This document shows, piece after piece, positions 1 to 64,000 of a stretch of DNA of 64,000 nt. The stretch comes from Pyropia yezoensis (lineage: Eukaryota > Rhodophyta > Bangiophyceae > Bangiales > Bangiaceae): NCBI GenBank assembly GCA_009829735.1, contig CM020619.1:16745816-16809815 (forward strand), read 5' to 3'. Position 1 is the first letter of the stretch. Every line of letters begins with the position of its first letter. The translations under genes and the position numbers were made by a program. The notes under the pieces are model-generated. The model made no database searches. It was not told where the DNA came from and worked only from the letters and a program-made list of their open reading frames with translations.

Positions 1-203
1 CGGATCCGCCACCAGGCGTCTGGTGGTGGGGGGGCCCCTCTCGTGTGGACGATTGAGTGGGGGGCGGTTGGGAGTGACCCCGCTTGATTACCCCGCGTGG
101 GGGGGGCGTGGCTCCGGTCCAGGTGCCTGGGTGGAGCGCCCTCGTAGCTCGGCTGGCGTGGGTCGTCCCTCGCTGCCGTATCGCTCGTGCTGAGCTGTGT
201 GGT

Positions 204-209
204 TATAAG
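204..209 (+). promoter_or_regulatory. TATA-like box of the antisense gene
   Basis: TATAAG lies 108 bp upstream of the ATG at 317. The same hexamer is at the equivalent place in the second copy (10558-10563 on the minus strand). Conservation in two diverged copies suggests the antisense gene has its own promoter inside the retrotransposon. Confidence 0.5.
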
Positions 210-316
210 CGCGGGTGCCCACGCTTCCCTGGCTCGTCCGCGCGAGCGTTCCTTGTACCGGGTCGAGCCGGCCTCGGCCTTTCTGCACGGGGCGCCCCTG
301 CTACCCCGGTTTCACC

Positions 317-2686
317 ATGTCGGACCCCCAGGTACCCGGGGGCGAGGACGACCTCCTGCTTGAGGAGGAGGAAGGGGTGATGGTGGACGACGTTCCCGTC
401 TCTGCCACCGCTGCCGAGTGCTTCTTGACGAGCTCGTCCGAAGACGAGGGCGACCGGGTAACCGTCCGCGTGGCCCCGGAAGGTGCGCCGGGCGGTTTGT
501 CGTCAGTGTGCAGCGGCACGACGGCTCCGTCGGGTGGCGGGCAACCGCGTGTGGCAGCTGCCTCTACCCCTACTCCTCCGGCGGCCCGGATGGCTCCTGT
601 CGCCGGTGCCGGCGCGGCTCTACCTCAAGACGGCGTCGCCGGCGTGTCGGATGGTCGTGGCGGCACCCCGGCCGGGACGGCGGGTCAAGACGGCGCGGGT
701 GCCCGCCCGGCTGGTGTATCCGCGGCGGAGGGTAACGGGTCTACCCCTGCTGCCCCCGTGGTGCCCACGTCGGGCCCGGGTGGCGGCGATGCTCTGCCCG
801 CGGTGCCGCGGACGCTTGGTGGTCAAGAAGTGTCTACCCCGATGGCAGTGGACTCCGGGAGCTAATCCGGGCGGGCGCGCGCCCTTCTTCTTCCTCCTCG
901 GCCCTGTGCACCTCCGGCACCGGCCCATCTGCCGGTGGGGCATCCCCCGGCGCCCCCTATTCTTCCTGGTCCTGCCCGGGTTGCCCCTTTGGGTGGCGGT
1001 GTCGCCTTGGCGGCGGGTCCACCCGCTATGTCGATGTCCGACTTGGTGGCTCGGGTCCGAGGCCTGACGGTGCAGGAGTCGATGGAGTCCGTTGGGCGGA
1101 TGCGGGTGGACTTCCACCAGCCGCGTCTTCCTGGAGAGACCTTTCGGCGCGTCAAGGTGGACCCGAGTTGGGAGCGGGGGTTGGTGCGGCTGGTCAACCA
1201 GCCGAACGCGGTCCGGGTGGAACATCAGTGGATCCTGAGCCAGCCGGACGACCGGCATGCGCAGCTCTGGCGCACCCGGATGGGGCGGGGTGAGGTGTAC
1301 CTCGACTCCGCCTTCGGGATATGCGACTTGATTGCCCGCGCGTTGCCGCGGGAGGTTGACTACCCGGCTAGTGCTCGGGGGGTTGCGGCGGCGGCGGAGC
1401 CGGTAGCGTTTGGGGAGACAGTGGGTGATACCGGCCGGTATCCCGGCTTTAAGTACTTCCCGGGGGTATCCCCGTATCTGACGTTGACGGCTCCCTACCC
1501 GCCTATGGCGGGGTTGAAGTCGGCGTCCAGCTGGCGGCGCAACCATGGTGTCATGGCGGATGCGTTCCGCACCGATATAACATGTGCGTTGCAGACCGGC
1601 AACGGTCGTGCGTCGGTATACACTCCCGTGCGCCCACCTCTGTGGCAGGAGGGGTGGGAACCCGCCCCTGCTTTCCGGTTTGACACCGGCTCCTGCCTCC
1701 GGTACTTCGGGAGTGTGTTGGCCTGCCGGCCGGTCCACCCGTTGCAGGGTACCTTCACCCTTGAGGTTACCCTCGGGCAGACTTCCTCCTTCTTGCTGTC
1801 CGTCCGCCGGCAGGGGCGCCTGTTTCATCTTCCGACGGGTGTCCGTCGGCACATCGCGCAGTTGGGCGTGGACATGATAGCCGCCAAGACCGGGTTGGCC
1901 CGGGAGTTCGAGGCCCTGCTGGCTGTTCACGATGCCGTGAGCTGGGCTGGGGTGTTGGCTTTTCCCCCGTACCGGGATCCGCAGGCTGGGGCTTCCCCCT
2001 TGCCTCGTCACTCGTTGCGTATCCGGCGTACTCAGCCGGGTGAGCCCAATTGCCATGGGTGGGCGTCCACCGAGGCTGTTGCTGACCTGGGTATTCCCAT
2101 GGTTATCCATGACCCTCTTCAGGTCTTTGCCCCGTGGTTCGGTAACTTGATACCGGCGGCGTTTGGCCGTCGTCCCCGAGAGTGGGGCTCTGCGGGTGGG
2201 GAGCGTGAGGTGTCCCGTCGTCGGGCCGAGCCCCGCCGGGTTTACGGTGGGGCCCCTTCAGTAGGGTCCTACCGGGCCTCGTATCAGGTGCCACCGGCTC
2301 CGGTGGTAGCCGTATCGGCTCCTGCGGCTCCTCTGGCTGCGCCAGTGTCACCTCCCGCCCCTGTCCTGCATGACGGGGGTCCCCGTTTATGGTATGAGGG
2401 CGTTGACGCCCTTATTGCCCGCGCGATGCGGGGGGGTCTCTCTGTTAGCTGGGGGGATATCCTCCCAGGTGCTGCGCTGGTTGGGTCAGCGCGTTGCTTC
2501 GGTGGCGTGCTTGACCGCCTCCAGACAGCTCTGGAGGACGTGGAGGCTGGCCGCAGCACCCTCGTCCAGCTATGCACCGAGGTAACTCGTGCGGTTGACC
2601 GTCGCGAGATTGCCGACCGGTGGAGCATGGAGGTGTACGCGATTACGCGTGAGTGGCCTTCCTCTGGCAGTGGGTCTACCCACTGA
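317..2686 (+). CDS. antisense accessory gene of the retrotransposon, one internal stop
   Basis: One reading frame of 790 codons on the strand opposite gag-pol, in the 3' part of element A. A TAA at 863-865 (codon 183) is its only interruption; the frame before and after it is the same. The ATG at 317 has a good context (CACCATG). The N-terminus is acidic (Leu/Glu run near residues 12-19, Ser-Ser-Ser-Glu-Asp-Glu near 40) and Pro/Ala/Gly-rich to about residue 240. The rest looks globular, with ordinary Trp/Phe/Tyr content. I recognise no known family. A second copy at 10452 (minus) keeps the first ~100 residues with whole-codon indels, which supports coding. Not gag, env or integrase by any motif I can see. 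The minus-strand open frame over 620-2110 is Arg/Pro/His-rich and looks like a shadow. Confidence 0.7.
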
Positions 2687-3099
2687 GAAGTGCTATTGCT
2701 TGTGAGGGGGAGAGACCCGGTGACCCTTATGGTGGCCGGGTAGTAGTGAGTATAAACTCATCCCCCGCTGGGGCGTTTGCATGATACCAACGCCTGCCTT
2801 TGGTTCTTTCTCGCGCCCCCAACCCATCCTGGTTGGTTAATAATCATGAAGGTCAACCTTCCTTAGTCCGTCACTTGCCCCATGGATGAGGGTTTACATT
2901 GGTGTAAGCCTCAGGTTACTTCGAAATTATCGGAATTAGTTGTGTCCTTCAAGTAAACTTGTAAAAGTCAGTCGCTTACTTAGTTTGCCTAAGTCCGCTC
3001 CAACTTAGTGAACCTAAGTCTTGCCGAATCCATGTGACACCCTACTTAGTAGGTATAAGCCTCACCCCCCAACGGCCGAAGTCGGTGTCGGTTGGGTTC
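2687..3099. repeat. convergent spacer with small hairpins
   Basis: Spacer between the 3' ends of the antisense gene (+) and pol (-). It is AT-richer than both flanks. It contains ACTTAG-TTTGC-CTAAGT at 2978-2994 and ACTTAG-TGAAC-CTAAGT at 3003-3019: two 6-bp stems with 5-nt loops, same stem and different loops. A weaker third copy begins at 3044 and AAGTAAACTT lies at 2951-2960. No open frame. It may serve 3'-end formation for two convergent transcripts; that role is inferred from position only. Confidence 0.5.
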
Positions 3100-6000
3100 T
3101 TACAGCAGGCGTCGTCGCCTTATGTAAGGCATGAGAAGTTGGCGGGATATATTTGCCGCTTGTTCCCAGGTAGGTGAGTCGTATCCGACCCACATCACCC
3201 TGACGTACCAGGGTCCTGGTAGGTCTGGGTCGGTGTGTCCGACCACGCTCTCTACTTGGTATGGAATCCCATCCGGTCCCACCGGGTCATCTGACCGGTG
3301 GGTTGTAAGAGCTTCATGTAGCAACCCAGCCGGTACCGGCTGAGGCTGTTCCGGCTTCGGAGCAGGTGTGACATCGTTGAGGTTGATGCGTTGTATCTCC
3401 GTATCGGAGTGCAGGATGACAGAGTCATCATCTCTGTGTAAGATCTGGTACGGTCCCTGGATCGGTTGCATAAGCTTGTTTCCGCGGAACTTCTGGTGTC
3501 TGATATAGACCCAGTCACCTGTAACCAGGGTTGCGTTGCGTACCCGTAGCCGGGCGTCGAAGTTCTTCTTGTACCGAAGTTGTGTACGGTCAAGGGCACC
3601 CTTGAGCTTCGGAATCATCCACGATAGCTAGGCCAACCATGCGAAGTGGATTCGTTCGGCCGGTCGGTCCTTAGGTATATCATACCGAGTGCATCTGCCC
3701 GGTGGCAGCGTCAGGTTACCGACGCCCATCGGCATGACCCACTCCAGGGGGGCAATGGTGTTACTCCGGTGGGGCCTGGCATTGTATGCCAGGGTCAAGA
3801 CGGACAGAAGCCTGTCCCACGTCTTCGTGTGTTCCGCCACATAGCATTGGAGCATCTTGACGATGGTGCGGTTGAACCGCTCCACCTGCCCGGTGGACTG
3901 CGGGTGGTAGTCGGATGCCCGACGGGGTTCGATACCGAACATGCCCAAGACCTTAGTGCAGAATGCTGACGTAAGGTTTGCTTCGTTATCGGAGAGGAGT
4001 TGCTTCATTACTCCGTAAGCACTGATCCAGTGGTCAACCACTGCGTTCATGATGGTGTAGGCCGTATCATCCGGAATAGCTGCCGCTCGTGACGGCTTGG
4101 TGAAGCGGTCCGACATGACCGGGATGTACCTCTTCCCTTCTTCCGTTACCGGAAGCGGTCCGAGTATGTCGATAGCGACTTGCTCGTTGGGTCCATCCGG
4201 GGGGAACAGTTTCATAGCGGATGCCCGCCTATGAAGACTCATGCGATTCCGTGCGCACGGGTGGCATCCCCGCGCGTCGTCGATTACGTCGTCGGCCATT
4301 GCTGACCAGTAGAAGAACATTCGCATTGCTGCGAACATGCGCGAACCCCCCGGGTGTCCGGCTGTGGGGTTCTCGTGTTCTCGTTTCATGACGGCCTGCC
4401 GTAAGGACACGGGAACCACGACCTGATGCCGTCCATCGGCGGGTGCCCGCCGATATATGAGTCCGTCCTCGTTCTCGGAGAAAATGCCGGCCGTGCCGGC
4501 CAGGAGGTTAGCACGATGGCGTTTACAGTCATCGTCATTGGCCTGTGCCTCGCGGAAGTCCGCGAGGGTCAATGGGCACGCAAGGTGTGCCATGGTATGG
4601 TCAACCATACCTTGGGTAGCATTACCCACCATGCACACCGGTACCACCGGGATGTCTTCGTCCACCTGTCGGGTATCCCCGCTTGGGGTATCGAGTCGCG
4701 ACAGCGCGTCCCCCAGATGATGGGTGGAGCCGGCCTTATATATGGTCCGGTAGTCGTGCTCGGCCATCTTCAGCCTCCACCGGGCTAGCCGACCGTGGCT
4801 GTCGGAATCCTTGTCACCAAGGTTGAGAAGCCATCGTAAAGGTTCGTGGTCGGACCTTACGATGAACCTGGAACCTTCCAGGTATGGCCGGAGCAGTTGC
4901 ACTGCCCATATGACTCCGAGGCACTCGCGCTCTGTGGCACTATAGTTACGCTTAGCCGGGTTGAGTGTCCGGCTGAAGTACCCTACCGGATGTAGGTCCG
5001 GGATAGCATTATCGGTACCGATGATGGTCTCTCCCTGTAGCAGGGTGCATCCAACTTGGGTGTCGCAGGCATCGACGTCGATGACGAAGGTCCCGCGTCT
5101 GTGCGGCAACGCAAGCACGGGTGGGGCTAGCAGAGCTTGCTTGAGCAGTTCGAAGGCCTCTCCCTCGCTGGGCGAGGGAGGTTGGAGTACCTTTGGCAAA
5201 GCACTGCTCGTCAGAACCGTTAACGGTTTGGCTATACGAGCGAAGTCCTTGACGAACCGTAGGTATACTTTGCACATCCCCAGGAAGCTTTTCAGCTGTG
5301 TCTGGGTGGTTGGGTATTGCGCATCCCGGAGTGCCCGGGTATTAGCTTCGAGTACTCCCAGTTTACCTGGTGTGATCTGGTGACCCAGATACTCGACTGT
5401 CTGCTGGAAGAAGGCGCACTTCTTGAGGCGCAGGGTTACCCCGGCGTTCCGCAAGAGGGTGAGTACCTCGTCGACATGTTGCACATGGTCATCCATGTTA
5501 CGCGAGAAGACGATGACGTCGTCCAAGTACACCAGGCAGTTCCGCCACTTGACTCCCGACAGTATAATGTCGATGGCCCGTTGGAATGTGGCAGGGGCGT
5601 TGGACAATCCGAAGGGCATCCTTAGGAACTCGTACACGCCACTGTGACAGACGAACGCCGTCTTGGGGATATCCTCTTCCGCAACTGGGATCTGCCAGTA
5701 CCCGGCATTGCAGTCGATAGTGGTAAACACTGTGGCTACCCCCAGCGATGTGATGCACTCGTCCATCCTTGGTAAGGGGTATGAGTCTTTCTTGGTAACC
5801 AAGTTGAGGCGTCGATAATCGATGCAAAACCGAGGGGTCTGATCCTTCTTCGGTACGATAACGACTGGGGCGCCCCACTCCGACATCGAAGGTCGGATCA
5901 CCTTAGCTTCGCTCATCCTCTTCACTTCTCCATCAACGATCTCTCGTTGCATAGGTCCCGCCCGATGCGGTTGCGACCGCGCTGGTCGAGCACCTGGTAC

Positions 6001-7368
6001 CAGGTCTATACGGTGTTGGGTTGCCCCAATGGTACCCAGCGCCCCGCCGGTCCACATGACGTCGTGCTTTCTTAGCATCCGTCGAACCCCTTCAGCTACC
6101 GAAGGGGGAAGGTGGTCGAGGTCAGCCTCGGCCAGTGCCCTCAAGGCTTCTTGGTCCTTTGGCGGCATGTCCGCCGGAGCCGCTGATGGGTTAGGCTTCC
6201 CGTCATCGGGTTGCTGCCGCTTGATGACCTCGGTGACCGCCAGCACCTCAAGTGGTTCCACTTGACCCTCCTTGTCCGGGGTAAGGATATCTCCTTCGTA
6301 GAGCTCTGCAATCCCAAGGATAGTTCCCTTCGGGAGGGTGACTGCCTTACGGCGATAGTTCGCCATCACCAGCAGTGATGACCCCCCCGCTGGGAGGTCT
6401 GCGATACCATTGGCCATGGTCAACCCATGGCGCTTGTAGGTTCGTAGGTTGGACTGGACTCTGCAGATGCCTGCGAGGTCACAGTTAACCGGGAGGACGG
6501 TCTCCGATAGCGGCTCAAAGCGAGTCCGCTTGGCCAGCCGGAGTGTCTTCGGTTCTACGCTTGCGTATACCTCAGCCACGTTAACGTGGCTCCCTTGTAG
6601 CGTCAGGTCCCTGACGATAGCTGTCTGTCCTCTCTTCGTCCCGTCGGCCTCTTGCAGCTCGACGGTCCTCCGGCCCGGCCGGATTGCATCAACGTGAACG
6701 TTGATGAAGGTGCACCCCAGTATGCAGGGCACAGATAGCGTCTCACATACCAGGAAGTCAACTTCCGTAGTAAGCTCCCCGATGGTGACCTGCAGCGACA
6801 TCGCTGCGGTCGTACGAATGAGACGACCATTCGCATCCTTGATCGTGGGTCCCCGAGCAACTCTGACTCGCGGGAGCCACTTGTCCGGGAGGGTATCCTT
6901 CCGGATCAAGTTAGGTCCAGCCCCTGTATCCAGTACGGGGTAGTACGATCGGGTCGACTGGGGGTCAACCCCCAGTGTGGCTGATACCTTGAAGTTCTCC
7001 AAGGTGAACAGCACGTGGCCTACACCAATATCCGGTGTAGCTCGGGCATCCTGAACAGGGCCCTTGTCTGGTTCCATGTGACGGGGCTTCCCGTCCTCTC
7101 CTCCCAACCTTGGAGGTTGGTCATCAATCCCCTGACGCCGTTTCGTCGGGGTCGGAAGGTGTACCCGGGGGTTGATGCGGCGTCGGCTCAACCGCGCTCT
7201 CCGTGGGGCTTTCCCCGCGGCAGTCCGGGGTGGCTTGCTAGGGTTACCCCGGCGACCCCGTGTCGTCCTTCCTCTTACTCGTTTCCCGTGCTCGGCCGGG
7301 TACTGTCCTCCGGGACATCCGAGAGCGGGGGTGCCTCCTCGACTGCCAGTACTCCTCCTGGAGCTTGC
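3100..7368 (-). CDS. pol: pol polyprotein (PR-RT-RNaseH-IN-chromodomain), one TAG
   Basis: The pol frame is open from about 7368 and overlaps the end of gag in the -1 frame. Counting from a TTG at 7191, the protease has Asp-Thr-Gly at 88-90, the reverse transcriptase YLDD at 555-558, RNase H follows at about 700-830, and integrase has the zinc-binding H939/H946/C976/C979 and catalytic D1008, D1068 and E1104 with exactly 35 residues between the last two. All catalytic residues are present. An in-frame TAG at 3628-3630 then separates integrase from its C-terminal part, which continues unshifted to 3100 and ends in a chromodomain (YVRVMWVGYDSPTWE near 3160-3210). The chromodomain places the element among chromoviruses. 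This copy's TAG would remove the chromodomain unless read through. Confidence 0.92.
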
Positions 7369-9452
7369 TGCCTACCCGGTGCCGGGCCTCGGGCGGGATA
7401 CCCACCCATGGATGCCTTGCGTTGCGCCGCTGCCCTTCGAGACTCCTCCGGGATGAGCGGGCATGCGGACACCCAGTGTTGGGGGTCTCCGCACAACATA
7501 CATCCGGACGTGCCGGCCGTCCCGGGCGTCCGCGTCGGGTTGGCTCCATAGGTCCGGTTGCCTGCCTCGGGCGCCCGAGTGCCCGCCCCTTGGTAGGCCT
7601 TGGGTACCGGTGCCAGCCGGAACATGGACTCCCCCAACCGGTTGGCTCTACCCGCGATGTGCGGGGGTGCCTCCGTACGTACTGCCCAGGTCGGCAGGGG
7701 CTGGTGGGGGTTACCCGTAACCGGGGCATACCCCGTAGTGCGTACATACGGGACGCGACGGCCCGCACCCTCGTTGACCTGGAACTGAGTCCCAGCCGGG
7801 GCGATGTACGCCACCGTACCATGCTCATCAATCACCGGCGTCGCCGGTAGCAACAGGTGGCCCTGTTGGTCGACTAGAGGTTCATCCTCCCCGGTAGGGG
7901 TCTGTTCGGTCGCCACCAGTACTGGTGCGGCCTTACGTTCCACCTTCTCTTGCCTCGGTACCGGGGTAAGACTGGGATTGCCTCCCTCACCCTTGGGCTT
8001 CGGGGCCAAGGCACATTCCGGGTGTAGCACCCGGTAGGCGTCCCCTAGGGACTTGCACATATGCATCAGTCGACTGAAGCTCGTCCGGGCCGTATTGGCT
8101 CCCCGTGCGGATATCTGCACGTAGTTGGGTACTCCTGCGAACAGGATGGCCCGTAGTTCCCCTTCACCGAGGAGCTTCCCCAGCTCGTAGTCGAGCTCTT
8201 GGATCCGGCGTCCAAACATCTCCTCATCCTCCCAGGACTGGGCGGTGGCAGTGCGAAGGGCCCGATAGTGGTCTTCGCACTTGTCCTCACTGAGGTAGCT
8301 GCTAAGCAACTCCTTCAATATACCACGGTAATCCATGGGGGTGGCTGCGACCCTCATTCCCGGCATCGAGGATGCCTGGCGGAGGATGCCTCGAACCCGC
8401 TCGTCAACAAAGAACGGGAGGATCTCCAGCGCCAGCCCCTCGTTGACGAGTGCCTTGTCTGCGGCAGCCTTGAAGCTAGTCAAGAAGCCGATGACTGCCA
8501 ACGGGCGTCCGTTGGGGCCCCCGAACATAGGGACTCCCGTCATAAGGGTCTGCATAGAGCGAATCGCTCGGTGCGAGGTCGTACGCATCGATTCCGATAC
8601 GGCAGTGGATCGGTCCTCCAAACGATAACGTTCGGGAGTCAGTACCGACCTGAAGATTTCGTTGACAATCTCCGTGTCGGCGTCCTGGATATCCAGTCGC
8701 TTCGCCAGTTGATGAGTGAGCTCATCGGACTCCAACCGCTTCAGTAAGCTCGCAGTAACCTGCGCTGTCATCGCTTGCACCAGTGACGCTGGAACTTCCG
8801 GCGTCGGCGCCTCGGGTACCCGAGTTGCCTGGCTTCCGTCGTCGAGGGGGTAAGGGGAGACGGTACCGTCTCCCCCCATCGCCGACTCTGTTCCGGCGTA
8901 AGTATCCGCCGGACCATGTCCGCGGAGCCCGCTCTGGGTGCTCCGAGCGTAGCGCTCCGTATGGCTACGTTCCAACTCACCGGACGAGTCGGATCCATAA
9001 CCCGCCGTGTCCGGGGGTTGTCCAGGAGTAGCAACACCGGGGTTGACCCTGGTGGCCTCCGAAAGTAGTCCGGCCGGTTCGAACCGTACCGGTGTGGGGG
9101 GGACCCGACGGGGTACCGTCGTATGGCATGCTGACATCAGCACCGCCATTGCGTCCTCCGTACGCTCTTGACGGGCGTCGAGCCCGGTGAACCGGGCCTC
9201 GATGCGAGCCAATGATGCCATCAGGGAGTCCCCTGGTGAAGGTGGCTGCGGCGTGAGGTCGGCAGAGGACAGTTGCGGCGGCCCGCCGCCCCCGGCCGTC
9301 CGTGCCGTACCAAACGTCGATCCGGCACCGGAGAGCATCGGCGTCTCAATGTTCTCGATCGGGTTACCGATCCCGGTTCCCGGGTTCAGCTCCGGGGTCG
9401 GCGTCGACGCCGATCCGTCATCTTGAACGTTCCTCGTCTCTTGGGTAGACAT
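7275..9452 (-). CDS. gag: gag polyprotein with CCHC zinc knuckle
   Basis: 725 residues from ATG 9452. The N-terminal third is Ser/Thr/Pro-rich and disordered-looking. A helical capsid-like region occupies roughly residues 270-480, with the Trp/Glu-rich pattern of Ty3-type Gag. A zinc knuckle CMLCGDPQHWVSAC (C-X2-C-X4-H-X4-C) near residue 651 is the nucleocapsid signature. The gene follows the primer-binding site by about 210 bp and overlaps pol by about 94 bp. It packages the RNA and forms the particle. No stop or frameshift breaks it before its own TAA. Confidence 0.88.
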   Translation of the reverse strand: MSTQETRNVQDDGSASTPTPELNPGTGIGNPIENIETPMLSGAGSTFGTARTAGGGGPPQLSSADLTPQPPSPGDSLMASLARIEARFTGLDARQERTEDAMAVLMSACHTTVPRRVPPTPVRFEPAGLLSEATRVNPGVATPGQPPDTAGYGSDSSGELERSHTERYARSTQSGLRGHGPADTYAGTESAMGGDGTVSPYPLDDGSQATRVPEAPTPEVPASLVQAMTAQVTASLLKRLESDELTHQLAKRLDIQDADTEIVNEIFRSVLTPERYRLEDRSTAVSESMRTTSHRAIRSMQTLMTGVPMFGGPNGRPLAVIGFLTSFKAAADKALVNEGLALEILPFFVDERVRGILRQASSMPGMRVAATPMDYRGILKELLSSYLSEDKCEDHYRALRTATAQSWEDEEMFGRRIQELDYELGKLLGEGELRAILFAGVPNYVQISARGANTARTSFSRLMHMCKSLGDAYRVLHPECALAPKPKGEGGNPSLTPVPRQEKVERKAAPVLVATEQTPTGEDEPLVDQQGHLLLPATPVIDEHGTVAYIAPAGTQFQVNEGAGRRVPYVRTTGYAPVTGNPHQPLPTWAVRTEAPPHIAGRANRLGESMFRLAPVPKAYQGAGTRAPEAGNRTYGANPTRTPGTAGTSGCMLCGDPQHWVSACPLIPEESRRAAAQRKASMGGYPARGPAPGRQQAPGGVLAVEEAPPLSDVPEDSTRPSTGNE
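7281..7287 (-). promoter_or_regulatory. -1 ribosomal frameshift heptamer GGGAAAC
   Basis: On the minus strand the gag codons here read ACG GGA AAC GAG TAA, so G GGA AAC fits the X XXY YYZ pattern exactly in the gag phase, one codon before the gag stop. pol is in the -1 frame and already open here. A 7-bp stem (CCGGGGT/ACCCCGG, 7225-7252) lies 28 nt downstream, farther than the usual 5-9 nt spacer, so the stimulatory structure is uncertain. Confidence 0.7.
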
Positions 9453-9660
9453 AGTCGCAATCAGTCAACCGACGTAACAGTCACCACGAATAGGAGAGCG
9501 AGGGGGTAGTTGGGGGAGAGTAACCGTAGATTGCAGTCAAACGCAACCACTCAAAACATTCAACAGATCGCAGCACCACGAGTACAAGAAAAGGACTGGA
9601 TCCCTATCCGTGTGCCAGGGCCGAAGACGGCGTCACCACAAGGGTGACGGAGACCCGTCC

Positions 9661-9676
9661 CCTGCTGCTCCACCAA
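9661..9676 (-). other. primer-binding site of element A
   Basis: Just inside the 5' LTR the minus strand reads TTGGTGGAGCAGCAGG, with the TGG expected of a site pairing with a tRNA 3' CCA end. I cannot name the tRNA. The 208 bp from here to the gag ATG is the untranslated leader and holds no other feature I can see. Confidence 0.6.
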
Positions 9677-10040
9677 TGTAGCACAATAGGGTATCCGTTA
9701 CACGTCCACTCTCAGGGAACACTCACCAAGGGGGATCGGCACCAACGTCACCGGGAGGCCAAGGTTGCTGTCCTTGGAGCGCAAGCCACGGGACCAAGGT
9801 GGGAGCCCAAATGGGAGGGGTTTGTTGTTCTACCTTGGCCGGCGGTGGATTCGCCGCCGGCCCCCTCGTTATAAACCCTCGGAGACACTACTAACTACCC
9901 TCCACCCCAAGATGCAAGTCCCGCTGGTCATACGTAACTTATCGATACCGTGACCAGTACGGACTCCCAAATTGAAAGTTAAGGGTTAGAAGTAGCCCCC
10001 CTAATATTAGGGTCACAATACGGACATCCATATTGCTACA
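9677..10040 (-). repeat. 5' LTR of element A
   Basis: 364 bp bounded by TGTAGCA...TGCTACA. Transcript-sense orientation is minus. A TTTATAACGA box (plus strand TCGTTATAAA, about 9868-9877) is a probable TATA element. Homologous to 11035-11396 (inverted) and 26952-27313 (same orientation). Confidence 0.93.
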
Positions 10041-10452
10041 TAGGCACGTGAGGCAACAGGCATACCACTATCGTAGTTCCCCTTTCTGTGTTACCTGTCC
10101 CTTTCCCCCGAGGGATATTGACACCTGTCTGAGAGGATCGAGCTTTATACCATAGAGCCGAGCTGGTACCGGCGCCAGGACCCATCCGGGCAGCCGCAGG
10201 AGTAGGAAGAGGAGCCGACACACGCGGTTGACCGCCCCCCGACGGCGCCGTCGCGCCGCTGCACACCGACGAAGGCCCGCCCGTCGGACCAGCCGCCGAC
10301 ACGCGGACGGTTACGTTGTCCTCGTCGTCCTCCGACGAGCTCGCCTGGAAGCACTCGGAGGCAGTAGGAGCGACGGGCACGTAGTCCTCCATCACCTCTT
10401 CCTCCTCAAGCACGAGTTTGTCCGTGCCCCCGGGCACCTGAGGGTCTGACAT
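10036..10452 (-). pseudogene. truncated second copy of the antisense gene
   Basis: ATG 10452 opens a frame whose first ~100 residues match the gene at 317-2686 (shared MSDPQVPGG start, acidic run, SSSED patch, SGGGQPR). Differences include whole-codon insertions and deletions, so the frame is kept. Similarity stops near 10160; the tail then runs through unrelated DNA and ends inside the LTR of element A. It lies between a TATAAG box (10558-10563) and the breakpoint. The shared part argues that the antisense frame was under protein-level constraint when the two copies diverged. Confidence 0.75.
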
Positions 10453-11022
10453 GGTGAGTCCGGGGCGGCAGGGGTCCCCCGTGCCACCTAGCCGCAGCCG
10501 GCTCTACCTGATACGGTGGGAGAACATGGACGAGCCAGGGAAGTGCGGGCACCCGCGCTTATAACCACACAGCCCGGCACGGGCGATACGGAAACGCGGG
10601 AAGACCGGCGCCCATCGAGCTACGAGGTCGCTCCACCCAGGCACCTGGGTCAGGGCCACGCCCCCACACGGGGTAATCAAAGGGGGGTCACCCTGGAACC
10701 GCCCCCGCGAAGCGCGGGTAGTCCCCGCCCCCACTCACTCGTCCACACGAGAGGGGCTCCCCTACCACCAGATGCCTGGTGGCGGATCCGCTCGCACCAC
10801 TCCCCAGAAGACGGGGTCGTGACACAAGACCCGCATCGGGATTCAACGGTCCGGAAAACGGATAGTGTGCACCACACAAAGGGGGGCACCCCCCTCAATC
10901 AACCCCAAAAAGGGGTGTCTGCCGCGACAGGGCGCAAAGCCCCACCCGACTGGTAAACGGTCGCGCGACACAATTACATTCGGAAAGCCGAATGCAAATC
11001 GACCCGAGGACGGGCCGAATCT

Positions 11023-11034
11023 AAGGGGGGGAAA
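11023..11034 (+). other. polypurine tract of element B
   Basis: AAGGGGGGGAAA directly before the 3' LTR, the expected plus-strand primer site. It fixes the sense of element B as plus and confirms that the antisense gene lies just inside the 3' LTR. Confidence 0.8.
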
Positions 11035-11396
11035 TGTAGCAATATGGATGACCGTATTGGGACCCTAACCTAGGGGGACTACCTCTATCCCTTAACTTTC
11101 AATTTGGGAGTCCGTATTGGTCACGGTATCTGCGAGTTACGTATGACCAGAGGGACTCTAATCTTGGGGTGGATGGTAGTGAGTGGTGTCTCCGAGGGGT
11201 TGTAACGAGGGGGCCGACGGCAAATCCACCGCCGGCCACGGTAGAACAACAAACCCGTCTCATTTGGGCTCCCACCTTGGTCCCGTGGCTTGCGCTCCAA
11301 GAACAGCAACCTTGGCCTCCCGGTGACGTTGGTGCCGATCCCCCTTGGTGAGTGTTCCCTGGGAGTGGACGTGCGACGGTTTTCTATTGTTCTACA
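11035..11396 (+). repeat. 3' LTR of element B
   Basis: 362 bp, TGTAGCA at the start and TTCTACA at the end, inverted relative to 9677-10040. The TATA box is mutated (TTGTAACGA), so this copy is older or decayed. Confidence 0.9.
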
Positions 11397-12166
11397 CTCG
11401 GCCACGCGCCACCAATGGCAGGCCTCGGCGGGCTGCCATTGGTGAGGTTGGGATTCACACGCACGCCAATATGGGGACGTGTCCCGTCACGGCTGCGTCG
11501 TGGCAGGCCGAGGGCTCCGTTTCAAGAAAATTGACCAGCGACGACCGCTTCTCGATCGCCCATGATCGTCCATGACCGGCCAGGATCGCGCGTGATCACC
11601 GACGTGTCACGCCATACAGCCATGCACCAAGCGACGATTGCGCTTCGAAAGCCGGTCGATTGACAGCGTGCACTCGATACACGCAACACGCCAGGCAGCC
11701 ACGTTCTACGTTTTTCAAAAAATGAAAGACAGTGGAACGTCGCTATGCGTGTCGGTGCCCAATCGTTTATCGCCCGTTCACGCCGTTCTACGCAAGTCCA
11801 TCCGAATCGGTTGGGACACCAGGCTTGTAATTGGGCACTCCAATCACAGGCCGCCACGTGCCATACGTGGCATCCTAGAATGAATACTTCGGGCGTTGGA
11901 ATGGACGTGGTTAGTTGTTCTCTTACTATGCACTCGCCTGGCTCTGAATTCATCGAGCGAATGGGCTGAGATCTCGACCTTACCTGGCAATATGAACGGT
12001 ACTACACAGGGCGTACCCACTAACGTGACTATCTGACAATGGACTATAATGTAACGTTACGGAGCGAAATCGCATAATCCTGTAACGAAGCGACAGCCAA
12101 TCAGATGATGACCGGGGAGACCTCCGTTGGTCCGTGGACTATCCGAGTGACCAAAGCAGCCAGTTT
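11397..12166. other. intergenic, with a 12-bp hairpin
   Basis: No convincing gene. At 11410-11444 CACCAATGGCAG and CTGCCATTGGTG form a perfect 12-bp stem with an 11-nt loop, 14 bp outside the LTR. GC content drops and short GACTATC motifs recur near 12025. Confidence 0.5.
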
Positions 12167-12314
12167 TAGTCACACCGATAGTCAACTGACTATCGGGCGC
12201 GTGGTGATACGCGCGTCTGATTGGCTGAAGTAAGCTTCAAGTTGTGACGAAGTGTGAGGAGGACTGGCATACCGAAAATGAATTTATGGCCTCGTTTTAG
12301 TCACCCCGTTAGTC
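12167..12314. repeat. palindrome and direct repeat cluster
   Basis: CGATAGTCA-AC-TGACTATCG at 12176-12195 is a 9-bp inverted repeat. A TTTTAGTCAC-CC-TAGTC block starts at about 12165 and again at about 12295, some 130 bp apart. Looks like MITE debris; ends not defined. Confidence 0.4.
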
Positions 12315-12377
12315 CGCGGGGGTGGGTATGCCCTTACGTCTTCGATCCTGAGCCACGGAAAGCTAGATATCTAGTTT

Positions 12378-12682
12378 GCGACTCTCACGGCTTTGCCCTT
12401 CAGGGCTGAGCCACGCAAGGCAAGTGTCGTGGGGCGCTCGCGACGCTTTCCCGGCAAGAGCAGTTGTGCAGCTCTACACTTGCATGTAGCGCAGGACATA
12501 GTGCTTCTCGTGGTCATAGGCAGCATCACTGCTGTGGTCCGGAACACATGGCCGCAGGACATAGGCCAAAAAAAATAGAGAATGCTGGGGCGCACGGTAC
12601 AGTATGAGGCGGTCCACAATCGCGTCCGCAACCCGCGAACCCGGATGAGGGCGATTTCCTAAACTATGGTTTAAGCACCACT
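12378..12682 (-). mobile_element. MITE-1 family, truncated copy
   Basis: Reverse-orientation match to the left half of the element at 28497-29117: the T-rich stretch, the CCGCCCCAGC-TTCTCTA block and the terminal TTAAGCACCACT at 12671-12682 are shared. The other end is missing. Confidence 0.7.
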
Positions 12683-13190
12683 GCGCCGTGACAGTGCGTG
12701 GACGGGGGCTCCTCGGCGGCACCGCCTACTGCGTGGGCTGCTGGCGAGCTAAAATCCGCGGGAGTTGGGTGGCAATCCCATCTCTACCGTCAGTGGGCGT
12801 ATGCAATGTGCGCACAGTACGTAGTCGATGTGAAAATTACTTTGGCGGATCAAGGCCAGCCCACGGCGGCGTCGTGGTCCCGTTCCGACCTGTTCGACTC
12901 GGACACCACTCACCGTCGGCGCCGCGACCAGCCAGCTGAGCTGACCGCGTTGCGAACGTGGCCCTGCTCTTTTTCTCTGCCCTGTTCTTTCCCATGCCTG
13001 CCTTCCTTTGCTCACCCTTTCAGGGCTTTGTCGGGCTCTGCGGCACCGCCGTCGTCCAACTCGCCATCCTGTTGACCTCCTCGACACACTGCTACGCTCA
13101 ACTGTTACCTTACCCTTGCGTATCCTGTGCCCTCCTTCCCCCCCTCTCCCTCGCCGCGGCACCCTGGCGGGTCCCCCCCAAGCGGCCGCG
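12683..13190. other. upstream region of the AC40 gene
   Basis: No gene recognised. The downstream frame is open upstream of the chosen ATG, but that stretch is Arg/Pro/Leu-rich and unlike the family. I see no clear TATA box. Confidence 0.4.
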
Positions 13191-14387
13191 ATGGAGGTGG
13201 ACACAACTGCAGCACTAGAGCCGTCACCTGCCGCCGCCGATGCCTCTGGGGCGACCCTCCCCCCCCACCTGGAGCGCATCCGGTCGCGGGTGGAGGTGGG
13301 CCTGTCCCGCCCTTCCAACACGGCAGGCACGTACGGGGCCAACTCGTATACGCCGTCGGGGTACGACAACTCCCTCTCCCCTGCCCTCTTTGCGGCCCGC
13401 CTGTGCATGGCCGTCTCCGTCCTCACCGACGAGGAGCTGGTTTTTGATATGGCCGGCCTGGATGCGCCGCTGGTCAACGCCCTCCGCCGCATCCTCCTCG
13501 CCGAAGTGCCGTCGGTGGCGATTGAGCGAGTGCTCATCCGCAACAATACCTCTATTGTGCACGATGAGATGCTGGCCCACCGGTTGGGCCTGGTGCCCCT
13601 GCGGGTGGACATTGCAGCGCTGGAGGATGTGCCACCACCTGCAGACGGGGAGGACCCAACGACTTTGCCCTACACGTCTGCCAACCACGTGGTACTACGG
13701 CTCAAGGTACGCTGCAGTGATGTGCCAGGCGCGCCCCCCGACGCGCCACCCACGGTGCGCTACAAAAACGCACACGTGCTGTCCAAGTCGCTTCAATGGA
13801 CGCCCGTAGGGGACCAGGCCGCGTGGCTCACTGACGGGGTCGAGCCTGTCCACGACGACATCTTGCTGGCCAAGCTGCGGCCCGGCCAAGAGATTGACAT
13901 TGAGGCGCACGCCATCCGTGGGGTGGGCCGCGTCCACGCCAAGTGGAGCCCCGTCGCCACCGCCTTTTACCGCATGCTCCCAGAGGTGACTCTCCGGCGA
14001 CCATTGGCGTCGGCGGAAGCCTCCACGCTCGTCGCCGCGTGCCCTGCCAACGTTTTTGACCTTGAAGATGTGGCCGGCCGCGGCGGTGGGGACGGCTTTG
14101 GCGTCTCCGTTGCCCGGCCCCGCGCGTGCACCATGTGCCGCGAGTGTATACGGCTGCCTGAGTTGGCGGGGGCGGTGGACCTGACCCGCCGTCGGGAACA
14201 CTTTGTGTTTTCGGTGGAGAGCTCCGGCGTGCGGCCGCCCGTGGACCTGTTCCGCGACGCTCTGGACGTGCTCGTTGCCAAGTGTCAGGTGGTGTTGGAC
14301 GCACTGGATGAAGTGACGGGGGAAGGGGGGGGCGCGGGGGAAGAGGCTGCTGAGGTGGAGGAAACGGGCGGGGACGAGGACTTTTGA
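13191..14387 (+). CDS. RPAC1: RNA polymerase I and III subunit AC40 (RPAC1/POLR1C)
   Basis: 398 residues in one exon. AC40 pairs with AC19 to form the alpha-like assembly platform shared by RNA polymerases I and III. Recognisable family motifs run in order: the N-terminal dimerisation signature (LVNALRRILLAEVPSVAIE), HRLGLVPLRVD, then RVHAKWSPVATAFYRMLPEV near the middle, a CTMCREC cluster, and the C-terminal helix. The insert domain between the two halves of the dimerisation domain is present. Yeast and human proteins are about 335-346 residues; the excess here is an N-terminal ~30-residue Ala/Pro-rich lead and an acidic Gly/Glu C-terminal tail. ATG 13191 was chosen because the family similarity starts soon after it. 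The gene converges on the membrane protein gene with 254 bp between stops. No break. Confidence 0.95.
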   Translation: MEVDTTAALEPSPAAADASGATLPPHLERIRSRVEVGLSRPSNTAGTYGANSYTPSGYDNSLSPALFAARLCMAVSVLTDEELVFDMAGLDAPLVNALRRILLAEVPSVAIERVLIRNNTSIVHDEMLAHRLGLVPLRVDIAALEDVPPPADGEDPTTLPYTSANHVVLRLKVRCSDVPGAPPDAPPTVRYKNAHVLSKSLQWTPVGDQAAWLTDGVEPVHDDILLAKLRPGQEIDIEAHAIRGVGRVHAKWSPVATAFYRMLPEVTLRRPLASAEASTLVAACPANVFDLEDVAGRGGGDGFGVSVARPRACTMCRECIRLPELAGAVDLTRRREHFVFSVESSGVRPPVDLFRDALDVLVAKCQVVLDALDEVTGEGGGAGEEAAEVEETGGDEDF

Positions 14388-14641
14388 AGCTGTGGGCGGG
14401 AGCAAAAGCGACGCTGCTGTGGCAAAAAGAACCCTGCTGTGTGTTTACCTCGCCTTAAGAAGCAGCACGGGGGGACCGAGCGGAAATGAAAAGTCCGATC
14501 CCGCTTGTCTCTTCAGCGTTCATCAACCGTCTCTACGCATGACGCACAGATACTCGAGGATTCCGCGGAGCCACCGTGGAGTGCTCTACTGGGCTATCCC
14601 CTTGAAGATCTCCAAGCGCCCCCACCCACGTAACACTATGC

Positions 14642-16534
14642 TCACTGAGGCAGCCCCTCCTCGTCGTCCGCGGCCAACTGGTACTTGATCCTGGGCGATA
14701 CGGCTGACACGGCCGCTCCCCCCCCCGCCGCTGCCGCCCGGCGGCGGCGGCGCTGGAACAGGCACACCCCCCCAAGCACGGCCACGGCCAGCACCACCGC
14801 GATCGCATCCTCCACTCCGCTGATGGAGCGCCAGCTCCACCCCACCCGCCGCACCGGTCCCGACTCGCACGCTTTCACCACCCCCCACTCGACGTTGGCG
14901 TAGCGTAGCGTCGGAACGGTGACCACCACAGCCGCCACCCCGCGCGAAAGGCACACGTAGCGGAGCTTGAGCTTCCGCGTCTGCCCGCCGCCCAGTTCCG
15001 CCCCGCCACGGCCGTCGAGGAAGCCCGACCCGCCCAACACCGACACCCGCACGACCGCCGGGTTGGTGACAGTCAACGCGATGCCGTCCAGGTGGAGGGC
15101 GGGAAGTGACGGCGCCGCCGTGTTTTCCAAGTAGAAAGTGGAGGTACTCGCATTGGCCGACACAGTGTAGCGACCGGCTGCGGCCAACCGCACCGCCGAT
15201 GCCTGGTCAAACGCGGGCGTCGTCATCCCCCCAGCGACCACGTCGGCCGTCCCAGAGGAGGTGCCTACCGACAGGCCTGTCGGCGCACCGCCACCACAGT
15301 CCTTCTCCCACGAGGCGGTCAAGGGGTCCCACGGGGGGATAGGCACCGACACGCCAATGGTGGAGTTGGCTCGCCCTGCGCACGTGTAGAGTAGCGTAAT
15401 GGTCACTCGCTGGTCTATGGCGAGAATGCCACCCGACTTGGAAACGCCCCGCACCGCCACCTGCACCGACGGGTCGGACGAGTTGACAATGGGGTAGCCA
15501 AAGGCGAGCGTCTCAGCTGGCGGCCGTAGGCCCAACGACAGCACCGTCGTCTGCTCCAGGGGGGTAGACGTGTAGGCAGCGCCAGCGGCCGAGGCAAACG
15601 GCACCACCGACTCGCCGGCAACGACGCCCCACTCCAAGTACCGGTGGGGGCCCCCGGAGCAGACCTTTCCCCACGTGATGGAAAGGTCCCCAGCAGAGCC
15701 CTCGCCTCCCAGCGGCACGACCAGCTGCATCACGGAGAGCGTGTCGTGGCCACCTGTGCAAGAGTACACGACAGTAAAAGAGCCTTTGCCGCTCGCCACA
15801 TCCACCGTATAGTGCTGTACCGCCGGCTGCGCGTCGCCGCCCGTAGCGGTCACGGTCGGTGAGGGCAGCGCCAACGCGCCCTCCCCCGCTCCGGCTGCCT
15901 CGGCCGCGGCGGCCGCCAGGGACGTGTTGTAAGAAAACACAAAGGACAGCTGCGATTGGTACACCTCTTCAACAAAGCAAGTCGCGACAGAGACGTTGGT
16001 GGGGGAACACGAGCCCCACACGCCCTCGGACGTGCCTTTCACCACCACAGAGGTGCCCGAAAACCGCTCCAGTCCCGCGTCATCCACAATGCAGAGGGCG
16101 TAGGAGGAGCGCAAGGCGGCAACCGGGTCGGCAGCGACGGGGGGGAGCGCCGCCGGAACTGGGGTGGCCGCCCCGGAAGAAAACGCCTCCGGGGTGGCTG
16201 CCACGGGAGCGGCCGTCGCGTCACTGGGAAGGGAGGTGGTCGCCACTGGAACGGCTGCCCCGTCGTCCGGCAGAGAGGTTGCCGCCGCGGCGGTGGCCGC
16301 CGCGTCAGTGGGCGGGGCGGCAGCCTGGCCGGTATCACCGCCCGGCGTGGCCGCCACCACGGCCGCATCGTCACCATCAGCCACCTGGGCGTGGCAAGGT
16401 GCCACGCCCATGGCCGCCGCAAACACCCCAACCGACACCATCGCCACCAACGTGGTCAGCCGCCACTGCCGTCGCCGCCGCGGCCGCCGTCGGGCGCCAC
16501 GCCCGGCCACCGCCGGCCATGGAGGAAGCCACAT
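14642..16534 (-). CDS. type I membrane protein with three repeated Cys/Trp ectodomain modules
   Basis: 630 residues from ATG 16534. Start chosen there because an Arg-rich n-region and a hydrophobic core ending in Cys-His-Ala-Gln make a good signal peptide; the frame is open upstream but that part is not protein-like. A Pro/Ala/Thr linker follows. Three modules then share the pattern Tyr-X-Cys, 15-20 residues with Val-Pro, Trp, Lys-X-Cys: YSCTGG...ITWGKVC, YTCAGR...ASWEKDC, YVCLSR...VEWGVVKAC. Sequons NVS, NTS, NSS, NST and NAS fit an extracellular domain. One transmembrane helix lies near residues 572-593, followed by RRRRR and a 37-residue cytosolic tail. I do not recognise the family; adhesion or receptor-like roles are possible but unproven. 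Confidence 0.75.
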   Translation of the reverse strand: MWLPPWPAVAGRGARRRPRRRRQWRLTTLVAMVSVGVFAAAMGVAPCHAQVADGDDAAVVAATPGGDTGQAAAPPTDAAATAAAATSLPDDGAAVPVATTSLPSDATAAPVAATPEAFSSGAATPVPAALPPVAADPVAALRSSYALCIVDDAGLERFSGTSVVVKGTSEGVWGSCSPTNVSVATCFVEEVYQSQLSFVFSYNTSLAAAAAEAAGAGEGALALPSPTVTATGGDAQPAVQHYTVDVASGKGSFTVVYSCTGGHDTLSVMQLVVPLGGEGSAGDLSITWGKVCSGGPHRYLEWGVVAGESVVPFASAAGAAYTSTPLEQTTVLSLGLRPPAETLAFGYPIVNSSDPSVQVAVRGVSKSGGILAIDQRVTITLLYTCAGRANSTIGVSVPIPPWDPLTASWEKDCGGGAPTGLSVGTSSGTADVVAGGMTTPAFDQASAVRLAAAGRYTVSANASTSTFYLENTAAPSLPALHLDGIALTVTNPAVVRVSVLGGSGFLDGRGGAELGGGQTRKLKLRYVCLSRGVAAVVVTVPTLRYANVEWGVVKACESGPVRRVGWSWRSISGVEDAIAVVLAVAVLGGVCLFQRRRRRAAAAGGGAAVSAVSPRIKYQLAADDEEGLPQ

Positions 16535-17336
16535 CAGAAAGGTATCCAGACGGTGAAATAGAGGGGGGCCAAAAGGGGGGAGTAGGCGTGGGGCGCGGAG
16601 GTTGAAGAGTTGCGCAAGGGAAAACACCGGACGCGGCAGAGAGGTGCTTCTCAGGTGACAGTCGTCGAGAGGTCTCCGGCCGGCCCAGCACTGCTGCGCG
16701 CAAGCGCGAGGTCGAAACAGGAGATCGATGCGGAGGGTGCGCGAGGTGGCGGGGGGGGCGAGCGAGTGCGGCGATGGATGCGGGGCGACAGCGGCGGTGA
16801 CGCGAAGGGGGCGGTTGTGGGTGAGCAGCTGACATCCACAGCACGGAAGCAGCAGCACGTCTAACCTAGATACTACAACGCTGCTGCAGCAGCTGCTTGA
16901 GACTCTCAAGCCACTGACGATTGGCTGAGCAAATGAGCCCAGTTTTTTTTCGAAGTAATACAAAATATGAAAACTCGTTTCAAAACGTGGCATTGACACT
17001 CAGTATATAGATAGCGTTGTGCAAATGTCAGTCACGTACATAGGACATCTTTCCTGACATGTCACCACCCCTCTCCATGTCGTCTTCCTGCGCGATTTCA
17101 GGACAGGAAATTTCCTGCGACATCTTTCTGAAACGTGGCGATCTGAAGCCAATGAGATGTAGAACCCGCCCTGGTGTGCCAAGTCCTTGCGACTCACCGG
17201 CGACTCCTCACGTCGACCGTCCTTACGCGAGACTCGTCGCCGCCCATCATTGCATGTGCGACACCATCGTACCCCCGTCGCGCTGTTGTCCCCCCCTCCA
17301 ACCCGTCTCTCCTCTCCACTCAAACCACGTTTCGCC
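16535..17336. other. upstream region of the membrane protein gene
   Basis: No gene recognised. A CCAAT motif on the minus strand near 16918 could serve the membrane protein gene. GC falls sharply around 16900-17050. Confidence 0.35.
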
Positions 17337-17471
17337 ATGACCCCCCGACCGCCCCGAGCCCCGCGCCGCAAGCGGGCCGTGTGGAGCTTTGTCCGGGTCT
17401 CTGTCCGCGACGGGAAGAAAACGTTGTCCTGTATGGCCGACAACTGCACGTTCAGCCGCGGTAGAGATTGA
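17337..17471 (+). CDS. short BED-finger-like ORF
   Basis: 44 residues: a basic start, then a VWSFVRV...GKKTLSCMADNC segment that resembles the first half of a BED-type zinc finger (aromatic residues, Lys-rich turn, first cysteine pair). The spacing Cys-X4-Cys is wider than the usual X2, and the His/Cys half is missing. It may be the first exon of, or debris from, a transposase or chromatin protein. The frame ends at a TGA in a G-rich stretch. Confidence 0.3.
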   Translation: MTPRPPRAPRRKRAVWSFVRVSVRDGKKTLSCMADNCTFSRGRD

Positions 17472-17781
17472 GAGGGGGGGGAGGGGGACGGGGAGGGTGC
17501 GGTGCGGACGCGGTCCGGAATGAGGAGGGGGGGCAGTCGGATGCAGTCGGACGGCAACAAAGGTCGCGCGCGGGTCGGAGAGGAGGTGTTGACACAGAGG
17601 AGTATTGCAACTGAAGGGAATTAAACCGAGATGTTCACGCAATCCCTCCACAAGAGCCGGCGGCAACCCCCCTTCTCTCTCTCTGTCGGGCGTCTGTCGG
17701 GTATTTCCCGGCGACAGAAGTTTCCCCGGTCTTTCTGCACAGCGCTATAATATAGCGTATATATTAGAGGGTTTCGACAAA
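17472..17781. other. intergenic
   Basis: No gene seen. A palindromic CGCTATAATATAGCG lies near 17742-17757, between the ankyrin gene's 3' end and the BED-like frame. Confidence 0.4.
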
Positions 17782-18440
17782 TTACTCTTCGGTTACTTGT
17801 GGAGTGGGTTCCCCCGATTCAGCCCGAATTGACCCCACAACGGGTACCTGCACAACCCGAGTGTGACCGGCGCTCGCTGCCATGCGAAGCGGCGTCTCCC
17901 TGTCCACAGTCTCCACATTCACCGCCGCGCCCGCCGCAAGTAGCGCCTGTGCGACCCCGTTGTCGCCGCCCTCAGCGGCTTCGTGGAGGGGTGTCATCTG
18001 GCGCACAGACTCAGTCGCCACTGCCGCGTCACTCGCCAGAAGCGCCCAAACGACAAGCACATGCCTTTGACGGGCGGCCAGGTGCACCGCGGTCTGCCCG
18101 TCACCGTCTATGGCGTCCACCGGTGTGTGCAGGAGCAGGGACTGCACCGCCACGACATCCCCGTCGACCGCTGCACGGTGCAGAGGGGTGCCCCCAGTCC
18201 CGTCTATCGCAGATGTTGACGCGCCCTCCGCGTCTGCAGCAGCCGTTGTCGACGCGCCTGGGCCTCCTCCGGCGAAGGGCGTGGGAGCAGCGCGAGCCCA
18301 GACCCCTGCTTCGCCCTTGACTTTTCCACAAGCCGGATCTTCTTGCGCTCAATGGCGTTCTCCTTGGCCTCTGGCGCGAAGTCCTTGTAGTGGATGCCAC
18401 TGGTGGAGGCACGCTTGCGGGAGCGCCCCGGTCCCCCCAT
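17782..18440 (-). CDS. ankyrin-repeat protein, probably two exons
   Basis: The frame ending at 17782 encodes four ankyrin repeats of 32-33 residues (GTPLHRAAVDGD, QTAVHLAARQRH, MTPLHEAAEGGD, ETPLRMAASAGH), then a short acidic tail. No ATG precedes the repeats in that frame. ATG 18438-18440 opens a basic, Lys/Arg-rich frame (ending KIRLVEKSRAKQ) immediately upstream in another phase. The simplest reading is a first exon at about 18306-18440 spliced to the ankyrin exon; I could not fix the splice sites, and a frameshift is the alternative. Ankyrin repeats are protein-binding modules; no partner or function can be read from this. Confidence 0.6.
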
Positions 18441-19379
18441 CTTGTCTGACTGATTGCACTGGTTTGCATTTTCCAGGCCCAAGCCAGCGCACGCCGAGTG
18501 TAACCGTCGTGCACTCCGTATGCAGAGAGCGAGTGCGCGCACGCAGGCGCGATTCTTGTCTTTCTCCGCGCGGATCACAGACAGTTTGGCAAATGTGGCG
18601 AAAAACGCGGAACGACAGCTGGTCGTCGTGGTCAGGAAAGGGTGCTTAGATATATTCCTCGGAAGTACACGATCATTAGATGGTTTACTGAGAAGAAGTC
18701 TCTTGCCCTTATCAAGGTCAACTCCGCTCAAGTTCTCGCCACGCCGCAGTTATTCTAGTGCGAACCATGCCCGTTTCGTTGCAGCATGTGGACACCCAAG
18801 CATCCGTGTGCAAGATCTGCAGACGTGATCAGTGGTGGGAATCGAGTGCTGCTGGATGTCCAGCGCGTCGATGAATTATGAGATCAGAGTGTTTCACAGT
18901 AAGAGGGTGTCCCTGCCCCCCCGGTGACCCTCAGCATAGACGAAAAAACGTGAAAGCTCTGCTGGCCAGCGAAAACGTGGCTCACGACTTCCTTTTAACG
19001 GAGGCTCAGCTACACAGCTCTCGTGCTGTTGCGCCCTGTACACCGTGAGGATTAAGCTGCCATGATTTTTACAATTGCGAGTGCTTCCTGGCGAAAGTGC
19101 CTGGCGCGAGCTAACTGCGTCGTTGCCGCAGGTAATTGGTCAATGAGTTTTCAATTTCACCGGGAACCTCCCGCAAACGACACCTCCAAGACCTTTCAAG
19201 CACAAGAATGAGTGATGATGGGGCCCCAACCTGCTTCAAGAAGGAAGCAGTGGGCACTTGTTGTACGAAAGGCTGAGCACTCGGGATTTTCCTTGACAAA
19301 AAGCCACTGGAGCATCTCGCGCTAGAGCACATACGCGTCATGCGAAACAAAAAATAGCGTCAGAAGACAACCTCTGTAC
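18441..19379. other. intergenic, lower GC
   Basis: No gene recognised on either strand. Composition drops to about half GC, in contrast to the genes on the left. Confidence 0.4.
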
Positions 19380-19840
19380 CCGTCCTTCATGCTGCTTAGA
19401 GCAAGGCAGCTGCTTGGCCAGAGGCCCGCCTTGCGAGCTATGGTACGCTCAATGGCCCGAGCAAAAAGCAATGGAAGCACATCAGCTCGTTTTCAGCTCG
19501 TAGAGGACAAGACTGCAGAGAGTTGGAAATTCGAACGTTTTATGTGTGCCCATCCTATAAGCCTCCTTTGTTGTTGCTTTCGAGCAAGGCGCCCCTCGGA
19601 CAGAGGCCCGCTTTTCGAAGTACGGTACCCTCCTTGAGCCAAGAAGAATGCAAAGCAAGCATCTCAGAACGGGTTCAGCACGCAGGAGACATGAAAGCGA
19701 TGAGTACCAAAATTTTTAGATTTTAAGTGTGCCGGTGCTGCGCATCTCCAATATTAATGTTTTCGAGAAAGGCGGCCGCCTGGCCCGACACCCTCGATGC
19801 GAGCGATTGTACGCTCCTGGAACCAGGATAAATGAACAAC
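19380..19840. repeat. degenerate ~180-bp tandem repeat
   Basis: Two to three diverged units, each starting with a GAGCAAGGCxxC block followed by CAGAGGCCCGC, a GTACGCTC/GTACCCTC block and an AAGCAAxG block. Starts near 19397, 19577 and 19760. Confidence 0.6.
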
Positions 19841-19919
19841 AAGTACCTCTGCGCTCTTTCGGCATGTATGGGACAAACACGCAATGAATTGAACTTGGCC
19901 CAGGGCGCAACAACTCATG

Positions 19920-21110
19920 AGCACCTTAAACGCGCCTTCCTTACGCCCTCCAAAGTGCTCTCGCGCCCCAAAGTGCCCCATGTAGCCCCCCGAACAATTC
20001 ATAAGCTCCAACACGAAAATCCTTGAAGATTTCCAGTTTACCCGTGGGCTGTTTCTGGACCGCAAGACGAGGAGGAAACCGCCATTGTATGTTTTAACGC
20101 GGGCCGCAATACGTTCTTTCTTTCCACGTCTTCGAGTATTGTAAGGCTGCCAGTCGCTCACTTTTTAGGCGGGGCGCGAGGCGCGAGTGTTGTCGAATGC
20201 CTTAAGAGTACCTCAATGACGAACTCCAAAGTGCTCTCGCGCCCTGCAGCGCCGTTGTAGTGTAGTGGTCGAGAAGCAGGCTTTTGGTGGATCCTGAACA
20301 ACGGATCGTTGCGCAGAGACTCCTGCGGGGGGCCCGCGGAATTGCCCCTAAACTGGCGCATAGCTTTTCGGAGTCATCATGTGCCTCAAGAGTTCGTTCG
20401 GGCCTATGCACTTACTGACTCAGTCAGAAAGGAGTTTCAGAGGCCGTAGCAGGCCGGATTTCGCTCAATGAACGCTGTCGGCTCTGTGTTGCTGAAGTAG
20501 AAAGTGTAAAACTTGTTGAAGCCGTTCATTGACTCGAGCGCGAGCGCTCGCTTCCGTTGCTCCCGTCGCCACCATTGTCGTAAACACCACCGCCGTTTTT
20601 GACATCGTCACGAGAGTCGAGCTTGCGCCATCGATCCACTCAGTCCGGACAGTTTGGTAGGCTTTGCGGTAAACTGAATTTTGTCTCATCGCGAAGATTA
20701 CAAAAACTGACCAATGGCATGTCTCAAATGGCGCACTTCTGACCTCTGAGTATTTCACGTTGCGTAGGGAACAGTGCAATATGATATATCCTCGAGGTAT
20801 CTGCCAGCATCCAAGGGGAGACGGGCATCGCCCTGCATTAGTTGCGACCTCTCCCACTGTTCTAAAGTAATACGGGTCGAGATGGAGGAAGGTCCGCCTA
20901 GATCGTACCAAAAAAACGACAGCGTTCTGACCAACCAGTGTTCACTACAAGATCCGCTGCGACTGCAGCCAATCATTGTCTCACCAACGAGAATGCGCCA
21001 CGGCCTGAAATTGATTCTCTGTGAGCTACCATCACGCAATTGGCTCATGACCATGTTATTACACTGTTGCTCTGTTCTTAATGAGACAAAATTTGGGAAA
21101 TCTGCCATCA
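19920..21110. repeat. dispersed repeat R2, copy 1
   Basis: Shares blocks with 31560-33480 in the same orientation: CCAAAGTGCTCTCGCGCCC (19950 and again near 20225 here; 31811 there), a GACCGCAAGA...CATTGTATGTTTTAA block, and a TTCTGACCAACCAG block near 20925 matching 33338. No intact protein recognised. CTGACTCAGTCAG near 20413 is a perfect palindrome. Confidence 0.65.
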
Positions 21111-23280
21111 CTGTTTCAAGCTGCTGAGTCTGACCTACTGGCGAGCTTGAGAGCTGCTGGTGTGACCACGTGCGGGTGTTAGACCGTATTTATAGAGGAG
21201 TACCCTCTCCGAGAGAGCAATCTTGCACCTCGATGTGAGGAGGCCCTCAGCCCCCCCCGCTGGAAGGCGGCGGGTTTGGCACGGGGTATGTAAGGATTTG
21301 CCCTTTAAATCCACGCCTGGAACCCAGGGGATATAGACTGCGACCTCTCCTTACATGTCCTGCCCCGCTAGCTCCTCCCAAAACAGATCAACTCCCCATT
21401 TCCCTGGGCGACACCACGCTGTACTCCTGGCATTCTGCAAACGTCGGCTGGCCGCACGAAGACCGTCTTCAACTCACTGTCGGAACCTGGTCGTGGATGT
21501 CGAATCTCGACAACGAGGAACGACTGACATCGTCGACCAACCACGGGAGGACATCCCTGTCTGTGACTGCCAGAACATTATTCTCTGCGCTGGCCGAAAG
21601 CTGGCAATCAAGGACGAGTCACATGATTAACCGACACCGAGGACACCACACACCCTCGCTGGCGGCTGAGTGTGATATGACTGGCTCGCCGGCTGTTGGA
21701 TTGACTGAATTCGGCGAGCTGGCTGGTGACTGGCTGGCCGGCCAAGGGATTGATTGAATTTGGCGCTGCTGGCCCTTACAGCCGGTCGGACCTCCCGGCC
21801 GACCGGCGCTTGGAGCCGGCTGGTGGGGCGCGCTGAGCGCCATCCACGGGACCCCTTTCGTTTCGGGCAAACTGGCGCTGCACTCCTCTTGTGCGCACGC
21901 CCGCCCATGCTTTGTTCTGAGAGACATGCTTTGTTTTTGGGCCGTTCTGTGTCTACCGGCGGCGCGACGGGGAAACGCACACTTTCGGGCACCTCGGGTG
22001 CTCCGACGCCAGTGTACAGTGCGTGGGTGTCGGCGCCACCGGGGGAGAGAATAGGGGCAACCACAGACAGACAAAGAACCCCATTTACCCTTTGTACCCT
22101 CGATCTTCACCGACGTCGCGACCATCATCCTCCCCAGACCCACCCCCGTCAAGACCACCGTCCTCTTCCCCGTACCCTGCCGCCCTAATGGCTAGCAGGG
22201 CCCGCTGATACCCCCAAGAGTACGTTGAGGGCTCCCCGGTTGTGGGTGGGTCCTCACAGGGTATACCTCTGATTGCGTGCCAGTGGATGCTTGAGGCAAC
22301 TGGGAGATGTGCAGCGGGAGGTGCGCAGCGGGAGCGGGACTTCCCACATTGCAGGCAGCAGCAATGAACGCTCGGGACAGCCAATGGCAGTCTCCGTGCA
22401 CACACGGAACTGATTTGCAGGTGATGGGAGCGCTGCAGGACAACCCGCGATTTTCCGTCCACTGGAGAACAAGCATCGGGAGTGACGTACATGTGCTCCC
22501 GCACGCCGAAAGGAAAGCATGGCCACGTTCCTAAACATAATATGAGCACAGATCGACTGGGACGATTCGGAACCCGTTGTGCCAAATCTCTTCCTGTCTG
22601 CAAAAGCTCAGCTCAGACAAAGCGGCAATCGTGCGGTGAGATGGGACGGGGTCAGGGAATCGACGCTACAACTCTTTATTTTTATGCATGGTCAACAGTC
22701 AGACTGCCGAAGAATGTCGAAGTAAGTAATACGCGGCTTGACACACATCACCTGATTATTGCACAGGTACGTCAAGTAGACACGCTAAATGTCTGGAAAA
22801 GGACCGACTGATACTTCAGCGACGAATGTCTGGTATGTGCGGCACCATTAGGCAGAGAAAAAGCATCTTCAGCGCCGCTGGCACTTTGGGGTGCGTGACA
22901 TTAGCATCCACTGGGCGAAGATAGTTGCGGCAATGCAGAGCTTGTTTATGAAATATGTAGATCATGAATGTAGAGTAGCTTACTGCGTCAGATCGTATTG
23001 TGAGAAAGAGTCTTGCAACTCTCGTTGGGGTACTGGCCGAGCCGGAAACTCATGCTCAGTTTTCTGGGCGCACACGAACACATTCCTGTCTGCCCGGTTT
23101 TGTTCGATTGCGGTACACATGGTGTGGGCAGCATTTTAGGCTCATTCCAGTGAAGTGCCGGAATGCTATCAGGAGGCGATCTATTGTCTAGACTTCAATC
23201 ATAGGCCGTCACTGGTGACTGAATGTTGTTCGCGCGCGAAGCCCATGCCATACCAACAGCACTGGCAGTCACTCGCTGGT
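21111..23280. other. gene-poor stretch
   Basis: No gene, RNA or transposon recognised. Open frames are short and composition-driven. Confidence 0.35.
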
Positions 23281-24871
23281 TAAGCGCCATAAGAGGGGCT
23301 GTCCACGACCAGGCCGACCATCATGTGCGCCACTTTGCACAACTCAAGCGTGAAGACAACCAATAAGGCCGAGCGTCGCCCTCCCCTCCTTCCACCTTTC
23401 AGCCCCCCGCCTTCATTGCCAGCTGTGCAGCCAGTCGTGCCCCCCCTCGTGCTGCCGCCGCCTCCCCTGCTGCCGCTTCCGGGCGAGGGTATCTCCCCCC
23501 TCCACCTCCGCTCTTCCGTGTGGGTGGTGGTCGCCGCGGCCGCCACTGCCGCTGCCGCCACTGCCGCTGCCGCGGCCTCTGGCTTTCTGGCTGGCGGGAG
23601 GGGGGGGGGGATGAAGGGCTCCCTGCCGGCGCCGGTGGGGTCGTTGCGACGGTGGGCGAGGCGGCTGCCAACCCCGCTGAACAAGACGCCCACGCCATGT
23701 ACTGTACATGTAGCAGCTGGACAGCCACGTCACTGTGGCGGACGTTTGGGACCAGTTCGCGATCCTCCCACGTGTGGGGGCAGGGACGCGCCGGGCGCCG
23801 CGGCCCTGCTGGACCGCCACTGGTACGCAGGCTATTTTGTGCGCCCAGCAACTGTCGCTGGCGGCCTGCGCGGCCATTTTCCAGACCACGCGAAGGCGGG
23901 GAAGGGCCCGGCTGAGGGTTGTAGAGACGCCAGCGACGGTGCAAAGGGCACGGCGGCGGCAGAGACTGCGGCGGTGATGCATCATCGGCTGATTGTGTAG
24001 CGCGACCAGAGGCAGTCGAGTCCCCTCCTACGGCCCCGGCGGTGGCGGGAGAGGTAAAGCCGCCACCGCCGCTTGCCGTCGATGGAGCGCCGGCAGGGTA
24101 GGCTGCAGCCGCCGCCGACGCCTGGCAAGGGCAGCGGCCGGTGACAACGCGCGGGTGGGACACCCGACCTTCCACGGGCCGGTCGGTCAAAGGGCGGCGG
24201 CCCGCGACGGGGGGGCGTCTCGCCCACTAGCAGTTCCCTCGACGGCGGAGGCAGCGGCTGTCACGGCAACGGTGAGCGCGGCGAATGCTGCGGTAGCGAA
24301 TTAAACAGTGGTACTCCCGCGACGAGCTACCCTGCCCTCCCGCTCCACTTCCTACTCTTCGGCTGTCACCACCGCGGCCGTGCCGCCGGTGGTCCGCAAG
24401 GACACCACCGACCTAAAGGGTATGGCGGCCAAGATGCACACATTCCGGGAGGGCGAGCATCATCTGTACTGTGCATAGGCCGACGAGGGCGGCGAGCGGT
24501 GGAAGGCCCACCACCCGCTAGCAATACCACGTACAGAGAGACCAGGGACATTTACCTTTCGTTTAGTACGGTCCACACCGTTTTTTCCGTCAAGACGCGC
24601 GAGAGCCCCAGCCCCGGTCGACTTTGGCGCCCACTCGCGCTTCACGCGCTCGTCTACCATTTCTCTGCGCCGGGCTGCACGTGAACAACTTAAGGAAGGA
24701 CGCAATACGAACATGTGCATGGAGGCCCACGAGCACCGCCGCGACACTCAGATGGCCGCCCCCGGCCCCGTGGGCGCCGCCGCGCAGCAGCGTCACGACA
24801 AGTGGCCGCTGCGGCAGCGGCAAACGCGACAATAGCGAGCGCGATGCTCTTCTCGCAGGCGTCGTCTCCGC

Positions 24872-24902
<31 letters not shown>

Positions 24903-25101
24903 CTCGCCGCGCCTGGCGGACGGTACCACCTCTCGCCGCCGCCGCCGTCGGTGCCACAGCTGCCGATGATTGGGACACGCCCCTCCTCCGCCGCCACGTG
25001 AGCGTCAGCCGCCGCCGTCGCCGCCACCGCAAGCTCCGACGCGACGGCGCCCGTAATGAGCTGCGCGGCGAGAGCCGGGTCGCGGGTCACCACCGTCGCC
25101 T
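23281..25101. other. GC-rich low-complexity stretch
   Basis: Ala/Pro/Gly/Arg-rich frames are open on both strands and none looks like a protein. Around 24380-24510 the plus strand briefly reads like protein (KDTTDLKGMAAKMHTF...) with a TAG inside; possibly an old coding fragment. Confidence 0.3.
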
Positions 25102-26418
25102 GTGGCAAAAACCACTTGCACACACGACACCCAAGTTGGGGCGGTGTACAAGGGCTGCCTCCCGTGTCGGGGGAACCGGAAGAAGTGCAAGTCGCATACA
25201 CTCTGTCCCTGTTGTGGGGCAAACCCCCCACTGACAAACAAGAGGATGGTGTGTGGTCCAACAGTTTCTTGGTCGGGACGGGGACGCAGGGCCAAGCCCC
25301 GCTGTCCCTCCCCTTATCCCCCCAGGGTCCCCTCAGAATCTCGCCACTCAGAATCTCCCACCCCAGCACCTGCCCACCGGGCCACACGAAAATTCAAGAC
25401 GATAAATGCAGAAGACCCTCAAATCCAAGTTGGATTTACTACTAAGCTAACTATCCCAAACTTAGGGAATATGGACCCAAATGCAGGGGGAGGAACGGAT
25501 CAGGCTAGTGGCCTGCCGCCCCTTGCATGGCACGTGTTGCCCCCGTACCTGGGGGTCAATACTGCCACATCGCCGTCGACTCCGCCGCGCGGAGCTCCTT
25601 ACCCCCCGCTCGCAGCGCGGAGAACCAGCCCAGAGGCACTGTCCCCAATGGAGCGCATGTGGGCTGCATGCGCGACGGCGGGCGCATCCCCTCTGGCAGC
25701 GGCCGGTAGCGCGGCTGCAGCCGTACCAGGTGCGCCTAGGCGCTGTCGCTTGTCATGGCCTCTTGGCTGCCCGCCCAAAGGCCGTCAAAAACGACCGCGC
25801 CTCAGGTTGCCCACCAGTGATGCCGCCAGTGGCAAGATCCTCGGCGGGCAGCGGCGTCCGCGGCGGTTGAGGCGGCCGCCGCTGCCAACCTGGGCGAATG
25901 CCGCCGCGGAGCCGCACTGCCGCTGCCGCCCGCAGCACATCCGCGACGAGGGTGGCGAAACGAGCGAGCGCCGCAGACCGAATGCGCACGCCCGCCGCGG
26001 CCGCGGCGGCGGTCAAACCCCCGCCGGCCACGCTAGCTGCACGGCCACGGCGGAGACAGCGCGCGCGCGGCGGCGGCAGCCGCCTGCATACCATCGAAGG
26101 ACGCGCAAGGCAAGAGCTCCACGCTACCCGCGAGTGCCACAGCTGCTGGGCACGCCGGGCACCTCGTCTAGAGCGGTGGAGGCCCACGCGGCGCGTCCTG
26201 CTGCCACCGCTCGCGCTTTTGCCACCCGGCCCTGCAGGAGCTGGACAAACCACGCTTCCCCCCACCCCCCCCACGCTGCCACGACATCCGCGTGTTCCAC
26301 GGGCGACAGCAGGTGCACCAACCACACCCAGCTGACGTCTAGGGGCGCAGGCGACGAGACGGCGGCGGCCGCCGCGGCGACAGGCGGCGCCCCTCCGCGG
26401 GACACCCTCAGTCAATGA
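25102..26418 (+). CDS. uncertain Cys-rich/low-complexity ORF
   Basis: 438-codon open frame. The N-terminal part has clustered cysteines and basic residues (CLPC...KKCKSHTLCPCC, first ~45 residues) that could bind zinc; the middle reads like ordinary protein to about residue 130; the rest is Ala/Pro/Arg low complexity. A minus-strand frame of similar length overlaps it. Neighbouring DNA is repeat-rich. I do not recognise a family. Confidence 0.25.
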   Translation: MAKTTCTHDTQVGAVYKGCLPCRGNRKKCKSHTLCPCCGANPPLTNKRMVCGPTVSWSGRGRRAKPRCPSPYPPRVPSESRHSESPTPAPAHRATRKFKTINAEDPQIQVGFTTKLTIPNLGNMDPNAGGGTDQASGLPPLAWHVLPPYLGVNTATSPSTPPRGAPYPPLAARRTSPEALSPMERMWAACATAGASPLAAAGSAAAAVPGAPRRCRLSWPLGCPPKGRQKRPRLRLPTSDAASGKILGGQRRPRRLRRPPLPTWANAAAEPHCRCRPQHIRDEGGETSERRRPNAHARRGRGGGQTPAGHASCTATAETARARRRQPPAYHRRTRKARAPRYPRVPQLLGTPGTSSRAVEAHAARPAATARAFATRPCRSWTNHASPHPPHAATTSACSTGDSRCTNHTQLTSRGAGDETAAAAAATGGAPPRDTLSQ

Positions 26419-26893
26419 GCGCCAAGTCGGTGGAAGACTGCAGGGAGCACGCCGCCCGCTGCGACCGCGCCGACGGCGCGAGCGGCGGCTCTGCGGTAGG
26501 CCACACTCCAGTCGTCCCACGCACCGCACCCGCGATCTTTCGTGCCCGCCTCCGTCGGGGTGAGGAGCAGCGGCGCGGGAGGGCGGGCGGAGGCGGCGGC
26601 GGCGGCGGCGGCGGCGGCGGTTGCGGCGGCGGAGGCGGCGGCAGGTGTGGGGATGGGGATGCGGGTAGTGGCTATTACATGAGTAGTCATGGCGAGGGCA
26701 GCATCGGGCCTGCCCGCGGTTGCCGCCGCCCAAAAAAGAGTAATCTCGTGCCTGCGGAATTTCTTCCTGTGGTTCCTGGTCATATTGGGCGCTGCTGTCA
26801 CGGAAACGGGGATGACGGCCGCCGCTGCCGTCGGATGGCCGCTCCCGCTGCCCGCTTGCCCCGCCCGCATCCGTTCGCAACCTCTCGCCCACA

Positions 26894-27497
26894 ATGGCCG
26901 CTGCCGACGCCGCCAACGTGCTGGGTGAGCTTCGACGATGCCTCGGCAGCCTGTAGCACAATAGGTATCCGCAGCACGTCCACTCTCAGGGAACACTCAC
27001 GAAGGGGGATCGGCGCCAACGTCACAGGGAGGCCAAGGTTGCTGTCCTTGGAGCGCAAGCCACGGGACAAAGATGGGAGCCCAAATGGGAGGGGTTTGTT
27101 GTTCTACCATGGCCGGCGTTGGATTCGCCGCCGGCCCCCTCGCTTTAAACCCTCGGAGACACTACTAACTACCCTCCACCCCAAGATGCAAGTCCCTCTG
27201 GTCATACGTAACTTGTAGATACCGTGACCAATACGGACTTCCGAATTGAAAGTTAAGGGTTAGAAGTAGTCCCCCTGCATTCGGGTCACAATACGGTCAT
27301 CCATATTGCTACACAGCCGCGCAGATCGGCCAGTCGAGGCCACCGAACTGTCAACCCCAACCCGCAAGGCAGCGCTCAGTCGGTGGCGGGGGCAACTGGG
27401 AGAGACGCGGGAGATCGACGCCCTGTCTGAGACACGGGTTGCGGTCACTGACAGGTTCAGTGGGGCAGGTTGGCATTTACCGACATTTCCAAAGTAG
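26894..27497 (+). pseudogene. small ORF split by a solo LTR
   Basis: ATG 26894 opens a frame that meets the solo LTR after 19 codons and hits a stop at its edge. After the LTR and one copy of the target duplication are discounted, the frame continues without shift to 27497 for 79 codons in all. The sequence is helical and charged. It may instead be a first exon, since GGCAG|GTTGG near 27468 could be a splice donor. Function unknown. Confidence 0.4.
26952..27313 (-). repeat. solo LTR with 5-bp target duplication
   Basis: 362 bp, TGTAGCA...TGCTACA, same orientation as 9677-10040. CAGCC flanks it at 26947-26951 and 27314-27318, a perfect 5-bp duplication as made by Ty3/gypsy integrases. No internal sequence remains, so it arose by LTR-LTR recombination. 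Confidence 0.95.
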
Positions 27498-28035
27498 GCT
27501 AACCGTTTGCCGATCGGCTCCCAAACTTAACGATCGGTGTACCGATATCGACACAGAATATTCCGTTACGGGAATCGTCATGTCAAATCGTTCAGCCCAC
27601 GCTGCAAAGCGCCGCCCAAACTCGTACCACTGCCGGTGGTGAACGACCACGAAAAGGACGAACGGCGACGCGTTCAGGACTGCATCAGCAACCGCAGTTC
27701 CGCAACGACCCGCTTACCATCCGCTCACCCTCCAAATGAGGAACTCTGTCGGAGGATGGCGGGCCGGAGTTGAAGAGCCGTTGTATATAGAACGGGACCG
27801 CTTCAGGGTACCCGGCCACATCCTGCGCGGGCCTCTGCCCGCGGAGCGCTTGCCCGCTCAGGTACCGCTGGCAGCCTGCGCCCAAGAAGCAGGGACAAAA
27901 TGCCAATCGTAGTGAACTTCGTGCAATTTGGTACTCTCTTGTGTAAGTCTTGTAGAGGTACTGACAGTACCGACGACAAGTCGGACGTGCCTTACCGATA
28001 ACGGTCGGGATAACGAACTTTTCCGATGTCGGTAA
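27477..28035. mobile_element. possible inverted-repeat element
   Basis: TTACCGACAT at 27477-27486 is matched by its reverse complement at 28026-28035, and related ACCGATA motifs recur inside. No transposase. Weak call based on a 10-bp repeat. Confidence 0.3.
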
Positions 28036-28496
28036 CCCAATGAGATTACCGATCCTGCCGACTTTACAATTGGGGTGGGGGGGTGGGGGGTGTGCCTCGC
28101 ATGAAGATCGTGAGGCGCCGTCGGGCGGCACTCAGTTCGGTTTACCCCGGACCACCGCAAGAACTGCTTCCATTGGACCTGAGCGGAGGTGCCCGCGTGA
28201 GCGCGTGAGGCCCGCGATGAGCAAGCCCTGGGAAAATCAGCTCATCAAGTCCGGTAGTCCGATATACTTACCATATTCGGAGCCACAAAGATTGGAACAG
28301 TCACGAGGCGGATCGTCCATTTGTGGCCGCCGCCGCCGACGCGCCCCGGTCGACGCTGGCCAAGATGAACGTTCAGCACAGCGCGAATAAGTATCCTACC
28401 GCGGGTTGGGACCTTTACAGTGAGCTGTGCGGATGGGGGAGAGGACTGCAGGCCCCCCCCCCAGTCAGTGAGACAGGCTCCTGCAGCGCCCTGCCA

Positions 28497-29117
28497 AGTG
28501 GTGCTTAAAGGGAGGTTCAAGAAAACGCCCTAAATCGGGTTTGCGGGTTGCGGATGCGATTGCGGACACCCCCTCACGGTACCGTCCGCCCCAGCATTCT
28601 CTATTTTTTTTGCGTACCTTCTGTGGCCGTTACGTCGGCCGACGAACGTGCTGCATAAGACAATCACGTGAAGCACCATGCGCTGTGCTATAAAAGCATG
28701 TAGCGCGGAGGGCGTGTGTCGCCCGACCATCACCGTCGTGTGCGACCCACAGCAGCTGTCAAACCAGACCAGCAGAATATTGTGGAAACGAGAAACCCAC
28801 TGTGGAAGAGGCCTAAAAACGCGCATTTCTCATACAGAGGTGCTGGACGTTAAAGAGTGCTGGTTGGCTGATACTCGCCCAGTCATCAAGACCAGACCGC
28901 GTGCTGAGCTTGTAATGGCTGATCCTCGCGAAGTCGTCACTCGGAGCCTTCCCGCAAACGTGTGCCCCGCAAGTTTTTGCAGAGGGTCCTCAGCATTTGC
29001 GCAAAAACCGAGAGAAAACGGCGTGACACGGCCATCCACAAACCACCTGTGGACTCCCCTGTGGGTCCATAAACAGGGCAAAGCAGGCTTTTCCTGAACC
29101 TCCCTTTAAGCACCACT
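28497..29117 (+). mobile_element. MITE-1, complete non-autonomous DNA transposon
   Basis: 621 bp with perfect 23-bp terminal inverted repeats (28497-28519 and 29095-29117, beginning AGTGGTGCTTAAAGG), similarity continuing a few bases further in. No transposase frame. Two other copies are at 12378-12682 (minus) and about 60918-61610 (plus). The termini resemble hAT-type ends (CAGTGGTG...) but I found no clean 8-bp duplication, so the superfamily is open. Confidence 0.85.
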
Positions 29118-31559
29118 GCGCTGCTGTGTGGGACACGCCTAAAGGTCCATTCCATATAGCTAGTCACTTGAAAAATGATTTCTCTCTCGGCCGCATCTCA
29201 TGAGCTACAGCTCTAACTTGGTCAGAATGATCCCTACCGCGCTCCGGGCCAGGAATGAAAACATCAGGACCCAAGGCTATGTTCTTGCGCCTGTGCGCAC
29301 GCCCGAAGCGCAACGCGGGGTCATCTGGGCCCTCTGATGCGATCCGGAGGCGCGGTCGCGTCTGAATGCCGATTGACATCATTTTGGCCGACATTCGCTT
29401 TTTGCCGAACGGGTGTTAGATGATGACCGACTCCACATCTAATCAGGAGTTGGAGCAGTGACCACCGTATCACTACCGCAATCTCGCCGCGCATGGCGTC
29501 GACGTGACAGCCGGTCATACTCCCGTCGTTGTGATCACGGGCTGGGCCGCCCTTGTGCTCCTCACCGTCGCCTTCGCCACAGCGCGGCAGCGGCCCACTC
29601 TTCATTGTTTGAGGAGTGGTGACCACCTGTGAGATTTCCCTCCTGTGGGATCGCATCAACCAACTGGCGGCAGCAAAGAGTATCCGAGGTAAACTGTACC
29701 CTGACAACGCAGACGAAACAGGCGACGGCACTGGACTCCGGGACACGGACGTCACATGTCCATGACACTGAGGCCACTCCCGGCGCCCGCCTCACTGTCG
29801 TCGTCCCCCCCCTCTCCACTCCCCTCTTCCGTGTCAAAACCCTCTTTTAGGGCGCAGCTTGCGGGGGCAGAGGGATTAGGGGGGGGGGAGGTGGTAGCGT
29901 ACAGTTTGCGGTGCAACCGCGGTGCAAGAGCGCCTGTTGACGATGGGTGAAGCGCAGAGGCGTGTCTGCAGACACGACAGCGCTTCAAAACAACATTTCT
30001 CAGTCCACAATATCTTTTTTCGTGTCATTGTACTTTTAGGTAGCCCCCGTAGCCGATTTTTTGTCGGATGTGGCGGAGAAGAACAACAAGCCGCGTGTTA
30101 TTCTCTGTCGCAACAGAGAAGCAAGATAACGTGACACAATAAAAGAACCTACTCTGCCGTGACCCCCAGGCGACTAACGCACGGCGAGCCGTACAAGTGC
30201 AACTAAGAAGTCGAAAAAACGGACGAGCTGCTGACATATGCGACTGGTATGCGCGGTGGTCCTGCCTACAAACGGAGTGTTTTATTTTTGAGCGTACGGG
30301 ACCATGACCAAAAACGCATATAAATAATGCTAAATGATGCCTATAAGCACTGTACTCGAAAAAAAAGAACCTGGCGGCTCCCATGATAAACTGTGTCATG
30401 CGGGGGGTATGAAGTTGGGTCGCCTCAGGTGACTATCTATATGGAATGGACCTTGAGTGAAGGTGTGCATCCAAGGTTTCTTTACCCTGTCGTCTTCAAA
30501 GCAACGTGGAGCCTTGTGACTGGCCAAGAAGAAAGTTGGTGCTTTTTTGTGGCCCCAATATGAGTACCACCCCACAGAGCCCGCACAACCGCATGAGGGG
30601 CGGTTGTGCGCGGCACTGGCGCCGCACGCACATGGATCATGCGCTTCAGCGTCCCCCCCCCTATTGTGCGTCCGCCTCTCCCCCCGCGCCGTCTCCGTCC
30701 CCCCCCCGCCCTCGAATCCACCGACTTTCCCCCTCCTTTCACAAGCGTCCTCGGGCGTGGCTGGATGGCCGGTAAGCGCGGAAAACGCCGAGGCACCTAC
30801 CACCGCCAGAGGTGGCAAATGCGCCGTGGCGGGGGGATCGTACCCCCCCGGTCCGCGAAGAGACGCCCCCGGCGCCGGACCCACCCCTGTTTGACCTCCC
30901 CAACCATCGGTGTCATGGTCAGTGAGCGTTCGGGGGGTGCGCTGGGCGCGGGTAGAGGGCTTGGAGCTGTGTGAGAGCGTTAGAGGCGGGGAGGGTGGCA
31001 TATCACCAAGGTGGAGTGGGTGCTTGGATAAGCCATTCTCTGATAAATGGTTGACTCTTTGCTTTGCGTTCTCTTCCATTCGTTTCTACTCTGACATGCC
31101 CCACACGACCTCGGCAACGGGTGCTGGTGAGCACGTGGGTATTCTTCGACCTCTTCAGGCCCGAAGGAAGCAAATTGCCTGGCACCACGCCTTCCAGCCA
31201 ATGCAGTGCAAGACTTGCTTCACCCGGCTACCGAATTGACCTCCGTGGGCCAATGAGGAGACGTGGTGGCCCTTGAAACCCAGGATGCACCAAAAATGCC
31301 GTTTTAACTAGGCGTGGGGAGTGGCCGTGCCTGCCGCCTCGGTAAGGGCAAATGAATCTCTCTGAGAAGAGAGGGGGCTCGAAGGTGCTGGGGGAACCCA
31401 CCGTGGAGGGCCGCCTCTCTTACCATATCCCGTGAGGGGCCAGCCAGTGGTGGCCCATCCTCCCCCTAATGTTGCCATTGCGACAGTCTGCTAGGACGGC
31501 AGGGGTGTCAGCCCCTCAGTTTATCTACATCCTCAATTCCTGTTAACCCAAGGTACTTG
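29118..31559. other. no recognisable gene
   Basis: A 227-codon minus-strand frame (30396-31079) is Pro/Gly/His-rich and resembles nothing I know. GC varies strongly from block to block. No RNA gene seen. Confidence 0.35.
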
Positions 31560-33480
31560 AATTGATGAAAGTATGATCTTGGGTGGAAGGCCTGAAAAGC
31601 ACGCGCAACTACTTTTTGCACCACCTGGGCCAGTGGGCTATGTCTAGACCGCAAGATGGTCAGGAAGCCGACATTGTATGTTTTAAAGCGAGCCATCATA
31701 CTTTTTTTCCACATCTTCGAGTAATGTAGGGCTGGCAGTAACGCTCTGTTGGGGCGGGGCACAAGGCGCGACCGTTTCCGAGCGCCTTCGTCTCGCCTTA
31801 ATGACGACTTCCAAAGTGCTCTCGCGCCCCCACGCGCCCATCGGAGCCCCACGCAAGACTTCATTAGTTCAGACACAAAAAAAAATTCAGATTACCAGAT
31901 TGCCTGAGGCGCCCCCTTGCCCTCGTCCGTCACTCTTGTTGTACAGCTTTTTGGCTACCCTCAAGTACCACTTCGTTTGTATCAACCACAAAGCGCAAAA
32001 GAACGCTGCGCTTGATGAAAGGGACAGTAGACACGGCCGGAACGCTTGAGCAGCTCGGGGCGCCTGCCGGCGGAGCCTTCCCAGCCACCAGCCGCCTCTT
32101 TCGCAAGCAGCCGTGGGCGGTCATCGCCGCGCCCGTGTGACCGTGCTACGCACGGGCCACGTCACCCCCCCAGACGACAAGTCGGGACGGCCGACATGAC
32201 GCGAAATAGCGCCCCTCTGAGAGTTTGAAAGAAACAAAGTAGATCCCGCCCTAGTCGCGCCCGACGACCCGCCAGGAACGAGGGCGCGCACTGGCACGTC
32301 CGCCAAACAGTATATGTGCGCGTGGGCCAGTCTCCGACGCGTATCAAACTTTTTTTCGATCTCGCGTTCGAGTCGTTGTCCAATGAGAGGCCGAGCCAAG
32401 TGCTCCTGCGGACGATGCCTTGATCTGATCGCTATCCCGGTTGGTGATTGGAACAAGCCCTTGTAGCGGCAACCAATGGACCTGCGGGCATGCCCGTCGG
32501 ATTGAGCATTTGAGAGAGGCCATCAGCAGACGATCCCGTGAGGCCCACTGCTTGCCGTCACATCAGTCAGAATGACCCCTCCGAGCCACCAGGCCCCCCA
32601 GCCCTTCCCTGACAAAAAAAAAAATCCTCGAAGTTAATTCAGGAACTGGAATAGTTCCTGAAAAGAATGGGTCCCCGTGTTGGGCGTCCAGCCAAATTCG
32701 AAACCCCCCCCCGTCCAAGCCAGGATTAGGAAATGCCTCGGTGGTTATGGGTCGACGAGCAATAGTTACCGAAATGTTCTCTCCCGGCTGTGGTCCTCAT
32801 CACAGCAGTCCCCACACAGGGGCGCGAAGGACGATCAGTAGGCTGGAAGGCTCACTCCTGTGCATCGATACTGCGATGCAGTCTGTAGACCCAAGCCAAG
32901 TTTCGTCTGGCCCGCGGATTGCGAGGCATATTGCGGGGGGGGGTTTTCAGGTCATTTTCTGCATGTATACTTTTTCGCGGACGTGCAAGAGGCATCAGAA
33001 GTTTTTCTGAGGATTCCAGAATCCTTGGAAGCGGATTTTGGAAACCTTGACTGCGGTAGAATATTGCAGTTCTTCCAGTTTTGTCCCATGTGGACAATAG
33101 CAAGAGAAAACTGTGTTTGACTAATGATATGACTCAGATGCTGCCTCTCTGGCCAATGACTGCTGTGCATGAGGGTCCGTTGTTGTACGAACAGTGTGAT
33201 CGGGGGTTCTCTCGGGATTTCTGACCACTTCGAGGGCAGAACAGGCACCGGCTGAGCGCTTCGAACTGTTCATCACAGAGATGACCTGAGTTAAAGGGCC
33301 AACCGGCGATATCTGATGAAAAAACAAGAGTGTTTTGACCAACCAGCGTTCGTTGCGAGAGCAGCTGTGACCATAGCCAATCATCAGGTTCTTCCGACAC
33401 ACGTGTTGCAGCACGCCATTGGTCAGCTCTCTGCTGCGAGCATGCGATTGGCCCTTGCTCTTGTACACTTTCTCTTGCTC
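31560..33480. repeat. dispersed repeat R2, copy 2
   Basis: Same orientation as 19920-21110. Similar blocks at about 31635-31870 and 33310-33480; the spacing between them is larger here, so one copy has lost or gained about 0.7 kb. No intact protein. Confidence 0.6.
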
Positions 33481-34139
33481 TTGTCCACATGGGACATTAT
33501 TCGGAAAACTGCAATAGATCAGGGGTTTTCAATCGTACCATTTCTTATACATACCAAGCGTACCATTCTTCAGCGCATTTACAGAAAAGCGTTCGCGTAT
33601 CGGCACATCAGCGGATCGGAACAAGCGACCTTCTGAATATCTCCCAGGAGAGCGTATCTTCAAGCGGACTTTATTCTGCGGAGTCTGCTCCAGCGTAGTC
33701 TTGGAACAGGCCCCAACAGCGTACTAAAAGCCGTTGTCTTTATGTAAACTGACTCCATGTCTATGTATGAAAACCGGCTCGTCGTGCTCCGAAGTGGGCG
33801 GCGGCTATGAGAAAAATAAGACACAGTCACTGGAAACCTCCTTGTGAAAGCGAAGAGAGCTCGAAAGATGCGTGCGCTGTAGTATTCAAAAAAAAAAAAA
33901 GTGGCTACAGGCCGACGCTTCACTTTCCCACATCCTATATATCGACTCGTGCACGCTCTCTTCCGTGTGCTATCTGTGACCTAACTTGTATCGCAGGGGA
34001 CGTTGCCGGCTGGGCGCCTGCCCGCTGCCCCCACCACCGCCCCCCCGCGTTTCCCGCCCCCCCCCCCACGCCCTGCCGGCGTGGGAAATGAGGAAAAGAA
34101 GGCTAGAACTACCGCGGCGGGTCGAGGCCCTCCCTACAA
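33481..34139. other. intergenic
   Basis: No gene seen. Poly(A) of 13 near 33889 and a poly(C) run near 34060. Confidence 0.35.
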
Positions 34140-34520
34140 CAAAAATAATCCGGATATCGGGGTTTTCTGTACTGGACGGAGGACCCATGTGGAACTCGTC
34201 GAAAACCCTCAATATGATTTTTCAAGCCATCATCGGAGAGCATTGTCGCCCGCCAGAAGTGTTCGCAACCGCTACTCATGCTGTGGCGTAGACGCCATCT
34301 CTTGGCCCGAGGCTCTCATCACAGCGGCTGCAACCAAGTGTGACGCGATCGAGACAACGCTGAGCCTGCGTGAGAGCCACTCTCATGACCTGAAGTGGTC
34401 AGCCAACTCCAACAGCAGACCCCATTCCTGCACCTGAGAACCCGTATATCCGGGATTCTCCTTGGAGGAACCCCTACATCCGGGTTTTTCCACAAGATAA
34501 CCCGGATATCCGGGTTAAGA
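34140..34520. repeat. cluster of CCCGGATATCCGGG palindromes
   Basis: TAACCCGGATATCCGGGTTA at 34498-34517 is a perfect 20-bp palindrome. Degenerate versions lie near 34147, 34438 and 34469. The block CCCTACAACAAAAATA next to the first is repeated in inverse at about 36440-36455. Confidence 0.7.
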
Positions 34521-35234
34521 TCAGCGTACCTTTAGGGGCAGTCGCTAAATTAGGTATACATTAGTGTTTCAACAAAACTTCAGTTGATATACAATGTTGT
34601 GTATCCAAATTAAAAACGTCAAAATCTTTCGCGGGCAGCCTTGTTCAAAGTTGTCTACACGCCTACGTACTCATACAACCGTGTGATTGTTGGAATACAT
34701 AAACACCATTCTTTTTTCCGCGGGATGGATATTTGTCAGTACACAGGATCTGCGGCACGTCGTACACTACTCTGATGTTGTGCAGTGCACACTGCGTTTT
34801 GTCCCAAAAGCATGAGACATAGCGCCTTGTCTCGCTCGTCGTTTACTACCGCAAATTAGTTTTTAGTAGCTTCAAAGAGATGACCTGCTGGCTTGCTGCT
34901 GGGCAGATGATGTCGTCACCCAGTGGTCGGAACTGGGAAGGCTTGACCCGTACTCATTGAGGCTCAGCTTAGATGAATCTGTGCAAATTCCTCGCTGCCC
35001 GTCGGCTACAGATCCTTTCGCGTCTATATTTCATTCTAATCTGTTTGATATGCGGCTACTCCTCTAAACTACTTGTGTGGGATCACCCAGCTGAATTGAC
35101 TGAGGCGTCTTCGTCGACAAAGAGCCTCAAGGGCCGGCCCCGGGTGCCCGCAGGGGGAGGGGGTATGGGGAAAGGGAAAAAGGCGGAGGAGGCGAGGGGG
35201 GGAGGAGGAGGGGTGAGCATGAACTAAGGCTGCA

Positions 35235-35885
35235 ACTGATGACTCGAGACTATGAGAATTAGTCAAGAATCAGCAATGGCAATGTACCCTGCGTCGCGCG
35301 CCCTCTGCTATTTATTTACTGGCTCCTCAGCCCGTCCACCCGTATCTAGCGGGTTTGACAAGCTCTCGGCTCTGGATCAATGTTTACCTTCCAATGGCCA
35401 GCTCGCCATCTTCTAAATACATAGATAGATTGATATCAACGTCAGCATCTTCGCCATTTGTGTCAGAGAGCTCTCCCCCCGCTCGATCTATCCTAATGCT
35501 GTTCCCCAATTTTGTCATGGGGAAAATGAAACTGGATCCACTGCGCGGGTCTCTCTACCAAGGAGAGAGCCGCGGGGACACCTTCTGTATTTAGGGTACC
35601 GCTTGGATCGGGGAGCTGGGGGTGAGGGTGATCACTTGCGGCAATGGGAGACTCGAGACATAAAGGATTGGTCATCATTCAGCGAGGGCTGTTGGTTCTC
35701 CAATCCACCCGTTTTCCACGCTGAGCCTGAGCCATGCATCCCATTCCCGAATATTGACAGGATCTCGCGACTCGGGGATCAATGATGACCTGTCATTGGC
35801 TACGGCGCGCCACCTGCTATCTTCCAATGATATCAGCCTCTTCGCCAGTTTTGCAGAGAGCTCCCGTCTGCCTCCGGCCCCCGCG
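35235..35885. repeat. diverged ~400-bp tandem duplication
   Basis: Blocks such as GACTCGAGAC (35243, 35650), GGATCAATG and TCTTCGCCA...CAGAGAGCTC (35445, 35841) recur in the same order about 400 bp apart. No gene. Confidence 0.6.
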
Positions 35886-36386
35886 CGCCTAAAGCGCCTG
35901 ATCTTAACCGCCCCCCATCACTGGATCTCGTGACATTCTGGTCGAAATTGCCCTGCGCTCGTCACCGCAATGGCAGCGGCCTGCGAAGGGCTACGCGGAC
36001 GACTCGCAGCACTGACCCCCATCCCGAATTTGCATACCTTCTGGCTCGCAGAGGCCGGGCGGCGGCACCGCGACACCTGGGAAGCTCTCACGAGTTTTCA
36101 CGAATAGCCTGGCCATTGGTCCACGGAGCTTGGCTGTTGTGAGAGCGTGTCGGCGCGGAGGTGCGGCGGCGCGGCGGCGTGGCGACTGCGCTGCGCAAGG
36201 GAGGGGGGCGTCGTGGGAGCGAATGAGGTGGGGGGGTGGGCAGGCGGGGCACGGACGCCGACAAGGGGAGGGGGGGGGGGGGCTCTCCATCAGGCCAGGA
36301 CGTCCGGTCGAAAACGTGGAATAAAAGAGCTCCGCAACCACCCCTCTGGAAAATTCATCAGGGAGGGGCCCCGGTGGGGGGGGGGT

Positions 36387-36440
36387 CGTAATCCGGGAAA
36401 AAACCCGGATTACGGGACCCAGAACCCGGATATCCGGGCT
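36387..36440. repeat. 11-bp hairpin and CCCGGATATCCGGG
   Basis: CGTAATCCGGG (36387-36397), six A, CCCGGATTACG (36404-36414) form a perfect hairpin. AACCCGGATATCCGGGCT follows directly. Same motif family as 34140-34520, and the flanks are inverted relative to it. Confidence 0.7.
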
Positions 36441-36619
36441 ATTTTTGTTGTAGGGCGGTCGACCAGCGTTGCAGGCCCGGGAGCTCACGTGGAGAGGGGA
36501 GGCGGATCCCAGGCGCCCCCCCCCCCCCCCCATGCCCGGCATTGCCGACGACGGTACCGACTGCCGTCGGGCTCACCGCCTCTCGCCACCTTGGTGGGGC
36601 ACCGCACCGCGTCAAGGTA

Positions 36620-36738
36620 TTGTGCGTCCCGCAAAAAGTAGACGTGCACGGGTCGTGTAGTGTGCGTTTGATTGGTCCAGTGGCCGATGTTTGACATGAT
36701 CACGACACGAGCACGTCCACTTTTTACGGGACGCACTA
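36620..36738. mobile_element. 119-bp MITE flanked by TA
   Basis: Terminal inverted repeats of about 35 bp with few mismatches (left TTGTGCGTCCCGCAAAAAGT, right the near-complement). TA lies directly outside each end (36618-36619 and 36739-36740), the target duplication of Tc1/mariner-type elements. No coding capacity. Confidence 0.75.
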
Positions 36739-36740
36739 TA

Positions 36741-37560
36741 GAGGACGTGCGGGACGTTGCTGGTGATTGGTGGCGCGCGCGCGCGGGCCCCATGTGGTCC
36801 TGCACGGCGCGCGCAGGCCTCTTGCGGTGCTGCACGGCACGCGCGCGCGGCTCTGTGTGCTGGTCACCAGCACGGTACCAGGCGGGAAGCTCAAACGGAG
36901 ATGGCGCCCGCCGTTCGTTCTCTCCGCCCCCCCCCCCCCGGCATCGTGCCCTGTGACGTGATAACGCCGGACCAATGGGTGTGCAGACTGGGTTCGACGA
37001 CGCGCGAAGCGCCGTCGACGCGCGAAGCGCCGTCGGGACGCGCAGGGCAGCCAACGAACCAAGCAGGAATTGGCGGGCGGCCGGGCAGACTTCCGCATTT
37101 GCAGCATGTGCGCCCTACTTGTCCCTAGCAGCCTCAAATCGGGATCGTGCTGAAAGTCTGACAGAAGGACGTACGCAGAGACTTATTCTGAGCGAGTTCG
37201 AAAGTCCTTTTGGCCTTAAAGTCCGTTTGCTATGTATGTGGTGCTTGCATCGACTGCTGTTCGCCGTGACGGCGAATTCTACCTCTCGGCAGTGATGGTG
37301 TTGCGCGAGGTCCTCCCGCCGGCACGCAGCCGGCCTTCGGTACGGGGTGGGGGAGGGGGGGGAGGCAGAGCTGGTGGCAGACCCGGGGAGCGTCCACCTC
37401 ACCTATGGCGACTACCCGCCCCTGTATTGGCGAGAGGAGGCGGGGGGGGGGGGGGGGGGGGGGGGTGCCGGCGAATGGTGGGGGTGCCGGCGGCAGCGGC
37501 AGTAGCAGCGGTGGCAGCCCCCCCGACGGGTCGCCTAGCACGACGTCGGGGGCGGCAGCG

Positions 37561-37591
<31 letters not shown>

Positions 37592-37663
37592 CGGTGGCGG
37601 CGGTGGGGGGCGGGACGCGGGCGGCCGGGAGTGCGGATGGGGCCCCCATCCCCCCTCCGCCTG
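36741..37663. other. intergenic and simple-sequence DNA
   Basis: No gene seen. Alternating GC stretches near 36776 and a poly(G) run of 24 at 37442-37465, then a GGC/GGT trinucleotide block up to about 37600 that produces Ala-, Gly- and Arg-rich frames in all phases. Confidence 0.5.
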
Positions 37664-38389
37664 ATGCAAATGTTCCTCTACCTCCGCTACTCCCTTGACG
37701 ACAACCACTATGCGCAGCCGCTCGACCTGTTGCCCATTGTGGAGGTCAACGCCCAGGCGGTGGTGGCCATCCACGGGGCCGACGAGCTACCGCCGGCGGG
37801 CGCGCCCGCACAGACGGACATGAACTACCGCAGGCGGGAGGTGGGACGCAACACCGCCCTCCCGTGCACGTGGCGCGCCGACCCCCCGTCGCCGCTATCA
37901 GTCGTCCAGCCAGACGTGCCGTCGTATGCCGTCGCCGGCCGGGCGGTGGCCTGGCAAGAGTGGACCTTTCGGGTGGGCTTTAACCCCCGGGAGGGCCTCG
38001 TCCTCCACAACCTCTACCACGGGGGGCGGCGGGTGGTGGACCGGGCCAGCCTGGTGGAGATGGCCGTCCCGTATGGAGACCTGGGGGGGCCCCACCCCCG
38101 CAAGTGCGCGTTTGATTTGGGGGACTGTGGGCTGGGCGTTTGCGCCGTGTCGCTGGCCCTGGGCTACGACTGCCTCGGCGCCATCCACTACTTTGGGGCC
38201 ACCCTGTCGCACGCGGCGGGGGAGCCGGTGGAGGTCCCCCGGGTGGTGTGCATGCACCAGCACGTGTTTTGCTGCCGCCTGGACGTGGCCATTGACGGGG
38301 CGCGCAACACGGTGTTCGAAGTGGAGCCTGCGATTTCCCTTCACTTGAGGCGCATCTGTCCCTCGCCCCGCCTGCATCCCATCCACTGA
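37664..38389 (+). pseudogene. copper amine oxidase fragment lacking the topaquinone segment
   Basis: Copper amine oxidases oxidise primary amines using copper and a tyrosine-derived topaquinone (TPQ). This frame matches the family from DDNHYAQPLDLLPIVEVN through WRFRVGFNPREGLVLH-like (here EWTFRVGFNPREGLVLHN), RASLVEMAVPYGD, AFDLGDCGLG (catalytic Asp) to DCLGAIHYF. The family normally continues about 85-100 residues from the CMH motif to the copper-binding His-X-His; that stretch holds the NY(D/E)Y tyrosine that becomes TPQ. Here VCMH runs straight into QHVFCCRLD at 38250-38266. The C-terminal part with the third copper histidine is also absent: the frame degenerates after VFEVE. Upstream domains are replaced by simple sequence. 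It cannot form the cofactor, so I call it a pseudogene. Confidence 0.85.
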
Positions 38390-39452
38390 CCGCGCCCCGC
38401 AGCCCGGTGCGCGTCTCTCCCGACGCGTCCCACCCCCCCCCGCCCTCTCTTCGACGCTACCGCACGCCCCCCATCCCTCAAATGACGTCACGCCGGGCTC
38501 CCCCCCCGACACCCCCAGCGCCACGCAATCCCGCCCCCCCCCCCCGAGCAGCGTCCAGAAAAACGTTGTTGGCGGCCACCTACCCCGGCCCTCCTGCGAC
38601 GTCCATCCCAAACGCGGGGGCGCGGCACCCCGCGCCTCCCCGGGCGGAGACGGCGACGGCGGCGGCTGGACGAACTCGAAAACGACCCTGACCGGCACCG
38701 CCCCTTCGCGCCCGACGCCATGGTGCCGCACTCATACGTCTTGCGTGTGGAGGTCCGTCGCGTCCGCGTGCGCGTACAACAGCAACCCCCCCGCCTCGCG
38801 ACCGGCTTCGGGCCCGACAAGAGCGCTTGGTACTTTATGAGGTGCTTGGCGAGCGCGTACGCCTCCTGACCGTGGAACGCCGCTTCCGCGGCGTGCAACG
38901 ACCCGGTGGCGGATGCGGCCGCCCACGCGGCGGTGGCGGCGCAGTCCATCGCGTCGGGGTGTGGCCTCGCCTGGGGGAGTTCTCCGTCGTATTCCCACGT
39001 GTCGCCAACGTTTTTGGGAATCTTTCACAACCTCGGTGAGTAGCGACGTGGCATCTGTGACTCATCTGACTCACCCTTGAGGCATCATGCGAAACGAGCT
39101 AACCCTCTCGGGCAACTGGTGTGTGACCGCCATAGATATCCCGCAACGCTCATCCGCACATCACCGCAGTTGGCGCCCCACTGGACGTGTCCCTCGCGCG
39201 ACAGCGGGGGTCATAGCATTACTCTGCCGGGCCGGTGCGGCGCGAGGCACCCAGATATGCCTGAGATCGTCGCGCCCCCTAGCCACATTGACTGCCACGG
39301 TAGGCGCGCCAGCCCGCTATTTAGGCTGACATACCGGATCATTGGGAAGCAGCATTGTTCGCTCCTCGACTGCATCGCAGCTGCCGACGTCGTCCGTTTC
39401 TTCTCAACGGCCACCCTTATCCCCCATATCTCCTTCTCCACGCGCGAGAGTC
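38390..39452. other. spacer with an unassigned frame
   Basis: From about 38690 the plus strand reads like protein with one TGA at 38867-38869: DKSAWYFMRCLASAYAS, stop, PWNAASAACNDPVADA and on to SPTFLGIFHNLG, ending at a GGTGAG that could be a splice donor (39033). A minus-strand frame overlaps. I cannot name a family or choose the strand with confidence. Confidence 0.3.
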
Positions 39453-40617
39453 ATGGCGCCCTCGGTGGCCTTCATGGCGCCCACGCCGCTAGTGCGTCGC
39501 GCCCGTGCAGGACGTGCCATGTCCATCGGGGTGGGCCCACGCCCGCGCTCTGTACTACCGTCGCGTGTCGGTCGCGACGTCCATTCCACCGCAAAGGTAT
39601 CCATGGCGTCTAGCTCCCTGAACGAACTCTTCGTCAACAACCTCGAGTGGAGCAAGAAAATGACTGACCAGGACGAGAACTACTTCTCGCAGCACGTTGG
39701 CGGTCAGACACCCGAGTACCTGTGGATTGGATGTACGTTTCCTTCTCCACTCCACTTGTGTCGCATTACTTGTTATGGCGTCTACAAGGCGCTCTCACTG
39801 GCTTCCAGTTCGGAGAATGCGCTCACCTACTTATGGCGCCCTGTATGCACTGTTGTTATCTTCATGTCTTGTTGAGCTGTCGTGACCTCGCTCATTCTGA
39901 TTCCTCTGCGACAGGCTCTGACTCCCGTGTACCCGCCAACCTTATCGTCGGTCTGCCGCCAGGGGCTCTATTCGTGCACCGCAACGTTGGCAACGTCGTG
40001 AGCCACTCGGTACGTGTATCGCCCTGTCATAGAGCTCTCGTATGTACATTGTCGGTGTGTGCTCCAACTTTCCTGCACTGCACCTGCCCTCCTGTTTCTG
40101 ACACAGGGCCCTTGTGTATTTTTTCGTCCTTTTCGCGGATGCTTTGTACCCACAGGACTTGAATGTGCTCTCGGCTATTGAGTTCTCGGTCAAGGTGCTC
40201 AAGGTTCGGCACATTCTCGTCGTGGGGCATGACTATTGCGGTGCTGTTACCGCAGCGATGAACGACGAGCGTGTTGGCGTGGTCGACCATTGGCTGACCC
40301 ACATCCGTGACATCCGCCGCCGCCACGCCGTGCAGCTGTCCCAAATTGAGGACTACGAGCTGCGCCGGGACCGCCTCGTGCAACTGAACGTGCTGGAGCA
40401 GGTTCACAACACGTGCGCGACACCAGCGGTACAAGCGGCTTGGAATGCGGGTCAACCTGTGTCCGTGCACGGCTGGATCTATCGCTTGCAGGACGGCCTC
40501 GTTCGGGACCTGGGCTTCCGTGTGGACGGCCCGGAGGGCATAGACACGGTGTACCGAACGGTGGAGCCGCGTGTGCTGTCGGGCAAGGGCAAGCTCCCGG
40601 AGGTGTCGGAGGTGTGA
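39453..40617 (+). CDS. beta-carbonic anhydrase, three exons
   Basis: Interconverts CO2 and bicarbonate. Exons 39453-39732, 39915-40009 and 40156-40617 join to 278 residues; both introns (182 and 146 bp) start GTACGT and end ACAG. Joining exons 1 and 2 completes the Cys codon of CSDSR. Zinc ligands are C94, H150 and C153 (GHDYCG), and D96/R98 form the catalytic dyad; RNVGN and the C-terminal IYRLQDGLVRDLGF strand are also family features. The first ~50 residues are basic, with only one acidic residue, and precede the family start (SLNELFVNNLEW), so they may target a plastid or mitochondrion. ATG 39453 is the first in frame with a good context. No defect seen. Confidence 0.93.
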
Positions 40618-42420
40618 AGACGGCCGACCATGCGCACTATTTGGCTTTGCCCGCCACGATGGCTTTGGAGAACAGCTCGAGCCTGTTGCATGTTTGTTTC
40701 CAATTTATTCTTTTGTATATTTCAGGTTTTTTTGAGGAGATCCACCACCCGCGTCGATGAGGCCGGGGGGTGTTGGGGGGGGGGGGCACGGCGTCAGCGA
40801 CTCAAACAAACGAGCAAGCCCCTGGGGCCGGGTAATCGAAGTAGCGGCCGGCCCCCGCCGCGCCCTGCCATCCCCACCACCGCCGCCGCCGCCACTACCG
40901 CCGCCGCCACCCGCCGGGGGCACGGCCCGCCAGTTCGCGGGGGCAGCAGGGGAGGCCCACACGGGGGCGGGGGGCGCCGAGGGCAAAGCGCCTCACCCAT
41001 TTGGGCGGGGCGACTCCGTGACGGCCGCAGGCGTCCCCGCCACAAAAGCCGGCGACGCACCGCTCAGCCGCCGCCGCAACGCGGGGGAGCCCGACCCCCG
41101 CTCGTCGGCGCGCGACGGCCACTCGCAGGGTGACCCCTTCCCTGCCTGCGGGCACATCAGTGGCACCACCGCGGTGGGCGTTCGCGGCGCGTCCGCGTCG
41201 GAGGCCGCACGGACACACGCGCTGCCGCCGTCGGCCGACCCGCCCGTCGACGCCGCGTCGGTGGCAGCGCGAATGGCGCTAGCGCTGGCCGGCGTGGCCA
41301 ATTCTGGCTCCCCCCCCCCCCGCCCCTCACGGCGCAGCCCGCCGGCGGCGGTGCGCCCGTGATGGAAGCTACACCCGACAGCGGCCCTGCACAAGCGGCG
41401 AGCAGCGCCGCGGCCTCACTCGCGCGCATCTCCCCCCGGCGGTGCCGCCGACAGCAACGCCCCCGCGTCGGCTACGCGGGCGAGCGACCGGGGCGGGGCT
41501 CTGCGCCTCGAGGCACCGCCCTCCCCGTCGCGCCAAGGCCCGCCAGCCGTGCTGCTGCCGCAGGAGCGGCCGCAGCCGCCGACGCAGCTGCGGGCGGCAC
41601 CCGGGGCACCAGCCAGGGGCGCCACCGCGGGCCCGCGGCGGCGGTGATGGCGGCGGGGCCGGCCGCCTCTGCCGGCCGCTCGCGTCGGCCAATCGACGCC
41701 ACTCTAGTGGCGGCGACGAGGGAGGAGGTGGCGTCCTCGGCCGGGCGGCCGCCCCATGGGGCCCACGGGGGCTCCACCCGCCCCCAGACGCCATCGTTGT
41801 ATGCCTTTTCGTGTGTGTGTTTTGCGTGTGTGGGTCTGTGAGTGGCGCCCTCGCGTTCGATCAAGCACGTCCTTCGTGCTGCGTGCTAGACTGCTTTCGT
41901 TGCCTGTGCCGCGCCTGTTCAAAAAACCCCGTTGCCGTGCGTTGCCCCGTCAGGACCACGGTCTGCACGACTTCCGCCAACCAACCCCACAACACATTCA
42001 ACAGCGTGCCATGAGTTGCTATCCACGAACACTACCGGGAACGCTACCCGCACACAGGCAGCATCACTTGCAGCGGCCCCAAAGCCCTTTCCAACAACAC
42101 CACGGTGGCCCTCGCAACCCACCACCATCCTCTCCCCGTGGCAGACGGCATCTGCCGCGCCGCTTTCCACGCTCCGCCCCACCGACACCCCCGACGAGCG
42201 GCCGGAAACACACGCAGCGCAGCGGTCTCCGCTAACCAAGTCCGCCACCGCGGGGCGTGCGCCCCAGTGCGGTAAAGCGCCCCGCCGAGCCATCCCCACC
42301 CACCGTCTTCGCCACCATCACCCCCACGCCCACCGCCTCCCGCCGCCAACGCGCCTGCCGCCTCGACGCCATTGCAGGCAGCTGATGTCAACTCGGCGCC
42401 CCCATTGGACGCCGCCGCCC
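40618..42420. other. GC-rich low-complexity stretch
   Basis: Pro/Ala/Gly/Arg-rich frames are open in several phases on both strands, as expected of CCG/GCC-rich DNA. A short AT-rich piece follows the carbonic anhydrase stop (about 40680-40735) and may hold its 3' end signal. No gene I can support. Confidence 0.4.
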
Positions 42421-43329
42421 CTACCCTGCCGCGGCCGCTGGTCGCCATGACGGCGGCGTCGGGGTTGGTGCGCGTGGGGGGCACGACAGGGCGGAAAAGC
42501 CCCCTGCCGCCAAGCACAACACCCGCACTGCCCACAACACCCTGAGCGCCACCTCGGACACCCCAAGCCCCATCAAGGACGCCCGCATCCGACACCTGGC
42601 GAGCCACGACGGGCATGCCGTCGGCCCCCAGCACAGCACCGACGCCTCGGCTCCCATGGCGCAACAGCGGCCGCGACCGTCGTCGCGTGGCCGGCGGGTG
42701 GGGGCTCGGACCCTTCCGCCGAGTGAAACCACTCCGCCGCCGATGCCACCACCCACCCCGCCACAACCCGCCGACGCCAACATGTCCGTCGTGGCGGGCA
42801 GGCCGCCAGCCCCCGGCCCGCCCAGAGCCACCGCCGCCGTCCAGCGTCGCCACCTGTCTTGGCGCGTCGTTGCCGAAGCCGAGACGGCGGCGGCGCCGGT
42901 GAGCGTTGGAGGGGCCTCGGGGGGTTGGAAGTATCCCCCGCTAAAGAGCGCGCCCTCCGCCGCAGGGAGTACGTCCGCCGTGACGTCCAGCGCCGTCAGC
43001 ACACCCGCCGCCACCGTCCCATCGGCTGCCTCCACCGACGTCTCGCCATCCCCAGCGGCGGCCGCCACCACCGTCCGGCCCGCGGCGGAGAGCGCGTGAT
43101 CTGACACAAACACGCCCGGAGTAACCCCCACGCCCAATACCGCGCCCCGCGGGCGCTCCCATTGGGCAGCAGAGCTGTCCGCGGCCGCACTATCCGCGCC
43201 GGTCCGTGGGGCGCCCCTCGCGGAGCTCCTGGGCCCGTCAGCCGCCGCGGTCGCGGAGCTGACTGCGGACGCGGACGCGCCTCTGGCGCTATACCTCCCG
43301 AATTCGGCCGTGTACCACATCCACCGCAC
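42421..43329 (-). CDS. uncertain Ala/Gly/Val-rich ORF
   Basis: 302 codons. The first part reads like protein (RWMWYTAEFGRYSARG, then VFVSDHALSAAGRTVV), the rest is Ala/Gly-rich. The frame starts at a GTG, so a first exon is probably missing; an upstream ATG frame at 43526 (MHDVPSRIFQ, with a hydrophobic FF segment) ends close by and could be exon 1, but I found no convincing splice sites. Family unknown. Confidence 0.35.
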   Translation of the reverse strand: MRWMWYTAEFGRYSARGASASAVSSATAAADGPRSSARGAPRTGADSAAADSSAAQWERPRGAVLGVGVTPGVFVSDHALSAAGRTVVAAAAGDGETSVEAADGTVAAGVLTALDVTADVLPAAEGALFSGGYFQPPEAPPTLTGAAAVSASATTRQDRWRRWTAAVALGGPGAGGLPATTDMLASAGCGGVGGGIGGGVVSLGGRVRAPTRRPRDDGRGRCCAMGAEASVLCWGPTACPSWLARCRMRASLMGLGVSEVALRVLWAVRVLCLAAGGFSALSCPPRAPTPTPPSWRPAAAAG

Positions 43330-44449
43330 GTGTGCGGGTAGACCATCCGCGGCGGCGGTGAGGCCCGAAAGGCTGCGCCGTCGCCGCCTCCGCCGCTTCC
43401 GTCGCTCGACCCATCGAACAAGAAAAAGACGACGACGCTCGCCAGGCGAGCGGCAAGCCCACCCAAACCCCAGCTACCGCGGCCATTGGCTGCACTCTGA
43501 AAGATACGAGAGGGCACATCATGCACGGCCGTAGCATCGAGAAGCCCGCAGCACGTGTCAGGTGTACATACAGTTATCCTTGTGGGGAAAGGATGGTTGA
43601 GCCCCCGGGAAACACTATATCATTCTATACATGTATTAGGCACAAGTCTTTCCCTAAGCATGCCGTTTAAGTAAGCTCCCGCCCCAGTCTATAGGAGTTA
43701 GAATGGTCCCCGTGGATATACTGGACAGGAAAGGTGGTCTCATTTAAGTGAAGTTCATGACGAAGAGAGGTGCCTACAAGTCATCCTGTCCATTGAACTA
43801 TTTACTGTCAACCAGACGCAATCTGGATGCTCCTGCCGCTTCGTCTGCAGCATCTCGCCGGATCTGAACCTGACGAAAGCCCGAGCCCGGAACGCCCGGG
43901 TGTCTGCTCGACATATGCGCGTCCCGCCGCGTTCGGACAGCCCGGCGTCGAGTCGGGGCGTTTCTGGGGAGCGCATCCGAGACGTTCTGTGCAACCGAAC
44001 CGTCAGTGCTGGATCGTGGCGTCACTGCCGCGTTCTTACATCACAGATGCTCCCGAGGACAGCATACGTCATGTTCTCTGCTCTGGTGTACTCTCAACGG
44101 CGTTCCGTTATCGATTCGTTGTCTCATTGAGAGGGTTTCCTGGGCGTTTCCTGGCCTGCAATGTGTATTTCCTGGGCCAAATAACCAGCATAAAAACCGG
44201 GTTATTGTCCGCAGGAAACGGTCCGCGGCCGACGCCGCCGACGCGGTGCCGACCGCGATCGCCGGCCCAGGCTTCAAGTCGCGCACCAGCTGGCACTGCG
44301 TGGCGGCGTAGCGGCGTGGCGGCGTGGCGGCGTGGCGGCAGCCGTAGCTGTGGAGGCGGCAACGGAGTCGGCTGGCCTCTGGCCCCCACCGCCACCACCG
44401 CCACCACCAACCCCACTCTCGACACACACCAACAATGCGCGGCTCACAA
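43330..44449. other. intergenic
   Basis: No supported gene. GGCGTAGC/GGCGTGGC short tandem repeat at about 44300-44340 followed by a CCACCG block. Confidence 0.35.
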
Positions 44450-44515
44450 CCCCCCCCCCCCCCCCCCCCCACCCCCCCCCCCCCCCCCCCCCCCCCCCCC
44501 ACCCCCACCCCCACC
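44450..44515. repeat. poly(C) tract
   Basis: C21, A, C29, then short C runs split by A. One of at least a dozen runs of 15 or more C or G between 37 and 62 kb. Confidence 0.95.
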
Positions 44516-44655
44516 TCCGCCCCGCACCCACGCAGATCCACAGAGGTGAAGTGATCTGGTAGCAAAAACTCCTAGATATACTTACCTCTTAATTCTCCAA
44601 GTACTTACAGAACTCATACTGCACTCAGGCGGACCGACCACAGCGACGGGGTCGC

Positions 44656-45005
44656 GTTATGTACATAACATGATGCCAACAGATCTCACCGGGCCGCGAC
44701 TATTTTCATGTGGGTTCGCGAGGATCGCGAACGGTACACACTGAAACAGTTGGACGGAAATGTGGTTTATCTGTCAACTAAGAAGTAGTCCTCGACATCG
44801 GTTGAAAAAGTAACCTGAAAACTATCATATGATATGGGGGCGTGATTCATCAAAAATTGGATCACGTCATCGATCGCACGATTTCGTACGTGGGAATGGC
44901 ACTCGTGAACAAAGCTTGTGTTTTTGTCTATCACGATCTCATTGGTTACCGACATGCCCCGACAGCGGTCGAGGTCACACGCACCCGTCTTGTTATGTAC
45001 ATAAC
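44656..45005. repeat. pair of GTTATGTACATAAC palindromes
   Basis: The 14-bp palindrome lies at 44656-44669 and 44992-45005, 336 bp apart. A second pair is at 55076-55089 (one mismatch) and 55403-55416, 327 bp apart. The intervening DNA is AT-richer than its surroundings. Confidence 0.65.
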
Positions 45006-45390
45006 GGAGCGCTGCGCGGCACTCGCAGGAAATATATTTCAAAGTACACGCACAACTGATAAAGTAGACGGTGTTGGTCACTTGAATGTTGACAATTCCT
45101 CTCAAATACTGTGCAATGGGTTTGTCAAGGTGGTGTATCGCGGTTTCACTAGACGGTTTCCTTTGCCCTTGCCATGGCGGGGCGGCTGCGCCGCACGCCA
45201 GTCGGGCGTACCGGTGCCGTTGTCGACCGGCGTTGGGCGTACGTACCGGTGCTGCTGTAGACCGCCGAAGTCGCGACGGCCGCCCGCCTAGACATGCCCA
45301 GTCCTTCCACCTCCCCCACCCCTTTTTGCCACCACCCCCACCATCGCCGCCGCCTCGGTAGTGACGGGCGCGAGAACGTGCCCGCGCCAA
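44767..45390 (-). CDS. uncertain ORF in AT-richer DNA
   Basis: 207-codon frame. Its C-terminal ~110 residues have a balanced, protein-like composition with several cysteines and histidines (CECRAALRYVHNKTGACDLDRC, IVIDKNTSFVHECHSH), quite unlike the GC shadows around; the N-terminal part is low complexity. It overlaps both palindromes or lies between them. No family recognised; it could be debris of a mobile element. Confidence 0.35.
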   Translation of the reverse strand: MARARSRARHYRGGGDGGGGGKKGWGRWKDWACLGGRPSRLRRSTAAPVRTPNAGRQRHRYARLACGAAAPPWQGQRKPSSETAIHHLDKPIAQYLRGIVNIQVTNTVYFISCACTLKYISCECRAALRYVHNKTGACDLDRCRGMSVTNEIVIDKNTSFVHECHSHVRNRAIDDVIQFLMNHAPISYDSFQVTFSTDVEDYFLVDR

Positions 45391-45941
45391 GTGGGTGGTT
45401 GCCGATCCCCATCCGCGTGCTGTCCCATTTGGAGACGGTCGGCCCAGCTCATTCTGACACGTTTGCGCTGTCCATTTCCCCTGTCTCTAATATACAGGCC
45501 GCCTCAGTGCCCGGTCACCCTTTTCGCCGGTACAGCTGTTGGGGCGGTGACAGTGGCGACGGGACAGCAGGTGCTCCACCCACTCGCATCGGAGGGGCCA
45601 TATAGTGTGGCACTGTGGCTGATGTTCTGGCCGGCCGTTGGCATGCAAGTATGCTCGTTTTTCCACGACCACAATGACCCCTTTTTCTAAATCTACACAC
45701 GACAACCCGTCATGGCAGGGGACCACAGAGAACATCTGGACACGCAAACACAAGGCCACCCGACCCACAGGACAAGCAAACGTTGACGCACAGGCGGTGC
45801 CAGCCCACCTACTCACGAACCCCCCCCTGCTGTCAGGGCACGCACTCGGCTACCACATGCCCGCCTCGTGTACACGAGGCGAGCCAGCCACTGCTGCCAC
45901 CACCTCCGCCACCACTCGACTACATGCTGGCGGGGAAGCCC

Positions 45942-46970
45942 TCACCGAAGCTCATGGGGGGGGGGCGGAATGATAGGCACCGGCGCCACGCTAGGCATCA
46001 CGACGTCCGCCAGCACGTCCGAGGTGCAGGTCAGGCCCGGGAGATCCACGCTTTCCCGCAGGTACACTCGGCCAGCGCCGCCCTCTGGGCGGTACTCGCA
46101 GTGCAAGGCGCGCCGCTCGTCTGGGGTTTCCCCGAGGAATGCCTCCACCGCGTACTGATCCATCCACAGCACGCGTAGAAGCTCGAGGGCTGCCCCCAAG
46201 ACGTGGCGCAGCGTGTCGTCCCCGTTGCACAGCGCCGCATAGTCGGCGTCGGCGAGGATGTCCACCAAGGCTTGAGGGATGAGCCACAGAATCTTTTTCG
46301 ATACGGCGGACCCCGCCAGCACGACGGCAACACTCAGCAGCCACGAACTGGACAAGGCGGCTGCGGCCCCATTTTCAGGCCGGTCGGACTGTAGCAGACT
46401 ACCGCGGAGGGAGACGACGTTGTGGAGTGCCACGGGCATGCCGTACGGAACCTCCACCTGGTACCATTACAAGGGAAGCGCCGGACACAGGGCAGTGAGG
46501 TTGTCGTGCGACATGGACACACACTCGACCTGGGAGACACACACCAGTACCCGGTGCTTGCGACGGAAGAAGCGCTCGAGGTGGGCGGCATTCTCTTTGT
46601 ACTCGAGCGCCTCGCGGACCGCCGTCGGGATGTCGCCCGGGTAGTTGTCCGGGTCAAAGGACGGCAGGCTACCTACCGGCAGGTCGGCCTTGTCGCAGAC
46701 GTGCTGCATGACCATCAACTCCACCCGCTCTGACGGAGTGTGCAAGAACAGCCCGTCGGTTGCTACGCCATTGGACGGTACCGGCGCGGCCAAAGGGAAG
46801 AGGGACGTGAATAGCGACCACGCAAAAAAGGCGACGTGCGTCGGCAGAGTCGCCCAGCGGTCGCGAGCAAGGCAGTCGCGCAGGGTCGCGGTCCACGACG
46901 GGCCGCGAGCGGCGGGGGGGGCGGCCATCATGGGCATAGCAGGGGAGTTGGGCGCGTCTTGGTTCTCCAT
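45942..46970 (-). CDS. unknown protein, one in-frame TAA
   Basis: From ATG 46970 the frame runs 167 codons to a TAA at 46467-46469, then continues in the same phase to 45942 for a total of 342 residues. Both halves look like real protein: hydrophobic segment THVAFFAWSLFTSLFPLA, then helical KENAAHLERFFRRKHRVLVCVSQVE; after the stop VEVPYGMPVALHNVVSLRG, SSWLLSVAVVLAGSAV, LVDILADADYAALCNGDD. Two hydrophobic stretches might cross a membrane. I do not recognise a family. The stop may be a nonsense mutation, or the TTG|TAATGG site may be near a short or unusual intron. Upstream is a poly(G) tract. Confidence 0.5.
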
Positions 46971-48572
46971 CAGGGCCCGATGCCAGGCGGAAGGCACCGG
47001 CGATGTGGGGGGGGGGGGGGGGGGGGGGGGGGGCACGCGGGGAACCAATCGAGGGGCGGGGGTCGCGGTGAGGCAGGACTGGGGAACGGGCAAGAGGTGC
47101 CAGGACGACAGGGGTGAAGCACACCCGTGAGGCCCGCCTGTCTCTTTGCCGTGAGGGCGTGTGCGGGGCGGGCGGTGGGTGGGGGAGCCTGCGACGACCC
47201 CGTGCCGAGGCACACCCGCGGCAGGGCTTTAATAGCCAGCGGGGATAGAAGGGGGTGGGGCAGGATTGTGATGGGGGCGCGGCGGCCCTGGCGCGTGGGC
47301 GCGGGGAAGGGCGCAACCACCAACAGTGTGGGTGCGGGTTTGGTTGAGTTGGAGGCTGCCTGTGCACAGGCGTGTGTCACAGAGAGTGCGTCCGTAAGGG
47401 CGGATCGGCTACACTAGCGCCCCTCCAGGAGCACGTTCCTCGACCACGCACAGCACCCTCCCGTGCGTGACCATTTTTTTCACGCCACGCGTTTGTCCAC
47501 CTTGCCCGCGGGCCCCGCCCATGTTGGAGGGAGGAGGGGAGCTGCAGGCCCCGGGAACGCCCGCCCGCACCATGCTCTTCAGGGTGCTGGCCGCGGCCGC
47601 CCCCAACACTTGTCAAGCCCCCCCTTTACCCGCCATGGGCGGCTGGGGATTAGTGCGAAGCCGCGCGCCCCCGGCGCCTCGAGGCACATACCTGGGCCGT
47701 CCGCAGTGCTCGACAAGCGCACCCATCATCCGTCACGGGAAAAAAAAACCGGGACGGGGTGCGCCTCCAATGACGGTTGAGAGAGAAGGGCCGGGCGGGG
47801 CGCTCTCCGGGAAGCGTCTAACCCCGGGGGCGAGTTGTGTGTGGGTGGGGGTGGGGACCAGGCCGCCCCAGGCGGCTGAGGCGACATGCTCTATGTGTGT
47901 GCAACTGCCCCCCCGCGACAAGGGCCAGCACTGTATGCCCCCCACTGCAGCCGGGCCCCACATTTGTTGGCAGTATCGGCGATCGTGACCGTGTCGCCGC
48001 TGAGGTGCAAAGAGATGCGATTTGTGGCCGTGTGCTCGTTTTTACTGTGCGCATCGCGACGCGCGCTCGAGCCGCGCGCATGTGGACCGATTGACGATCC
48101 ACGTACAGTGTGCGTGTGGGGCCTGTCCACAGCCTCCCAGGACGCGGGTGCGCGGGTGGCCTGTGAAGCCGCGTTTTTTAACGGTGCATGGGATAGCGGG
48201 TTCCAGAGCTCCATTGACACCAGACTCACGCGAGACCAGCACGGACGCGCGCCCGATGATGTGGAAGCAAGCGCTGCTTGCTCGGACACCCATACGCGAC
48301 CCCCCCCCCCCCCCCCTCCCCGTGTCAGTCGGAGGCGGGCGTGGGAGCGTGCCCCGGACGCCCCCTTGCCTTCTCCAGGGGCCCCGTCCCACAGAGACGG
48401 GTAATTTCGTACCATCCAATCAGGGTGTGGCTTTGCTTTTCACGTGGCGCGTCTCGTCGCCCGCTGTGGTGCACCAGGGCCAACGGGGGGGTACAATTTC
48501 GACGCGGGTGCCACACCAAGCCGTTGTGGTAACAGGCCTCGGACAATGCACACGGGCCGTACCACCTGCCGA
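46971..48572. other. intergenic with poly(G)
   Basis: Poly(G) of 27 at 47007-47033, just upstream of the unknown minus-strand gene, and C16 at 48301. No gene I can support. Confidence 0.4.
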
Positions 48573-48708
48573 TGGACACGTGGGGCACGGGGAATCGCGG
48601 TTTGTAGATACGACCCTCACCCACCCCTCAGCCGCTGCAATGGACACGTGGGGCACGGGGAATCGCGGTTTGTAGATACGACCCTCACCCACCCATCAGC
48701 CGCTGCTG
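48573..48708. repeat. 68-bp tandem duplication
   Basis: Two nearly identical 68-bp units begin with TGGACACGTGGGGCACGG at 48573 and 48641. The near identity indicates a recent event. Confidence 0.95.
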
Positions 48709-48734
48709 TGGTCCCCGGGGATGGGGGGCGGGCA

Positions 48735-48765
<31 letters not shown>

Positions 48766-50490
48766 CGCTCCCCCACGCTTCCCGCCCCGTCCCGCCCGAG
48801 GGCCGCCTTGCTTTGCCATCATGGCATGATGTCGTCGAGATTATTTACACACGGTGCGGACGCACGGCCCACACAACCCCCCACTCCACCCCACCCTTCG
48901 GCCCTGCGCGTGTGCCCGGCCGATGACATTTAATCAGGAACGGGCCAACGTTTTCGCTTGAAGACGCCGTGTCCGGCTGGGCCCCTCCACACCGCCCCGC
49001 CTCAACCCCCCCCCCACCAACGTCGCCGCCCCGCCACGCCCAGTAAAGACTACCTGTTTGCGGACGTCTGGCTTGCTACCCCATGAAGCAGCGTGAAGCA
49101 CAGCAGCTCAGGACACAAAAAAACGCGCATAAAACCGGATAACTCATAGCGCTTTTTATGGTAAGGGGTCCTCTGTTTCTCTTGCGCCAGTCTGTTTCCA
49201 GGTACCCGTTGGTGCCTGTCTGGCGCGTCTCTCTGCGCATTTTCTCGGTGTTGTGGAGAGCTTTCAACCAATGAGATACACCCGTTCTGACCCAGATGTC
49301 CGCCCTTAACTGGGCGTGCCGCACACTCCCGCCCACCGACCTAACCGCCCCGTCTGTGTAGCCACAGCCCGGCCCCGCCACCGCCATCACAGCCCGACCC
49401 CGCACCTCGGTGGATCCCCCGTGGCGGTGCGCACGTCCTTCACCGAGGGCGAGACACGGCTGGCCATTTGCGATCACGATAACTCTCGACTACACCGCGC
49501 TCTCGCGATGCACGGCAGGCTGTTGCGCGGTCGTCGCCGCCTGTGGAACGGCTGGCAGCGGAACGGCCTCGTGCAGGGGAGCATCAGTGTAGAGATGGTA
49601 AATCTGGTCCGGACAACGTCACGGAATGAATTCCCATTGGCTGAGAGACTGGATGCAGGTGGCACCCAGCTGGGCCCTCGCCCGCCCCAGTCGGCTGATC
49701 TTCTACCGCTGTGCTGTAGCATATCCCAAACCAGGACACCGCATTGGCCGCTGAGGAGTCCATGCACGTACAGTGTACTGTACTGTATGAACAGGTCACC
49801 TCGTTGGAAATCCAGCCCAAACAAAAAAAACAAAAAAAAACAAGACAACACTTGCTCGGATCTCCGGCTGGGGCTCCCCGCGCCTCCGTACATACAGTAC
49901 TGTAACCTCTGCTGACCTCCGCGTTTTGGTCCACCCCCTACACCCCGCGAGGACGTCAAGAGGAGCTCCTCGCCTGTGCGGGTCTAATATTTTTATTTAG
50001 CGGCCACGACGATCATTGCTCGCCCTTCTGCCTCTCCCTTTGCGCGCTTTGACAGTCCATGGGGGACCTCGTGGACCATCTGACGGACGCAGGTTCCTAT
50101 GTAAACACTATGAAACTGGTGATTCTCTGGCCTGTCATATTTACCCGCCGTGGTCAGATTGTCCCGCGAGAAGGATACAGTGCCAGCGCCTTACGGCCAT
50201 CCCGAATACCGACAAGTCATCCGCGGTCAGGCTACGTACCGACACTCCCCCGGCGAAAAAATGGACCAATCAGGCTGCGACTCGGACTGGGGCGACCGAG
50301 CAAACGCTGACGTGGTGCTGGACGGATGCTTGCTTTGTGGAAAGGGTGTCAACAAGGTGCAAGGCGAGACGACAGACGCGATCATCCTGTTGGATTAAAT
50401 ATCGCTATTATCTTCCTGTGTGCTGTGTGCCCTGTCCCTGGTGCATTCCCTGTATGCCCTGTCCGTGCGCCGCGGGCGGTACTCGTGACG
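48709..50490. other. intergenic with poly(C)
   Basis: Poly(C) of 28 at 48735-48762. AAACAAAAAAAACAAAAAAAAAC stretch near 49820. Open frames here are short or low complexity. No gene supported. Confidence 0.4.
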
Positions 50491-51147
50491 ATGCCGCGTC
50501 GGTCCATCCATACGGCCAATGGTGGCGCTCTGCACGGTGCCGTCGAGACGTTTGTGCTCGTGCTACGGTTTTTTGGCCTGCTGACGGGCGTCCCCGGCGC
50601 CGCCTCCTCCCACGTCAACGACCTCACGGCGGGGAGGAGCCGTAGCGGAATGGCTGCGGCGGCGATCTTTATTGCCCTTGAGTGGGACAACACGTACTCC
50701 GTTCCTGGCCGTCTCAACAACCCCCGGCCGGCGGCGCGGCCAGAGCCTGTGGCCGCCCAGTATGTACCGACTGCCATGCTTATTGCCTGCAGGGCCACTT
50801 GTGACCGCCTGCAGGGATCGGGTCTGACACCCCGAGGGGCGGCAGCCGACGAAGAGCCCCTGCGGCTGATCTCCTCTGTGGTGGCACTCAACGCGGCCGA
50901 CGGACTCGCTGTTGCGGTTGCAGAGCTCGCCCTCCGGGCGGTGTGGCAAGACGCTCACCCGCCAGTGGCACACGTGGCACCGGCGTTTGCGGCGGACGTC
51001 TCTGCAATGCGACACTGTGTGGACGCTGCCAAGGCCCCTATCGGAGACAATGGGGACCCGCCCGCGTCGGCGCTGGACCCCCCCGCCGGCTTGTTCAGTG
51101 CGAGTGGGTATCCCGAGGGGGATTATTTTTCGAATTTCCCTTTGTAG
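50491..51147 (+). CDS. uncharacterised protein, paralogue of the 52092-52877 gene
   Basis: 218 residues from ATG 50491. About half the residues match the minus-strand gene 1 kb downstream, with conserved FFGLLTG.PGAA near the start, VPTA.LIACRA in the middle, and AELALRAVWQDAHP followed by M.R.CVDAA. Predicted helices dominate; there is no signal peptide. The pattern of helices around VPTAMLIACRATCDRL is faintly cyclin-box-like, but I cannot support that. The C-terminal tail differs from the paralogue. The two genes converge. Confidence 0.6.
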   Translation: MPRRSIHTANGGALHGAVETFVLVLRFFGLLTGVPGAASSHVNDLTAGRSRSGMAAAAIFIALEWDNTYSVPGRLNNPRPAARPEPVAAQYVPTAMLIACRATCDRLQGSGLTPRGAAADEEPLRLISSVVALNAADGLAVAVAELALRAVWQDAHPPVAHVAPAFAADVSAMRHCVDAAKAPIGDNGDPPASALDPPAGLFSASGYPEGDYFSNFPL

Positions 51148-52091
51148 GAGGTCCACGGCCCCGGCACTGTGTGGGTGGTTTTTCTGCACGATGGGTACTG
51201 GGTGTCCGTGGGGATGTATGGGTGGTTCTTGTACAAATTGTTTTCCATCGCGTTGTCCATCACGTGTCCAGGCCCCCACACGGGTGCCTGCGAAGCCCAT
51301 TGCGGGTGCCCCCCCCCCTCCCCCCCCTCCCTCCCTATCTGGCGGCTACTGTACGCCATAGCCTCGTCGGGGTCCCCGGTCTTTTGTTTGTGGTCCATGG
51401 GACGGACACGGAGTACCCCAGACGCCCTCGGCCCGTGTGGAGGTCCCATTTCGAGGCGCAAGAGGGCAGTGACGGCCAAGCAGGTCAGCACTGGCGCCAG
51501 GAAGTGGGCCGACGTGTCTGTCGCGTCGCCCATTGTGGCGCGGCAGCTCGCGTAGCGTAGCTGCGCGAGGACAAGAAGGTGAAAAAGTACTTGTCTGCCT
51601 GCCCCCCCCCCCCCCCCACATTGTGGCCCGCATTGGTGAGTAGGGCGCGTGGACGATACGGTCTTTTGTACAGGTGGTGGGCCGGGGGCACGCTACACAA
51701 CGCCAACGCACGGTCGGCCAAGGACACGACCACGGACACGACGTGTAGAAACATTGGAATGAGCTATGCAAAACATGACACGCCTCCAACCCGCCCACAT
51801 CTCTTTCACCATAAACAGAACAAGTGGTCAAGTGTTGGCACCGAGGCGTTCCACATGCGACAAAGTAGCTCTCATTGGTGGGGCATGAGAAATCGCCCCC
51901 CCCCCCCCGAACAGAAAAGGCAGCATCCTTTACATGCTTACCGCACACACGACCACGAGAGTCGTCGTGTGAGTCCCGTAGGCGCTCTCCAAACGGGCGT
52001 CTCCCGACACGGCGTGGATGTACCGGGTGATGCACGGCACAGGGTCAGAGACAAAAGAAGGCGGGAGAGGTTTCTTGGGCCCTTACGTCCA
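51148..52091. other. spacer between the convergent paralogues
   Basis: No gene supported. C16 at 51602-51617 and C13 near 51896. Confidence 0.4.
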
Positions 52092-52877
52092 CTATCGCCA
52101 CCGTGTGCTGCGCATGGCCAGGCGCAGACTCCGGCGACGGGACGGCAAGGAGGCTTCCGGGACCGCCGCCTCCTCAACGTGCTGCCCCGTAGCCTCTCCC
52201 GCGACAGCGGCCGCTGTCGCGGTGGTGCCAGCTTCCAAGACGAGGTGCATGTCAGGGTACTTACTGACAACGGCCAGGTCCGCCGGGATACAAACCGCAG
52301 ACGGCCATGCACCCGTGCCCGTGCCGGTGGGAGCCATTGCCGCGTCCACGCAACGCCGCATGGACGCAACGTCTGCGACGGAAACGAACGAAGCGGCGCG
52401 CACGGTGGGATGGGCGTCCTGCCACACCGCGCGGAGGGCCAGCTCGGCAATGGCGACGGACAGCCCCTCAGCCTCGTTGAACGCCATCAGAGAGTAGATC
52501 AGCCGCACGGGCTCTTGATCGGCTTCCGCCGCGTCCGCCGCCAGGCCACAACTCTGCAGCCGCCGACAGATGGCGCGACACGCAATGAGCAAGGCCGTGG
52601 GCACGTGCTCGCAGGCCACCGGCTGCTGCCGAGCTGGAGGGCGCCCGACACTCGCACGGGCAGCCACACAGTGCAGGTTTTCCCACTGGACAGCCACGGC
52701 CACCGCTGCTAGGGCCATTCCGCCGTGACACATTGCCGCGGCGTCCTCGCTGATACGGGAAGCGGCGGCGCCGGGGGCACCCGTGAGCAAGCCAAAAAAG
52801 CGCAAGTAGTCTACAAACACATCGACAGCAAAGTGAGCCGCCCCACCATGAAGGCTGTGCGCCGCATGCCCCGGCAT
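52092..52877 (-). CDS. uncharacterised protein, paralogue of the 50491-51147 gene
   Basis: 261 residues from ATG 52877. Shares the conserved core with its neighbour (LRFFGLLTGAPGAA, VPTALLIACRAIC, IAELALRAVWQDAHP, SMRRCVDAAMAPTG) and adds about 45 residues at the C-terminus, Ala/Thr then Arg-rich. Conservation is clustered in the same three blocks, with divergent linkers, which is how a folded domain under selection diverges after duplication. No cofactor or catalytic motif recognised. The inverted arrangement suggests an inverted duplication of one ancestral gene. Confidence 0.6.
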   Translation of the reverse strand: MPGHAAHSLHGGAAHFAVDVFVDYLRFFGLLTGAPGAAASRISEDAAAMCHGGMALAAVAVAVQWENLHCVAARASVGRPPARQQPVACEHVPTALLIACRAICRRLQSCGLAADAAEADQEPVRLIYSLMAFNEAEGLSVAIAELALRAVWQDAHPTVRAASFVSVADVASMRRCVDAAMAPTGTGTGAWPSAVCIPADLAVVSKYPDMHLVLEAGTTATAAAVAGEATGQHVEEAAVPEASLPSRRRSLRLAMRSTRWR

Positions 52878-53919
52878 GACGGCAACGTTCCCCGGGGGGG
52901 CTGCTGCTCTCGAAAACCCGTCTCACAGGCGACACACGCACCGCACCGCCACCACCACCCGCCGACTTGGCCACCACCCCGGGAGGCGGGCGAGGGGGGG
53001 AAGGGCAAGGAGCAACGAAGAGGCCACGCGGCCGTGGGGTGGGGCCGCGGCTTGGGGGCAGCACACCAGCAGCGGCGGCGGCGCCGTTTCAAGAAACTGC
53101 GCCGCCGGTGCTGGCGCGACCTGCCCCCCTCCCCTAACAGAGCCGCCGCGCCCGTGCTCCCCCCTACGGCCAAGCCGCCGATTCACCTCCCTGGCGACGC
53201 CCTCCCCCCCCCCCCCCCCCCCCCCCCCCTCCCCCCCCCGCCCCAACCAACCCTGGTCACCAACCCAGCCCAGACGACGATCGGGAAAGTCGCAAAGGAG
53301 GGTCGTGGTTGCGCGACGGCGTGGGTGAGCGGGCGTCCCGACAATGGCGCGTGGTGGTGCGGCTTCACGGTGAGGGGGCGGCGTGCGTGCGGGCCGCTTC
53401 AGTATACAGACATCGCTGGCAGGGTAGGGGGCCGGAACGAGTGTCGCATCTTGCCAATGCGAGACGTGTCCGCAGCTTCCATGGGCGACCCGACCGCGCT
53501 TACAGCAGTGCCGGACGGCGTCCAAGATCCCTCGATTAGGCAGGCCACGTGTGCTGCTCAGCGCTCAGCGTGTCCACGCACTTTGTAGCGTAGCCAGTCT
53601 GGACCTAGTGTCGACCACTCTCGATGCGATCCTTGGTCTCTGTGTACTGCATGAGATGTACGACATACCACGTTGTTGAGGAGACTGGGGGAAGTCAAAT
53701 GGTATTTTTCATTTTCTGAGGCCTCTTGTTCTCTCTAAACTATGAGGAGGGAAGGCAAAAGTACCGTTAGTTATGTGCTCCCCAAAGTCGACCACGTCTT
53801 GGGGCCAATGGGGGCACCCGATGTGCTCACCGTCGCGGGCTGGGTGGGTGCCGGCGCGCGTGCGGGCGTCCTTTGCCGCCCGCCGGAACGGGACCGTTGC
53901 GCGCGCGGGCGCTTTGAGC
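52878..53919. repeat. dispersed repeat and poly(C)
   Basis: 53029-53175 matches, in inverse orientation, the block repeated at about 62300-62420 and 62640-62790 (CTTGGGGGCAGCAC, CGCCGGTGCT.GCGCGACCTG, AACAGAGCCGCCGCGCCCGT). Poly(C) lies at about 53204-53239. No gene I can support. Confidence 0.7.
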
Positions 53920-54570
53920 TGCATTGCCGGCGGCTCGCCACTGGTGCGCCGTCGCTTTTTTGCTGTCCGCCGCGTCGCGGCGGGTGCTTGGCCACTTTCG
54001 GCCGGCGGTCGGGTGGCCGCGGGTGCTCGGCCGCTTGTGGTCTCTCGCCTGGTCGCCGCGGGTGCGCTGGTGCTTTTGGCTGGCCGTCAGGTAACCGCTG
54101 ATGCCCCACCGCTATTTGACGGCCGTTTGTTCCCCGCGGATCATTCCACGGCTCCTTTTTGGGCGGCCGTCTGGTTGCGGCGGGTAGCGGTGCGTGCCTG
54201 GCCGCGCCTCACCTTCTGGGTGGTCGCGGCGGGTTCTCGGCCTGGCTGTTCTGTCTGGCAGTCTGCCACGGGTGCTCGGCCGCTCCTGGCTCCCCGCCCG
54301 GTCGTAGCGGTTGAGCGGGTGCATATCGCCACCCGGCTGGTCGCCGCTGGTGCCCCGCCGCTTTCAGCCAGCCGTGGGGTCCTGGCGGATCATGCCACGG
54401 GTGCGTTTGGCCCGCCGTTGGGCCGCCGCTGGTGCGCCGCCGCGTTTGGCTGGTGGTCGGGTCGCCGCGGAGTGCTCGGCCGCATCTGGCATCCCGCCCG
54501 GTCGTGGCGGGTGCGCAAGCGTCCTTGGCCTCCCGGTGGGTCGCGGCGCGTGCGCAGGCGTGCTTGGCAG
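53920..54570. repeat. 39-bp minisatellite
   Basis: A 13-codon unit recurs in the plus frame (VAAGAWPLSAGGR, VAAGARPLVVSRL, VAAGALVLLAGRQ and so on, with a few longer units). The opposite strand gives a Pro/Arg/His 13-residue repeat. A 374-codon plus frame spans it (53773-54897) but I cannot tell whether it is expressed. Confidence 0.75.
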
Positions 54571-55585
54571 GTGTGCATGGCAGAAGCTATGGACGAACTC
54601 CCGTCGCCGGTCGACGCTGCAAGACTGCTGGGCTTCTCCCCAACGCATCCGCTGGTGTACCTTGCTCGTATCCTACGGGGGACGTGTGACCAAGTGGTGT
54701 TGTGCACCAATCACGAGGTAACTTGTGCACAGAACCGACAGGACTGGCGCGTGGACACTCTCCCACCCAAGCGACGTATGCTCTCACGGTTCTGTCCACG
54801 GCGGGCGTGGTACCTCGTCCAGTGCACTGGCCATGCACCTGCTGCTACAACTGTGTGGGGCGCGGCCCGCGTATCCACACAGACACACACCATGTAGAAA
54901 TGTCGGATGGTTAACGATGCCAGTGCTTCGTTCTTGCTCAGTGAGCACAAGTGATCCAAGTACGCGTCCAGCATTCAAGTACTCACGTTGGACGCCACGT
55001 GGCATGAAATGCATACCACGATCAATTACTACGTGTTCCGACGTTCTCCAAGACAGGGAACCAGGGCGGGTCCGTGTCATGTACATAACGACACCAGTGC
55101 GTGTTGGTCCTCCAGTTCGCTCTTTGCGGCCGCACTCGTTTTGTACAAAACACAACCACATGAACCGTTCTTCATTAAACCGCGAAGAAATCCGTGCCGC
55201 ATCATGCGCCATCGTCATCGACTGCAAAAATGGGCACGATCGTCCGTATATTGTATGTCTGTCGATTTCGTTCGCGAGATCAGTCCGCGTGATTTGCCAC
55301 CGAATAAACGGTCAAGCCGCCTCTGAACCACATTCATGTGATCGAGTGCCCGATCCGCTGTGTTGACAAGTTTTGGGGTTGGGGCCACTCGATCTGTGTC
55401 GCGTTATGTACATAACAGCACCCCCCCCCCCCTGATCTTGATGGCTTCCTCCCCGGCACACTCGTCAGTGTAAGTCGCGATACTTGTTACCGTTAAATAC
55501 CACCTGAAATGGTTGTGTAATGGCATGAGCAGCTTTGTTTGTTGTTGATTTTTTCACACCCCACAAATCGTTTGTCGGATGCGCT
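54571..55585. other. intergenic, AT-richer, with palindromes
   Basis: Contains the second pair of GTTATGTACATAAC palindromes (55076-55089, 55403-55416). No gene supported. Confidence 0.4.
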
Positions 55586-55749
55586 GGCGGGTCTTGTGAA
55601 CAGGGCGCTGAGTGACACGTACAGTTGTGCGCGTCCCGTTCCTGTTCACTCCCGCCAACCGCGCGGTGGCGGGTCTTGTGATCAGGGCGCTGAGTGACAC
55701 GTACAGGTGTGCGCGTCCCGTTCCTGTTCACTCCCACCAACCGCCGTCG
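55586..55749. repeat. 82-bp tandem duplication
   Basis: Two units beginning GGCGGGTCTTGTGA at 55586 and 55668, differing at a few positions. Confidence 0.9.
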
Positions 55750-55897
55750 TTCTGCCGGACAGTTCCCCCTCGACTCGACGGACGTCCCCCGCCTTTCCAC
55801 ACCGCCTTTTTCCGGCTGGCGATTTTTTCCAGCCGAAGAACAATCCTTCCCGATTCCCTGTAGTCCTCGACGGCAACCTGAGGCCTCTGGGCGGTTC

Positions 55898-56461
55898 ATG
55901 GGCATATCGAATGTGATGGACGCCAATGGTGGTGGACATCATGACCACGAACGCGACGACAGCACCGGTAGCTCTGGTTGCGGCCGTGTTGGTCACGACG
56001 GTGGTCCATACGGCGGATGCACTCGTGTCGGTGTCAGCGGCGGTGGTGGCGGTGATGACCGCAACGGGGGTGGATCTGGTAGTGGTACCGGCGAAGGACA
56101 CCGCCACCGTCCGTCCCATGGCGGTGATCGCAACGGTGGCAACGTGGACCGCGACGTCGCTCCACTATGGTCGTTCCATGGAGCTGGCTTAGCGGCCTCG
56201 ATTGACACGATGTGCGTGCATCGAGAGGATGGTCGCTCCGCCCACGACCATGCCTTTCCTGTGGTGGACGGCTCTCATCGCCTGTACACGCTGCGGCGTA
56301 TGCTGGTGAGGGTGGACAGTGCGCCCGCCCACGACCATGCCTTTCCTGTGGTGGACGGCTCTCATCGTCTGTACACGCTGCGGCGTATGCTAGTGGGGGC
56401 GGACAGTGCGCCCGCCCACGACCATGCTTTTCCTGTGGTGGACGGCTCTCACCGCCCTTAG
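55898..56461 (+). CDS. Gly/His-rich protein with a 29-residue tandem repeat
   Basis: 187 residues from ATG 55898; the frame is also open upstream. A Gly/Asp/His/Arg-rich first part (HHDHERDD, GGGGGDDRNGGG) is followed by about 2.5 copies of a 29-residue repeat (AHDHAFPVVDGSHRLYTLRR...) with an exact 87-bp period: units at 56240, 56327 and 56414. The period is a multiple of three and units differ at few positions. The last unit ends in a stop. Whether this is a real gene or a minisatellite with a fortuitous frame is unclear; no family recognised. Confidence 0.4.
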   Translation: MGISNVMDANGGGHHDHERDDSTGSSGCGRVGHDGGPYGGCTRVGVSGGGGGDDRNGGGSGSGTGEGHRHRPSHGGDRNGGNVDRDVAPLWSFHGAGLAASIDTMCVHREDGRSAHDHAFPVVDGSHRLYTLRRMLVRVDSAPAHDHAFPVVDGSHRLYTLRRMLVGADSAPAHDHAFPVVDGSHRP

Positions 56462-57029
56462 CTCTCATCGCCTTTACACACTGCAGAGGCTGGTCGCTGG
56501 TACAGCGTTTCTGTTGTGGTAGGGGCCCCCAAATCCCATTCGATTCTACTCTGGTACGATGGGTTTTCTATACATTGACCACCCGACGCGCCCGTTTGGG
56601 CGATGGCGACTGCCCTGTACGCGCTGTACAACTCGGACCGGGCGACTTTGTTTGATTCATCTCTGCCCCCCCTTGCCGTCAACTTAACTTAGCTTCCCCA
56701 CCACGACGCTGCTCCAGCCGGAGGGCCTTCCCGGGTCGTGTAGGCAACAACGGCCAAGACAGTCACTGAGGGAACTTGAGGAATGCGGGCTGGGATGGAG
56801 GGGGGAGGGGGACAGCTTGGGGGGGGGGGGGGGGGGGGGGGGTCGGGCACATTGGCACGTGGAAACCCCAAGCACTGTGCCACCCGCCTGACCGCAGCAG
56901 CCGCACCCTCCGCCGGTACCAGCGGCCCCCCATCAATAGCAGTCACTCCACACGCGTACCAACAGCCCCCCTCCCCCCCCCCCCCCCCTCCCCGGCTGCA
57001 GCAGCGGGAGGATCCGCCTCGCCCTCAGT
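56462..57029. other. intergenic with poly(G)
   Basis: Poly(G) of 24 at 56819-56842 and a poly(C) run near 56972. No gene supported. Confidence 0.4.
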
Positions 57030-58520
57030 AGCAATGGCCCACCACCGGAAGCAGCTACCCACCCCCGGTGGCACCCACCGACCCCCCTCCCCCGCGAGTG
57101 TTAGCCACCGCCCCCCCCCCTCAGCAGCAGCCGCCGCCCCGGCCACAGCAGACGCCCCTCTATGCCGGTACCAGCCGCACCCACGCCGGTAGCAGCCGCT
57201 CTTTCCCGGCTACATCAGCCGCTTCCCGCCGCAACCACCGGCCATCCTGGCCAGCAACCCTCACCGACCATCCGCACCGGTTACCCCCGCATGAAACCTC
57301 AGGTCGCCATCGCCACCGCTTACCATCGCCGTCAGCCACCCCCGCGGGCCACAGCCTCCTGTCCCCGCCGCCGGTAGCCACCCCACGCCACTGCCCGCAG
57401 CCACCCCACGCCACTGCCGCCAGCCACCACCGCTGGCCAACCACGCCAGCCATCCCGGAGGCCACTGCCGCCGGCCTCATCCTCCTGTCCCCGCCGCCGC
57501 CAGCCACCACCGCCGGCCAACCATGCCAGCCATCCCCAAGGCCACTGCCGCATGCAAAAGCCGTCGAGCGCCGCCGCCGGCCACCCCCACCGGCCACCCG
57601 AGCAGGCCACCGCCTCCGCAGCCGCCGCAGGCCACCACCGCAGGCAATCTCCGCCGGTTACCCATGTCGGCCACCCTCACCTGCCCCCGCCGCAAGGCAC
57701 ACCCGCCGGCCACTGCCACAGGCTGCTGCTGCCCGCCATCTTCTCGCACCACTCCTCCCGGTTGCACCTGGGGTGCGGTGCGGCAGCTCGCCTCTGCCGC
57801 CTGCGAGCACGACGCATGCAGGGACTGGCACACTCTGGGCTCTTAGCTGGCTCTATAATGGCTCCTCGAGTGGTCAAACCTTTAAAACGGGCCCCCCCCC
57901 CCCCCCCCCCCCCCCGTTACCAGGCATTTTACAATGAACCTGGCACCGAGAGTTGTTACATGCAGACTCCTTTTGCACGGCGGAAGTAAACGGATAAAGT
58001 GATGGGGAGAGGGGTGGCCCATCTGAAGAGCTTCTTAGTTGCTCTTGTTAACTTCCTCAAGCCCCAGACCGCCGCTACCCACCGCCACAGGCCACCCCGC
58101 ATTGACCGCTGCCGCCAGGCGTCACAGCTGGCCCCCACCGCTGGCCCCTGTCGCCGGCCACGAAGGCGGCCCCCTGCAGCGGCCCACCACCGCAGTGCAC
58201 TACCGCCGGCCCCTGCAGCCGGCCACCGTAGTGTACAATCGCCACAAGCCACCTCCACCGGCACCCCCCCCCCCCCCCCCCCCCCCGACCCGCCCCGCCG
58301 CTCGCCACGGCGGCGGCCGGCCACTGCCGCACGCCGCCCCATTCGGCCGCCACCGCACGCCACTCCTGCAGGCCGCCCCCGCGGGCAATTGCCGCGGGCA
58401 GGCCCCTCCGGCCGTCCCCGCCAGTAATGGCCGCAGGCAATCGCCACAGGTAAGCCCCTCCGGCTGTCCTCGCCGGCCATCCCCAGCGGCCGTCCCCGCC
58501 GGCCATACCCCGCCTGAACG
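57030..58520. repeat. degenerate CCGCCGGCCAC minisatellite
   Basis: Two blocks (about 57030-57760 and 58060-58520) of irregular 36-42-bp units built on GCCACC(A/G)CCGC(A/C)GGC. They flank about 300 bp of non-repeat DNA that contains poly(C) at 57892-57915; poly(C) at 58264-58286 lies inside the second block. Pro/Ala/His frames on one strand and Gly/Trp/Arg frames on the other follow from the repeat. Confidence 0.6.
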
Positions 58521-59278
58521 ACGGCAAAAACCCACCTTTTCTTACATCTTGTGGTACGCACCGTCGCTGTGCGTCTTGGCTTACCCTCATAAAAAATGGT
58601 GGGAAGGCGACATCTATAGGCAATTAACACGCCTCATAGACGAAGACAAAAATAAACAGTCGGCCCGCACGGGGGTGTGGAGGGGCGTTCAGGGGGCCAC
58701 TTGACAAGTCGCGGAGTGGCGTAACGGCTGAAAAACAGGCTTGGCAAGAATCCCGGCTCAAGGATCACTGCGCGGACGGCACACGCCGTGCCCCACAGCG
58801 CAGTGGCCACACAGGATTCGGCGAGGGGATAGGGCCCAGTTTGGGAGTGTGACACCCCCTCTCTTGACGCAATCACGAATGTGGTCAAGCACGCCTTTCC
58901 ACCCTGTGTTTGAGTGAGGTCGGTCCTGTCGGCCCAGCACAAGAAACACGGGACGTGCTTGGGCCTGGGCATGGCATCACAGGCTCCCAATCTATTGTGT
59001 TGAGACCGGACCTGATCTGCCTCGTGCAAGGCGCCTCTCGGATTATCAGGGAGGAGACGCGTGGGGCCTGTAGCCTCTTCGCCAGCACCACAGTACCGTT
59101 CCCCCGCGGGCGGCCCACTTCCCAGGACGGATGCGCGTCGGCCTGTGTGGGCTCTCCGCCACCCTTCCCGCTCTCCCGCCCCCCCCCCCCCCCCCCCCCC
59201 CCCCCACCCTCGTCACCCTCCACAAACTGTTTTTTTGCACCCGCCTTGCCCGTCCCAAAACCCAGCCGGGCCTGGATC
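58521..59278. other. upstream region of the RING-like gene
   Basis: No other gene supported. Poly(C) of about 27 at 59179-59205 lies 74 bp before the RING-like ATG. Confidence 0.4.
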
Positions 59279-60274
59279 ATGTCGGCTGACCGCAACTACC
59301 AGCCGCGCAGCTCGGATGACGACACGGGGGAGCGGCACGGGCGCCGGCCCCCCCGGCGGTCCTCTCGGTTGGCCGAGCGGGCTGGGCGCTCATCGGAGAG
59401 AGCGGAGGCGGATATCGCGCTCTTGACGGGTAGCGGAGCGGTCGGGTACTCGGCGGGGGTCCACGGGGGGGCTCCTGTACCCCTGCCCATCATCGATTTG
59501 ACCGATGACACGGCCACAGATCTTGTCGATGCCTCCCAGGGTGCAGCGGCCATGCCGGGGTCATCCACAGCCGCGACGGCGCCCGCCGGCACTCTGAGCG
59601 CCGCGCTCGACAACCTCAGCACGGCGGCGACGACGCCCCATGGCTCGCGTGGCCAGGTTGTCTTTGTGATGGGCCGTGTACCACAGGCGGGCTCTATCCC
59701 ACAGGGGGGATCCGCGGCGGGGGTGGTGGCGACTGCCCCCCCGTCTGGGCCGGTGGCCAACGCCCCTGTGGCGCACGGGCCGTGGCCGGCACTGCCAGCG
59801 GGTCTGCGCGTGCCCGTGATGCACGTCGATGTCTCGCTTCCGGGCATGTCCCCGGTGCCTGATGTGGGTACGATGCGTGCGGTTTCTGTGGCGACTGCCC
59901 CCCCGTCTGGGCCGGTGGCCATCGCCCCTGTGGCGCGCGGGCCGAGGCCGGCACTGCCAGCGGGTCTGCGCGTGCCCGTGGGGGGCGCTGGCGGCGGGGC
60001 CGGTGGCATGTGCCCGGTGCCCACATGGGCAATGTCCATGCTCCCGTCGTTCACACTGCAGGCTGCGGACGCGGCTGGTGCTGAGGACCCGTGCAGTATC
60101 TGTTTGGAAGAGTTTCAGGCTGAGGACAAGGTTCGCCGCCTGCCGTGTATGTGCGTGTTTCACAGCGGCGAGATTGAAGAGTGGTTGTCACACAAGGGCA
60201 ACTGCCCTGTGCATGTAATGCGGACCGTGGTTGAGTACCTCGGCTCCTCGGAGCGCTTTACGGGAAGTGAGTAG
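59279..60274 (+). CDS. RING-like protein with a SUMO-interaction-type motif
   Basis: 331 residues from ATG 59279, chosen because the frame before it is simple sequence and the protein then starts with a hydrophilic Arg/Asp-rich segment. IIDLTDD at 71-77 is a textbook SUMO-interaction core with acidic residues after it. The middle is Pro/Ala/Gly-rich and contains a 93-bp direct repeat (59726-59818 and 59888-59980). The C-terminus (from residue 270) follows the RING-H2 plan: C272, C275, C290, then C292 in place of His, H295, E298 where a Cys is expected, C309, and H312 in place of the last Cys. SIM plus RING is the layout of SUMO-targeted ubiquitin ligases, but the changed metal ligands leave ligase activity uncertain. 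Confidence 0.75.
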   Translation: MSADRNYQPRSSDDDTGERHGRRPPRRSSRLAERAGRSSERAEADIALLTGSGAVGYSAGVHGGAPVPLPIIDLTDDTATDLVDASQGAAAMPGSSTAATAPAGTLSAALDNLSTAATTPHGSRGQVVFVMGRVPQAGSIPQGGSAAGVVATAPPSGPVANAPVAHGPWPALPAGLRVPVMHVDVSLPGMSPVPDVGTMRAVSVATAPPSGPVAIAPVARGPRPALPAGLRVPVGGAGGGAGGMCPVPTWAMSMLPSFTLQAADAAGAEDPCSICLEEFQAEDKVRRLPCMCVFHSGEIEEWLSHKGNCPVHVMRTVVEYLGSSERFTGSE

Positions 60275-60917
60275 CAGCTTGCATGACCTTGTGTCGCCGT
60301 CACCGGGCAGGTCGTGGAATGGGGCTGTGCAGGCGCAAGTACTTGGCCTGCCCCACCCAGTCCATGGAGCACGTTGCATTGCACCGGCGGGGTGGATCAG
60401 GGGCGAAGGGTGGTCTGCTGGGGCGTGGGTGTCGGGCGGGCGTGCGAGGGGGGCGGCAGGTGTTGGGTCCCCAAGCGTAAATGTAGTGCGCGGGGGGCCC
60501 ACACTTTACCCTTGAGTTGATTGGCGAGTGCAAGGCTGGCGAGGGCTATGACCGTGTCAGGGTGTACGCCCTGCCCATGTCACGCTGGTGGTAACTGTCG
60601 GGCGGGAGAGGCCCGGTTTTTCACAGATGAACCACTGCAAAGAACTTGGCACTCGTGCACGCGCACACATTAAGCGTATCGCCGGGCAGTCTTGAACTCC
60701 CGCCCGGCCTGCGACCGCGCGCGTCGCCTCTCATTCCGCTCCCGCCAGACTGTCTGCGTGTGAACGCCCTTCTACTCGTTCATGTACTACACGCTTGCCC
60801 CGCTACGGACCCCCCCCAGAAGGAGAAGCGCCGGCGAGACCCCATTTTTGTGAGGAGCATGAGGACAACCTTGTCGAGGGGTATGCGCAGAGTTTTTTTT
60901 TTTTTTTTTTTTTCGCC
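60275..60917. other. downstream of the RING-like gene
   Basis: No gene supported. Poly(T) of about 22 at 60892-60913 precedes the MITE-1 copy. Confidence 0.4.
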
Positions 60918-61610
60918 AGCACATCCTGAAGGTGCAGGAAGACGCCCTCAATCGGGTTTGCGGGTTGCGGATGCGATGGCGAAACCCCTCTCGCGGTACC
61001 GTCCGCCCCAGCTTTCTCTATTTTTTTGTGTACTTTCTGTTGACGTTTCGTCGGCCGACACACGCACGCGCTGCATATATAGATACGACCATCATGTTAG
61101 GCATCATGCGCTGTGCTATTTATTTACAAAAGCATATGACGCGGAGGGCGTACCTCTGTCTCCCGACCGTCCCCTGCATGTGCGCCCCACAGCCGCTGTC
61201 AAAACGGACCCGCATTGTACTGTGGAAAAGGGAAACCCGCTATGGAAGGGCTATCAACACGCATTTCTCAGCTGGGGGTGCTGGACGATAAAGAGTGCTG
61301 CCTGGCTGATACTCACCCAGTCATCGAGACCAGACCGCGTGCTGATTTTTTATCGGTTAATGCTCGCGAAGTCGTCACCCGGAGCCTTCCCGCGATTGTG
61401 TGCCCCGCAAATTTTCGCGTGGGGGGGGGGGGGGGGGGGGGGGGGACACGGGGGGGGGGTGGGGTGCGGTTCGATTTGCGTTGGGCACATGCACACGCGC
61501 GTGCGGGTGTGGGCGCGCGCAGGGGGACAACGTGAAGAGGTGTCCAAGCGGGGGGGTAGCCTACGGAGCGCAAAGGCCTGCTTGCATTTCCGCGCTCATG
61601 GTCCACAGCA
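60918..61610 (+). mobile_element. MITE-1 family, degraded copy
   Basis: Same order of blocks as 28497-29117: AATCGGGTTTGCGGGTTGCGGATGCGAT, GGTACCGTCCGCCCCAGC, GCTGATACTC.CCCAGTCATC, CGCGAAGTCGTCAC.CGGAGCC (each given in part). Terminal repeats are lost. A poly(G) of 25 (61421-61445) has expanded inside it. Confidence 0.75.
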
Positions 61611-62139
61611 ATGCAGAATGCCAATAATATCGCCAGGCAGTGCACGGAGTGTTGACTGACCTACCACCTGGCGCGCACAGGCGAGCAGAGTGGAATTTAT
61701 CGCGTCAAGAGGAAAACATGTCCTAAAACAACCTCTGTACGTACGGTCGTTTTTCCTCGACCATTTATTAATTTGCCGCTCTGATTTCGATACGGGGTGC
61801 TGTGACGCGCACGCATTCGTGCACCCACGCACGCGCGCATGCATGCGCGCGGCGCCCGATGAACGGGCATGCACGCGCGCATGCGTGCACGCGCGGCCCC
61901 GTCCCCCCACCGCTCTCCCCGCCGCGCTCTGTGCGTCCAACCCCCCACCCCTCCCTTTCCCGGTTGTGCCGCGCCCTCTCCCCCTCACCCTCTGCACGGT
62001 GTGCCGCGCCCCCTCCCTCCCCCCACCCTCCCTTTCCCGGTTGCGCCGCGCCCTCTCCCCCACCCCCCGCCGCCCTCTCCACGGTGTGCCGCGCCCCCTC
62101 CCTTTCCCCACCCCTCCCCCCACCCCCCCGCTGCTTGTG
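61611..62139. other. simple-sequence DNA
   Basis: Alternating GCATGCGCGC stretches at about 61806-61895 (potential Z-DNA) followed by CCCTCCC-rich DNA with repeated CGGTGTGCCGCGCC. No gene. Confidence 0.5.
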
Positions 62140-63060
62140 GCGGCCAAGGCGGCGGGTTGTGTGGCGGTTGTAGCGGCCGGACCGGTGCGTTTGTTGTGGG
62201 GGGGGGGGGGGCGAGAAGAGGGGGCGTGAGGAGGGGGGGAGAGTGTGGGAGGGGTGGGGTGGCGGATCGGCGGCCGGCCGGGGGGGAGCACGGGCGCGGC
62301 GGCTCTGTTGGGGGAGGGAGGCAGGTCGCGCTAGCACCGGCGGCGCGTGTTTTCAAACCGCGCCGCCGCCGCTGCTGGCGTGCTGCCCCCAAGCCGCGCC
62401 CCCACCCCACGGCCGCTGATTCTCTGCCGTGCCCTTTTCGCCTCTTCCCCCCCACCCCCCTCCCCCACCTCCTCACCCCCCGCAGGTGGCAGCGGCCAAG
62501 GCGGCGGGAGGTGGTAGTTGCGGCGGTTGTAGCGGCCGGACCGGTGCGTTTGTTGGGGGGGGGGGGGGGGAGAGGAGGGGGCGTGAGGAGGAGGGGGGGA
62601 GAGTGTGGGAGGCGTGGGGTGGAGGATCGGCGGCCGGCCGGGGGGGAGCACGGGCGCGGCGGCTCTGTTGGGGGAGGGGGGCAGGTCGCGCTAGCACCGG
62701 CAGCGCGGGTTTTCAAACCGCGCCGCCGCCGCTGCTGGCGTGCTGCCCCCAAGCCGCGCCCCCACCCCACGGCCGCTGATTCCCTGCCGTGCCTTTTTCC
62801 ACTCTCCCCCCCCACCCCCCGCCCCCACCCCCTCCCCCCGCAGGTGGCAGCGGCCAAGGCGGCGGGAGGTGGTAGTTGCGACGGTTGTAGCGGCCGGACC
62901 GGTGCGTTTGTCGTGGGGGGGGTGGGGGCGAGAGGAGGGGGCGTAAGGAGGAGTGGGGGAGAGTGTGGGAGGCGTGGGGTGGAGGATCGGCGGCCGGCCG
63001 GGGGGGAGCACGTTCCCACCCCCCTCCCCAACCCCCCGCCCTCCTTGCAGGTGGCAGCGG
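62140..63060. repeat. ~355-bp tandem repeat
   Basis: The anchor GCGGCCAAGGCGGCGGG recurs at 62140, 62492, 62850 and 63057 (spacings 352, 358, 207). Each unit carries CCGGACCGGTGCGTTTGT, a poly(G) piece and GTGTGGGAGG. From the second unit on, the anchor follows a pyrimidine-rich CCCxCxGCAG, which resembles a 3' splice site. Part of the unit is shared with 53029-53175. Confidence 0.85.
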
Positions 63061-63146
63061 CCAAGGCGGCGGGCTGTGTGGTGTTGGCGGTCTGTGTGGT
63101 GCGCGTGGTGGCGAGGCCGACACCCCGCGGTGGCTCTGTAGGACCG

Positions 63147-64000
63147 ATGGCACCGGGAAAGGCCGGTGGTGGTGCCTGTGGTGGTGGCCGTGGCGGTGGT
63201 GGCGGCGGTGGTGGGGGCGGTGCCCGGGGTGGTGCCCGGAGCGGTTCCCGTGGCGGTCCCCGTGGTGGCGGTAGCGATGGTGGACGTGGCGGTGCCCGCG
63301 GTGGTGGTAGTGGTGGTTGTAGCGGTGGTGGACGTGGCGGAATCTCTAGTGGTGGCAGCATCGGTCACGGATCCGATAATGGCGACCGAGGAGTCGCCCT
63401 GCGAAACGCTGATCGCGACGGACGTGGTGACGATGACGGCGGACGTCGGGGTAGCCGCGGCACTGACCGACTTGGTCACGCTTTTCGCGACGCCGGCCGG
63501 CCTCGCACGACCTCCCGAGACACTACCGATTGTGGTCGCGCTCACGCTCGAAGCACCGATCGCGGTGGACGTGGAGGCGATGACGGCGGACGTCGAGCTG
63601 ATGGCGGTGGTGACCGACCTCGCACGACTTCCCGTGACACCACTGATCGTGGTCGCGGTCACGCTCGAAGCACCGATCGTGGTGGACGCGGAGGCGATGA
63701 CGGCAGACGTCGGGCTGATGGCGGCGGACGTCAAGCTGATGGCGGGGCTGACCGACCTCGCACGACTTCCCGTGACGCTACTGATCGTGGTCGCGATCAC
63801 GCTCGAAGCACCGATCGAGGTGGACGCGGAGGCGATGACGGCGGACGTCGGGCCGACGGCGGGGCTGACCGACCTCGCACGACTTCCCGTGACGCTGAGC
63901 GTGGTCGCAGTCGTAGCGCCGAGCGTGACGGTCGGGGTGCCGGTCGGGGTGGCGGTGGTGGTGGCGGTGGTGGAGGCGGAGGTGGTGCATCAGCGGGAGC
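63147..64000 (+). CDS. RGG/Asp-rich repeat protein, 3' end outside window
   Basis: From ATG 63147 the frame stays open for 284 codons to the window edge. The frame is also open upstream to the splice-like CTTGCAG at 63050. The first ~75 residues are a Gly/Arg domain (RGG, GGGRGG) like those of RNA-binding and nucleolar proteins. Then comes a 39-residue repeat (HARSTDRGGRGGDDG...DRPRTTSRD) with units at 63543, 63660 and 63798; the second unit has an extra 21 bp, exactly seven codons. Most differences between units are synonymous in this frame (CGC/CGT/CGA, GCT/GCC, GAT/GAC), which argues that this phase is the coding one. An Ala/Ser/Thr frame on the minus strand is its shadow. Family unknown. 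Confidence 0.6.
   Translation, partial: MAPGKAGGGACGGGRGGGGGGGGGGARGGARSGSRGGPRGGGSDGGRGGARGGGSGGCSGGGRGGISSGGSIGHGSDNGDRGVALRNADRDGRGDDDGGRRGSRGTDRLGHAFRDAGRPRTTSRDTTDCGRAHARSTDRGGRGGDDGGRRADGGGDRPRTTSRDTTDRGRGHARSTDRGGRGGDDGRRRADGGGRQADGGADRPRTTSRDATDRGRDHARSTDRGGRGGDDGGRRADGGADRPRTTSRDAERGRSRSAERDGRGAGRGGGGGGGGGGGGGASAG

What the first reader, a model, noticed from the sequence alone, without database searches (positions are those of the whole stretch)
1..11396. Chromovirus carrying a large gene antisense to gag-pol
Seen: a ~790-codon frame (317-2686) lies opposite in direction to gag-pol, between pol and the 3' LTR; a second element copy shows the same frame start, the same TATAAG box and the PPT/3' LTR just beyond. 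Indels between the copies are whole codons. Known: Ty3/gypsy elements normally carry only gag-pol; antisense or extra 3' ORFs are reported in some plant lineages. Inferred: the element encodes a separately promoted accessory protein, perhaps regulating the sense transcript or host silencing. I do not recognise the protein.
Basis: partly seen in the sequence, partly recalled or inferred. Interest (0 to 1): 0.88.

Follow-up and report, generated by a model that had tools for sequence, protein, structure and literature searches.

The report
Antisense accessory gene in seaweed retrotransposon
A very abundant retrotransposon of the nori seaweed carries, on the opposite strand behind its normal genes, an extra gene whose protein shows signs of being kept by natural selection and for which relatives were found only in the same seaweed genus or in unnamed samples.

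Summary
The window (host inferred: nori alga Pyropia yezoensis, from contig sizes and GC) holds a Ty3/gypsy element on the minus strand. Between pol and the 3' LTR lies a 789-codon frame in antisense. In this copy the frame has one stop (863-865) and pol has one too; 13 of 30 aligned genomic copies are intact.

It is a real gene. Variants shared between copies are strongly depleted of amino-acid changes (11 copies: core omega 0.08, whole gene 0.24, pol 0.10) and include no stops; private variants are far less constrained (0.56-0.79). The genome has 812 antisense-gene sites against 946-955 pol sites; in sampled sites the two are mostly paired in antisense at a fixed distance. TATAAG before the ATG is kept in 28 of 30 copies.

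No Pfam, PDB, phage, viral or prokaryotic relative was found. Homologues (50-60% over aligned residues) occur in Pyropia vietnamensis.

Antisense accessory genes at this place are a known kind (Grande, RIRE2, Retand, PvRetro13, Boty). This is a new variant: red alga, no recognisable domain, selection shown. Best guess: a separately promoted nuclear regulator of the element; that function is inferred only. The chromovirus label is unproven: the chromodomain match is below threshold.

The parts
317..2686 (+). antisense accessory ORF (789 codons; in-frame TAA at 863-865 in this copy)
   Evidence: translation; selection on the frame; 812 genomic sites
204..209 (+). TATAAG box 113 nt before the ATG (putative promoter of the antisense gene)
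   Evidence: sequence; hexamer present in 28 of 30 aligned copies
935..2686 (+). uninterrupted part of the antisense ORF in this copy (residues 207-789), holding the conserved core (about 241-615) and the C-terminal domain (about 691-789)
2687..3099 (.). convergent spacer between the end of the antisense ORF and the end of pol; variable between copies
3100..7191 (-). pol (protease, RT, RNase H, integrase, chromodomain-like end); in-frame stop at 3628-3630 in this copy
   Evidence: Pfam; ORFs
7275..9452 (-). gag (725 codons; very weak CCHC zinc knuckle match, E 0.12)
9658..9676 (-). putative primer binding site directly after the 5' LTR
   Evidence: sequence; the label rests on position and TGG start (recalled hallmark)
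9677..10040 (-). 5' LTR of the main element (TG...CA)
   Evidence: 348 of 364 aligned bases identical to its 3' LTR left of the window; flanks GCCTA/GCCTG, empty site GCCTG in L041
10041..10152 (.). piece of another repeat, the target of the main element; it cuts the second copy's antisense ORF
10153..10452 (-). second copy: first 100 codons of its antisense ORF
   Evidence: 69% median aa identity, median dN/dS 0.47
10558..10563 (-). second copy: TATAAG box
   Evidence: sequence
11023..11034 (+). second copy: polypurine tract
   Evidence: sequence
11035..11396 (+). second copy: 3' LTR
   Evidence: (90% to the main 5' LTR)

Best explanation
A high-copy Ty3/gypsy element of Pyropia yezoensis carries a third gene, antisense to gag-pol, between pol and the 3' LTR. 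It encodes a 789-residue accessory protein that helped the copies that gave rise to new copies. Steps: (1) the frame is translated and selected (shown by substitution pattern; about 0.95). (2) It is made from its own mRNA, started at the TATAAG box between the 3' LTR/polypurine tract and the ATG (inferred from position and conservation; about 0.7). (3) The protein has an acidic N-terminal tip, an Ala/Gly/Pro/Ser-rich stretch (probably disordered), a conserved ~375-residue core with an Arg-rich invariant stretch, a basic linker that could be a nuclear localisation signal, and a C-terminal domain; it most likely works in the nucleus on the element's own DNA, RNA or chromatin, as a regulator of transcription, export or silencing (inferred; about 0.4). 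Convergent sense and antisense transcripts could also form double-stranded RNA.
For: Selection: 30 copies (the best 30 of 75 scored places), shared variants 150 N: 178 S (omega 0.37), 0 stops; private variants 455 N: 246 S (omega 0.79), 19 stops; Fisher p 7e-9; core 241-615 shared omega 0.22. In 11 copies with complete pol: core 8 N: 44 S (0.08), whole gene 51 N: 94 S (0.24), pol 59 N: 251 S (0.10). In the other five frames shared variants include 5-12 stops. Fixed part of the element: 812 antisense-gene sites vs 946 RT and 955 pol-end sites, reversed-pattern control 0. On part of C1, 69 of 84 exact antisense-gene sites have an exact pol-end site in antisense, 67 of the 69 at 2.13-2.23 kb; 1 same-orientation neighbour. 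Promoter: TATAAG in 28 of 30 copies. Age: second copy vs 23 copies median dS 0.42, dN/dS 0.47; P. vietnamensis homologues. Nuclear guess: residues 1-50 net charge -15, basic linker kept in most of 30 copies, no transmembrane-like stretch.
Against: No transcript or protein data. No domain or fold recognised: no significant match in Pfam, PHROGs or PDB and two structure predictions with pLDDT 28 and 31. The basic linker is less well kept in the P. vietnamensis proteins. The first 183 residues evolve fast (shared omega 0.56, difference from private variants not significant); taken alone, only residues 241-615 show a significant contrast. Of 24 diverged places at 73-88% identity to the second copy, 4 have frames of 680 codons or more, two of them with a stop inside. 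31 of 100 exact pol-end sites and 35 of 100 exact RT sites lack an exact antisense-gene partner. The 30 copies were the best protein matches, so counts of intact frames and gap counts are biased in favour.
Confidence: 0.55

Rival explanations
1. The antisense transcript, not the protein, is what matters: it pairs with the sense RNA and feeds or dodges RNA silencing; the open frame is incidental.
For: The sense genomic RNA would be complementary to the whole antisense mRNA (geometry). The genome has one Piwi-domain hit. Antisense transcripts of retrotransposons may give siRNAs (review PMC7264820).
Against: Codon-specific selection (core omega 0.08, no shared stops) needs translation. As an addition to the protein it is not excluded.
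Confidence: 0.08
2. The gene is a former independent unit (a DNA-transposon gene or host gene with its own promoter) that inserted in antisense and is kept because it helps the element; its biochemistry is that of its unknown source.
For: Own promoter-like box and opposite orientation; homologues in P. vietnamensis named only as hypothetical proteins, one cluster with 19 members. The genomic context of those genes could not be seen.
Against: No related transposase or host family by sequence; no stand-alone host copy was noticed, but diverged ones could be hidden because only the best candidates are scored.
Confidence: 0.2
3. It is an envelope-like or particle protein rather than a regulator.
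For: It sits between pol and the 3' LTR, where env-like genes sit.
Against: Opposite orientation; no signal-like or transmembrane stretch (highest 19-residue hydropathy 1.29); no similarity to gag.
Confidence: 0.07
4. Chance open frame in GC-rich DNA, mirrored from a sense-strand gene.
For: GC-rich DNA has long spurious frames; the window copy has a 496-codon frame on the opposite strand (620-2110).
Against: The three opposite-strand frames have 7-9 shared stop variants each and shared omega 1.87, 0.44 (the one with coinciding wobble positions, 8 shared stops) and 1.68; the true frame has no shared stops and 0.37.
Confidence: 0.02

Closest known systems
Maize Grande gene23 (Ty3/gypsy)
   Same: Antisense gene between pol and 3' LTR; own promoter upstream; nuclear protein reported (review PMC7264820, two of three parts read; the original paper was not seen)
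   Different: Land plant; no sequence comparison made here; transcript and localisation reported there, not known here
Retand lineage antisense ORFs with the TRP28 domain
   Different: Non-chromovirus lineage of plants; Transposase 28 domain (PF04195) in 97% of clusters there, no Pfam match here
Rice RIRE2 and Phaseolus PvRetro13 antisense ORFs
   Same: Same position and orientation (PMC7264820)
   Different: PvRetro13 has an SMC domain (same review); none found here
Boty / BcGypsy1 brtn (Botrytis cinerea)
   Same: Ty3/gypsy element outside plants with an additional antisense gene (PMC7264820; PMC8365987 passages; the 2011 paper was not seen)
   Different: Fungus; sequence relation not tested
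Pyropia vietnamensis hypothetical proteins MMPV_009242, _008948, _008444, _008454, _009449, _006872
   Same: Homologues of the core and, in several, of the C-terminal domain
   Different: 50-60% identical over aligned residues (32-56% over the whole core, where two gene models lack stretches); not named as transposon genes; context not available

Membership tests
Ty3/gypsy LTR retrotransposon | gag, then pol in the order PR-RT-RH-INT | tested here: met
   RVT_1 8e-36, RT_RNaseH 1.7e-29, Integrase_H2C2 1.4e-13 above cut-off; gag-asp_proteas 2.9e-05 and rve 1.3e-06 a little below their cut-offs; in that order along pol
Ty3/gypsy LTR retrotransposon | two LTRs with TG..CA ends, short target duplication | tested here: met
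   LTRs 348 of 364 identical; GCCTA/GCCTG flanks, empty site GCCTG; the last bases of this copy's 3' LTR read TATA instead of TACA. Solo LTR with GGCTG on both sides
Chromovirus clade | chromodomain at the integrase C-terminus | tested here: inconclusive
   Pfam Chromo E 0.029 and 0.072, 14.7 and 13.5 bits against cut-off 25.1; no PDB match
Chromovirus clade | RT groups with the chromovirus clade in a tree | not tested
   no reference RT set was built
Antisense aORF between pol and 3' LTR (aORF-3R) | ORF in antisense between pol and 3' LTR | tested here: met
Antisense aORF between pol and 3' LTR (aORF-3R) | present in most copies and conserved like the other element proteins | tested here: met
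   812 vs 946-955 sites; core omega 0.08, whole gene 0.24, pol 0.10
Antisense aORF between pol and 3' LTR (aORF-3R) | antisense transcript from its own promoter | not testable with these tools
   TATAAG conserved in 28 of 30 copies; no RNA data
Retand lineage | TRP28 domain (PF04195) in the antisense ORF | tested here: not met
   no Pfam family for P0001 at E up to 10
Env-like aORF | sense orientation and transmembrane segment | tested here: not met
   antisense; no transmembrane-like stretch

The most novel reading that the evidence does not exclude
A red-algal retrotransposon carries an antisense-encoded, lineage-specific nuclear protein that controls its own expression or counters host silencing, in an alga in whose genome no PF00145 DNA methylase and only one Piwi-domain gene was found; this would be a red-algal invention parallel to retroviral antisense proteins such as HBZ and to Grande gene23.
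Probability: 0.25. Interest if true: 0.75.

Novelty: new variant of a known kind. Interest (0 to 1): 0.52.

Why it matters
In the papers seen, antisense genes behind pol are described in plant elements and one fungal element. A selected antisense gene with no recognisable domain in a red alga suggests that such genes arise independently, so they may solve a general problem of LTR retrotransposons. With about 810-955 sites in a 107-Mb genome, this family gives large natural statistics: purifying selection on the core of the antisense protein is as strong as on pol. It also gives an orphan protein family, with homologues in a second Pyropia species, whose function can be tested.

Tried and rejected
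Led nowhere: AlphaFold2 on the core with 3 and with 11 sequences (pLDDT 28 and 31), so no fold search was made; viral contigs with the protein, profiles and RT and genome contigs, no relatives; PHROGs; PDB by sequence (only matches with E 0.16 or worse). The first protein search found only two near-identical proteins, perhaps because the low-complexity N-terminus filled the candidate list; the search with the core alone found P. vietnamensis homologues.

Rejected: relation to gag; env-like protein; sense-strand gene in the same stretch.

Dropped before a count: the pol count on 19 loci (shared omega 0.72, 43 shared stops) was discarded because one search showed most of pol missing in 5 of the 19 (L033, L036, L040, L041, L044) and gaps in L045 and L049; these 7 and L039 (nearly complete but disturbed) were left out and 11 used. 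In one search the listed antisense-gene sites beyond 13.98 Mb of C1 were left out (15 of 100), those beyond 12.84 Mb (16 of 100). One search used 23 of 30 copies (those with the expected start string and no early stop).
Full report
What is there. The window is G000:C2:16745816-16809815. The three large contigs (43.59, 34.33 and 29.39 Mb) match the scaffolds of Pyropia yezoensis (43.6, 34.3 and 29.4 Mb; 65% GC; 48.0% of the genome predicted as repeats, LTR retrotransposons predominant) in PMC7423979 (passages). The host name is inferred from that match. On the minus strand lie a 5' LTR (9677-10040), gag (7275-9452) and pol (3100-7191) with protease, RT, RNase H and integrase domains in Ty3/gypsy order; the protease and rve matches are a little below Pfam's cut-offs. 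The 3' LTR ends about 250 bases left of the window. The two LTRs agree at 348 of 364 positions (K2P 0.045), so this insertion is not very recent. Its flanks GCCTA and GCCTG, and GCCTG at the empty site in another copy of the target repeat, fit a 5-bp target duplication with one change.

The antisense frame. ATG at 317, stop at 2684-2686 on the plus strand, with one in-frame TAA at 863-865 in this copy. Of 30 genomic copies aligned, 13 are open from ATG to stop; of the other 17 most have one or two stops, some a lost start or stop codon, and one a frameshift. The 30 are the best of 75 scored places out of 2568 first-look candidates, so that share is no estimate for the family. The window's own pol also has one stop (3628-3630).

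Is it a gene? I divided variants into private ones (one copy; mostly changes after insertion) and shared ones (two or more copies; mostly changes that passed through active elements). In 30 copies, private variable sites spread nearly evenly over codon positions (190, 176, 204) while shared ones pile up at position 3 (69, 72, 165). With transition/transversion-stratified site counts, shared omega is 0.37 against 0.79 for private variants (Fisher p 7e-9), and stop-making variants are 0 shared against 19 private. By part, shared omega is: residues 1-183 0.56, 184-240 0.53, 241-615 0.22, 616-690 0.41, 691-789 0.31; taken alone, the shared-private contrast is significant only for 241-615. The other five frames have 5-12 shared stops each; four have shared omega 1.48-1.87, and one minus frame has 0.44 because its wobble positions coincide, but with 8 shared stops. 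In 11 copies with complete pol the antisense core has shared omega 0.08 (8 N: 44 S), the whole gene 0.24 and pol 0.10; private omega there is 0.63 for the gene and 0.56 for pol, so private variants are less constrained but not fully neutral. Within the frame the 30 copies show 7 gaps against copy L016, 4 of them multiples of three, against 119 non-multiples and 33 multiples in the upstream 700 bases; the choice of copies by protein similarity favours this result.

Is it part of the family? Patterns of 26 bases with up to 3 mismatches find 812 sites for the antisense gene, 946 for RT and 955 for the pol end, with none for the reversed patterns. Only the first 100 places of each are listed. Among exact sites on part of C1, 65 of 85 antisense-gene sites have an exact RT site on the opposite strand, 62 of the 65 at 4.1-4.6 kb, and 69 of 84 have an exact pol-end site, 67 of the 69 at 2.13-2.23 kb, with 1 same-orientation neighbour. 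In the other direction 65 of 100 RT and 69 of 100 pol-end sites are paired. Mismatched partners were not searched, so the unpaired ones are not all true absences; 2 of the 35 unpaired RT sites were probed where the gene should be, and neither had it; one of these stretches was partly masked. TATAAG precedes the ATG in 28 of 30 copies, and TTCACCATGTCG is the start context in 19 of 30.

How old is it? The second copy in the window is diverged: its first 100 codons have median dN 0.19, dS 0.42, dN/dS 0.47 and 69% identity to 23 of the 30 other copies. A search with that piece scored 150 places of 975 candidates at 66-100% identity; many of the rows near 70% are main-type copies. Of 24 rows at 73-88%, which are closer to the second copy, 4 have frames of 680 codons or more, two of them with a stop inside, and the rest are shorter, so this older group is mostly decayed. 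Homologues were found in Pyropia vietnamensis (56%, 46% and 32% over the core; three more with a profile; 50-60% over aligned residues), all named hypothetical protein, some lacking internal stretches. Besides these, only four proteins from unnamed sources matched among 5.8 billion proteins (each search scored about 8,000 candidates), and nothing in IMG/VR contigs or prokaryote genomes.

What does the protein do? Known from sequence: acidic first 50 residues (net -15), Ala/Gly/Pro/Ser-rich 51-240, core 241-615 with the invariant Arg-rich stretch FLLS.RRQGRLFHL..GVRRH...LG in all 11 aligned sequences, basic linker around 616-650 kept in most of 30 copies, a C-terminal domain, and no transmembrane-like stretch. 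This suggests an intracellular, perhaps nuclear and nucleic-acid-binding protein. It is inference; no usable fold was obtained. The genome shows one Piwi-domain hit and no PF00145 DNA methylase hit, searched in six frames without regard to introns.

Comparison. Antisense additional ORFs between pol and the 3' LTR are a known kind: Grande, RIRE2, Retand, PvRetro13 and fungal Boty (PMC7264820, two of three parts read); in Retand 97% of clusters have the TRP28 domain (PMC11963269, abstract and passages). Grande gene23 is reported to have its own promoter and a nuclear product (same review; original not seen). The present gene shares position and orientation, and adds selection data and a protein without recognisable domain in a red alga. 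A 2012 survey found no retrotransposon chromodomains in the Porphyra yezoensis data it used (PMC3350952, passages); here the pol end matches Chromo only below threshold. Eight paper searches showed me, in the rows listed (often a part of all hits), no title or abstract start on an antisense gene in a red-algal element; the library lacks most subscription journals.

Verdict. A real, selected antisense accessory gene of a very abundant red-algal Ty3/gypsy family; new variant of a known kind; function unproven.

Noticed in passing
26952-27313 (-): Solo LTR of the same family, 93% identical to the main 5' LTR, flanked by GGCTG on both sides.
   Followed up: partly
10041-10152 and left flank in L031:1-204: Pieces of another repeat, also present in L036 and L041, into which the main element inserted.
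   Followed up: partly
13008-14387 (+): RNA polymerase subunit gene of the Rpb3/RpoA type in one open frame (RNA_pol_L 9e-18, RNA_pol_A_bac 3.5e-12).
   Followed up: no
61869-63998 (+): Long frame (710 codons, runs off the window) over repeats of about 360 and about 120-140 bases; no Pfam match.
   Followed up: no
37232-38389 (+): Frame matching the first part of the copper amine oxidase catalytic domain.
   Followed up: no
G000:C1:35731913-35732704 (-): Two neighbouring matches to the antisense gene's N-terminus, both in a 1047-codon open frame: possible internal duplication.
   Followed up: no
G000 (whole genome): The RVT_1 search scored 150 RT places of 3927 candidates, the window's own RT not among them, with recurrent frame lengths (1186, 1255, 1528, 1673 codons): apparently other retroelement families, whose 3' regions were not examined.
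   Followed up: no
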